Origin: Bacteroidota bacterium
GTDB lineage: Bacteria > Bacteroidota > Bacteroidia > AKYH767-A > OLB10
DNA length: 45,805 nucleotides
Reading direction: 5' to 3'
Assembly: GCA_018268195.1 (NCBI GenBank)
Contig: JAFDWZ010000019.1
Location: 1-45,805, forward strand
The notes beneath the pieces were generated by a model. The model searched no databases. It saw only the letters and a list, made by a program, of their open reading frames with translations, and was not told where the DNA came from. Below, piece by piece: positions 1 through 45,805 of this stretch (its first letter is position 1; every line of letters begins with the position of its first letter). Position numbers and translations under genes: made by a program.

Positions 1-22
1 GGTTCGAATCCTGTTGCTCCCA
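1..22 (+). tRNA. tRNA, 3' end only (isotype not determinable)
   Basis: The window opens inside a tRNA. A T-loop TTCGAAT (3-9) is followed by a 5-nt T-stem strand (10-14), a 7-nt acceptor strand TGCTCCC (15-21) and discriminator A22. CCA is not encoded. The anticodon lies outside the window, so the amino acid cannot be read. A hairpin directly downstream fits the end of this transcript. Confidence 0.8.
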
Positions 23-33
23 CACTAAAATTC

Positions 34-59
34 AAGCACTTACACTTGTAAGTGTTTCT
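34..59 (+). terminator. Hairpin terminator after the tRNA
   Basis: A 10-bp stem (34-43 with 48-57, one G-T pair) closes a 4-nt ACTT loop. The 3' arm runs into TTT. It lies 11 nt past the tRNA end and fits an intrinsic terminator, though the T-tract is short. Confidence 0.6.
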
Positions 60-211
60 GCAATCTATGCCAATATTTACCCACGACCATATTCTGTTTT
101 CATATAAATATTTTTTGGTAATAACTCCTGAAACAACAACTAAATAAGTTGGATACGGCATGTAAAACGACAGAATCTTCTGCACACATGAATGAGCAAT
201 TTTCTAATTTC

Positions 212-219
212 TATCTTTG
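212..219 (+). promoter_or_regulatory. Bacteroidota -7 promoter element of yidC
   Basis: TATCTTTG matches the TAnnTTTG consensus of the Bacteroidota primary sigma factor. It ends 18 nt before the chosen yidC ATG, which implies a leader of roughly a dozen bases. No convincing -33 TTG is seen. The element overlaps an in-frame TTG at 217, which argues against using that codon as the start. Confidence 0.6.
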
Positions 220-237
220 CACGTTTGTAAATATTTT

Positions 238-2088
238 ATGGATAGAAATTCAATAACAGGAGTTGTTCTGATAATAGTCGTGCTGATAGGATTTGCATTT
301 TTCAATCAACCTTCAGAAGAAGAAATTCGTGCAGCCAAACACAGGCAGGACTCCATTGCACTGGCAGAAAAAAGAACGCAGGAACTTGTAAAAATAAAAA
401 CAGATTCCGCCCGGTTTGTTCAGGCCGACACTACAATTAGTACCGACAGTTTAACTGACAGCCTGAAAGAAAACAACTTCAAACAGCTTTATGGCGATTT
501 TGCCTCAGCTGCCAAAGGCGAAGACAAAAGTATTACACTTGAAAATAACCTCCTGAAACTGCACATAAGCAGTAAAGGTGGTAAAATTTCGTATGTAGAA
601 TTAAAGGACTATAAAACATGGGATGGCAAACCTCTGGTTTTGAATAATGGCGATAGCTCTGTGTTTAGTTTCAACTTCTTTTCCGATAACAGGGTCGTTC
701 GTACGAATGATTTATTCTGGACACTGCCCGCTAACGGCATTAAGGTAAGCGAGAAAGATTCAGGATCGGTTTCTGTAAAACTTGAAGCCGGTGAAGGCCG
801 CTACATCGAATATGTTTATTCACTCAAAGGAAATGACTACCGTGTAGGGCTGAAAGTAAATTTTGTAAACCTTAACAACTTGGTTGCCGCCAATGCCGGT
901 TATATGGAACTTGACTGGACTCAAAAGCTTTTGCAGCAGGAAAAAAGTCATAAGAATGAAAGTGCTGTTTCTACTGCGTATTATCGATTTACTGACGAAG
1001 AAGTGGATCACCTGAGCGAAACCAAGGACGATGCAAGTGAACTAAAAACCAAGGTACAGTGGGTTGGGTTTAAACAACAATATTTTTCAAGTGTACTGAT
1101 TGCTGAAAAATCTTTTGAAAGCCCTACAAAAATTTCAAGTAAGATAATGGCCGACCAAGGTGCTGTGCGTTATATGGCTGCTAATTTTACTATTCCATAC
1201 AACCATAGCAGTATGGAATCTACTGATCTTTCATTTTACTTCGGCCCAAACCATTATCAGACGCTTAAAAAATATCATATCGGAATGGAGAAATTGGTCC
1301 CTTTGGGATGGGGAATATTTGGCTGGGTAAACCGCTATGCTGTAATTCCAATTTTTAATTTCCTCAACAGTTTCAATATCAACTACGGTATCATTATTCT
1401 GATACTTACCTTAGTCATCAAACTAGCTTTATTGCCACTTACATATAAATCCTATATGAGTACGGCAAAAATGAAAGTACTTCAACCTGAAATTGCAGAG
1501 TTGCAAGGAAAATTCAAAGAAGAGCCTATGAAACTTCAGCAGGAAATGATGACCCTCTACCGAAAGGCCGGTGTCAATCCGCTCGGAGGATGTTTACCTA
1601 TGTTGTTGCAAATGCCTATCCTCATTGCCATGTTCAGGTTCTTCCCTGCGTCCATTGAATTAAGACAAAAAGGATTTCTTTGGGCACATGACCTGAGCAC
1701 TTATGATTCCATCCTCGACCTTCCGTTTAATATTCCATTTTATGGCGACCACGTAAGTTTGTTTACCATATTGATGACCGTGTCAACAATCATTTACACT
1801 CGACTCAATCAACAAATGACGGCTGCCACCAACCCATCCATGAAATATGTGATGTATCTGATGCCGATTATGTTCCTCGGTATTTTCAATAATTATTCTG
1901 CCGGATTAAGCTATTATTATTTTCTGGCTAACATGATTACTTTTGGGCAAACCTATTTCTTTAAATTATTTGTTGACGAAAAAGCCATTCATGCACGCAT
2001 ACAGGAAAATAAAAAGAAACAGGTTAAGAAATCTAAATTTCAGGAGCGTCTTGAAAAGATGGCGAAAGAACGCGGTGTAAAAAGATAA
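238..2088 (+). CDS. yidC: Membrane protein insertase YidC
   Basis: YidC/Oxa1 insertase places proteins into the inner membrane, alone or with SecYEG. The 616-residue product has the Gram-negative layout: an N-terminal membrane anchor (about residues 9-24, starting MDRNSITGVV), a large periplasmic beta domain (about 90-340), and the five-helix insertase core. In the core, VIKLALLPLTYKS carries a basic residue at the position of the hydrophilic-groove Arg, followed by the coiled cytoplasmic hairpin and NPLGGCLPMLLQMP. A very basic C-terminal tail (KKKQVKKSKF onward) suits ribosome contact. The open frame extends to a TTG at 217, but that codon lies in the promoter -7 element, so ATG 238 is preferred. 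scoA follows after 50 bp. Confidence 0.97.
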   Translation: MDRNSITGVVLIIVVLIGFAFFNQPSEEEIRAAKHRQDSIALAEKRTQELVKIKTDSARFVQADTTISTDSLTDSLKENNFKQLYGDFASAAKGEDKSITLENNLLKLHISSKGGKISYVELKDYKTWDGKPLVLNNGDSSVFSFNFFSDNRVVRTNDLFWTLPANGIKVSEKDSGSVSVKLEAGEGRYIEYVYSLKGNDYRVGLKVNFVNLNNLVAANAGYMELDWTQKLLQQEKSHKNESAVSTAYYRFTDEEVDHLSETKDDASELKTKVQWVGFKQQYFSSVLIAEKSFESPTKISSKIMADQGAVRYMAANFTIPYNHSSMESTDLSFYFGPNHYQTLKKYHIGMEKLVPLGWGIFGWVNRYAVIPIFNFLNSFNINYGIIILILTLVIKLALLPLTYKSYMSTAKMKVLQPEIAELQGKFKEEPMKLQQEMMTLYRKAGVNPLGGCLPMLLQMPILIAMFRFFPASIELRQKGFLWAHDLSTYDSILDLPFNIPFYGDHVSLFTILMTVSTIIYTRLNQQMTAATNPSMKYVMYLMPIMFLGIFNNYSAGLSYYYFLANMITFGQTYFFKLFVDEKAIHARIQENKKKQVKKSKFQERLEKMAKERGVKR

Positions 2089-2138
2089 ACGAGAACAGGA
2101 AACCATTTATTAGTTTAATTATATAAAAAACCGATAAC

Positions 2139-2846
2139 ATGAGTAAGATAGTAAAAAATGTAGAAGAAGCAATAAGAGATGTGAATGACGGAGCAACCAT
2201 TATGTTTGGTGGATTTGGTCTTTGCGGTATTCCCGAAAACAGTATTGCTGCATTAGTTCGTAAAGGCGTAAAAGGATTAACCTGTATTTCAAATAATGCA
2301 GGTGTTGACAATTTCGGACTGGGACTATTGCTACAAAAACATCAGATTAAAAAAATGATTGCTTCCTATGTAGGTGAGAATGCTGAATTTGAAAGGCAGA
2401 TGCTGAGTGGCGAAATGGAAGTGGAACTGGTGCCTCAGGGAACCTTGGCTACGCGTTGCATGGCTGCAGGCTACGGAATGCCTGCTATTTTTACTCCTGC
2501 AGGTGTAGGTACCGAAGTGGCTCAGGGAAAAGAAGTAAGGAAATTTACTTTCAACGGAGTAGAAAAAGAGTATCTGATGGAATATGCCTTTGATGCTGAT
2601 TTTGCTATCGTAAAAGCATGGAAAGGTGACACCGAAGGAAACCTGATTTATCGTGCCACTGCACGCAATTTTAATCCGGTAATGGCTATGGCAGGAAAAA
2701 TAACCATTGCCGAAGTTGAACATCTTGTACAACCCGGTGAACTCGACCCCGATCATATTCATACTCCGGGAATTTATGTACACAGAATATTTCAAGGAGA
2801 GAAATTTGAAAAACGAATAGAACAAAGAACAGTCAGAAAAAAATAA
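2139..2846 (+). CDS. scoA: 3-oxoacid CoA-transferase, subunit A
   Basis: This is the alpha subunit of a family I CoA-transferase, most like succinyl-CoA:3-ketoacid CoA-transferase, which moves CoA between succinyl-CoA and acetoacetate in ketone-body and branched-chain catabolism. The 235-residue length is usual. The N-terminal motif [10 protein letters not shown] and the segment [12 protein letters not shown] are diagnostic of the A subunit, and the [20 protein letters not shown] stretch is typical of SCOT-type enzymes. The B subunit gene follows 107 bp downstream in the same direction. The acyl acceptor cannot be settled from sequence alone; the related butyrate/acetoacetate CoA-transferases are alternatives. 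Confidence 0.93.
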
Positions 2847-2953
2847 TGCTATAAAAATGCATACTTGTTGATGACACATTAAACCTTCTGAACATATTTT
2901 TTAATCCATGAAAACCTTATTAGCATTTACAATAAAATTTAAATACCAAAGAG

Positions 2954-3610
2954 ATGCTTGACAAAAACGGAATTGCAAAACGTATTGCACGAGAAGTAAA
3001 AGACGGAATGTATGTGAATCTTGGAATAGGAATTCCTACTCTGGTAGCAAATTATATTCCCGAAGGTATTCATGTAACCTTACAATCAGAAAACGGAATT
3101 CTGGGTATGGGGCCATTTCCTTTTGAAGGCGAAGAAGATGCTGATTTTATAAATGCAGGTAAACAAACCGTGACACTGCTTCCGGGTTCTTCCATTTTTG
3201 ACTCGGCAACAAGTTTTGGAATGATTCGTGCACAAAAAGTGGATCTCACCATATTGGGTGCTATGGAAGTGAGTGAGCAAGGTGACATTGCCAGTTGGAA
3301 AATTCCGGGCAAAATGGTAAAAGGTATGGGTGGTGCAATGGACCTTGTGGCATCAGCAAAAAATATTATTGTTGCCATGCAACATGTAAACAAAGCCGGT
3401 GAATCAAAACTACTTTCTAAGTGCACATTGCCATTAACCGGTGTTAAATGCATTAAACGTATTGTTACTGAAATGGCGGTACTTGATGTTACACCACAAG
3501 GATTTAAACTGCTTGAACTTGCTCCTGGCGTTTCAGTTGAACAAGTAAAAAATGCCACTGCAGGACGATTGATTGCCGAAGGCAATATTCCTGAAATGAA
3601 AATAGACTGA
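2954..3610 (+). CDS. scoB: 3-oxoacid CoA-transferase, subunit B
   Basis: This is the beta subunit (218 residues), partner of the subunit A encoded just upstream. It contains the SENG motif (in [12 protein letters not shown]) whose glutamate carries the covalent CoA thioester in family I CoA-transferases. It also has the glycine-rich [13 protein letters not shown] and GGAMDLV segments expected for the fold. The 107-bp gap to subunit A is longer than usual for these paired genes; I see no terminator or clear promoter in it. A methyltransferase/glycosyltransferase gene starts only 5 bp after the stop, so the two are probably co-transcribed although functionally unrelated. Confidence 0.93.
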
Positions 3611-3615
3611 CCTCA

Positions 3616-5025
3616 GTGCGATACCTTGAACACTTTGAAAAAATTGCTCCTACAAGAGTAAGTAAACGCAAAAGCCATGCGTATTACTGGAACGATATTA
3701 CTTATTACTGTAATTATTTTTCGCATGAAACTATTTCTGTTCTCGAAGTAGGATGTGGTACCGGTGAATTGCTGAACGAAATTCGTGCTGACAAAAAAAC
3801 GGGAATAGATTTCAGCTCTTCCACTATTGAAATAGCCAAAAACCGCTTTCCGGAAATTTCATTTCATCTCATGAATGCCGAAAACATCACGTTGAATGAG
3901 AAATATGATTTGATTATACTTTCCAATCTCATAGGTTATGTGGAAGATGTACAATTGGTTTTTGAGCAACTTAAAAAAGTATGTCATGAAAGAACTAAAA
4001 TTATTGTCAGCTATCACAACCACATTTGGGAACCGGCATTACGCCTGGCAGAAAAGCTTGGTTTAAAAACCAAAACACCACAGCTCAACTGGCTTACACG
4101 CATGGATGTGCGCAACTTACTTTCGCTGGCAGGCTTTGACTGCTACCGCGAAACACGAAGAATGCTGCTGCCGGTAAACATCCCACTGCTATCCCCTATC
4201 TTCAATAAATTTTTTGCAAAACTCCCATTACTGCGTTTACTGTGTATCAACACTTACTCATTTGCAAAACCCGAAGCACAAGATGCTGAAGATACTGACC
4301 GGAAATATTCGGTAAGCATAGTGATACCTGCGCGAAATGAAAGCGGCAACATTGAAAATGCTATAGAGCGTTTGCCAAAATTCGGTAAGTGGCAAGAAAT
4401 AATTTTTGTGGAAGGCAACAGCACTGATGATACATGGGAACAGATTAAGGCAACAGAAAAAAAATATGCCTCTACTCATCGGATTAAGACTGCGAAACAA
4501 GAAGGGAAAGGGAAAAATGATGCAGTAAGAAAAGGCTTCAGCATAGCTGAAGGAGATATACTGATGATATTGGATGCTGACCTTACGGTACCACCAGAAG
4601 ATTTGCCTAAGTTTTATAAAGCTATCGCTTCAGGAAAAGGTGATTTTATCAACGGTTGTCGTCTTGTTTATCCAATGGAAAAAGAAGCTATGCGCTTTCT
4701 GAATATGCTTGGAAATAAATTTTTCAGCTACGCTTTTACCTGGCTGCTGGAACAACCTTTTAAAGATACCTTATGCGGAACAAAAGTAATTTTCAGAGAA
4801 GATTACTACCGTTTAGTAAGCAATCGTAAGTTCTTTGGCGAGTTTGATCCCTTTGGTGATTTTGACTTAATTTTCGGTGCATATAAGCTTAATCTTAAAA
4901 TTCAAGAGTTGCCAATTCGCTATCGTGAACGCACGTATGGCAGTACAAACATTTCACGTTTCAAACATGGATTGATTTTACTGCGAATGTGTGGATTTGC
5001 AGCAAGAAAAATCAAGTTTGTGTAA
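3616..5025 (+). CDS. Fused SAM methyltransferase - family 2 glycosyltransferase
   Basis: A 469-residue two-domain protein. Residues about 1-200 form a class I SAM-dependent methyltransferase, with motif I VLEVGCGTGELL and the acidic strand end GIDFSS. Residues about 230-465 form a GT2 glycosyltransferase of the dolichol-phosphate-mannose-synthase type: VSIVIPARNESGNIENAI, the lysine-rich GKGKNDAVRKGF, and the metal-binding ILDADLT. No C-terminal membrane helices are evident. The start is GTG at 3616, 5 bp after scoB; no in-frame ATG precedes the methyltransferase core. The likely role is modification of a lipid-linked or surface glycan, but substrate and acceptor are unknown. Known from families: each domain's reaction class. 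Inferred: that both act in one pathway. Confidence 0.85.
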   Translation: MRYLEHFEKIAPTRVSKRKSHAYYWNDITYYCNYFSHETISVLEVGCGTGELLNEIRADKKTGIDFSSSTIEIAKNRFPEISFHLMNAENITLNEKYDLIILSNLIGYVEDVQLVFEQLKKVCHERTKIIVSYHNHIWEPALRLAEKLGLKTKTPQLNWLTRMDVRNLLSLAGFDCYRETRRMLLPVNIPLLSPIFNKFFAKLPLLRLLCINTYSFAKPEAQDAEDTDRKYSVSIVIPARNESGNIENAIERLPKFGKWQEIIFVEGNSTDDTWEQIKATEKKYASTHRIKTAKQEGKGKNDAVRKGFSIAEGDILMILDADLTVPPEDLPKFYKAIASGKGDFINGCRLVYPMEKEAMRFLNMLGNKFFSYAFTWLLEQPFKDTLCGTKVIFREDYYRLVSNRKFFGEFDPFGDFDLIFGAYKLNLKIQELPIRYRERTYGSTNISRFKHGLILLRMCGFAARKIKFV

Positions 5026-5030
5026 ATAAA

Positions 5031-5060
5031 AAAAGTGCCTGCTAAGAGCAGACACCTTTT
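5031..5060. terminator. Bidirectional hairpin between convergent genes
   Basis: CTGCT/AGCAG extended by GTG/CAC across one C-A mismatch, with flanking A-run (5027-5034) and T-run (5057-5060). The hairpin serves the fusion gene on the plus strand and could also end transcription of the remnant at 5081-5221 on the minus strand. Confidence 0.6.
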
Positions 5061-5080
5061 GGGGATAGTTATAAGATTCT

Positions 5081-5221
5081 TTAATCCAACGGAAAACCGA
5101 AATACTTCATTGTTGCCTTATAGTCATTGAAATCAACTCCTGCATGGCAATGGTCTTTTGATTTTATATACAAGAACCCATCGCTCCATCTGCACCAAGT
5201 TACATTGCTATCATTAATAAT
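5081..5221 (-). pseudogene. 3' remnant of a protein-coding gene
   Basis: An open stretch of 46 codons ending in TAA at 5081-5083 reads like a real protein C-terminus: DSNVTWCRWSDGFLY, then HCHAGVDFNDYKATM and a final FGFPLD. It is preceded in frame by TGA (5222-5224) and has no plausible start near its beginning. The residue mix (Trp, Cys, His, aromatic) is unlike a random frame. I do not recognise the family. The simplest reading is the tail of a gene whose front part was lost. It faces the fusion gene across a shared hairpin terminator. Confidence 0.45.
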
Positions 5222-5400
5222 TCAGCTAATGCGAATAGAATTGTAACCTCAATTACCGGTATCTGACATTTTTACTCTTTAATTTTCTGATCATATTCTA
5301 CAATATCAAGTATCACACAGATGCAAACAATTGTTAACTTTCCTCTATTACAATTTAGTTGTAAATTTATTACAAAGATGCTTTTGTCGCCTTTAATTGT

Positions 5401-5422
5401 ATATACGTGAAAAGACGTATAT
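5401..5422. repeat. Inverted repeat ATATACGT-N6-ACGTATAT (copy 1)
   Basis: A perfect 8-bp dyad (5401-5408 with 5415-5422) around the spacer GAAAAG. It touches the stop codon of the LuxR-type gene (5422-5424). A near-identical copy lies at 6975-6994, just behind the response regulator gene. With no T-tract on either side it looks more like a protein binding site than a terminator. Confidence 0.6.
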
Positions 5423-5667
5423 TAATACTTAGCATTTATCAATTTCATAGCGTAGGCTTTTTTAATCATAGTTATTGTGTTCGAAGATTTAAATTTTTCG
5501 CGAAGATTTTGGCGATGTGTACGCACGGTATTCGTACTAATATTCAACTTTCGTGCAATTACCTTATCGGTTAATCCTTTGCATAGCAGTTGTAATACTT
5601 CCATCTCACGATTGGCAATGTCTTGCATATTCTCTGCTGATTTAATAAGTATAAAATTATTGAACAA
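5422..5667 (-). CDS. Stand-alone LuxR-type helix-turn-helix protein
   Basis: A short DNA-binding protein made of little more than a LuxR/GerE HTH domain: NREMEVLQLLCKGLTDKVIA, the recognition region STNTVRTHRQNLREKF, and a short lysine-rich tail. No receiver or ligand-binding domain is present. The frame begins at TTG 5667 (81 residues); an ATG at 5626-5628 would give 68 residues starting MQDIANREME, and I cannot decide between them. It resembles the output domain of the NarL-type regulator encoded at 7025-7684, so it may be a free-standing partner or the surviving tail of a response regulator. A TAG stop lies 9 nt upstream of the TTG in frame. Confidence 0.7.
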   Translation of the reverse strand: MFNNFILIKSAENMQDIANREMEVLQLLCKGLTDKVIARKLNISTNTVRTHRQNLREKFKSSNTITMIKKAYAMKLINAKY

Positions 5668-5897
5668 ATTAATATTCTATTCTAATAATCCGAAATACGA
5701 TTAAAGACATAACATTAAATCTATATTTTTTTGCTTTCCTCCCGCCCAACATCACGTTTTCGAAGGAGTGTTTGCACCCATTTCTTTTAGGCGTTCATCC
5801 TTAAGGTTGCATTTCATCTAAAAACCTATTCGCCAGAATGATTAAAGGAAATGTTTAGCCTTTTCTTTTTTTGATTTAACGTGTCATACCCTTGCTT

Positions 5898-6929
5898 CTA
5901 ATTGTAATCAACTAACATTGCGTCTCGCTGTACACATTCATTTCCTGATTGTTCCTGAGTAAAAATCTCATAAGGTCGGTTTTCTATGAAGATGATATTA
6001 TCAGAAATGTCATTTATTTCCCATTGTCGTTTTCTTCCGTCTATTTCATCATCCATAGAAATATATATTCTACCGTTTTCGGATATAATTCGCCAATAAC
6101 CGGAAAATTTATATAACTCAAAAGTTCCATAATCACCGGTTATCTGATTACCTGTTGTTATAAATCTGAAAGAACCAAAACCAAATCCACACAAAGTAAA
6201 CCTACGTTTTTTATCCGCATTTTCTAACTGCACCCCCTTACCATAAAAATAACGATTATCATTCATGCTGATAAGATCACGTTTATGCTTGTAATTAATC
6301 AATACTTTATCCTTTAGAAATTTTTGATACTCCTGTGCTGTTTTTGGCTTAGGTAAAGTGTGTTGTTTACTGTCATAATTTCTATTACCTTGCGAAGGTG
6401 TTTCAATTTCAAGTGACAAAGCCATTTGATTTAAGTTAACCTCTAACAACTGCATTGCATTTTTATTAGGCACGCAACCAAAAAACAAATAAGTATTGTG
6501 CAAAGGCATTTCCCGAAGCACAATCTGTCCTGCATAAGTTTTTCCTTGAAATTCCATCTTTGCCATAGCAGACATTAGTCCGAAATTATTATTATTGAAA
6601 GAAGAAGTAACCGAAAAAACATATCCATTTTGCTTAATGCTACTTTCTAATAATTGCTTTACTTGTTCCGTTGTTTGATTAATATGCACAGCGACTAAGT
6701 ATGGTGTTTCATCTGTCAGGCTAACAAACATGCAACTGTTTTGACTTTCAGATTCCTGAAAGCCTACAGGATAAGCCATAGATATATCCAGGTTTTTAAA
6801 ATATTTCTTATCGAATACTATTGCGTTATTGTCTGTGGGTTGTATAGTACTACCTGAATTACATGATCCAACCAACAACAAACAAAGCAGACTGCCTATG
6901 AAAAATAAGATTATTGAATCCGTCTTCAT
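5898..6929 (-). CDS. Lipoprotein of unknown function
   Basis: A 343-residue predicted lipoprotein. The N-terminus MKTDSIILFFIGSLLCLLLV leads to a lipobox ending GSC, so the mature protein would start with a lipidated Cys at about residue 23. The rest is soluble and beta-rich, and I recognise no domain or catalytic motif. A central stretch (about 60-175) looks like a self-contained domain, and a charged linker (about 180-210) leads to a C-terminal half rich in aromatic and acidic residues. It starts 95 bp behind the response regulator gene and could be a target or output of that two-component system; this is inferred from position only. Confidence 0.75.
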   Translation of the reverse strand: MKTDSIILFFIGSLLCLLLVGSCNSGSTIQPTDNNAIVFDKKYFKNLDISMAYPVGFQESESQNSCMFVSLTDETPYLVAVHINQTTEQVKQLLESSIKQNGYVFSVTSSFNNNNFGLMSAMAKMEFQGKTYAGQIVLREMPLHNTYLFFGCVPNKNAMQLLEVNLNQMALSLEIETPSQGNRNYDSKQHTLPKPKTAQEYQKFLKDKVLINYKHKRDLISMNDNRYFYGKGVQLENADKKRRFTLCGFGFGSFRFITTGNQITGDYGTFELYKFSGYWRIISENGRIYISMDDEIDGRKRQWEINDISDNIIFIENRPYEIFTQEQSGNECVQRDAMLVDYN

Positions 6930-6974
6930 TTGGGTTAATTTCCCTCAAATGAATAGTAGATATTCAAGGCTTAC

Positions 6975-6994
6975 AATACGTAAAAAGACGTATT
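6975..6994. repeat. Inverted repeat AATACGT-N6-ACGTATT (copy 2)
   Basis: A perfect 7-bp dyad (6975-6981 with 6988-6994) around AAAAAG, matching copy 1 at 5401-5422 in core sequence, spacer length and spacer composition. It sits between the stop of the response regulator gene and the start of the lipoprotein gene, about 46 bp upstream of the lipoprotein ATG, where an operator could act. Confidence 0.65.
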
Positions 6995-7024
6995 AACTTA
7001 ATCATTAACTCCTAAAGACTAAGA

Positions 7025-7684
7025 CTAAATAAATTTATTTTCAATGGCAAACCTTACCAATGAGGCCGTATTGGGCAATTTAAGTTTGGTAAGCATATTC
7101 GTTCGATGTGTGTCCACGGTGCGAACGGATATAGCAAGAACCTCTGCAATTTTTTCATTGGTCAATCCTTCACAAATGAGTTTTAAAACATTTTGCTCAC
7201 GCTCGGTAATTAAATGTTTAGAAAAGGTGATGTAGTTTTCAGCATTTTGTTTTTCATTCGGGTTGCTACTTATGAAAAAAGCGCGTAATTGCTCACTCAA
7301 AAATATTTTTCCGCTTTTCACTTCCTTTATAGCTTCAATAATATCATCGGGACCATTACCTTTTAAAATATATGCATTAGCTCCTGCTTTTAATGCATTG
7401 CCAATAGTAGCAATGTCAGCAAACATAGATACAAATAATATTTTAGAGTTAGAGCAGTGTCTTTTAATTTCCCCACAGGCATATATACCATCCATTAAAG
7501 GCAGATTTACGTCCATCAAAATCCATTCGAACTTTTCCTTTAATGCTAATTCAACAGCCTCTTTACCGGTAGTAGCTGTAAAAAATGTTTTCAGGTTTAA
7601 TTCGCTTTGTAAAATAAGTTTCAATCCTTCCGTAAAAAGTTTATGATCGTCAACTATTAAGACTTTTGAATTCTTATTTTCCAT
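7025..7684 (-). CDS. NarL/FixJ-family response regulator
   Basis: A 219-residue two-component regulator. The N-terminal receiver domain has the acidic pair VDDHKLF (Asp12-13), the phospho-acceptor Asp58 in LMDVNLP, the switch Ser in LFVSMF and the conserved Lys in YILKG. The C-terminal LuxR HTH (about 155-212) reads TEREQNVLKLICEGLT, then SVRTVDTHRTNML. The ATG at 7684 lies 6 bp after the stop of the histidine kinase gene, so the pair is co-transcribed and almost certainly cognate. The target genes are unknown; the inverted repeat at 6975-6994 upstream of the lipoprotein gene is a reasonable candidate operator. Confidence 0.93.
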   Translation of the reverse strand: MENKNSKVLIVDDHKLFTEGLKLILQSELNLKTFFTATTGKEAVELALKEKFEWILMDVNLPLMDGIYACGEIKRHCSNSKILFVSMFADIATIGNALKAGANAYILKGNGPDDIIEAIKEVKSGKIFLSEQLRAFFISSNPNEKQNAENYITFSKHLITEREQNVLKLICEGLTNEKIAEVLAISVRTVDTHRTNMLTKLKLPNTASLVRFAIENKFI

Positions 7685-7690
7685 AAATTT

Positions 7691-9046
7691 TCATTCTAAC
7701 GTTAGGTATATATTCACATCCGTTCCCTTCATTTTTTGTGAGTTAATTTCTATTTCGCCTTTTAACAGCACTGTACGTTGTTTAATGTTTTCAAGTCCAT
7801 TACCGTTCCTTATACTTCCCATATCAAAACCGATCCCATCATCAGCATACATAAACACAACTCTATCCCTTTCACGTGTAATGTCAATAGTAATTTTATT
7901 CGCTGAAGCATATTTAATAGTATTATTAATCAATTCCTGAGTAATACGAAATAGATGATGCTCTGTTTGTTTACTCAACCTCTCTTCCATCCCGTGATGA
8001 TTTAATGCAAATGAAATTGTATTTATAGGGATTATCTTGTTTACCAACTCTTCAACTGCTGCTATATAGCCATTTTCAACAAGCGTGTTTTGTTGCATGT
8101 CACTCAAAATATATCTGAATTTAACAACTGTATCATGTAAAATCTTCAATACAGTAGCAATAGTTTTATTATCAGATTTGTGGCTTTCAAATTTATTAAA
8201 GTGATACAGCAGATTTTGAGCTGCTGACAGCTGTGACCCCAAATCATCATGTAACTCGCGTGATATATTATCTCGAAATTGAAGAAACGAAATTTCAAGC
8301 TTTTGTCTTTTTGCTATTTCTTTAAGCAAACTTCTTTCATAATCAGATTTTTGCTTCTCGATAAGTCTTGTTTTGTAACCAAGGCCTGTTGTGTAAGTGA
8401 GCAATTCAGCTATAACACAAATAAGTAAAGGCAAATGCCGATCACAATAGAATATATTATAATTCGCTTCCAATTCATATAAAAGGATATCAAATACAGA
8501 GCCTACCAAAATGAATGATGCTCCCAACATTGCAAATCGCTCCAAAGGAATGCTCTTTCTTAAAAACTCCTTAATGATAAAAGCTGATGCTATAATTGTA
8601 AGTACTGCCATTGACTTGAACAACAGGAATCGCACTTCGTTGTCATAATTCATGATTGACAAAACCATTGACAAGAATACATATGTCAAAAGAAACATCT
8701 CCAATTTTTTTACCCATTTGCATAACTCAGGCCGTACCTTCTGTAACGATAGAAATGAACGAGAGAAACTATAGTATAGAAATATTGAAAACGGAGGTAA
8801 TGTAATGCTCACAGAAAAGAATATTTTTTCATCAATAAGACTAAAAGGGTAAAAATCTAACTGCGCTTTGTATAAACTAATGCCATATAATATGGTTGTG
8901 AACATATATGCAATGTAATAGAGGTGGTCCACTCTTTTATTTAAAAGCCATTGCACAAATACATAACACATCTGAAACCCAACAATGGATATGAAGATTG
9001 TTAATCCAAAAAGTTTACTCTCCTCAGATACAAAAAGTAAGTCCAT
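7691..9046 (-). CDS. Membrane sensor histidine kinase (HisKA_3 / NarX type)
   Basis: A 451-residue sensor kinase. The N-terminal half (about 1-215) holds about six to seven hydrophobic segments and no extracellular sensor domain, so it probably senses within or at the membrane. A coiled linker (LLKEIAKRQKLEISFL) leads to the HisKA_3 dimerisation domain with the phospho-acceptor His in SRELHDDLGSQLSAAQNLL. A HATPase domain follows, with the N-box NNTIKYA and G-boxes DDGIGFD and NGLENIKQR. The stop is 6 bp from the ATG of the response regulator. The signal is unknown. No clear TAnnTTTG promoter is seen upstream. Confidence 0.92.
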   Translation of the reverse strand: MDLLFVSEESKLFGLTIFISIVGFQMCYVFVQWLLNKRVDHLYYIAYMFTTILYGISLYKAQLDFYPFSLIDEKIFFSVSITLPPFSIFLYYSFSRSFLSLQKVRPELCKWVKKLEMFLLTYVFLSMVLSIMNYDNEVRFLLFKSMAVLTIIASAFIIKEFLRKSIPLERFAMLGASFILVGSVFDILLYELEANYNIFYCDRHLPLLICVIAELLTYTTGLGYKTRLIEKQKSDYERSLLKEIAKRQKLEISFLQFRDNISRELHDDLGSQLSAAQNLLYHFNKFESHKSDNKTIATVLKILHDTVVKFRYILSDMQQNTLVENGYIAAVEELVNKIIPINTISFALNHHGMEERLSKQTEHHLFRITQELINNTIKYASANKITIDITRERDRVVFMYADDGIGFDMGSIRNGNGLENIKQRTVLLKGEIEINSQKMKGTDVNIYLTLE

Positions 9047-9248
9047 TTTTCAAAAGAGGATTAGAAGTAGTAAAACACATAGTTCAGGGCAATTATGAAA
9101 CGAAAATAATGATTTTTCCCTGACAATCTATATTCGCAATCAAATACCTGACACTGATTAAATGTTACCACTCCAATTAAATGATGGTATATAGCCAATA
9201 GGTGTCATTCCCAACAGGCTAAAAAAAATAGGAGCCTTCTTGATAAAT

Positions 9249-9839
9249 TTATCTGCTTAATTCAATAAATTTTCCATTCACTGAATTCATCAACTCAGGA
9301 AAAAACAAATCAAAGTGCGATTTAAACTCCAGGTAGTTATTTTCTAAAAATTCAGCAGCGTTATTCATATTATTGTCGAAACTTGCTCTGCGACTCATTC
9401 CTTTCAATGCCATATCAATTCCTTGCAAGGATGCATAATTCTTTAGCCAGTTATCACGTTCCATAAACACCATCATAGCTTTGGTACGTTCAGGCAAATA
9501 TTGCTCATTGCGATGCAACATATTATAGATATAATTGCTGTAATCATCAATAACAATATCTGAATAACTACTCCACTCAGCTGCAAGAAAGTGGTCGTAA
9601 ATGATATCACAAATTACAGGAGAATATTTTTTAAATCCGGGTCGTAGCAATGCTTTACTTTTTTCAACCACAGGATGTGAATCCGTAAACTCATCAATAA
9701 ACCGGTGCATCCTTACTCCAAGTTGAACTCCATCAGGAAACTGTTTCCACCCATGCCCTCTCAGGTGATCAGCAATAAAATTTCCAACCATTACCATCTC
9801 ATTATCGCCCGAAAGATATAAATGTGCCAAAAAATTCAT
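9249..9839 (-). CDS. acpH: Acyl carrier protein phosphodiesterase (AcpH/DUF479 family)
   Basis: A 196-residue cytosolic protein of the AcpH/DUF479 family. In E. coli this enzyme hydrolyses the 4'-phosphopantetheine arm from holo-ACP. The start MNFLAHLYLSGDNEMVMVGN, the GNFIADHLRG segment, RMHRFIDEFTDSHP and CDIIYDHFLAAEW match the family. The spaced His and Asp residues form an HD-like metal site. The length is near that of the E. coli enzyme. It stands alone, with about 200 bp to the kinase gene and a hairpin between it and the SprB-repeat gene. In Bacteroidota the exact substrate has not, to my knowledge, been tested. Confidence 0.85.
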   Translation of the reverse strand: MNFLAHLYLSGDNEMVMVGNFIADHLRGHGWKQFPDGVQLGVRMHRFIDEFTDSHPVVEKSKALLRPGFKKYSPVICDIIYDHFLAAEWSSYSDIVIDDYSNYIYNMLHRNEQYLPERTKAMMVFMERDNWLKNYASLQGIDMALKGMSRRASFDNNMNNAAEFLENNYLEFKSHFDLFFPELMNSVNGKFIELSR

Positions 9840-9910
9840 GAGGCTAAGTTAATTACATTATTGCACATGAATGATTCCGGGAAAAAATTATGCGACCTCA
9901 TAAAACGGTT

Positions 9911-9941
9911 ACAGGCGCAGAGAACCACCAACTGCGCCTGT
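9911..9941 (-). terminator. Hairpin terminator of the SprB-repeat gene
   Basis: A perfect 10-bp GC-rich stem (ACAGGCGCAG with CTGCGCCTGT) around an 11-nt loop lies 29 bp past the stop codon. On the minus strand it is followed by AACCGTTTTAT, a weak T-tract. Termination is likely but not certain. Confidence 0.6.
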
Positions 9942-9969
9942 GAAAAACAACCAACCATGAAAAGTATTT

Positions 9970-11715
9970 TTACCTGCTTCGGGTTATGAGCCTGGTATAA
10001 GTATTATTAATGGTGCTTACCTTTATGAGATAATTACCCGGTAGAATTTCTTTAGTGTTTACTGTTATTTCATTGGCTTCAGTGGTTGTTAGGTTCAGGT
10101 CTATGCTTTGTATGAGTTTTCCCTCTACACTATACAATTTGATAGATTGTATTTCACCTGCAGGTTCATTCATGCGAATGCTGAAAGTGTTAAGAAAAGG
10201 ATTAGGGAAAACCATCATGTTGCCATTCTGGATATTATCGTCAGCCTTACGCATGGCAATTGGTGTCTGCATCTGATCTCCTGTTGAAATCATTACCTGA
10301 TGATTCATCAGACAACCATTTCCGTCTTTTATTACTACTGCGTAAATGCCCTGCGGAAGTTGCATGCGCTCCTTACTGTTTACACCATCACTCCAGATAT
10401 AAGCATAAGGCGGCATACCTCCAAGAATCTGCAATGCAATTTGTCCATCAGCAGCTCCTTGAATGGTTTCATCTTTTACTGTTGCCAGTACACTCATCAC
10501 TTCAGGCTGTTTGATATTAAAAGTGTTGCTGTATTTTTTTCCTGCAGCATCAAGTATCACCACTTTATATTCTCCGGCAGCTTTGTTGTTTATCGCTGAG
10601 CCTGTGCTACCGTCTGACCATTCATAAGTATATGGCTTTGTGCCTCCGCTTACATTCAGTTTTACCGAACCCGAAGTTGCACCGTTGCACACTACATGTT
10701 TTACTTGATAGGTTACCTGAATTGGTGATTTCTCATTCACCGTAAAATAGTCAGCTCCCATACATTGATTTCCGTCTGTAACACGAACTGCATAAACCCC
10801 CTCTTCCACATTATTCAGCGTTGCCGACTCTTCCATGTTAGACCACAGATAAGAATATCTTCCATTGCCTCCTGTAACCTGAAGTGCTATGGTGCCATTG
10901 CTTTTATTTATTTCAGCATCCGTTACAACAGCATGTATTTTAATAGGCTCAGGATTCACTAATTTTACATCAATATCCGAAGTACAACCATTATTATCTT
11001 TCACCACTGCATGATAGCTTCCTGCTTTCAATCCACTCACATCTTCTGTAACAGCTCCGTTTGACCATGTATACGTGTAAGGTGCTTTTCCTCCTCTTAC
11101 TTCAAGGTCTATAAGTCCGTTATCATCACCAAAGCAAACCGGATTATACTTGGCAACCACAACATCCAATACTTTAGAACGCTCAACCATAATGTTGGCA
11201 ATTTTATTACATCCATTTACATCCACTACTCTTACTTCGTAACTGCCGGCAGAAACCTTTTCCAAATTCTGGTCATGGATATTGTCCGACCATGTATAGG
11301 TATAGGGCTGTGTGCCACCGGTAACTATAATGTTTGCCGAGCCATTTTTTGAAAAACAACTCTCCGGTGATGTCTGTGAATGAATGTTCAGTGGATAGGG
11401 CTCAGTGATATTTATGGTTTGGGTAGCGGTATTGCCATTCTTGTCAGTAACACTCACTACATAATTTCCTGCTTTAATGTTGAGCAGGTTCTGTTGCGAA
11501 ACTCCATCCGACCATTGAATCTGGTAGGGAGCCTTTCCTCCTTTAATTTCCATTTGAATACTGCCATCAGCAGCACCATAGCATGAAACATTTTTAGCCT
11601 TGTAGGAAAGCTTTATCTGATTTGTGGCAGCATAAAGCTCCTTAGGCTGTCCGATGTAGTTAATCATCAGTAGTACGATGATGGCTTTTGTGGTGTTTTG
11701 AATTGTCTTAATCAT
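9970..11715 (-). CDS. SprB-repeat surface protein with T9SS sorting domain
   Basis: A 581-residue secreted protein. An N-terminal signal peptide (about 1-30) is followed by six tandem SprB-type repeats of about 75-80 residues, each with a core like GGKAPYTYTWSNG and a tail like AGSYxVxVTDxNGC. Paired Cys residues occur in most but not all repeats: repeats 4 and 6 have lost the first Cys. The last 80 residues form a type A T9SS sorting domain (VFPNPFLNTFSI ... NYLIKVSTINNTYTRLI), so the protein should cross the outer membrane and be anchored or released there. SprB itself is a giant gliding adhesin; this is a far smaller relative, so adhesion is possible but gliding is not implied. Confidence 0.9.
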   Translation of the reverse strand: MIKTIQNTTKAIIVLLMINYIGQPKELYAATNQIKLSYKAKNVSCYGAADGSIQMEIKGGKAPYQIQWSDGVSQQNLLNIKAGNYVVSVTDKNGNTATQTINITEPYPLNIHSQTSPESCFSKNGSANIIVTGGTQPYTYTWSDNIHDQNLEKVSAGSYEVRVVDVNGCNKIANIMVERSKVLDVVVAKYNPVCFGDDNGLIDLEVRGGKAPYTYTWSNGAVTEDVSGLKAGSYHAVVKDNNGCTSDIDVKLVNPEPIKIHAVVTDAEINKSNGTIALQVTGGNGRYSYLWSNMEESATLNNVEEGVYAVRVTDGNQCMGADYFTVNEKSPIQVTYQVKHVVCNGATSGSVKLNVSGGTKPYTYEWSDGSTGSAINNKAAGEYKVVILDAAGKKYSNTFNIKQPEVMSVLATVKDETIQGAADGQIALQILGGMPPYAYIWSDGVNSKERMQLPQGIYAVVIKDGNGCLMNHQVMISTGDQMQTPIAMRKADDNIQNGNMMVFPNPFLNTFSIRMNEPAGEIQSIKLYSVEGKLIQSIDLNLTTTEANEITVNTKEILPGNYLIKVSTINNTYTRLITRSR

Positions 11716-11847
11716 TGGTGGTTCAATTATTATGGCTGCAAACTATAACTACCCCCATGCAGGCAGGGATTGTTTTATGCAAAACCACCAATTTTTTGGG
11801 TGAAAATTTAAATTCTCTTGGTCAGCTCTTTTTAATGAATATGGGAT

Positions 11848-13062
11848 TTACTCTTTGAATGGATTCCGTGGAGTCCATTTTTGCTCAGGCCAATGATTAA
11901 GGATGGTTTTTACCATCTTATTCATAATTTTATTCTCCAAACGGAAATAACAGTAAAGAGGAAAGGCCTTTGCTCCCACTGATGTTTTCATTTCCATAGC
12001 CGTTCGCCCGAAATACACATGCTTAGACTTCATAGCTATGGCATCGTCAATATAACTATACAGAATATTCTGATAAAGTTGCAGCGAAGCGTTGGCGTGA
12101 TAATCAATACCTATAAAATGTGCTTCGTGATGAACACCTTCAATATGAAATCCACTGGTGAATGCAACCATTTTTTCGCCTTCAAAAAATGCTTTCACAT
12201 AAAACTGTTCAGGCATCTGCTCCTTCAGTTTCGAAAAATAAGTTTCTGAAATTCGTATCAACTGAATAGTTGCCCGCTGCTGTACATTATAATATAACTG
12301 CATCAGTTGCTCCTTGTACTTTATTATTTCATTCAGTGACAGAAATCGTTTTTCAAGATGTGCTATTTTGGACAGTGAGTTATTTGCTTTCAAACGGTAT
12401 TTGGCTGAAAGTGCTCCAAGGTATCCCTGAAAGTTTTTCCAATCATCATGCACATAAAATATCATTTCAGGATCCATGGGCATTGCAAAATATCCATGAC
12501 GACTTACCACCATATCCAATGGAGCTATATCATAAAAATCTTTAATCATACATCCGCAAAATGATGCACCGGGATATGACTCCTTTATCGCTTCAATAAT
12601 CAGCGGCAGATGTTCTGCAACTTCAGTAAGTATTTCTTTAGATTTTGTTTTGATACCATATTCACCACTTACCAACAAACTTCCGCAACAAATCAGATAA
12701 TTGGGCTTTTCTGAACCGCATTTGAACATGAGCTGATTCAATGGCTCATGCAGATTATTCAACAACCACCCTTTATCTTTCAGGTTAACAACACCATTCA
12801 AATCTTTATCTGCAACATTGAGCAACTGATATTGCAACGATGCTACCGGTTCGCTGTTTCGCTCTACTACTACATATCGCATTCCCAACCCCGAAATTTC
12901 ACTTTGCTCCAGCGCGTGCAAATATGCTTTGTCGAGAAATACACTTTCCCCGGTAATCGTCTTCCAGACATCCTGAGAGACGTCCTTAATTGTTTTATAA
13001 ATTTTAAAATCGAATAAGGTGCTCTTAACAGGGCGTGTGCACTTTAATTTTTTCTTTTTCAA
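11848..13062 (-). CDS. FemAB/GNAT-like acyltransferase family protein
   Basis: A 404-residue protein that looks like the FemAB/BioF2-like acetyltransferase group (Acetyltransf_6): FLDKAYLHALEQ near the N-terminus, a central basic helix (LGALSAKYRLKANNSLSKI), and a C-terminal fold with FTSGFHIEGVHHEAHFIGID and KHVYFGRTAMEMKTSVGAK. Relatives transfer acyl or aminoacyl groups in cell envelope synthesis; the substrate here is unknown. The frame starts at TTG 13062 after a basic MKKKKLK leader; the next in-frame Met is about 60 residues in and would cut conserved sequence. It is divergent from pepP, 95 bp away. Confidence 0.65.
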   Translation of the reverse strand: MKKKKLKCTRPVKSTLFDFKIYKTIKDVSQDVWKTITGESVFLDKAYLHALEQSEISGLGMRYVVVERNSEPVASLQYQLLNVADKDLNGVVNLKDKGWLLNNLHEPLNQLMFKCGSEKPNYLICCGSLLVSGEYGIKTKSKEILTEVAEHLPLIIEAIKESYPGASFCGCMIKDFYDIAPLDMVVSRHGYFAMPMDPEMIFYVHDDWKNFQGYLGALSAKYRLKANNSLSKIAHLEKRFLSLNEIIKYKEQLMQLYYNVQQRATIQLIRISETYFSKLKEQMPEQFYVKAFFEGEKMVAFTSGFHIEGVHHEAHFIGIDYHANASLQLYQNILYSYIDDAIAMKSKHVYFGRTAMEMKTSVGAKAFPLYCYFRLENKIMNKMVKTILNHWPEQKWTPRNPFKE

Positions 13063-13126
13063 TATGAAGTTTTAATGTGATGTTAAATTCCTTGCGGCTA
13101 AAATCAGATTTTCAATAAAAATATTT

Positions 13127-13134
13127 TACCTTTG
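13127..13134 (+). promoter_or_regulatory. -7 promoter element of pepP
   Basis: TACCTTTG fits TAnnTTTG and ends 23 nt before the pepP ATG, a normal spacing for Bacteroidota. No good -33 TTG is found at the usual distance. Confidence 0.55.
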
Positions 13135-13157
13135 AACAGATAAAAGTATAAATAGTT

Positions 13158-14453
13158 ATGAATATTAAATACACTCCTATTGACAATAAGCTTTTTATTG
13201 ACAATCGCCAGAAATTCAAAGCACAATTAAAAGCAAAATCTATTGCCATTTTCAATTCCAATGATGAAATGCCACGCAGTGGTGATTTGAATTTTCCTTT
13301 CAGACAAAATGCTGATTTATTTTATCTGAGCGGAATAGATCAGGAAGAAAGCATACTCGTAATTTTTCCCGATGCTCCGCTGCCACAGTACAAGGAAATT
13401 TTGTTTGTACGTAAAACCAATGAGCGGATAGCTGTGTGGGAAGGGCATAAATACACCAAAGAAGAAGCTCGCGCCACTTCAGGAATTCAGTCAGTTTACT
13501 GGACGGAGGAGTTTAACAATATTGTACCTATGCTTATGCATCATGCGGATTATGTGTATCTCAACATCAACGAAAATGACCGTCATTCAACAGAAGTGCC
13601 TTATCGCGACATGCGTTTTGCAAGAGAGTGGAAAAAACGTTTTCCGGGACATACGGTTGAACGTTTAGGACAGATTATGGCGAAATTACGTTCGCATAAA
13701 CATGAGATTGAAATAAAGTTAATCAAAGAGGCGATTAAACATACTGAAAGTGCACTTAGACGGGTGATGAAATTTATGAAACCTGGCGTGATGGAATACG
13801 AGATAGAAGCTGAAATTATACATGAGTTTATCCGCAACCGTTGCAACGGCCATGCTTACAACCCCATCATTGCTTCGGGTTATGCTGCTTGCGTATTGCA
13901 CTATAACGAGAACAATAAACCATGTAAAGACGGAGACCTTGTGTTGATGGATTTTGGAGCAGAATATGCCAACTATGCTGCAGATCTTACTCGTACTATT
14001 CCTGCAAACGGAAAATTTTCACCACGACAGAAAGAAGTATATAATGCAGTGTTGAGAGTAATGCGTGCAGCAACTCAGATGCTTGTAGCAGGTAATTTTA
14101 TTGAAAAATATCATGCAGAAGTGGGAAAACTGATGGAAGAGGAATTGATAAAACTAAAATTAATAACACCTGATGATATAAAGAATCAGGACCCCGAATG
14201 GCCTGCCTACAAAAAATATTTCATGCATGGCACATCGCACTTCCTTGGAATTGACGTGCATGATGTAGGAAATAAATATATGGCGATGGAACCTGGAATG
14301 GTGTTCACCTGCGAACCCGGAATTTATATTCCTGAAGAAAATTTAGGAATCCGTATTGAAAACAATATTCTTATAACCAATGGCGCACCAATAGATTTAA
14401 TGGATACCATGCCGATAGAAATTGATGAGATAGAGTCTATCATGAATTCCTGA
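13158..14453 (+). CDS. pepP: Xaa-Pro aminopeptidase (M24B)
   Basis: A 431-residue metallopeptidase that removes N-terminal residues preceding proline. It has the aminopeptidase P N-terminal domain (about 1-170) and a C-terminal pita-bread domain. The five metal ligands are visible: Asp in LMDFGAEYANYAADLTRT (two Asp), His in HGTSHFLGIDVHD, Glu in EPGIYIP and Glu in RIENN. It is most likely cytosolic; no signal peptide is seen. It has its own promoter element and a strong terminator, so it is probably a single-gene unit. Confidence 0.94.
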   Translation: MNIKYTPIDNKLFIDNRQKFKAQLKAKSIAIFNSNDEMPRSGDLNFPFRQNADLFYLSGIDQEESILVIFPDAPLPQYKEILFVRKTNERIAVWEGHKYTKEEARATSGIQSVYWTEEFNNIVPMLMHHADYVYLNINENDRHSTEVPYRDMRFAREWKKRFPGHTVERLGQIMAKLRSHKHEIEIKLIKEAIKHTESALRRVMKFMKPGVMEYEIEAEIIHEFIRNRCNGHAYNPIIASGYAACVLHYNENNKPCKDGDLVLMDFGAEYANYAADLTRTIPANGKFSPRQKEVYNAVLRVMRAATQMLVAGNFIEKYHAEVGKLMEEELIKLKLITPDDIKNQDPEWPAYKKYFMHGTSHFLGIDVHDVGNKYMAMEPGMVFTCEPGIYIPEENLGIRIENNILITNGAPIDLMDTMPIEIDEIESIMNS

Positions 14454-14471
14454 AAAGCATTTTATTCACTT

Positions 14472-14502
14472 AAAAAGGCTGCATGATATGCAGCCTTTTT
14501 TT
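14472..14502 (+). terminator. Intrinsic terminator of pepP
   Basis: A perfect 8-bp GC-rich stem GGCTGCAT/ATGCAGCC (extended by A-T pairs) around a GAT loop, followed by seven T. It lies 24 bp past the pepP stop. This is the cleanest intrinsic terminator on the plus strand of the window. Confidence 0.9.
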
Positions 14503-14539
14503 ATCATGCTATAATTTTAACTTTAGTGTGTTTTATACT

Positions 14540-14547
14540 TATATTTG
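14540..14547 (+). promoter_or_regulatory. -7 promoter element of the propeller/kelch gene
   Basis: TATATTTG fits TAnnTTTG and ends 43 nt before the ATG at 14591. It lies just past the pepP terminator, so this gene is likely transcribed on its own. Confidence 0.5.
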
Positions 14548-14590
14548 TTACAGCCAAATTTCATTAGTTTAACCACTAAAACATTATAGA

Positions 14591-17194
14591 ATGAAAAAAT
14601 CTACATCGTTTCTCGCATTTACGCTGTTACTTTGGGCTCCACTAAGCATGTTTGCACAACAATGGATAGCGCAATCTTCCAACATAAACCCCAACAACTA
14701 CGTGCAGTTTATTGATGCTGTTGACACCAATGTTGTTTGGGGTTTAGCATCAGACAGAAACTCACAGCTCAATCCTGTGCAGGAGTTTACAAGAACTATT
14801 GATGGTGGCAACACCTGGACTGCCGGCACCATCAGCAATGCTGCCAATCATGGCCCGTCATGCATCATGGCTTTAAATGCCGATACTGCTTGGGTAGCTA
14901 TGTTTAATACCAGTGGTGGGGGCGGAAAAATTCTGCGTACAAACGATGGTGGAATTACATGGACACATCAGGCAACTGCAACCTTCTCAGCACCTAACGG
15001 ATTTCCAAATGTCGTTCATTTCTTTAATGCCAATGATGGCTTTTGTATGGGAGATCCCAATGGTGGGTATTTTGAATTTTATGTAACATCTGACGGTGGA
15101 AACAACTGGATAAGGGTGCCACAAGCCAACATTCCGGCAAATCAAACTGCTGAATATGGCATTACCGATGTTTATACGACTTATGGCGACAGCACCATTT
15201 TCTTCGGTACCAATCAGGGAAGAATATATAAGTCAACTAACAGAGGTAACAACTGGACAGTAAGCAGCACGCCTTTTACAGGTTATCTGGGAGCAATTGC
15301 TTTCCGCGATGCCAACTTCGGACTGGCATGCGAAGCCGATAACCTTACAACATCTACCAATCTTATCTATACCAACGATGGTGGAACCACATGGAGTTTA
15401 CTACCCACACAGGCAGGTGGGCTCACTCTCAAACAAGCCATACGGTTTGTACCGGGAACAGACAGCACCTTCGTCATTACTTCTCCCTATACTATTTATG
15501 GATCAGCATTCAGCGTGGACAATGGCACCAACTGGAAGCGAACAGACACCTTGATTCATTCCGATTGCGACTTCGTAAATGCTACTACCGGTTGGAGTGG
15601 CGGTGGCGAAATTGGCTCTCCTATTTATAAATGGACAGGCCCCATGACTATTGCCGCCAATGATGTAGCCATGAAAAGTATTGATGTAAGAAACTCTACG
15701 GGTACAGGCCTGCAGATTCCAAAAGCTACGGTAATCAATAACGGATTAACTTCTCAGACTTTCAATATCACCATGGAGATATCCGGAGGCTATACTTCCA
15801 CTAAATCGGTAAGTGCACTTTCCTACAATCAGTCGCAACAAATAAATTTTGACCCATGGACACCTGCTACTACAGGATTATATTCTATAACCGTTTATAC
15901 ACAACTTGCTACCGACAGTGATTTATCCAATGACACCCTGCAATCATCCACTACAACATATCATGAATTACCAAACTATGGATGGGTAAACAGGCAACCT
16001 CTTTCCACTCCCACTTTCGGACTCGCTACAGGATATATCCGAATACCCGCTTCTCCTGCTGATACCGGTTACTTCTTTGCTTCAGGTGGCAGTGACTTAA
16101 TGAGTATGCAAAATAAAAATGAACGTTTTAATGTCAACACAGGAAGTTGGATTTACAGCTCCCCATTATCAATGGGCATTTATCAGTATTCATTGCAGAA
16201 TGTAAAAAACAAGTTATATGCAGCAGGAGGATATAGCGGATACTTTTCACCTTCCCTCAATAATTTTGCATACGATTATCAAACCGATACATGGACTACC
16301 ATTACGGCAATGCCACAACCGGTGGGCGACTATGCCAGCGGAGTTTATGCTGACTCACTTATCTATTATATAGGTGGATATAATGGAAGTGCGGACCTGA
16401 ATTCTGTTCAGATTTACAACCCTGCGAATGACAGTTGGCTCAATGGTACACCTAAACCAGGGAATGCTGCATCCGGTTTGCGTGGCGGAATCTACAACAA
16501 CATGATTATTGTAACAGCAGGATATAGTCAGACCATGCAAAGTGCATTGGACGAAACTTGGTTAGGCATTATTGATGCAAGTGATGCTACCAATATTTCA
16601 TGGCAGGCATTACCACCTTACCCCGGTGGTACTATGACACGTTTTGCAGGCGGAAGCGTTTACGCTAATGCACTACCTTATGTACTATTCACCGCTGGCG
16701 ACCCTACCGGTCTGGGCGTTGAAGTTACAGATGAAGTTTGGGCTTATGACTTCGTCAACAATGAATGGCTTATTGGGCCTCACAAACCAACACCATGCAG
16801 CAACATCAGTAATTTTACAAGTGTCATTTACAATGACAGCATTTATATGGCCATTGCAAGCGGTTACATCGGAAACAACACACTTACCAATACCAATGAA
16901 TGGCTAAACCTTGGCCCTTCGCCATTTGTTTCAGTGAAGGATATGGTAACAGAAAAAGAAACGATTACAATATTTCCTAACCCGACTTCTGATAACTTCA
17001 CCTTGATACTTCCTAAAAATATGCTTCATGCAGAAGTTCAGATATATAATACGGAAGGAAGTGTTGTAACACAACAAATGGTTTATGGAGAAAAAAACAC
17101 ATTGTCAGTTGCCGGACTTGCAAATGGTATCTACCAGGTTAGAGTTGTAGGCACGGGGCAGGCGCTTACCAAACGACTTACGATAGTACGTTAG
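14591..17194 (+). CDS. Secreted YCF48-like propeller plus kelch protein with T9SS sorting domain
   Basis: An 867-residue exported protein. A signal peptide (about 1-22, ending SMFAQ) precedes a YCF48/BNR-like beta-propeller (about 23-345) with repeated motifs such as TNDGGTTWS, SDGGNNWIRV and TNRGNNWTVS. A CARDB-like Ig domain follows (about 355-455, NNGLTSQTFNITMEISGG). A second propeller of kelch repeats comes next (about 465-775, LYAAGGYSG, YYIGGYNG). The last 75 residues are a type A T9SS sorting domain (IFPNPTSDNFTLILP). No catalytic residues are evident; binding or adhesion is a guess. The stop is 1 bp from the stop of the convergent nuclease-like gene, with no terminator between them. 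Confidence 0.88.
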   Translation: MKKSTSFLAFTLLLWAPLSMFAQQWIAQSSNINPNNYVQFIDAVDTNVVWGLASDRNSQLNPVQEFTRTIDGGNTWTAGTISNAANHGPSCIMALNADTAWVAMFNTSGGGGKILRTNDGGITWTHQATATFSAPNGFPNVVHFFNANDGFCMGDPNGGYFEFYVTSDGGNNWIRVPQANIPANQTAEYGITDVYTTYGDSTIFFGTNQGRIYKSTNRGNNWTVSSTPFTGYLGAIAFRDANFGLACEADNLTTSTNLIYTNDGGTTWSLLPTQAGGLTLKQAIRFVPGTDSTFVITSPYTIYGSAFSVDNGTNWKRTDTLIHSDCDFVNATTGWSGGGEIGSPIYKWTGPMTIAANDVAMKSIDVRNSTGTGLQIPKATVINNGLTSQTFNITMEISGGYTSTKSVSALSYNQSQQINFDPWTPATTGLYSITVYTQLATDSDLSNDTLQSSTTTYHELPNYGWVNRQPLSTPTFGLATGYIRIPASPADTGYFFASGGSDLMSMQNKNERFNVNTGSWIYSSPLSMGIYQYSLQNVKNKLYAAGGYSGYFSPSLNNFAYDYQTDTWTTITAMPQPVGDYASGVYADSLIYYIGGYNGSADLNSVQIYNPANDSWLNGTPKPGNAASGLRGGIYNNMIIVTAGYSQTMQSALDETWLGIIDASDATNISWQALPPYPGGTMTRFAGGSVYANALPYVLFTAGDPTGLGVEVTDEVWAYDFVNNEWLIGPHKPTPCSNISNFTSVIYNDSIYMAIASGYIGNNTLTNTNEWLNLGPSPFVSVKDMVTEKETITIFPNPTSDNFTLILPKNMLHAEVQIYNTEGSVVTQQMVYGEKNTLSVAGLANGIYQVRVVGTGQALTKRLTIVR

Positions 17195-17195
17195 C

Positions 17196-17900
17196 CTAAC
17201 CGAATAAACTTCCTGCTTCAAACGTATTGCTCCTATTGCAAATATTTTTGAAGTCGCACGGATAAGGATTATTGCAATGCTCTCCCTGTTCAACGGAGGG
17301 CATTTGCTTTTTGCGGATAACTTCTTTAGCTGCTTCAATATGTGTTTTTACAAAACTTTTTTGTGACTCACACCATTCTTTTACACTAACATTGTTAAAC
17401 AATGCCTCAATGTTCTCATCAGGCAACTCTTTAAAATCAGGTTTCAGGTGGATGATGGAAAAATCTTCCAGTTCAAATCCGGCCTCCGTAATAACATAAT
17501 ATTGTAAAGCCGCATCATTCATGATGGTATTGTTGATTTTCGTTGAGCTTTTCACTTCAAAAGCATGCAACATTCCACCTCTGCGAACCAAAATATCCAA
17601 TGCCACCACAACTTCATTGGATATGAAAGAAGCTTCATAGATTACCGGTTGCTGTTTCATCAAAAGTGAATGTGTTTTTTCTGCTGAAGCAGCATACTCA
17701 AACGGAGTGGCAGGTGCTACATCAATGCCATCAGGAAAAAGTTGGCGCGCCAACATTCCAATGGCATTCCCTTTGTCAAATTTCTTCTGTTGTTCAGGGC
17801 TTATAGGGTCACTGTCTTTGTAGTTAAACTTATAAAAGTATAACGACTTAAGACATTGAAGACTGCGTATGTAACTGGATTTTGATAAAACGTATTTCAA
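17196..17900 (-). CDS. Cas4-like PD-(D/E)XK nuclease-fold protein (DUF2779 N-terminal type)
   Basis: A protein of about 234 residues like the nuclease-fold half of DUF2779 proteins: LSKSSYIRSLQCLKSLYFYK at the start, KFDKGNAIGMLARQLFPDGI, then the active-site region with Asp in VVALDILVRR and Glu-x-Lys in AFEVKSSTKI. The C-terminus has three Cys (HCNNPYPCDFKNIC) which, with the N-terminal Cys, could bind an iron-sulfur cluster as in Cas4/AddB. The C-terminal DUF2779 domain is absent. The frame extends to TTG 17930, overlapping the wecB stop, but homology suggests TTG 17900. There are no CRISPR genes nearby. DNA cleavage is inferred, not shown. Confidence 0.72.
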   Translation of the reverse strand: MKYVLSKSSYIRSLQCLKSLYFYKFNYKDSDPISPEQQKKFDKGNAIGMLARQLFPDGIDVAPATPFEYAASAEKTHSLLMKQQPVIYEASFISNEVVVALDILVRRGGMLHAFEVKSSTKINNTIMNDAALQYYVITEAGFELEDFSIIHLKPDFKELPDENIEALFNNVSVKEWCESQKSFVKTHIEAAKEVIRKKQMPSVEQGEHCNNPYPCDFKNICNRSNTFEAGSLFG

Positions 17901-17926
17901 CAGTAAAAGATTTACTGTAAAGATAA

Positions 17927-19072
17927 TCAATTCAAACCGGAATAAATTCTTTCGCAGATAAATTCTGCTGCATGCCCATCACCAAAGACGGGAGGGAAAT
18001 TCAATTTCTCTGCTTTCAGGTGGTTGTAAGCTGAAACAATTTTCTCTGTATCGGGTCCTGCCATGATAGCAGTTCCCTGCGCTACTAACTCTACCCACTC
18101 GGTTTCATTTCGTAATATCACACATGGCTTTCTGAAAAAATAAGATTCCTTCTGCACTCCGCCTGAGTCGGTAATAATCATATTGCAATCTGATTCAAGA
18201 GCGATCATATCTAAAAACGAAACGGGTTCAATAATTTGAAGGTTGGCATTGCTTTGCACCTTGCTATAAAGTTCAGGTTGCAACCTTTGTGATAAAACTT
18301 TTGCAGTACGCGGGTGCAATGGCAGAATAATTTTTTGATTACTCTTATCCGCAATCTGATTCAACGCATTAAATATCGAATTCAGATTTATGGCATCATC
18401 CGTATTGCTGTCGCGATGAATGGTACATAAAATAAACTCTCCGGCTTCAACATTTGAATCGTTAAGCACAGTTGATTTATTTTTAGCTTCCGTTGCGAAG
18501 TAAATTGAATTGTCGTACATAACATCACCGCAATGCACTACCAGAGGATTATTGATGGAATATGGTGGTTTTGCATTTGATTTAAATCCTTCACGATAAA
18601 GATTTTCAGCTCCGGTAATTGTTGGCGAAAACAACATGGTTGAAACATGATCACAACAAATGCGGTTAACCTCTTCAGGCATTGTTTTATTGAATGAGCG
18701 CATACCTGCTTCTACATGAACAACGGGTATATGCATTTTTGCAGCGGTTAATGCTGCTGCCAAAGTTGAGTTGGTATCGCCATAAACCAGCACTGCATTG
18801 GGCTGCTCACCCTCCAGAACAGGTTCAAGTAACCGCATAATTTCGGCCGTTTGCACGGCATGACTTGCTGAACCGGTATTCAGGTTGTAATCTTCTTTGG
18901 GAATCTGCAATTCATCAAAAAAAATTGCTGACATTTTATGGTCGTAATGCTGCCCGGTATGCACTATCACCTCCTTTATTTTTTTTGAAAAGGAATTACG
19001 AATGGCTCTGCTGATTGCAGCAGCTTTTATAATCTGCGGACGTGCACCTATGATCGTTACTATTTTTATCAC
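17927..19072 (-). CDS. wecB: UDP-N-acetylglucosamine 2-epimerase (non-hydrolysing)
   Basis: This enzyme interconverts UDP-GlcNAc and UDP-ManNAc for surface polysaccharide synthesis. The 381-residue protein has the family motifs: IGARPQIIKAA at the start, HTGQHYD, GDTNSTLAAALTA, HVEAGMRSF, PEEVNRICCD, CTIHRDSNTDD, PLHPRT and TDSGGVQKES. GTG 19072 gives MIKIVTIIGARPQ, the usual family start; a TTG two codons upstream (19078) is also open. It lies about 100 bp behind the glycosyltransferase gene and just ahead of the nuclease-like gene, which fits an envelope glycan operon. The sugar pathway it feeds is not otherwise visible in the window. Confidence 0.93.
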   Translation of the reverse strand: MIKIVTIIGARPQIIKAAAISRAIRNSFSKKIKEVIVHTGQHYDHKMSAIFFDELQIPKEDYNLNTGSASHAVQTAEIMRLLEPVLEGEQPNAVLVYGDTNSTLAAALTAAKMHIPVVHVEAGMRSFNKTMPEEVNRICCDHVSTMLFSPTITGAENLYREGFKSNAKPPYSINNPLVVHCGDVMYDNSIYFATEAKNKSTVLNDSNVEAGEFILCTIHRDSNTDDAINLNSIFNALNQIADKSNQKIILPLHPRTAKVLSQRLQPELYSKVQSNANLQIIEPVSFLDMIALESDCNMIITDSGGVQKESYFFRKPCVILRNETEWVELVAQGTAIMAGPDTEKIVSAYNHLKAEKLNFPPVFGDGHAAEFICERIYSGLN

Positions 19073-19177
19073 AAACAATTTATCTGACAGGCAAAATTAC
19101 TTTTTTACTCATAACTTCATATAGTACTAACCGAATGTCTTTTTTTTAAAACTTACAATAGTTGGTCTCCATAAGTT

Positions 19178-20473
19178 TTAAATTGAAATCTGATTGAGTA
19201 CCAATGATAGTTTCTCTGTCAGTTTCCTCCGGCTGTATTTTTCTGATTGCACCGATGCACAATTTAAAGCTCCATTCATATACTTTCTGAAATACTCCTT
19301 CACAACCGCTTTCAGTGTTGTCACGTCATCATAATCAACTGCATCACCACATTGTATCTCTCTGATAATTTCAGCCGCATCTCCATCTTTCGGGCCTATG
19401 CACAACACCGGTCTTTGCGCTGCAATATACTCAAACAATTTGCCGGTGAGCACACCTTTGGCATTGGGCGTACGGTTAATTATGAGCAATAGCACCTGCG
19501 ACTGTTGCTGCACTTTTACCACTTCATCATGATTCAGGTAATCTATTCGATTCAGGAATGCTTCCAGTCCAAATTTCTTCAACGACTCATGCACTACTGC
19601 ATCTACCTTACCTACAAGTTTCAGTTGCAAATATTTTTTAAGTTCAGGTTCCTCAGTCAAAAGTTCGCTTAGAGCTTGCCACAGTGCAACAGGGTTTCTT
19701 GTTTTCACCATTGTACCAACATGTGCAATGCTGAATTCCTTATCTCTTATATCGTTCGGTGTAATATCTTCTTCATCATACCCATTGGTAATACATTCAA
19801 CTTTTCGGCTGAAGAGTGACCCAAACTCCTGCTGCATGGTTTTACCTATGGCTACAACTGCATCTGCCTTTGTTATCACCTTACGCTCCAGCTGATGATG
19901 TATTCTGTCAGCACGTTTGGTGAGTTTCAAATCTTTATAATAGTCAATATTGGTCCAGGGATCACGAAAATCAGCAAGCCATGGCAAATTTGTTTTCTCC
20001 TTAATTTTTAATGCTATCAGATGACAACTGTGTGGAGGGCCTGTACTTGCAATAGCATCTACTTTATTTTGAGAAAGCCATTTCAGCAATGTGCGTATCG
20101 AAGGTTTAATCCATAACATACGTGCATCAGGAATAAACACATTGCCACGTATCCATACGGCCAGCTGCTGCATGATGCCGTCATTCTTTTTTTCAGAAAG
20201 GAAGCCTGCATGAATCTTATCTTGTTTCTTTCGTCCTGTAAACAACTTGTATAGAAGATAAGGCTCTTTAATAGGTTCATGTATGACTTGTATATTTTCC
20301 GGAATATCTTTTAGCAAAGTAGTATCCTGCTCGGGGAATTCGCCATTTGCTACCGTAAACACAATCGGTTCCCATCCATACTGACGGAGGTATTTTACAA
20401 ACTTCAGCCATCGCTGCACTCCTGCTCCACCGCTGGGCGGCCAGTAATATGTAATGACTAAGATCTTTTTCAA
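19178..20473 (-). CDS. Glycosyltransferase (GT4-like)
   Basis: A protein of about 431 residues of the GT-B fold. The N-terminus reads KKILVITYYWPPSGGAGVQR, typical of GT4-type enzymes with a glycine-rich loop. WLADFRDPWTN follows, then an acceptor-domain linker, and a C-terminal nucleotide-sugar domain (VGTMVKTRNP, GKLFEYIAAQRPVLCIGP). TTG 20473 gives the family-typical MKKILVIT start; TTG 20479 is also open. Donor and acceptor are unknown. It starts 14 bp past the YfhO stop and precedes wecB, which suggests the same surface polysaccharide unit. Confidence 0.85.
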   Translation of the reverse strand: MKKILVITYYWPPSGGAGVQRWLKFVKYLRQYGWEPIVFTVANGEFPEQDTTLLKDIPENIQVIHEPIKEPYLLYKLFTGRKKQDKIHAGFLSEKKNDGIMQQLAVWIRGNVFIPDARMLWIKPSIRTLLKWLSQNKVDAIASTGPPHSCHLIALKIKEKTNLPWLADFRDPWTNIDYYKDLKLTKRADRIHHQLERKVITKADAVVAIGKTMQQEFGSLFSRKVECITNGYDEEDITPNDIRDKEFSIAHVGTMVKTRNPVALWQALSELLTEEPELKKYLQLKLVGKVDAVVHESLKKFGLEAFLNRIDYLNHDEVVKVQQQSQVLLLIINRTPNAKGVLTGKLFEYIAAQRPVLCIGPKDGDAAEIIREIQCGDAVDYDDVTTLKAVVKEYFRKYMNGALNCASVQSEKYSRRKLTEKLSLVLNQISI

Positions 20474-20487
20474 CTGCAAAATTATAT

Positions 20488-22899
20488 TCAGTCTTTTGAC
20501 TTTCGGAATTCCATAAATGTACCTGCTGCAAATAGGAGCAACACAAGCACTGATCCTGCAAGAGAAACTTTCTCTCCGGTAGCATACACTTCAGGCTCGA
20601 ACTTAAACTCAACCGTATGTTTTCCTGCCGGAACTACCATAGCTCGCAACACATAATTTGCACGTACATAATCTGCCTTTTTCCCATCTACATAGGCATT
20701 CCAGCCTTTGTCATAATAAATTTCAGAAAACACACAGAACTGCGGCAATGCCGTCTGCGTTTCATAAATAAGGTCATTGCTGACAATAGATGTAAGTTTT
20801 ACCGAAGCCGTTGAATCATGCGAAGGAGTAAACCCTTTTATAACAGGCTCAAAACGCTTATCCACAACAGCTGTGGTTCTCGGATTGAAGGAGTCCAATG
20901 ACTGTATTTCCTCATCGGCATTTGCCACTATTTTAAGAGAGTCAACAAACCATGCTGCTCCCAACGCTCCGGGGTTAAGTTGTGCAACAGGTTGATGTTC
21001 ATTGTTGCTCACTATAATGTATTTGGTATTGAGCATATCGAGTACGCTCATATTGTTTTTAGCAATACAGTTCTCAATCAACTCCTGATAACGTTTGAGC
21101 TTAGCACCATGATATCCGCCAATACTCCTATGGAAGTAAGAAGTTGAAGCATCATTAAATGCACTTACTGTAGTGTTCATCACCCTAAAACCTAAAGTTT
21201 TATCCTGCATAATCTGTAAGTCGGCTTGTGATGGTTCAAACGGATTTACCGTTTTGCTTTTGGATGTAAAATTTTGATCATTCAGATAACGTTTATCCAC
21301 CGTCCATAAATCAACTAGCACCAACACGGCAATAATTGCCATTGCCAAAGGAGCTTTGAGTTTTTCTTTCAGCATAAACCAAATAACTCCGAAAGAAAGT
21401 GCAATAAATATCAGACTTCGCAAAGCGTCCATGCGCAAAGCCGATTCACGGTCGGATTTGATTGCATCAATAAGCCATCCATATTGTTTCAGTTGTTCAT
21501 CGGCATTTGAAGTGAAATCATTAAACAATCCGGGAAGAAGTGCGAACAAGAGACAAAATCCTCCGGTGATATAGAAAGAAAGTTTAAGCGATTTCAGTAT
21601 TTCTTGTTTGGCATTCTTGCTGTCGAATATTTGTTTTAACGCAAGCAATGCAAGCAAAGGCATGGTAAATTGTGCAATGGTAAGAATCATGCTTACCGCT
21701 CTGAACTTGTTGTAACCCGGAAAATGATAAAAGAAAAATTCGTTGAACGAAAGAAAGTTACTTCCCCAAGCCAGCATAAAGGACAATACCGTAGCAGCAA
21801 TCAGCCACCATTTTTCTTTGCCTTTTATCAAAAATATTCCTGCAACAAACAGAAAACATATAATTGCTCCTGCATAAGGCGGGCCTGATGTGGAGAGCAT
21901 GTCACCGAAATAAAGCGGAACATTCTGAATAAAACTTTTTGCCTGCTGCATAGGCACTCCATTAGAAATGAGTGCCTGATACGTGGCTGAATTTTCACTT
22001 AGTGGCTCAACCGATGCGCCACCATGAAAGCGAGGAATGATGAGTGTAAATGTTTCGCTGATTCCATAGCTGTAGCTGAAGGCATAATCTTTATCCAACC
22101 CTGATGACTCTCCTTTAGATGTAAGTTCACTGGGGCCGCGCGTGGAATATTTTCCGTATTCATAAGTTGCTGCAAGACTTGTATAATTCGGTAAAATACC
22201 GAGCAGGGCAGCCACTGCAAGAACCAGTGACCGTTTAACAAATTCTACAATTGTTTTATTGACAATAGCATCAATCAGATAGGCAATCACCATTACCATG
22301 ATAGTAATCATCAGATAATATGTAATCTGCAGGTGATTGGCGTATAATTCCAATGCAAGTGCAATTGCCGTCAGTGCTCCGCCAAATAACCACCGCCCTC
22401 GATACGTCATAATAATGCCTGCAAAAACAAGCGGTATGAGTGCTATGGCATGCGCCTTGGAATTATGACCGGCAGAGATGATAACAAAGTTATAGCTCGA
22501 AAATGCATAAGCAACAGCACCTGCTATGCCCATCCTATAATCAAATCGGAGCACAAGCATCAGCAAATAAAAACTCAGCAAGGCAAGAAATATATAGGAA
22601 GCCGGTGAGGGAAGAAAGAAAAACAACACATCATTCACATACTGCATAAGATTGGCAGGATATAATGTAGAAATCTGATAAGCCGGCATACCGCTGAACA
22701 TTGCATTGGTCCATAAAGGCTCGGTATGATATTTATTTCTGAAATCAGTAAGTTCCTTACTCATTCCTGTCCATTGAGCTATGTCGTGCTGCTCAAGCCC
22801 TTTTCCCTGAAACAGTGGAAAAAAATAAAGTACTGTAATAATCAGAAACACCGCTATAGCAATGCCATGTGGTATCAGTTTTTTAGTTTCAATTTTCAT
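20488..22899 (-). CDS. YfhO-family multispanning membrane protein
   Basis: An 803-residue integral membrane protein of the YfhO family. There is one membrane segment near the N-terminus (about 13-30), a conserved periplasmic loop GLEQHDIAQWTGMSKELTDF and MFSGMPAYQIS, then about a dozen further hydrophobic segments to about residue 550. A soluble C-terminal domain and a last membrane helix (about 775-792) complete it. Firmicute YfhO has been linked to glycosylation of lipoteichoic acid and the fold resembles GT-C glycosyltransferases. The Asp in the first loop would fit a GT-C catalytic site, but that is inference. It heads a run with a glycosyltransferase and wecB. Confidence 0.82.
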   Translation of the reverse strand: MKIETKKLIPHGIAIAVFLIITVLYFFPLFQGKGLEQHDIAQWTGMSKELTDFRNKYHTEPLWTNAMFSGMPAYQISTLYPANLMQYVNDVLFFFLPSPASYIFLALLSFYLLMLVLRFDYRMGIAGAVAYAFSSYNFVIISAGHNSKAHAIALIPLVFAGIIMTYRGRWLFGGALTAIALALELYANHLQITYYLMITIMVMVIAYLIDAIVNKTIVEFVKRSLVLAVAALLGILPNYTSLAATYEYGKYSTRGPSELTSKGESSGLDKDYAFSYSYGISETFTLIIPRFHGGASVEPLSENSATYQALISNGVPMQQAKSFIQNVPLYFGDMLSTSGPPYAGAIICFLFVAGIFLIKGKEKWWLIAATVLSFMLAWGSNFLSFNEFFFYHFPGYNKFRAVSMILTIAQFTMPLLALLALKQIFDSKNAKQEILKSLKLSFYITGGFCLLFALLPGLFNDFTSNADEQLKQYGWLIDAIKSDRESALRMDALRSLIFIALSFGVIWFMLKEKLKAPLAMAIIAVLVLVDLWTVDKRYLNDQNFTSKSKTVNPFEPSQADLQIMQDKTLGFRVMNTTVSAFNDASTSYFHRSIGGYHGAKLKRYQELIENCIAKNNMSVLDMLNTKYIIVSNNEHQPVAQLNPGALGAAWFVDSLKIVANADEEIQSLDSFNPRTTAVVDKRFEPVIKGFTPSHDSTASVKLTSIVSNDLIYETQTALPQFCVFSEIYYDKGWNAYVDGKKADYVRANYVLRAMVVPAGKHTVEFKFEPEVYATGEKVSLAGSVLVLLLFAAGTFMEFRKSKD

Positions 22900-22919
22900 A
22901 TATGAAATCTGTTATCGTG

Positions 22920-22927
22920 CAAATGTA
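22920..22927 (-). promoter_or_regulatory. -33/-7 promoter of the YfhO operon
   Basis: On the minus strand TACATTTG fits TAnnTTTG, and a TTG lies 18 bp upstream of it, a good spacing for the Bacteroidota -33 element. The -7 ends 20 nt before the ATG at 22899. It is the best full promoter match in the window and probably drives the YfhO-glycosyltransferase-wecB-nuclease run. Confidence 0.65.
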
Positions 22928-22956
22928 TTTATTCCCCCGATTGGGCAATTCTTAAT

Positions 22957-24912
22957 TTATTTTAAAGTTACTATACCAAGAAATTTTGAGATATTAAAAA
23001 TAAATGCAGTATAGCCTTTCTGAATCGTCAGAATATCTTCCAACTCTTCATCTGTGAGGGAAGAACTGTCCTTAAGTCTTTGGCTGTTTTTTTGCCGAAG
23101 CATTACTGCACGTCTGAGTTTTAAATGATAAATCGGATTGATGACTGCTTCATTCATATTGCCCTCTTCTGTTCTTACATGTATGCCTTTTGATTCCCAG
23201 TCATTCAGCTCGTATTTATTAATCAGCATTTCCATTGCTATACCTCTTAATTTTTCGAGCTCAGCAGAAGTGTCGGCTTTAAGCATGTTTACAAACTCTG
23301 CAGCACTTTGCGTAACAAAATGAGAATATATTCCTGCAAAAATTTCATCATCAAAACCATAACCATCAGGTGCAAGCTCATTATAAATAAATTCTCTTAT
23401 GGTAAGTGACTCCTGATCTTCACCGGGCAAATGAAGCACCCTGTCGCCATAGTTGAGGAGTAACCGGATAATTTCCTTTTCCTGATGCCATGCATTCATT
23501 TCTGAAGATTCCGGTTGTTCAGGAACATGCTGCATTTCCAGTAGTTTCGCTGCAAGCTCGCCTGATTCTTCATCATGCGATTTCTGATATTGATTTCGTC
23601 TGAGTTTGTTTAACTCAAACATCAACACCTGTTCTGTCACCTCCATTTGTTCGGCACATTGCTTCACATACATGCTGCGCAATATTCCATCAGGTATTTT
23701 CGAAATGCTTTCAACAATATCCTTTATCAATCCCGCCTTGCGTATTGGGTCGTTGGCAACTTCTTTCAGCAGCAATCCTGTTTTGAATGCAATAAAATCA
23801 CGTGCATTATTTTTAATGTATTCTTTTAATTGCAGTGTTCCGGTTTTTCGAGCAAACGAATCAGGGTCATCACCTTCCGGAAACAAAACTATTCGCACAT
23901 TCAATCCTTCTTCGAGAATCAAATCTATTCCACGAAGCGAAGCCTTTATTCCGGCCGTATCTCCATCATAAAGTATGGTAATATTTTTTGTAAACCGCGC
24001 TATCAGTCTTATCTGATCATGTGTCAATGAGGTTCCTGATGATGCAACTACATTTTCAACTCCTGCCTGATGCAGAGAAATTACATCGGTGTAGCCTTCA
24101 ACCAAATAACATTCATCATTTTGAATAATAGCTTTTCGTGCAAAATAAATTCCGTAAAGTGATTTGCTTTTGTAATAAATATCCGTCTCCGGAGAGTTGA
24201 TATATTTTGGACTTTTAGGGTCACTGTTCAATTGCCTTGCCCCAAATGCAATTACTCTTCCGGTAAGATTATGAATAGGAAAAATTACTCTCGCCCTGAA
24301 ACGGTCATACACATGTGGTGCACTTTCTTCTCCTTGTGCTTCTTTTACAATTGCAAGGCCGCTCTTCTCATATATCTGTTTGTTAAAACTGTTTGCATAA
24401 ACGGCCTGAGTTAATGCATCCCAACTTTGTGGCGCATAACCCAACTGAAATTTTTTAATGATGGACTCATTAAAACCACGTTCGTTGAAGTAGCTTAATC
24501 CCACTGCCTGACCTTCTTCTGTGGTAAAAAGATTATCTGAAAAGAACCTTTGTGCAAAAGAATAGAGTACAAAAAGGCTTTCTTTTTCGTCTTGTTTTTG
24601 TATTTGTTCCGGAGTAGGTTTCTCCTCCTCTATTTCAATTCGGTATTTTTCTGCGAGATATTTTAATGCCTCGGGATAAGAAAAACTTTCATGCTCCATG
24701 ATAAACCGTACCGAATCACCCGCTTTGCCGCAGCCAAAACATTTATAAATTCCCTTTGCAGGTGATACCGTAAACGAAGGTGTTTTTTCAGAGTGGAAAG
24801 GGCACAATCCCAACAAATTTGCACCGCGCTTTTTTAATGACACAAATTCTCCCACCACCTCTTCTATCCGGGCTGTCTCTAAAATCAGTTCAACCGTTTC
24901 CTTTGGTATCAT
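22957..24912 (-). CDS. dnaG: DNA primase DnaG
   Basis: Synthesises the RNA primers for chromosomal replication. The 651-residue protein has the CHC2 zinc finger at about 38-66 (CPFHSEKTPSF, then KCFGCGKAGD). The RNA polymerase core with TOPRIM domain (about 260-345) shows its acidic triad: EGYTD, DGDTAG and DDPD. A C-terminal helical region should contact DnaB and is poorly conserved, as usual. Its ATG overlaps the stop of the upstream hydrolase gene by 4 bp (ATGA), so it is translationally coupled. This is not the rpsU-dnaG-rpoD arrangement of E. coli. Confidence 0.97.
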   Translation of the reverse strand: MIPKETVELILETARIEEVVGEFVSLKKRGANLLGLCPFHSEKTPSFTVSPAKGIYKCFGCGKAGDSVRFIMEHESFSYPEALKYLAEKYRIEIEEEKPTPEQIQKQDEKESLFVLYSFAQRFFSDNLFTTEEGQAVGLSYFNERGFNESIIKKFQLGYAPQSWDALTQAVYANSFNKQIYEKSGLAIVKEAQGEESAPHVYDRFRARVIFPIHNLTGRVIAFGARQLNSDPKSPKYINSPETDIYYKSKSLYGIYFARKAIIQNDECYLVEGYTDVISLHQAGVENVVASSGTSLTHDQIRLIARFTKNITILYDGDTAGIKASLRGIDLILEEGLNVRIVLFPEGDDPDSFARKTGTLQLKEYIKNNARDFIAFKTGLLLKEVANDPIRKAGLIKDIVESISKIPDGILRSMYVKQCAEQMEVTEQVLMFELNKLRRNQYQKSHDEESGELAAKLLEMQHVPEQPESSEMNAWHQEKEIIRLLLNYGDRVLHLPGEDQESLTIREFIYNELAPDGYGFDDEIFAGIYSHFVTQSAAEFVNMLKADTSAELEKLRGIAMEMLINKYELNDWESKGIHVRTEEGNMNEAVINPIYHLKLRRAVMLRQKNSQRLKDSSSLTDEELEDILTIQKGYTAFIFNISKFLGIVTLK

Positions 24913-25913
24913 TTTAATGCTATTCGTTTTCGGCTCTTTATAACAGGTGATTCTTTGGGAATATTGGCATTGATAAATGCTGCCATTGCACGATAAATAT
25001 TTTTTTCTGCATCCTCATCACTCCTAATAAATGTTCGTGCATTTTTTGTCCATATTTTCTTTTTGGAAGTTGCAACACTGTCATAAACAGAAATTGCATT
25101 CCATACATCACGATCAGAAGTGCTATCAGTTAATGCTATCAGCAATGGTTTAGTAATTTTTTTAAGACTCACATACAAATTTAATGAATCCGCTGACATC
25201 CCTGTCGTTTGTTCGTATTTTAGATAAGCCAGCGGTTTTATTAAAAAAGAAATTCCGTTCCATTTATCGGTTACCTGCTGATTGATAATCTCTGAGACCG
25301 TTGGAATGGGGTTTTGCAGTATCAGTATCTGAACTCTTGCATCATTCGCAGCAAGTTCAGTTCCGGGAATTGCACTCAGCCCTGAACATATTACGCTAAC
25401 GGTATTGGTTTCATACAAGCAATACAAACTGTCCACTACCACCTTCAGCTTGTCGTTAAGGGAATTATTGAGTAAGAATTTGTCCCCACTACTCTCTCCG
25501 TGTGCAGGCATATCTATCAGGCAAACATGAAACCCCAGTTGAAATAAAGCCTCCGCCATACTGAGCATGCTTATTTTACTTTGATTCCAATCGTGAAGAA
25601 GTAAAACGGTAGGGGCCGAAAAATTATCAGGTTGTTGAACATACCATCCGTTGAGATGGAAAGAGCCTCCTGCATTTACTATGAAATCACGGTATTCCAA
25701 ATTGAGTTGCGAAGGTGTAACATACTGATTTTTTTTAACCAATACATTCTTTCTGAAAACTTTTGGTGCTTCATCTTCTTCGTCTGCCAGCGACTGTGCA
25801 GTAATCCTTTTAGGGTAAACCAGCTCACTTATACTAAACAAGGAAGTAAAGTAAATCAGAACTAAAATTCCTCCGGTTAATACCAGACAAAGTGTTGCAA
25901 TTTGCTTCCACAT
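24909..25913 (-). CDS. Membrane-anchored alpha/beta-hydrolase-like protein
   Basis: A 334-residue protein with an N-terminal membrane anchor (about 5-27) and an alpha/beta-hydrolase-like core: VLLLHDWNQSK (oxyanion region), CLIDMPAHGES, then the position of the nucleophile elbow. The elbow reads VICSGLSAIPG rather than the usual GxSxG: the Ser of GLSA is present but the second Gly is missing, so activity is uncertain. A late Asp (TDSTSDRDVW) may be the acid, but I see no clear catalytic His near the C-terminus. It lies between the polyprenyl synthase (7 bp) and dnaG (4-bp overlap) in one transcript. Substrate unknown. Confidence 0.7.
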   Translation of the reverse strand: MWKQIATLCLVLTGGILVLIYFTSLFSISELVYPKRITAQSLADEEDEAPKVFRKNVLVKKNQYVTPSQLNLEYRDFIVNAGGSFHLNGWYVQQPDNFSAPTVLLLHDWNQSKISMLSMAEALFQLGFHVCLIDMPAHGESSGDKFLLNNSLNDKLKVVVDSLYCLYETNTVSVICSGLSAIPGTELAANDARVQILILQNPIPTVSEIINQQVTDKWNGISFLIKPLAYLKYEQTTGMSADSLNLYVSLKKITKPLLIALTDSTSDRDVWNAISVYDSVATSKKKIWTKNARTFIRSDEDAEKNIYRAMAAFINANIPKESPVIKSRKRIALK

Positions 25914-25920
25914 ATTGAAA

Positions 25921-26895
25921 TTAATAACTACGGTCGGTTGTAAAAGTTATTAAATTTTTCATGGATGTACGGTAGGTACTGTCGGCAAATTCATTCAAAA
26001 TAGAAAATGCCTGATCTCGTAATTCGAACATTTTACCTCTGGCATAATCAATTCCTTTTTTCTCGTCAACAAACTTCAATACCTCATTCACTTTAACAGG
26101 GTTTTCATTTTCGTTTTTTATCAGGTTGATGATTTGCCTTTTTTCTGAAGCAGTTGCTTTACTTAATGCGTAAATAACCGGCAATGTAAGTTTACGTTCT
26201 TTGATGTCAATCCCTGATGGTTTTCCTGTTGCAATACTTTTTTCGAAATCAAACAAATCATCTTTTATCTGAAATGCCAGCCCAATGGTTTCACCGAGTT
26301 TCAGCATTTTGCTAATCTGTTCATCAGAAGCATTGGCCGAAGCAGCACCACAGCTGCAACATGATGCTATAAGTGAGGCTGTTTTCTGCCTGATGATAGT
26401 AAAATATACTTCTTCGGTAATATCCAGTTTTCTTGCTTTTTCCATTTGCAACAACTCCCCTTCACTCATTTCTTTCACTGCATTGCTTACAATATCAAGC
26501 AAACGATACTCCTTATTTCTCACTGCAATCAACAAACCTCTTGATAGCAGATAATCTCCTACCAATACTGCAATTTTATTTTTCCATATTGCATTGATGG
26601 AAAAAAAACCTCTTCGCATCAGCGAGTCATCCACCACATCATCGTGCACCAAAGTAGCTGTATGCAATAGTTCAATCAGTGATGCTGCAGTATAAGTAGA
26701 TTCCGTTACCGACCCACAAACTCCGGCTGAGAGAAACACAAACATCGGGCGCATCTGCTTCCCTTTGCGCCTCACGATATAATGCATGATTTTATCTACC
26801 AGTGACACCTTGCTGCGCATAGCATCGCGGAACTTTTTTTCAAAGTTCTCCATTTCAAATGCTATTGGTTCTTTTATTCCTTCTAACGATAACAT
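25921..26895 (-). CDS. Polyprenyl diphosphate synthase (trans-type)
   Basis: A class I prenyltransferase that extends allylic diphosphates with isopentenyl diphosphate to make the long chain of quinones. It has the first Asp-rich motif in LVHDDVVDDSLMRRG, the Arg pair after it, and the second Asp-rich motif in FQIKDDLFDFE, followed by GKPSGIDIKERKLTLP. The frame extends to TTG 26910, but ATG 26895 gives a cleaner start (MLSLEGIKEP, 324 residues). Small residues before the first motif (LHTATLVHDD) fit a long product, as in octaprenyl or heptaprenyl synthases; exact chain length cannot be read. It leads the run with the hydrolase and dnaG. Confidence 0.9.
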   Translation of the reverse strand: MLSLEGIKEPIAFEMENFEKKFRDAMRSKVSLVDKIMHYIVRRKGKQMRPMFVFLSAGVCGSVTESTYTAASLIELLHTATLVHDDVVDDSLMRRGFFSINAIWKNKIAVLVGDYLLSRGLLIAVRNKEYRLLDIVSNAVKEMSEGELLQMEKARKLDITEEVYFTIIRQKTASLIASCCSCGAASANASDEQISKMLKLGETIGLAFQIKDDLFDFEKSIATGKPSGIDIKERKLTLPVIYALSKATASEKRQIINLIKNENENPVKVNEVLKFVDEKKGIDYARGKMFELRDQAFSILNEFADSTYRTSMKNLITFTTDRSY

Positions 26896-27123
26896 AATTG
26901 GGGTTGCCAAATTACGCTTTTTGCAGTTTGGGATTTAGAGCCTGAATAAAAATAATAAAGGCCTCTATTTTTCAGGAGCGCAAGCAATAAATCTTTGGTT
27001 TGGTACCTTCCGGCAATGCTGCGGAATCATGTGCATGGCACCACCCGTAGGTAGTTTTTCCTTTTCCAAATCCCCGATTCAACAAATTTCTATTTCAACA
27101 ACTCCTTATTACTTGTTCGTTTA

Positions 27124-28161
27124 TCACTTATTCTTGTTTGCCAACTGTCCACAAGCCGCATCAATGTCCTTGCCCCTGCTTCGCCTTACGTTTACTACCA
27201 GATTCTTCGATTCAAGATAATTTTTGAATGTTTCCAGTCTATCTGTTTTAGCTTTTTCAAATACTCCGTCTCCTATGGCATTGTATTCTATCAGGTTTAT
27301 TTTACATGGCACAGTCTTAGCAAATTGTGCCAAATCGCGGGCATCTGCCAGCGAATCATTAAAGTTGTTAAACACGATGAACTCATAGGTCACACGTGTT
27401 CCTGTTTTATCATAAAAATACTGCAATGCTTCCTTCAGCACTTCCAGATTATTATGCTCGTTAATAGGCATAATTTTATCACGTTTCACATCATTGGCTG
27501 CATGCAATGAAAGCGCCAGATTAAACTTCACCTGATCATCGCCAAGTTTTTTAATCATTTTTGCTATTCCTGCTGTTGACACCGTGATTCTTTGTGGCGA
27601 CATATTCAACCCTTCGGGTGATGTAATATGTTCAATAGATTTAAGTACATTCTGATAATTGAGCAAAGGCTCTCCCATTCCCATGTACACTATGTTACTC
27701 AGCGGAGTGGCATAATTCAATTCGCTTTGCTCTCTGATAATAGCAACCTGGTCGTAAATTTCATCATAAGTGAGGTTGCGCACACGGCCTAATTTTCCGG
27801 TTGCACAAAACTGACATGCAAGGCTACATCCTACCTGCGATGATACGCATGCCGTCATTCGTGAGGTTGTTGGTATCAGCACTCCTTCCACTACATTGCC
27901 ATCAAACAATTTGAATCCATACTTGATGGTTTTGTCCTTGCTTCGTTGTTCATTATCTATTTGAATGGGAGTAAAATCGAATTTGTCAGCTAATTGTGTG
28001 CGTAACTCCTTCGACAAATTTGTCATCTCTTCAAATGAGCGCGCACTTTTCTTCCACAACCATTCGTAAACCTGCTTGGCACGAAAAGGTTTTTGGTTGA
28101 TGGTTACAAAAAAATCTTCGATTTCTTCTTTTGATACAGCTCTGATATTCTGCTTTTTCAC
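27124..28161 (-). CDS. rlmN: Dual-specificity RNA methyltransferase RlmN
   Basis: A radical SAM enzyme that methylates C2 of A2503 in 23S rRNA and A37 in certain tRNAs, aiding accurate translation. The 345-residue protein has the cluster motif C-x3-C-x2-C (Cys112, 116, 119: GCSLACQFCATG), the conserved Cys105 just before it, and the C-terminal mechanistic Cys337 (DAACGQLA) that carries the methyl group. GMGEPLLNY and SLHAAND are also family signatures. Start is GTG 28161, giving MKKQNIRAVSKEEI, which matches homologs; an in-frame stop lies upstream. A -7 element ends only 5 bases before the GTG, see findings. Confidence 0.96.
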   Translation of the reverse strand: MKKQNIRAVSKEEIEDFFVTINQKPFRAKQVYEWLWKKSARSFEEMTNLSKELRTQLADKFDFTPIQIDNEQRSKDKTIKYGFKLFDGNVVEGVLIPTTSRMTACVSSQVGCSLACQFCATGKLGRVRNLTYDEIYDQVAIIREQSELNYATPLSNIVYMGMGEPLLNYQNVLKSIEHITSPEGLNMSPQRITVSTAGIAKMIKKLGDDQVKFNLALSLHAANDVKRDKIMPINEHNNLEVLKEALQYFYDKTGTRVTYEFIVFNNFNDSLADARDLAQFAKTVPCKINLIEYNAIGDGVFEKAKTDRLETFKNYLESKNLVVNVRRSRGKDIDAACGQLANKNK

Positions 28162-28165
28162 AGTG

Positions 28166-28173
28166 CAAAAATA
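28166..28173 (-). promoter_or_regulatory. -7 promoter element of rlmN
   Basis: TATTTTTG on the minus strand fits TAnnTTTG. It ends just 5 nt before the GTG start codon, so a transcript from it would be leaderless or nearly so. No -33 TTG is seen at the usual spacing. Confidence 0.45.
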
Positions 28174-28397
28174 CGATAGAATTCCATGCTGTTATCAGAT
28201 ATTATAATTGAATTATTAAGTTTACCCTACCTCTGAATACTTCCGTCTGTTAGCAATAATCATGTAACCCTCATTGAGTCAACCAGTATTTGTGGCAATG
28301 AGTTTACTTGGTTGGCTTTTGATTAAAAAAACGGTTACAAGAGGAGATTCCAACAAGTTGTATGCCCTTTAAGGGCTGTTGAGACACCTTTAAACAG

Positions 28398-28946
28398 TTA
28401 CCAATCGTCCTTCTTTGCTTTGGGAGCATTGGTCATGTATTTATTTAGTTCTGCAATAATTTGTGTTATTTGCTCATCACAATATTTCAGATTCCAATCC
28501 CATGATTTGTTATAGTACTGATTTTGGGTATCCATCCATTTTTCGGCAGGATAATAGGATACCTGCTTCCAGTTTATTTCTGTCAGTTTGTAACGGTATT
28601 TACCATCCTTGGCTTCAACCGTCAGTGTATATTGAATATTGCCTTCATCCTTCTGAAATCCCTTTTTATCGGGCTCGCTCATGAGTTTGAATCGTCCTTT
28701 ACAAACCACCTTACCATCATCAGCATTCTTTTCGCGAATTACATCTGCGGGATTTTTATAGTACGTATTTGCCCATGCCAATGATCTTGTATAGATATCT
28801 GCCTTACTAACACCGGATAATTCAACAACTTTAGAGTAGGTAATCAGCTTTGTGGCCTCATCCACCGGATATGACTTTTGTGCTAAAACAGTTTGTGACA
28901 TCAACAACATTGTCAATGCAACGATAAAAGAATTAAAATTTCTCAT
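28398..28946 (-). CDS. Secreted DUF4468-domain protein
   Basis: A 182-residue exported protein. The signal peptide (about 1-22, ending TVLAQ) is followed by a DUF4468 domain, a TBP-like fold common in Bacteroidota, here from about residue 28 to 130 (TYSKVVELSGVSKADIYTRS, GKVVCKGRF, YTLTVEAKDGKYRYKLTEI). No enzymatic residues are evident and the function is unknown. It starts 20 bp after the stop of the carboxypeptidase gene and probably shares its transcript. About 236 bp with no gene separate it from rlmN. Confidence 0.75.
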   Translation of the reverse strand: MRNFNSFIVALTMLLMSQTVLAQKSYPVDEATKLITYSKVVELSGVSKADIYTRSLAWANTYYKNPADVIREKNADDGKVVCKGRFKLMSEPDKKGFQKDEGNIQYTLTVEAKDGKYRYKLTEINWKQVSYYPAEKWMDTQNQYYNKSWDWNLKYCDEQITQIIAELNKYMTNAPKAKKDDW

Positions 28947-28966
28947 TTTATGAATTGTATCTCAGA

Positions 28967-30523
28967 TTAACCGTCAACAGCAACTTTTATTTTGCTTCCT
29001 GTTTTAAGGTCTCTGGCATTTTGAATATTATTCAATCGCTTAATCTCTTCAACAGAAGTTCCCGGATATTGTTGTGATATTTTCCAAAGTGTATCACCGG
29101 GCTGCACTTGATAGTAAATAAATTTATCTAAAGCTACCTGCTCATTCTTTGCTGCTGATTTTTTAACTGTTTCTGTTTTGGTCTTTACATCATTTGCTAC
29201 CGGCTGGCTGCAATCCTCGGCATCATCTTCACAAGCATCAAAATTCTGAATTACATTTACCATCACAGGCACTTGCTTTCTTACGTGTATGTGAACAGCC
29301 AATTTCTGATTGGCATAAATCTTAGAGGTACGGAGGCCATTCCATTTTTTCAGTTCGTTGATAGAGCAATTATATTTTGAGGCAATGTCGCCTAATGTCT
29401 GCCCACTTTTCACCACATGCGTTTTCTTGTTAATAGAAGTCACTGTTTTATAAACAATCTCCTGACTCATTACCGGTGTATTACTGGAAGCAATTGCATT
29501 TGTAGTTTTAGAATCTGCTTTGGCTATCAACGGGTCAATTTTAGAATTTCCCATCGCTCCAATGCCCAACTGCATATAATAATTATTCAGCATTTCGCTT
29601 ACTATCTGATTGCGCAACCATGGGTTTGATGCACCCAAAGCTATGGCTACTAATCTGTGACTATTCTTCTGCGCAGTAGCAACAAGACAAAAGCGAGCAT
29701 TCTTTGTGTACCCTGTTTTCAAACCATCTACTTCGCCAGGATAGTCCATTACCAGATGGTTATGATTTCGATAAACTACCGAACCGCGCCCGTTTTCAAC
29801 CTCTGCAAAAGCAATATTGGTGATAGCAAGTATTTCAGGGTATTTTATCAGTTCGTTGGCAAGATGTAATAAATCCATTGGAGATGAACTATTATCCAAA
29901 CTGCCATAACCGGCCGGCAATCCTGATGGATTAGAGTAAAATGTTTGTGTCATTCCCAGCTCTGCAGCTCTCTCATTCATTCTTTTAACAAATGCATCCA
30001 ATGACCCATGCAGATATTTTCCTATCATTCCGCAGGCTTCGTTATTAGAAGGAATCATGGCCATTTTTAAAAGACCTTCCAATGTATAAGTTTCCTTTAC
30101 GGTGGTTACTTTTTTAGATTTTTTGCTTGCACGATAACTTCTTTCTACTTGTACTTTATCCTGCCAATCAACATTCCCTTTTTTTATTTCTTCTATGGCT
30201 ATCAAAGCCACCATCATTTTAGTGAGTGATGCAATGGGGTATGCATACTTTAAATCCTTCTCCCACACAATTGTATTAGTAGTACAATCGTATATCAATC
30301 CTGCTCTTATCTGAGAAGCACTGTTCTCGCTCAACAGCCCCGGCTGAATGTCGGTGTTAAAGTCCTTTTGCAGATTAACGACACTTTTATTGGTATCTAT
30401 TTTAGAGTGAATAGTATCACTGCTACCTATTGCAAAAACCTGAGTAGCTAATAGTAAAAAAAGTATGTTCAGAAACATATCTCGCATTAATGATTTAAAC
30501 TTACTGTTAAACAAGACATTCAT
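28967..30523 (-). CDS. D-alanyl-D-alanine carboxypeptidase with two LysM domains
   Basis: A low-molecular-mass penicillin-binding protein (peptidase S11) that trims the terminal D-Ala of peptidoglycan in the periplasm. The catalytic motifs are all present: SxxK in ASLTKMMVA, SxN in PSNNEACG and KTG in DGLKTGYT. Two LysM modules bind peptidoglycan: one after a Ser/Thr-rich linker (HVVKSGQTLGDIASKYNCSI), one at the very C-terminus (YYQVQPGDTLWKISQQY). A signal peptide ends near TQVFA. The frame reaches GTG 30589, but a long non-signal leader makes ATG 30523 or 30487 likelier. Replacement of the usual PBP5 C-terminal anchor by LysM suggests wall binding rather than membrane binding. Confidence 0.9.
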   Translation of the reverse strand: MNVLFNSKFKSLMRDMFLNILFLLLATQVFAIGSSDTIHSKIDTNKSVVNLQKDFNTDIQPGLLSENSASQIRAGLIYDCTTNTIVWEKDLKYAYPIASLTKMMVALIAIEEIKKGNVDWQDKVQVERSYRASKKSKKVTTVKETYTLEGLLKMAMIPSNNEACGMIGKYLHGSLDAFVKRMNERAAELGMTQTFYSNPSGLPAGYGSLDNSSSPMDLLHLANELIKYPEILAITNIAFAEVENGRGSVVYRNHNHLVMDYPGEVDGLKTGYTKNARFCLVATAQKNSHRLVAIALGASNPWLRNQIVSEMLNNYYMQLGIGAMGNSKIDPLIAKADSKTTNAIASSNTPVMSQEIVYKTVTSINKKTHVVKSGQTLGDIASKYNCSINELKKWNGLRTSKIYANQKLAVHIHVRKQVPVMVNVIQNFDACEDDAEDCSQPVANDVKTKTETVKKSAAKNEQVALDKFIYYQVQPGDTLWKISQQYPGTSVEEIKRLNNIQNARDLKTGSKIKVAVDG

Positions 30524-30725
30524 GTTATGCAAGTTTAATGTTTTATTTTTTACCATTTCTGTCATGTAGTGATACCCTTTTTCACACACCTTTGTTAATT
30601 AACAGGCATGAGTAATTATACCGTAACGCTATTTGCCACCTTTAATTTTAAACCTGAAAATTAAGATATCTGCAGAGATAAAATCATAAATATATGATAT
30701 TTTCTTGCAAAATGCTAATTGATGG

Positions 30726-31400
30726 TTATTGGTCTGCAAGTACCGCTTCTGCAAATATAATATCTTCCGGAAAAGTAATTTTAATATTGGCGCTCTCCCC
30801 TTTTATCACGGTGATTTTTTCATCGTATTTTTCCATCAGTGAAGCTTCATCTGTAAAGGTTGAAAAGTCCCCTTTTTCAAAGGCTTTCAGGAGTGATGTT
30901 GCACCAAAAACCTGTGGCGTTTGAACGATAAAATATTCACCTCTGTCAACGGATTTATTTTCATCAGCGGTTATTTTTCTTAATGAATCCTTCACCGGCA
31001 CAACGGGAACCGCATTCCCTGTTTCAGATGCTTTGAGGTAAAGTTCTTCAATAAGTGCAGCTGTAATCAATGGTCTTGCCGCATCATGAACTGCGACAAG
31101 TGCATTACCGTTGCCAATCAGTTTCAGCCCGCTGTACACAGAGTGGCTTCTGGTACTTCCACCAACGGCTACTCGATGAGGAATGTCCATCTTGTACTGC
31201 TTTGTCAATAGTTTCCATTCCTGCATTGCACTTTGGGGTAATACCACAATGACTGAAGCACCACACTGATGAAATTTTTCGATGGAATAAAAAATTACCG
31301 GCTTACCTTTTAGCAGCATAAACTGCTTAGGTAAGCCGGCATTCATTCTTTGTCCACTGCCTCCGGCAACTATAACTGCTATTCTTTCGCGAGCAGGCAT
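30726..31400 (-). CDS. ispD: 2-C-methyl-D-erythritol 4-phosphate cytidylyltransferase
   Basis: The third step of the MEP isoprenoid pathway: joins CTP and methylerythritol phosphate. The protein has the nucleotide-binding signature VAGGSGQRMNAGLPKQF, AVHDAARPLI and the late FTDEASLMEKYDEKITVIKG. ATG 31400 (MPARERIAVIVAGG, 224 residues) is preferred over the upstream TTG at 31412. It begins 15 bp after the queA stop, so both share a transcript from the queA promoter. The polyprenyl synthase of this window uses the downstream products of the same pathway. Confidence 0.95.
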   Translation of the reverse strand: MPARERIAVIVAGGSGQRMNAGLPKQFMLLKGKPVIFYSIEKFHQCGASVIVVLPQSAMQEWKLLTKQYKMDIPHRVAVGGSTRSHSVYSGLKLIGNGNALVAVHDAARPLITAALIEELYLKASETGNAVPVVPVKDSLRKITADENKSVDRGEYFIVQTPQVFGATSLLKAFEKGDFSTFTDEASLMEKYDEKITVIKGESANIKITFPEDIIFAEAVLADQ

Positions 31401-31415
31401 AGTCCTTGGCAATTA

Positions 31416-32465
31416 TCAGATAATGAGCATGGCATCGCCATAGCTGTAGAAACGATATTTTTCCTTCATTGCTACTTTGTAAGCATGCATGGTGAGTTCA
31501 TATCCGGCAAAAGCTGAAACCATCATGAGCAGCGTAGATTCAGGCATGTGAAAATTTGTAATCATGCAATTGGCTACACTGAAATCATAAGGAGGGAAAA
31601 TAAATTTATTCGTCCATCCTTCATAAGGTTTTAATTCACCCAATGTGGAAACCGATGACTCCATTGCACGCATGGAGGTAGTTCCTACGGCACAGATGCG
31701 TTTTTTTCCGGCCTTGGCTTTGTTTACTATGTCCACACAGTCTTGAGGAATTTTGAACCATTCAGAGTCCATTTTATGTTTGGTGAGATCCTCTACTTCC
31801 ACCGGTCTGAATGTTCCCAGTCCAACATGCAGTGTTAATTCAGCAAGATTGATACCTTTTATCTCAAAACGCTTGAGCAGCTGTTTGCTGAAATGCAATC
31901 CCGCTGTAGGTGCTGCAACAGCGCCTTCATTTTTTGCATAAACCGTCTGATAGCGTTCTTTATCTTCAGGTTCAGCTTTTCGCTTAATGTATTTCGGCAA
32001 AGGAGTATTTCCGAGTTTCTCTATTACTTCACGAAAATCGGCACTGGTTCCATCAAAAAGAAAACGCAATGTACGTCCTCTGGAGGTAGTATTGTCTATC
32101 ACTTCGGCTACGAGCATATCATCATCGCCAAAGTAAAGTTTGTTACCGATACGTATTTTACGGGCAGGGTCAACAAGTACATCCCATAATTTGCTTTCAG
32201 GATTTAGTTCACGTAGCAAGAATACTTCGATTTTTGCGCCTGTCTTTTCTTTGTTGCCATAAAGTCGTGCAGGAAACACTCTGGTATTGTTCATCACCAG
32301 CACATCGCCTTCATCAAAATAATTGATGACATCTTTAAAAACTTTATGTTCTATTTTACCAGTCTTGCGGTCAATTACCATTAACCTGCTTTCATCGCGA
32401 TTGGTAGTTGGGTGTGTGGCTAAAAGGTTTTCGTTTAAACCAAACTTAAATTGTGATAACTTCAT
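31416..32465 (-). CDS. queA: S-adenosylmethionine:tRNA ribosyltransferase-isomerase QueA
   Basis: Transfers and isomerises the ribosyl group of SAM to preQ1 in tRNA, making epoxyqueuosine in the wobble position of GUN tRNAs. The 349-residue protein is of normal length with the signatures [50 protein letters not shown] and [18 protein letters not shown]. It has its own promoter element and precedes ispD. It lies just past the rpoC terminator, in the same direction. Confidence 0.96.
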
Positions 32466-32502
32466 AACTGTAATCTTACAGGATTATTTTTTTTGAAGGG
32501 CG

Positions 32503-32510
32503 CAAATATA
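32503..32510 (-). promoter_or_regulatory. -7 promoter element of queA-ispD
   Basis: TATATTTG on the minus strand fits TAnnTTTG and ends 37 nt before the queA ATG. A small perfect hairpin (CTGTAA/TTACAG, 32468-32481) lies in the short leader and may influence ribosome access; I do not recognise it as a known riboswitch. Confidence 0.55.
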
Positions 32511-32591
32511 TAGCGTTAAAATGCCGATGGCTATTTATACTGACTATATATCTGATTCCCAGTGTTAAAATATTATATTTTACTTAAAAAT

Positions 32592-32630
32592 AAGCGACAA
32601 ACACTGTAGTTTACACAGTGTTTGTCGCTT
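32592..32630 (-). terminator. Terminator of the rpoBC operon
   Basis: A perfect 16-bp stem (32592-32607 with 32615-32630) around a 7-nt loop, followed on the minus strand by ATTTTTAAG. It starts 17 bp past the rpoC stop codon and is the longest perfect hairpin I found in the window, a strong intrinsic terminator for the ribosomal-protein/RNA-polymerase operon. Confidence 0.92.
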
Positions 32631-32647
32631 AGTAATTATTATTCTAT

Positions 32648-35600
32648 TCAGGGTTCAACGGTTTCTTCGTTGCTTGCAGCTTTTGATGCCATCAGCAAAT
32701 CGTATTCTTCCTGTGAACCTACAATCAGTCTTTCGTACTCTCTTAATCCGGTTCCGGCAGGTATCAGATGTCCTACAATCACATTTTCTTTTAATCCTGT
32801 GAGGTAGTCAATCTTACCATTGATAGAGGCTTCATTGAGCACCTTGGTTGTTTCCTGGAAGGATGCTGCTGAAATCCAGCTCTTGGTATGTAATGAGGCC
32901 TGTGTGATTCCCTGAAGTAAAGGAGCCGATGTTGCAGGAATTGCATTACGTGCTTCAATCTCTTTCATATCCTTACGTTTAAGGATTGAGTTGTCATCAC
33001 GTAATTTGCGGAGTGTAACAATCTGCCCAGGGCGATATTCAGAATCACCGGGATCGGTTACTACCATTTTATCCATAATCCAGTCGTTTTCTTCCATAAA
33101 CTCTATTTTGTTTACAGATTCTTTCTCAAGGAATCGGGTATCTCCGGCATCTTCAATAATCACTTTACGCATCATCTGTCTTACGATAACTTCAAAATGT
33201 TTATCGTTGATTTTCACACCCTGCAAACGATATACTTCCTGTACTTCGTTTACCAGATATTCCTGAACCTGTGAGGGTCCTTTGATGGCAAGAATATCGG
33301 AAGGACTGATAGCTCCGTCAGACAATGGTGCTCCTGCACGAATGAAGTCATTATCCTGTACCAAAATATGTTTAGACAATGGTACCAGATATTTCTTCAC
33401 ATCACCTTCTTTTGATGTGATAATGATTTCGCGGTTACCGCGTTTTATTCCACCATATGCTACTACTCCGTCAATCTCACTCACTACAGCAGGATTGGAA
33501 GGATTACGTGCTTCGAACAATTCTGTCACGCGAGGCAGACCACCGGTGATGTCGCCAGACTTACCGCTTGCACGAGTAATTTTCACAAGCACTTCTCCGG
33601 CTTTAATTTTTTGTCCTTCGTTAACAGCAATATGTGCTCCTACCGGAATGTTGTAAGCTTTAACAACTTCCTTCTTCTCATTCACAATCTTAATAACCGG
33701 ATTCTTAGTCTTATCACGGCTGTCAATTACCACTTTCTCCTTGTAGCCTGTCTGCTCGTCAGATTCCTCACGGAAAGTGATTCCTTCCTCAAGATGTTCA
33801 TAAGCGATTTTACCTTCCGCTTCGCAGACAATTACCGCGTTATATGGATCCCATTCGCAAATAATATCTCCTTTTTTCAGTGTAGCTCCGCTACTCACAT
33901 ACAGGTGTGCTCCATAAGGAATATTGTTGGTAGCAAGAATAGCTTTAGTGTTCGGATCAATGATTTTAAACTCACCTGAACGACCAACCACTACTTCCAC
34001 TTTCTTTTCTCCGTCTTTAAACGGTATGGTACGCATTTCTTCCAGTTCAATAACTCCACCGAATTTTGCTTCGTGTCGTGATTCAGATGCTCCTTTAGAA
34101 GCAACACCACCCACGTGGAAGGTACGCAGTGTAAGCTGTGTTCCCGGTTCACCGATGGATTGCGCTGCAATAACTCCTACGGCTTCACCCTTCTGAACCA
34201 TTCTGCCTGTTGCAAGATTTCGTCCGTAACATTTTGCACAAACGCCCTGCTTAGATTCGCAGGTAAGTACAGATCGGATTTCAACAGATTCTAATGGTGA
34301 CTCTTCAATTTTATCAGCTATGCTTTCAATAATTTCTTCACCGGCATGTACAATAAGTTCACCTGTAAGTGGATGATAAATATCGTGGCAAGATACACGT
34401 CCCAGAATACGGTCGTGAAGTGATTCTACCACCTCTTCCTGATTTTTCAATGCAGTTTCTGAAAGTCCTCTCAATGTACCACAGTCTTCATCGGTGATGA
34501 TAACATCCTGCGCAACGTCCACAAGCCTTCTTGTAAGATAACCGGCATCAGCAGTTTTCAACGCTGTATCGGCAAGACCTTTACGTGCACCGTGTGTAGA
34601 GATAAAGTATTCAAGAATTGACAATCCTTCTTTAAAGTTGGAAAGAATCGGGTTCTCGATAATCTCTCCTCCTGATGCTCCTGATTTTTGTGGCTTCGCC
34701 ATCAATCCCCTCATTCCACCTAACTGACGAATCTGTTCTTTGGAACCACGAGCTCCGGAGTCAAGCATCATATACACTGCATTGAATCCTTGTTTATCTG
34801 AAATCAGTTGTTTCATCAGTGTTTCTGTGATACGTGTATTGGTACGTGTCCAGATATCAATAATCTGATTGTAACGCTCGTTGTTGGTGATGAAACCCAT
34901 GTTGTAGTTGCTTCTCACCTCTTCAACTTCTGCCTGCGCTTTTGCAACTAATTCATTTTTTGCTGATGGAATTAATACGTCATTAAGGTTGAAGGATAAT
35001 CCTCCCTTAAATGCCATTTTAAATCCAAGTTCTTTAATATCGTCAAGGAAGCGTGCCGTTTGTGCTATTCCACAAATTTTTAATACGCGGCTGATAATAT
35101 CACGTAAAGCTTTTTTAGTCAATACTTCATTGATATATCCTGCTTCACGGGGCACTACTTCGTTAAACAACACTCTACCAACAGTAGTTTCTATCACACG
35201 TTTAACGATAGCGTCATCTTCTTTTACGAAAGTTTTTACTTTGATGTAAGCATGCAAGTCAACTCTTCCTTCGTTGAAAGCAATGGTAACTTCTTCAGGT
35301 GAATAGAATACGGAGCCTTCTCCTTTTACTTTTTCACTTTCCGTAGTCTTTTTGCCTTTGGTCATGTAGTACAGACCCAAAACCATGTCCTGTGAAGGAA
35401 CGGTAATAGGAGCTCCATTGGCAGGGTTCAGAATGTTATGCGATGCAAGCATCAACATTTGTGCTTCCAAAATGGCTGCGTTACCTAATGGTACGTGCAC
35501 TGCCATCTGGTCACCGTCAAAGTCAGCGTTGAAAGCTGTACAAACCAACGGGTGCAACTGAATAGCTTTACCTTCTATCAACTTAGGCTGGAATGCCTGA

Positions 35601-36943
35601 ATACCTAATCTGTGCAGTGTAGGAGCACGGTTGAGTAACACCGGATGTCCTTTCAATACGTTTTCAAGAATATCCCACACGATGGAATCTTTTCTGTCAA
35701 CAATTTTCTTTGCTGACTTCACCGTCTTTACGATTCCTCTTTCAATCAGTTTACGTATGATAAACGGCTTGAATAATTCGGCAGCCATATCTTTTGGCAA
35801 ACCGCATTCGTGAAGTTTCAACTCAGGTCCTACAACAATTACCGAACGTGCTGAATAATCCACACGTTTTCCGAGCAGGTTCTGACGGAAACGTCCTTGT
35901 TTACCTTTCAATGAATCAGAAAGAGATTTCAGCGCACGGTTCGATTCTGTTTTAACAGCATTCACTTTACGTGAGTTGTCAAATAAAGAATCTACTGCTT
36001 CCTGAAGCATACGTTTTTCATTACGTAAGATTACATCAGGTGCTTTAATTTCAAGCAGTCGCTTTAAACGGTTGTTTCTGATAATAACCCTGCGATATAA
36101 ATCGTTCAGGTCGGAAGTTGCAAAACGACCTCCATCCAAAGGAACTAAAGGACGCAGCTCAGGTGGTATCACCGGAACTACTTTCACTATCATCCACTCA
36201 GGACGGTTTTCAATATTCTGATTTGCATTACGAAACGCTTCAACAACATTCAGTCGTTTCAAAGCTTCGTTTTTACGTTGCTGCGAAGTCTCATTACTTG
36301 CCTGATGGCGCAACTTGTACGACAACTCATCAAGGTTTAGTCGAGACAACAATTCATACAATGCCTCAGCTCCCATTTTAGCTACAAACTTATTAGGGTC
36401 TGTATCATCGAGATGTTGATTTTCTTTTGGAAGTTCATCCAGTATATTCAGATATTCTTCTTCTGTCAAGAAATCAAGATAGTTAATTCCATCCTGAGCT
36501 TTTATTCCGGCCTGAATAACGACATAGCGTTCATAATAAATAATCAGGTCAAGTTTTTTGGTTGGTAATCCAAGCAGATAACCTATTTTATTAGGTAACG
36601 AACGGAAATACCAGATATGAGCTACAGGAACCACCAATTGGATGTGTCCCATACGCTCTCTTCTCACTTTTTTCTCTGTTACTTCTACACCACAGCGGTC
36701 GCAAACAATTCCTTTATAACGAATACGTTTATATTTTCCGCAATGACATTCCCAGTCTTTTACAGGTCCGAAAATACGCTCACAGAATAATCCGTCACGC
36801 TCAGGCTTGTAAGTTCTGTAGTTAATGGTTTCAGGCTTCAGCACTTCTCCGCTTGACTGCTCCAGTATGTGTTCCGGAGAAGCAAGACTGATGATAATCT
36901 TGGAGAAGTTGCTTTTTACTTTTGTATCGCGTTTTACTGCCAT
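32648..36943 (-). CDS. rpoC: RNA polymerase beta' subunit
   Basis: The 1431-residue beta' subunit, normal for Bacteroidota. The N-terminal zinc site is Cys66, Cys68, Cys81 and Cys84 ([15 protein letters not shown]). The catalytic magnesium is held by NADFDGD. The second zinc site includes [13 protein letters not shown], followed by the bridge/trigger region with [16 protein letters not shown]. Residues about 1010-1240 hold the insert between trigger loop halves typical of the Gram-negative lineages. It starts 75 bp after rpoB, with a hairpin between them, and ends in a strong terminator. Confidence 0.98.
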
Positions 36944-36982
36944 TTTGTTTTTTTTATTTTTTTTAACTACTGTTTTTAAAAC

Positions 36983-37013
36983 TTGCAGATGAGTTTATTT
37001 ACCTCATCTGCAA
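36983..37013 (-). terminator. Hairpin between rpoB and rpoC
   Basis: A perfect 11-bp stem (TTGCAGATGAG with CTCATCTGCAA) around a 9-nt loop, 6 bp past the rpoB stop. On the minus strand the sequence after it is GTTTTAAAAACAG, with too few T for full termination. It is more likely a partial terminator, RNA-processing site or 3'-end stabiliser that tunes rpoC relative to rpoB. Confidence 0.55.
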
Positions 37014-37018
37014 ATTAT

Positions 37019-40000
37019 TTAATCGAGTGTAATTTTTAAACCTAATCCACGCAATTCATGTAACAATACATTGAATGATTCGGGAATTCCCGGAGTAGGC
37101 ATGTTGTCGCCTTTCACAATAGCTTCATAAGCTTTTGCGCGACCCATTACGTCATCCGACTTCACAGTAAGTAATTCCTGAAGTATGTTGGATGCTCCGA
37201 ATGCTTCCAGTGCCCACACCTCCATCTCACCGAAACGCTGACCACCAAACTGTGCTTTACCGCCAAGTGGTTGCTGTGTGATGAGTGAGTATGGTCCGAT
37301 TGAACGTGCGTGCATTTTATCATCAACCATGTGACCAAGTTTGAGCATGTAGATGATACCTACAGTTGCAGGCTGATCGAAACGCTCACCAGTACCTCCG
37401 TCAGTCAGGTAAGTTGAACCAAACTTAGGAAGTTCTGCTTTCTCGATGTAGGATTCAATCTCTTCCTGATTGGCACCATCAAAAATTGGAGTAGCAAATT
37501 TCACTCCCAACTTTTTTCCTGCCCAGCCAAGAACGGTTTCATAAATCTGACCAAGGTTCATACGTGAAGGTACCCCAAGTGGATTGAGCACAATGTCCAC
37601 GGGTGTTCCGTCAGCAAGGAATGGCATTTCTTCTTCGCGCACAATTTTTGCAACGATACCTTTATTTCCATGTCGGCCGGCCATCTTATCACCTACAGTA
37701 AGTTTACGTTTCTTAGCGATATAAACTTTTGCAAGTTGCATGATTCCTGCAGGTAATTCGTCACCCACCTGAATTGCAAACTTCTTACGTTTATATGACC
37801 CTATAATATCATTCATGCGGATATTATAGTTATGCAGCAATTCTTTAATCTGATCGTTGCGGTCTTTATCGGTAGTCCACTTATTCGGGTTGATATTATT
37901 AAAATCCAGATCCTGCAACATCTTCAGGGTAAATTTGCTTCCTTTAGGAATTACAAATTCCTTAAAGATGTCCATCACACCCTGTGATGTTTTGCCGTTA
38001 ACAAGTACAAACAGTTTCTCTACCAGTTTTGATTTCAGTGCCGCCAGGTCTTTTGCCTGCTCATCATCAAACTTGCTGATGACTGTCTTGTCATCCGTTT
38101 TAGAATTTTTATCTTTTACTGCTCTAGAGAAAAGTTTTTTATCAATCACCACACCTTTTACTGAAGGAGGAAGTTTCAGTGATGCATCTTTTACATCACC
38201 TGCTTTGTCACCAAAGATGGCACGCAACAGTTTTTCTTCCGGTGATGGATCTGTTTCTCCTTTAGGAGTAATTTTTCCGATGATGATATCTCCTTCTTTC
38301 ACTTCAGCACCTACACGAATCAATCCGTTTTCATCCAGATCGCGTGTAGCTTCTTCACTTACGTTAGGAATATCGGCAGTAAGTTCTTCCAATCCTCGTT
38401 TAGTATCACGTACTTCAAGGGTATATTCATCAACGTGTATAGATGTGAAGATGTCATCTCTTACCACTTTCTCTGAAATCACAATCGCATCCTCAAAGTT
38501 ATTTCCTTTCCAAGGCATGAATGCTACCATCAGGTTTCGACCTAAGGCAAGTTCTCCGTCTTTGGTGGCATATCCTTCAGATAATACCTGTCCTGCTTTT
38601 ACCTTCTCCCCTTTTCTAACAATAGGCTTCAGGTTGATACAGGTACTTTGATTGGTTTTTTGGAATTTAGTAAGGTAATAAACTTTTACATCATCTTCAA
38701 ACGACAACAGTTTTTCGTCATCGTTGCGGATACTTCTCACATGAATTTCGTTTGCATCCACATACTCCACTACTCCATCATATTCAGCATTCACCAACAC
38801 GCGTGAGTCACGCACCACCTGTCCTTCAAGACCTGTACCTACTACCGGTGCTTCAGGACGCATCAATGGCACTGCCTGGCGTTGCATGTTTGAACCCATC
38901 AGCGCACGGTTGGCATCGTCATGTTCAAGGAAAGGAATCAGCGAAGCTGCAATAGATGCAATCTGATTGGGCGCAACGTCCATCAGGTGCAGATGTTCTG
39001 GTTCCACTTCTGGGAAATCACCTTCGTAGCGTGCTTTCACACGTGCATCTTTAAAGTTTCCGGAAGTATCAATATGAGCATTTGCCTGTGCAATTACTTT
39101 ATTGTCTTCTTCTTCGGCAGTAAGATATACAGGAGGGCGTTCCAAATCTACTTTACCGTTTTCAATTACACGGTAAGGAGTTTCGATGAAGCCGAGATTA
39201 TTAATTTTTGCGAATACACACAGTGAAGAAATCAAACCGATGTTTGGCCCTTCAGGTGTTTCAATAGTACACAAACGTCCGTAATGCGTATAGTGAACGT
39301 CACGAACCTCGAAGCCTGCACGCTCGCGTGAGAGACCTCCGGGTCCGAGTGCCGATAACCTGCGCTTGTGAGTAATCTCAGCCAATGGATTGGTTTGATC
39401 CATAAACTGTGATAACTGATTGGTACCGAAAAATGAGTTGATTACCGATGACAGTGTTTTTGCATTGATAAGATCTGCCGGTGTAAACAATTCGTTGTCG
39501 CGAACATTCATACGCTCGCGGATGGTACGTGCCATACGTGACAGGCCTACGCCAAACTGCGAATACAACTGCTCACCCACGGTACGCACACGTCTGTTAC
39601 TTAAGTGGTCAATATCATCCACATCAGCTTTTGAATTTATCAACTGAATAAGATACTTGATGATAAGGATAATATCTTCTTTTGTAAGTACCTTCACATC
39701 TTCAGGAGTGTGAAGATTGAGTTTTTTATTGATTCTGTAACGTCCTACTTCACCTAAATCATAACGCTTATCAGAGAAGAATAATTTTTCGATGATACCA
39801 CGTGCAGTTTCATAATCCGGTGGCTCCGCATTACGCAACTGACGGTAGATATGTTCAACCGCTTCTTTTTCAGAGTTGGAAGTATCTTTCTGAAGGGTGT
39901 TATAAATGATGGCATAATCCGCTGAATTACCATCTTCTTTGTGCAGGATAATGGATTTCACTCCGGCATCAATAATCTGGTCAATATGATGATCTTCCAG

Positions 40001-40846
40001 AATAATTTCACGCTCAAGAATAATTTCATTACGCTCAATGGAAACTACCTCACCGGTATCTTCATCCACAAAATCTTCAACCCATGATTTGAGAACCCTT
40101 GCTGCCAGTTTACGGCCAACATGCGATTTCAAACCCGACTTGCTTACTTTAACTTCGTCAGCAAGGCCGAAGATTTCAAGAATTTGTTTATCACCTTCAA
40201 AACCTATGGCACGCAACAAGGTGGTCACAGGGAATTTCTTTTTACGGTCAATGTAAGCATACATGACATTGTTGATGTCAGTAGCAAACTCTATCCATGA
40301 ACCTTTGAAAGGAATTACACGGGCAGAGTACAATTTGGTTCCGTTGGCATGTCGGCTTTGTCCGAAGAATACTCCGGGTGAGCGGTGCAACTGCGATACA
40401 ATTACACGTTCAGCACCATTGATAACAAAGGTGCCTTTGGGTGTCATATAAGGGATTGTTCCCAAATATACATCCTGAACGATGGTTTGGAAGTCCTCAT
40501 GCTCAGGGTCGGTACAGTACAGTTTCAGTTTTGCCTTTAACGGAACACTGTGTGTAAGTCCGCGTTCCAAACATTCACGTATGGAATATCTTGGAGGGTC
40601 GATAAAATAATCCAAAAACTCGAGTACGAAGTTGTTTCGTGAGTCGGTGATTGGAAAATTTTCAGCAAATACTTTGTAGAGTCCTTCGTTCTGACGGTTG
40701 TCAGAAGTTGTTTCTATCTGAAAGAAATCCTGAAATGACTTTAATTGTATATCCAGGAAATCGGGATAGTCTATAAGGTTTTTATTCTTAGAGAAGTTTA
40801 TTCTTTTTGATCCGCCTTTGTCAGACGTTGTAGTGATTGCAGCCAA
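37019..40846 (-). CDS. rpoB: RNA polymerase beta subunit
   Basis: The 1275-residue beta subunit. Family signatures include the rifampicin region ([33 protein letters not shown]), [33 protein letters not shown] and the C-terminal [15 protein letters not shown]. In the rifampicin region the usual sensitive residues (Gln, Asp, His, Ser) are present, so no resistance change is visible there. The start appears to be TTG 40846 ([18 protein letters not shown]); no ATG exists in frame upstream near the gene, and homologs begin at about this point. It follows rplL by 128 bp containing a hairpin. Confidence 0.97.
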
Positions 40847-40923
40847 GTGATTATGATTTTAAATTGATTTCAATCAGAATTTTTAATTATAGCCATCCTC
40901 AAACTGATGGTACGAAAAGGGGT

Positions 40924-40953
40924 ATAGGCCTCCCCGAAAACGGAAAGGCCTAT
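40924..40953 (-). promoter_or_regulatory. Hairpin in the rplL-rpoB gap (attenuator or processing site)
   Basis: ATAGGCCT/AGGCCTAT (8 bp) with an inner CCG/CGG step around AAAA. On the minus strand ACCCCTTTTC follows, a short T-run. It lies 22 bp past the rplL stop. In E. coli the same gap carries a partial terminator and an RNase III site that lower rpoB relative to rplL; a like role here is inferred from position. Confidence 0.6.
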
Positions 40954-40974
40954 GATTGTTTTATTGTTGAAATA

Positions 40975-41355
40975 TTATTTAATTTCAACTTCAGCTCCGG
41001 CCTCTTCAAGTTGTTGCTTGATAGAATTTGCTTCTTCTTTAGAAACTCCTTCTTTAACCGGTTTCGGTGCGCCATCTACAAGATCTTTAGCTTCTTTCAG
41101 GCCTAATCCGCTTAACTCCTTCACTAATTTCACCACTGCAAGTTTTGCGTTACCACCTGATTTCAGAATCACATCAAAAGATGTTTTTTCTTCAGCAGCT
41201 GCGCCACCGGCAGCAGCTCCACCACCGGCTACCATTACCGGAGCAGCAGCAGCAGGCTCAATACCGTACTTGTCTTTTAGAATAGTTGAAAGTTCCTGAA
41301 CTTCTTTTACAGTCAGGTTAACTAACTGTTCTGCGAATGCATTTAAATCTGCCAT
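40975..41355 (-). CDS. rplL: 50S ribosomal protein L7/L12
   Basis: The stalk protein (126 residues) that forms dimers on L10 and recruits translation factors. An N-terminal dimerisation helix (about 1-35), an Ala/Gly-rich hinge ([18 protein letters not shown]) and the C-terminal factor-binding domain ([34 protein letters not shown]) are all present. It follows rplJ by 69 bp and is likely made in excess over the rest of the operon, as in other bacteria. Confidence 0.97.
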
Positions 41356-41424
41356 TTTATTAATTTTTAATTTGTTTTATTTTTGAAATTATAGTTATAG
41401 TGTAAGATTCGAAAGGTGGAAGCT

Positions 41425-41949
41425 TTATGAACCCTTTTCTTCTAACGTCTTTAGTATGCCGGCAAGTTTGCTTCCGCTTGACTGAAGCTGTGAAACAACA
41501 TTCTTAGCCGGTGATTGTAACAAGGCAATAACATCTGCAATCAGTTCATTTTTCGATTTCAGATTTGCCAGTGTTTCCAATTGATTGTCGCCAATGAATA
41601 CCGATGAGTCTATCCAGGCAGCTTTGATTGCAGGAATGGTATCCTTGGCACGGAATTCCTTAATCAGCTTTGCAGGAACATTAGATACTTCGCTGAACAT
41701 GATTGCTGAAGTTCCTTTCAGTGTAGGAATCAGTGAATCATAAGCTGTTGCATCCAGTTTCTGAAGTGCCTTCTTGATGAGATTATTCTTTGCTACACGC
41801 AATTTCACATTCCTATTGAAGCAAAGTCTGCGCAATTTGGAAGTCTTTTCGCTGTTCAGGCTTTCTACACTTGCGATGTAAAAATTTGGAAACTGGCTGA
41901 ACTGCTGTGCAAGACTTTCTATTTCTATATTTTTTTCTTCTCTTGTCAT
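41425..41949 (-). CDS. rplJ: 50S ribosomal protein L10
   Basis: The 174-residue stalk base that binds 23S rRNA and carries the L7/L12 dimers. The N-terminal domain reads YIASVESLNSEKTSKLRRLC and VKLRVAKNNLIKKAL, normal for L10, and a C-terminal helix binds L7/L12. It starts 28 bp after rplA. With so short a gap, an L10 leader of the Firmicute type is not visible between rplA and rplJ. Confidence 0.96.
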   Translation of the reverse strand: MTREEKNIEIESLAQQFSQFPNFYIASVESLNSEKTSKLRRLCFNRNVKLRVAKNNLIKKALQKLDATAYDSLIPTLKGTSAIMFSEVSNVPAKLIKEFRAKDTIPAIKAAWIDSSVFIGDNQLETLANLKSKNELIADVIALLQSPAKNVVSQLQSSGSKLAGILKTLEEKGS

Positions 41950-41977
41950 TTTACAAATGTTTTATTGGTTATTACTA

Positions 41978-42673
41978 TTAACCTGCTATGGATTTGGTAT
42001 CCACTTTAATTCCGGGGCTCATGGTGCTGCTCATAGCTACACTTTTCAGATAAGCTCCTTTGGCAGATGATGGCTTCAGTTTAATAATGGTTTGAATGAG
42101 TTCATTCGCATTTTCATAAATTTTCTTTGCATCGAAAGATACTTTTCCTACTGATGCATGAATAATTCCTGTTTTGTCAACTTTGAAATCAATCTTACCG
42201 CCTTTAACCTCAGTTACTGCTTTTCCAACATCATTGGTTACAGTTCCTGTTTTAGGATTAGGCATCAGGTTACGTGGACCAAGCACGCGTCCCAACTTTC
42301 CTACTTTTGCCATTACTGCAGGCATGGTAATTACCACATCCATATCTACCCAACCTTGTTCTATTTTGGTGATGTATTCATCCAGACCTACATAATCAGC
42401 TCCGGCAGCTTTTGCCTCAGCTTCTTTGTCGGGAGTGCACAGCACCAGTACTTTTACGGTTTTACCTGTTCCGTGAGGTAAGGTAACAATTCCTCGTACC
42501 ATTTGGTTTGCTTTGCGGGGGTCAACACCCAATCTCACGCTCACATCAACAGATGCGTCAAATTTGGTAAACGTGATGTCTTTTACAATTTTGGAAGCAT
42601 CTTGCAGCGTGTACATTTTTTCGCTGTCGTACTTCCCTGTAACCATTTTCTGGTTCTTCGTAAGTTTTGCCAT
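41978..42673 (-). CDS. rplA: 50S ribosomal protein L1
   Basis: The 231-residue L1 protein of the mobile L1 stalk, which guides tRNA out of the E site. Family signatures: [52 protein letters not shown] and [18 protein letters not shown]1 also represses its own operon by binding mRNA in E. coli. Here a small hairpin (42699-42715) lies between rplK and rplA and is a possible but unproven site. Confidence 0.97.
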
Positions 42674-42748
42674 TTTATAAATTTTTTGAAGTGCAAACGT
42701 TTCGTTTGGCGAAACTCCTTCTGTTAATACTTAAATTTTTTAATGCTC

Positions 42749-43186
42749 TTAAAAAGGTTTTTCTCCTTCAATAGCAATACCCAGGCTGCGTGCCGTACCT
42801 GCAACCATGCTCATTGCAGCTTCAATGGTAAAACAATTTAAGTCAGGCATTTTATCCTGAGCTATTGCTTTTACCTGATCCCATTTTACCGAACCGGCTT
42901 TTTTACGATTCGATTCTGCAGATCCGCTTTTGATTTTAGCAGCTTCCAGTAACTGTACGGATACAGGTGGACGTTTGATAATAAATTCAAACGATTTATC
43001 TGTATATACGGTAATGATTACGGGAAGTACTTTTCCGGCCTGATCCTGTGTACGGGCATTGAACTGCTTGCAGAACTCCATAATATTCACACCCTTGGCT
43101 CCCAATGCGGGTCCAATCGGAGGTGCGGGATTTGCTGCTCCGCCTTTAACCTGTAACTTTATAAGTGCTCCTACCTCTTTTGCCAT
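42749..43186 (-). CDS. rplK: 50S ribosomal protein L11
   Basis: The 145-residue L11 protein of the GTPase-associated centre, target of thiostrepton and needed for RelA stimulation. The N-terminal domain has [19 protein letters not shown] with the proline pair contacted by thiopeptides; the C-terminal RNA-binding domain runs to [14 protein letters not shown]. It is followed by rplA after 75 bp and preceded by nusG after 106 bp. Confidence 0.97.
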
Positions 43187-43292
43187 TTTATTTTTTTGTT
43201 TAAATCAACTTGTGAAGTGACTGTGTTTTTAAAATTTTCTACAGTGGAAGCCTGTTGCTTTTAAAGTCAGTATTACTTCGTTTATATTTTTA

Positions 43293-43838
43293 TTATTCTT
43301 TTTCTACCTGAAGATAGCTAAGTTCAAGCGGTGTTTTACGCCCGAAGATTTTAACCATCACTTTCAGTTTCTTTTTGTCTTCGTACACCTCTTCAATAAT
43401 GCCCGAGAAACTGTTAAACGGCCCGTCAGTTACTTTTACTGATTCGCCCACTACAAACGGAATGTTCAACACTTCTTCTGAGTCTGCCAATTCATCAACC
43501 TTACCTAAAATACGGTTTACCTCTGATTGTCTCAATGGTGTTGGGGCTTCGCCTTTAGGGCCTAAGAAGCTTATCACTCCGGTAACGTTTTCAATAATAT
43601 GCGGAATTTCACCTACCAGGTTGGCTTCAATAAGAACATAACCCGGCAGATAACTTCTGTCTTTACTTACTTTCTTTCCGTCTTTAATTTTATAATACTT
43701 TTCCGTTGGAATCAGAACCTGTGCAACATCGTTCTCAAGACCAAGGCGTCTTATTTCAAAATCAATATATTCCTTCACCTTCTTTTCCTTACCGCTGATG
43801 GCACGTATTACATACCATTTTTTCTCCGTATCTGCCAT
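43293..43838 (-). CDS. nusG: Transcription termination/antitermination factor NusG
   Basis: A 181-residue elongation factor that binds the polymerase clamp and couples to the ribosome or Rho. The N-terminal NGN domain begins KKWYVIRAISGKEKKVKEYI and includes YLPGYVLIEANL; the C-terminal KOW domain has VKVTDGPFNSFSGIIEEVYEDKKKLKV. It starts 11 bp after secE and belongs to the conserved secE-nusG-rplK order. Confidence 0.97.
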   Translation of the reverse strand: MADTEKKWYVIRAISGKEKKVKEYIDFEIRRLGLENDVAQVLIPTEKYYKIKDGKKVSKDRSYLPGYVLIEANLVGEIPHIIENVTGVISFLGPKGEAPTPLRQSEVNRILGKVDELADSEEVLNIPFVVGESVKVTDGPFNSFSGIIEEVYEDKKKLKVMVKIFGRKTPLELSYLQVEKE

Positions 43839-43849
43839 TTGCTTTCTTC

Positions 43850-44041
43850 TTAAAACAATTTATACAGCGTATTCATCAAACCTTGTGCAAGGAAGTCCAT
43901 GAAAAAAATAATCAACCCTGTGATTAATGACGCTACCAATACCACAATTGCACTGCTTTGCAGTTCAGGCCAAGTTGGCCAGGTTACCTTGGTTGTGAGC
44001 TCAAGGTAAGATTCGCGAACATATGCTCTGATTTTTTTCAT
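43850..44041 (-). CDS. secE: Preprotein translocase subunit SecE
   Basis: A 63-residue clamp subunit of SecYEG. The short form has one amphipathic helix (SYLELTTKVTWPTWPELQSS, with the conserved WPT) and one membrane helix (about 31-52). This is the usual single-spanning type rather than the three-helix E. coli form. The start MKKIRAYVRE is 65 bp past the tRNA-Trp gene. Confidence 0.95.
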   Translation of the reverse strand: MKKIRAYVRESYLELTTKVTWPTWPELQSSAIVVLVASLITGLIIFFMDFLAQGLMNTLYKLF

Positions 44042-44106
44042 TTCTCTTACTAATTATCGCCAATATTAACTTTGACTTTTGGTTTTAACCTATTATTCTC
44101 CTTCTG

Positions 44107-44177
44107 CACGAGTGGAGAGATTCGAACTCCCATCAACGGTTTTGGAGACCGCTATTCTACCCTTGAACTACACTCGT
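44107..44177 (-). tRNA. trnW: tRNA-Trp (anticodon CCA)
   Basis: A full cloverleaf on the minus strand: acceptor ACGAGTG/CACTCGT, D-stem GTTC/GAAT, anticodon arm GCGGT-CTCCAAA-ACCGT with anticodon CCA, T-stem GGGAG/CTCTC around TTCGAAT, discriminator G. CCA is not encoded. It lies between tuf and secE, its conserved place in this operon. Confidence 0.96.
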
Positions 44178-44181
44178 GTAT

Positions 44182-44255
44182 GGTAGATACTTCTTTCCGA
44201 ACCCCCATCAATACCGCATTTCTGCGAATCTTTTCTACCCTTGAACTACACTCGT
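44182..44255 (-). pseudogene. Decayed second copy of tRNA-Trp
   Basis: The first 23 bases (minus strand, 44255 down to 44233) are identical to the tRNA-Trp next door, covering the 5' acceptor strand and the D-arm. Then the match breaks: the anticodon arm is replaced by CGCA-GAAA-TGCG, a hairpin with a GNRA-type loop and no CCA anticodon. A stretch like TTGATGGGGGTTCG recalls the variable/T-arm. The 3' acceptor strand is missing, so the cloverleaf cannot close. It is best read as a partial tandem duplication that has decayed. Confidence 0.75.
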
Positions 44256-44322
44256 TACTTAATTCCGGTCTCCGGCAGGTTTGAACTCTATATCTTTTAC
44301 CTTAAATTATTCAGGCTTCAAA

Positions 44323-44349
44323 TCAGCCCCGAGGCGAACTCGGGACTGA
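44323..44349 (-). terminator. Hairpin after tuf
   Basis: CCCGAG/CTCGGG extended by TCAG/CTGA across one C-A mismatch, around a 5-nt loop that holds TTCG on the minus strand. It begins 17 bp past the tuf stop. Only a weak T-run follows, so it may be a partial terminator or an RNA-processing stem ahead of tRNA-Trp. Confidence 0.55.
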
Positions 44350-44365
44350 CTTCAAACCCTCACAA

Positions 44366-45553
44366 TTATTTAATTATATCAATAACCTGACCTGCACCAA
44401 CGGTACGTCCACCTTCGCGGATAGCGAAACGAAGACCTTTGTCCATAGCAACAGGAACAATTAATTTTACGGTAATAGTTACGTTATCACCAGGCATAAC
44501 CATTTCACGTCCTTCCGGTAATGAAATTTCTCCGGTTACGTCAGTTGTACGTAAATAAAACTGAGGACGGTATTTGTTATGGAATGGAGTATGACGTCCA
44601 CCTTCTTCTTTTTTCAAAACATAAATTTCAGCTTTGAATTCAGTATGTGGAGTGATAGAACCTGGTTTTGCAACAACCATACCTCTGCGGATATCGGTTT
44701 TTTCAATACCACGTAATAACAGACCTACGTTGTCACCTGCTTCACCACGGTCAAGGATTTTGCGGAACATTTCCACACCTGTAACAGTTGAAGTAAGTTT
44801 TTTCTCCTGCATACCGATGATTTCAACGTTGTCGTTAGAGTTGATAACACCTCTTTCGATACGACCTGTTGCCACAGTACCACGACCGGTGATAGAAAAC
44901 ACGTCTTCTACCGGCATAAGGAATGGAAGGTCAACCTGACGAGGAGGAATTGGAATATACTCATCAACAGCGTTCATCAACTGAAGGATTGAATCAACCC
45001 ATTTTGGATCTTTATTTAATCCACCTAATGCTGAACCGCGGATGATTGGGGTATTGTTACCATCGAACTCATAGAAACTTAAAAGTTCGCGGATTTCCAT
45101 TTCTACAAGGTCAAGTAATTCAGGATCGTCAACCATGTCCACTTTGTTCATGAACACAACGATTTTAGGAACGCCTACCTGACGTGCCAACAGGATGTGC
45201 TCACGAGTTTGTGGCATAGGACCATCAGTAGCCGCAACTACCAGAATAGCACCGTCCATCTGCGCAGCACCTGTTACCATGTTTTTTACATAGTCAGCGT
45301 GACCCGGACAGTCAACGTGTGCATAGTGTCTTTTTTCAGTTTGATACTCAACGTGCGATGTGTTAATCGTAATACCACGCTCTTTTTCTTCAGGAGCGTT
45401 GTCGATTGAGTCGAATGAACGTTGTTCAGCAAAACCTTTATCTGCCAACACGCTGGTGATAGCAGCAGTTAAGGTTGTTTTTCCGTGGTCAACGTGACCG
45501 ATGGTTCCAATGTTTACGTGTGGTTTGGAACGATCAAATTTTTCTTTAGCCAT
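44366..45553 (-). CDS. tuf: Elongation factor Tu
   Basis: A 395-residue GTPase that brings aminoacyl-tRNA to the ribosome. G1 is GHVDHGKT (residues 19-26), the switch II motif DCPGHADY, G4 NKVDM and G5 SAL (RGSALGG). The domain II/III residues that bind tRNA ([18 protein letters not shown]) are conserved. It heads the tuf - tRNA-Trp - secE - nusG order common in Bacteroidota. The leader (from 45554) shows no clear TAnnTTTG, so transcription may come from further upstream, for example from tRNA genes outside the window. Confidence 0.98.
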
Positions 45554-45695
45554 TTTGAATATTAAATAAACAGGTTACTTAAATAATTGATTTGTGAGAT
45601 ATAATGTAAATTAAAATTGTCATCTTTTGTTATACTCGTTTCTGATTTAGTGTCATTTTTCTTTTCTGCTTCATCCAATATTTATCATCTTTGGT

Positions 45696-45805
45696 ACTTC
45701 AGAGCCGTTGATGAGAATTGAATAATGAGGCTTTGCTCATTATTGCGAGCTCCGCCTCGCAACTCACGACCTCGTTCACACTTTGCTTTCTCATCAACTT
45801 CAGAG
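45696..45805. repeat. Small element with inverted ends, inner hairpins and flanking direct repeats
   Basis: GTTGATGAGAA (45707-45717) and its exact complement TTCTCATCAAC (45788-45798) bound a stretch with two inner dyads: AATAATGAG/CTCATTATT (45721-45744) and GCGAG/CTCGC (45745-45760). The 9-mer ACTTCAGAG occurs on both sides (45696-45704 and 45797-45805). The layout resembles a miniature inverted-repeat element with a target duplication. It could also be one unit of a longer repeat cut off by the window end. No open frame of note is inside. Confidence 0.5.

What the first reader, a model, noticed from the sequence alone, without database searches (positions are those of the whole stretch)
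5401..6994. Paired inverted repeats behind two LuxR-type genes
ATATACGT-GAAAAG-ACGTATAT (5401-5422) and AATACGT-AAAAAG-ACGTATT (6975-6994) share the core ATACGT, the 6-nt spacing and an A-rich spacer ending AAAAG. One abuts the stop of the stand-alone LuxR HTH gene; the other follows the response regulator gene and sits upstream of the lipoprotein gene. I did not see a third copy in the window. Dyads of this size fit LuxR/NarL-type dimer sites, so this may be the operator of the local two-component system, controlling the lipoprotein. It could instead be a shared 3'-end RNA hairpin, but there is no T-tract.
Basis: partly seen in the sequence, partly recalled or inferred. Interest (0 to 1): 0.6.

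Follow-up and report, generated by a model that had tools for sequence, protein, structure and literature searches.

The report
Operators of a local two-component system
Two matching DNA palindromes, plus a worn third copy, sit just in front of promoters beside a sensor-regulator gene pair and recur beside the same genes in related bacteria, so they are very probably the switches through which that pair controls its neighbours, including a surface lipoprotein.

Summary
The two dyads are the only exact TACGTN6ACGTA in the 3.0-Mb genome, and both lie beside 2 of its 6 LuxR-type HTH genes. Read on the minus strand, the direction of the genes, each is followed by a Bacteroidota-type promoter at one fixed spacing: dyad, 3 nt (TTG in 8 of 10), N20, nnnnTTTR. 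A degenerate third copy with that spacing lies upstream of the stand-alone LuxR gene (5696-5711). Three other genomes of the genus carry the sites at the orthologous locus. Over 10 sites TTTR is at that offset 10 times; no other offset scores more than 1. The inferred centre (-43.5) and the TAC-N10-GTA frame resemble NarL 7-2-7 sites abutting the -35 element at -44.5 (PMC7419079). An RNA hairpin is not conserved. The 5401-5422 site precedes only the C-terminal remnant of a lipoprotein gene that is intact behind the same site in a relative. The dyad and spacing recur across Bacteroidota, often beside NarL-type regulators. Which HTH protein binds, the signal, and the lipoprotein's role remain inferred or unknown.

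The parts
6975..6994 (-). Site A: dyad AATACGTCTTTTTACGTATT (16-bp core 6977-6992), operator in front of the lipoprotein promoter
6946..6976 (-). Promoter elements of site A: TTG at 6974-6976 (-33), TTCATTTG at 6946-6953 (-7); transcript start inferred near 6941
   Evidence: numbering of the -7 element from PMC6847099
5401..5422 (-). Site B: dyad ATATACGTCTTTTCACGTATAT (core 5404-5419), directly behind the LuxR gene and in front of a lipoprotein remnant
5373..5380 (-). -7 element of site B, CATCTTTG; at the -33 place TAT (5401-5403) instead of TTG
5696..5711 (-). Site C: degenerate third copy TATGTCTTTAATCGTA in front of the stand-alone LuxR gene
5665..5672 (-). -7 element of site C, TTAATTTG; overlaps the TTG start of the listed ORF, so translation more likely begins at ATG 5628
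5422..5628 (-). Stand-alone LuxR/GerE HTH protein, likely 68 aa (ORF listed as 5422-5667, 81 aa)
   Evidence: start inferred from site C and from the relatives' proteins
5898..6929 (-). Lipoprotein of unknown family (343 aa), target gene of site A
   Evidence: no Pfam match; no homologue in the other genomes of the family
7025..7684 (-). NarL-type response regulator (Response_reg + GerE), most likely binder of the sites
7691..9046 (-). Histidine kinase (7TMR-DISM_7TM, HisKA_3, HATPase_c)
5081..5146 (-). Remnant: last 21 codons plus stop of a lipoprotein whose intact homologue follows site B in G022 (L059:12337-12897)

Best explanation
The dyads are DNA operators, each joined to the upstream end of a Bacteroidota housekeeping-type promoter that reads leftward (minus strand). 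A NarL/LuxR-type dimer, most likely the phosphorylated response regulator encoded at 7025-7684, binds the 16-bp dyad in the 7-2-7 manner and, from about -43.5, directly against the -33 element, helps RNA polymerase start at weak promoters. Site A drives the lipoprotein, the degenerate site C drives the stand-alone LuxR protein of about 68 aa, and site B drove a lipoprotein gene now reduced to its last codons. The stand-alone HTH protein probably acts on the same sites as a feed-forward or feedback partner. Shown by sequence: the sites, the spacing, conservation, synteny, the remnant. Inferred: binding, dependence on phosphorylation, activation rather than repression, which HTH protein binds, and the role of the small LuxR protein.
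For: Only two exact copies in 3.0 Mb, both here, beside 2 of 6 GerE genes. Sites at the orthologous HK/RR/LuxR locus in G021, G022 and G023, and at a paralogous HK-RR-lipoprotein locus in G022. TTTR at one offset in 10 of 10 sites, next best offset 1. In Bacteroidota matches from the species collection TAnnTTTR is at N20 in 19 of 41 (mean 0.39 per offset), in other phyla 0 of 26. A NarL-type HTH ORF is within 1.5 kb of 13 of these 41 sites. The frame TAC-N10-GTA and the place against the -33 element match NarL 7-2-7 sites at yeaR and ogt, the latter centred at -44.5 (PMC7419079; -7 numbering from PMC6847099). HK-RR loci with a site but no stand-alone LuxR gene point to the RR (G022:C36; L110 and L120).
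Against: No binding, start-site or expression data. At 28 of the 41 Bacteroidota sites no NarL-type ORF lies within 1.5 kb, so other regulators may own part of them. The promoter -7 elements in this genus often lack the TA. Site B is perfectly kept in three genomes where no intact target gene follows, which the model explains only by recent loss or an unseen product.
Confidence: 0.75

Rival explanations
1. The stand-alone LuxR protein, not the response regulator, is the main binder; the dyads are its autoregulatory and target operators, and the two-component system acts on it indirectly.
For: In all four genomes a site precedes the stand-alone LuxR gene and another lies directly behind it.
Against: HK-RR loci without such a gene still have a site between the RR and the next gene (G022:C36, though degenerate; L110, L120).
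Confidence: 0.25
2. The sites are operators for repression: the bound dimer covers the -33 region and blocks RNA polymerase.
For: The dyad abuts the -33 element; no activity data exist.
Against: NarL sites at this position activate (PMC7419079); the weak -7 elements of the genus (TA missing in most) suggest dependence on an activator; a repressor would not need one fixed spacing to the -7 element.
Confidence: 0.12
3. The dyads act as RNA hairpins at the 3' ends of the RR and LuxR transcripts (stabiliser or terminator).
For: Both follow stop codons and can fold alone (-4.2 and -5.8 kcal/mol).
Against: No T-run; the stems are A+U-rich and weak; site C does not fold; degenerate copies lose one arm without compensation and keep the promoter-proximal arm; fixed spacing to a -7 element; no Rfam match.
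Confidence: 0.05
4. Chance or a recent local duplication, without function.
For: Short dyads arise by chance (1.16 expected in the window at up to 2 mismatches); A and B have partly similar flanks in the raw sequence.
Against: Kept at the orthologous locus in four genomes with fixed promoter spacing, while the rest of this genome has no exact copy.
Confidence: 0.01

Closest known systems
NarL-dependent promoters yeaR and ogt of E. coli (7-2-7 operator abutting the -35 element)
   Same: 16-bp inverted repeat in the frame TAC-N10-GTA, directly upstream of the -33/-35 element, centre near -44; NarL-type regulator with a HisKA_3-type kinase
   Different: Inner bases differ (TACGTnT against TACYYMT); Bacteroidota -33/-7 promoter; signal unknown; sites found only at one locus of the genome
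Stand-alone GerE-type HTH regulators (GerE of Bacillus; own knowledge)
   Same: A protein consisting of little more than the LuxR-type HTH domain
   Different: Lies beside a two-component system and behind the same operator type; targets are not spore genes
Bacteroidota housekeeping promoter TTTG / TAnnTTTG (PMC6847099, PMC2483708)
   Same: TTG at -33 and TTTR of the -7 element at the expected spacing
   Different: A dyad is joined to the -33 element and the TA of the -7 element is often missing in this genus

Membership tests
NarL-type 7-2-7 operator of a two-component system | Two 7-base elements as inverted repeat, 2 bp apart, TAC...GTA at the ends | tested here: met
   16-mer TACGTNT-TT-TNACGTA; frame met, inner bases differ from the E. 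coli consensus
NarL-type 7-2-7 operator of a two-component system | Located upstream of a promoter of a target gene, near the -35/-33 element | tested here: met
   Fixed spacing to TTTR in 10 of 10 sites; 19 of 41 with full TAnnTTTR at N20 in Bacteroidota
NarL-type 7-2-7 operator of a two-component system | A NarL-type regulator and its kinase are encoded nearby and co-occur with the sites | tested here: met
NarL-type 7-2-7 operator of a two-component system | Specific binding of the regulator dimer | not testable with these tools
   needs a footprint or EMSA
Bacteroidota -33/-7 promoter | TTTG (-33) and TAnnTTTG (-7) | tested here: inconclusive
   TTG in 8 of 10 and TTTR in 10 of 10 genus sites, but the TA is missing in most
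Intrinsic terminator or 3'-end RNA hairpin | Strong G+C-rich stem followed by a T-run, stem kept by compensating changes | tested here: not met

The most novel reading that the evidence does not exclude
TACGT-N6-ACGTA-TTG-N20-TAnnTTTR is a general Bacteroidota activator-promoter module used by NarL/LuxR-type regulators, in which the outer TACGT is shared and the central six bases tell one regulator's sites from another's (NTTTTN, RTAAAT and CAnnTG types seen); small stand-alone HTH proteins like the one here share operators with a neighbouring response regulator.
Probability: 0.4. Interest if true: 0.6.

Novelty: new member of a known kind. Interest (0 to 1): 0.45.

Why it matters
Operators of two-component regulators in Bacteroidota seem little described: I found no account of this one in the open-access papers searched. 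A recognisable operator-plus-promoter word lets one predict regulons, correct start codons and find target genes of uncharacterised NarL-type systems, with binding sites that can be tested directly. For this genus it outlines a self-contained signalling cassette with exchangeable surface-protein cargo.

Tried and rejected
A genome-wide regulon: with up to 3 mismatches plus TTTG this genome gives 8 hits against 20 for the reversed control, so beyond A, B and C nothing stands out. The near-match at C28:35162 (TACGTAAAAAGTAGTA) is about 24 kb from the nearest GerE gene and lacks the -7 spacing. Lipoprotein homologues in the family: none. Own dyads beside the other four GerE genes: only weak TAC-N10-GTA matches without promoter spacing. 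Dyad plus TTG without the -7 condition in 295 class genomes: only part of the 23 hits have the spacing, the others look like chance. Paper searches found no description of the site; the library lacks most subscription journals. Rfam: nothing. A mobile-element-end reading was dropped because the sites keep promoter spacing and synteny. A last Pfam scan of downstream genes failed on coordinates and was not repeated.

Full report
OBSERVATION. On the minus strand, the strand of all genes from the kinase to the LuxR gene, they read TACGTCTTTTTACGTA (site A, 6977-6992) and TACGTCTTTTCACGTA (site B, 5404-5419), with arms extending to 7 and 8 bp. In the whole genome (3,005,802 bases, 71 contigs) these are the only exact TACGTN6ACGTA; the reversed-letter control pattern occurs 8 times per strand. 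The genome has six GerE/LuxR-type HTH genes; two are the response regulator and the stand-alone LuxR gene of this locus.

SURROUNDINGS. Gene order on the minus strand: histidine kinase (7TMR-DISM_7TM, HisKA_3, HATPase_c; 9046-7691), NarL-type response regulator (7684-7025), site A, lipoprotein (6929-5898; no Pfam match, no homologue in the 23 other genomes of the family), site C, stand-alone LuxR HTH gene, site B, remnant gene.

RELATIVES. Kinase homologues at 37-45% identity occur in the three other genomes of the genus. G021 and G023 (apparently MAGs OLB10 and WAS_Bin_1, from matching contig lengths) have two exact sites each, one before and one directly behind the stand-alone LuxR gene. G022 (apparently UBA6661) has at its C101 locus a two-mismatch site before the LuxR gene and an exact site behind it that precedes a collagen-like lipoprotein. 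At a second, paralogous locus (C36) it has HK-RR-site-lipoprotein with no stand-alone LuxR gene seen. The two G022 lipoproteins are homologous (29% identity) and share the end YEATMxHFGLPLD. The window carries only that end (HAGVDFNDYKATMKYFGFPLD*, 5146-5081, 71% identity over 21 aa) behind site B. Site B is therefore best read as the promoter of a lipoprotein gene lost here. In G021 and G023 no homologue follows it; the sequence there runs into a terminator-like hairpin (by eye).

GEOMETRY. In all 10 sites of the genus TTTR begins exactly 27 nt after the 16-mer; no other offset has more than one. The layout is dyad, 3 nt (TTG in 8 of 10), N20, nnnnTTTR. This matches the Bacteroidota -33/-7 promoter (TTTG/TAnnTTTG; -7 element at -12 to -5 in F. 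johnsoniae, PMC6847099), except that the TA is often missing. By that numbering the dyad spans -51 to -36, centre -43.5. The third copy, C (TATGTCTTTAATCGTA, 5696-5711), obeys the same spacing and lies upstream of the stand-alone LuxR gene, where all three relatives also have a site. Its -7 element overlaps the TTG start listed for the ORF, so the true start is probably ATG 5628 (68 aa); in the relatives too an ATG lies just before the HTH.

WIDER DISTRIBUTION. A scan of 84,980 species genomes for TACGTNTTTTNACGTATTG gave 65 stretches. In the 41 Bacteroidota matches TAnnTTTR lies at exactly N20 in 19 cases (mean 0.39 per offset; N19 none, N21 one) and TTTR at that place in 27; in 26 matches from other phyla none do. 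A NarL-type HTH ORF lies within 1.5 kb of 13 of the 41 Bacteroidota sites (5 of them in this genus) and of 2 of 26 in other phyla. With about 6 such genes per 3 Mb, as in this genome, about 1% would be expected (own estimate). A search of 395 class genomes with the dyad of any centre plus promoter, one mismatch allowed, gave 35 hits in 24 genomes and none for the reversed control, with other centres such as RTAAAT and CAnnTG. At two of these loci the site touches a NarL-type regulator or LuxR-type HTH gene (L155, L158), and several hits precede secreted or lipoprotein genes.

MECHANISM. NarL binds 7-2-7 inverted repeats; at yeaR and ogt such a site abuts the -35 element, at ogt centred at -44.5 (PMC7419079). 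The present 16-mer has the same frame (TAC-N10-GTA) and position, so activation from just upstream of RNA polymerase is the most likely mode. The RR is favoured as binder because several loci have HK-RR plus site without a stand-alone LuxR gene (G022:C36, L110, L120). The stand-alone protein, itself behind such a site, probably shares the operators. These last steps are inference.

ALTERNATIVES. An RNA hairpin is unlikely: no T-run, site C does not fold, degenerate copies lose one arm without compensation, and the promoter-proximal arm is the better kept. Repression cannot be excluded. Other regulator families may own some of the phylum-wide sites, since 28 of 41 have no NarL-type gene within 1.5 kb.

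LIMITS. No binding, start-site or expression data. G021 and G023 are close relatives, so their sites are not independent. The literature search covers open-access papers only. The signal sensed and the role of the 343-aa lipoprotein are unknown; a surface or envelope role is a guess from the kinds of target.

Noticed in passing
window 5404-5419; L058:11189; L061:13899: Site B is letter-for-letter identical in three genomes although no intact gene follows it; in G021 and G023 a terminator-like hairpin (GGCATTGGC..GCCAATGCC, T-run) follows about 130 nt on, so a short RNA is possible there.
   Followed up: partly
L061:11801-13444 versus window 5898-6929 and L058: The slot between RR and stand-alone LuxR gene is variable: a lipoprotein here, a T9SS-sorted 547-aa protein in G023, nothing in G021; it looks like an exchangeable cargo slot. 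The G023 insert shows no dyad of its own.
   Followed up: partly
L058:10223-10850: The G021 response regulator is split into two overlapping frames, a frameshift or an assembly error.
   Followed up: no
L157, L172, L189, L199, L201-L203 (genome G265): One genome has several TACGTRTAAATACGTATTG sites with the same promoter spacing (two more at N21), apparently another regulon with a different centre.
   Followed up: no
L102, L103, L146 (one Flavobacterium contig), L119, L123, L139, L145: Flavobacterium-type loci carry the NTTTTN dyads next to an HK/RR pair or in front of lipoproteins and large proteins of unknown role; three sites lie on one 144-kb contig.
   Followed up: partly
L124, L140, L144: A TACGTATTTTTACGTATTG-N20-TAnnTTTA site is kept in front of a ruvB-like gene in three Flavobacteriia-type genomes, with no NarL gene near; possibly a different regulator.
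   Followed up: no
window 9970-11715: SprB-repeat protein with a T9SS sorting domain, two genes from the kinase; G022 has a similar one near its locus.
   Followed up: no
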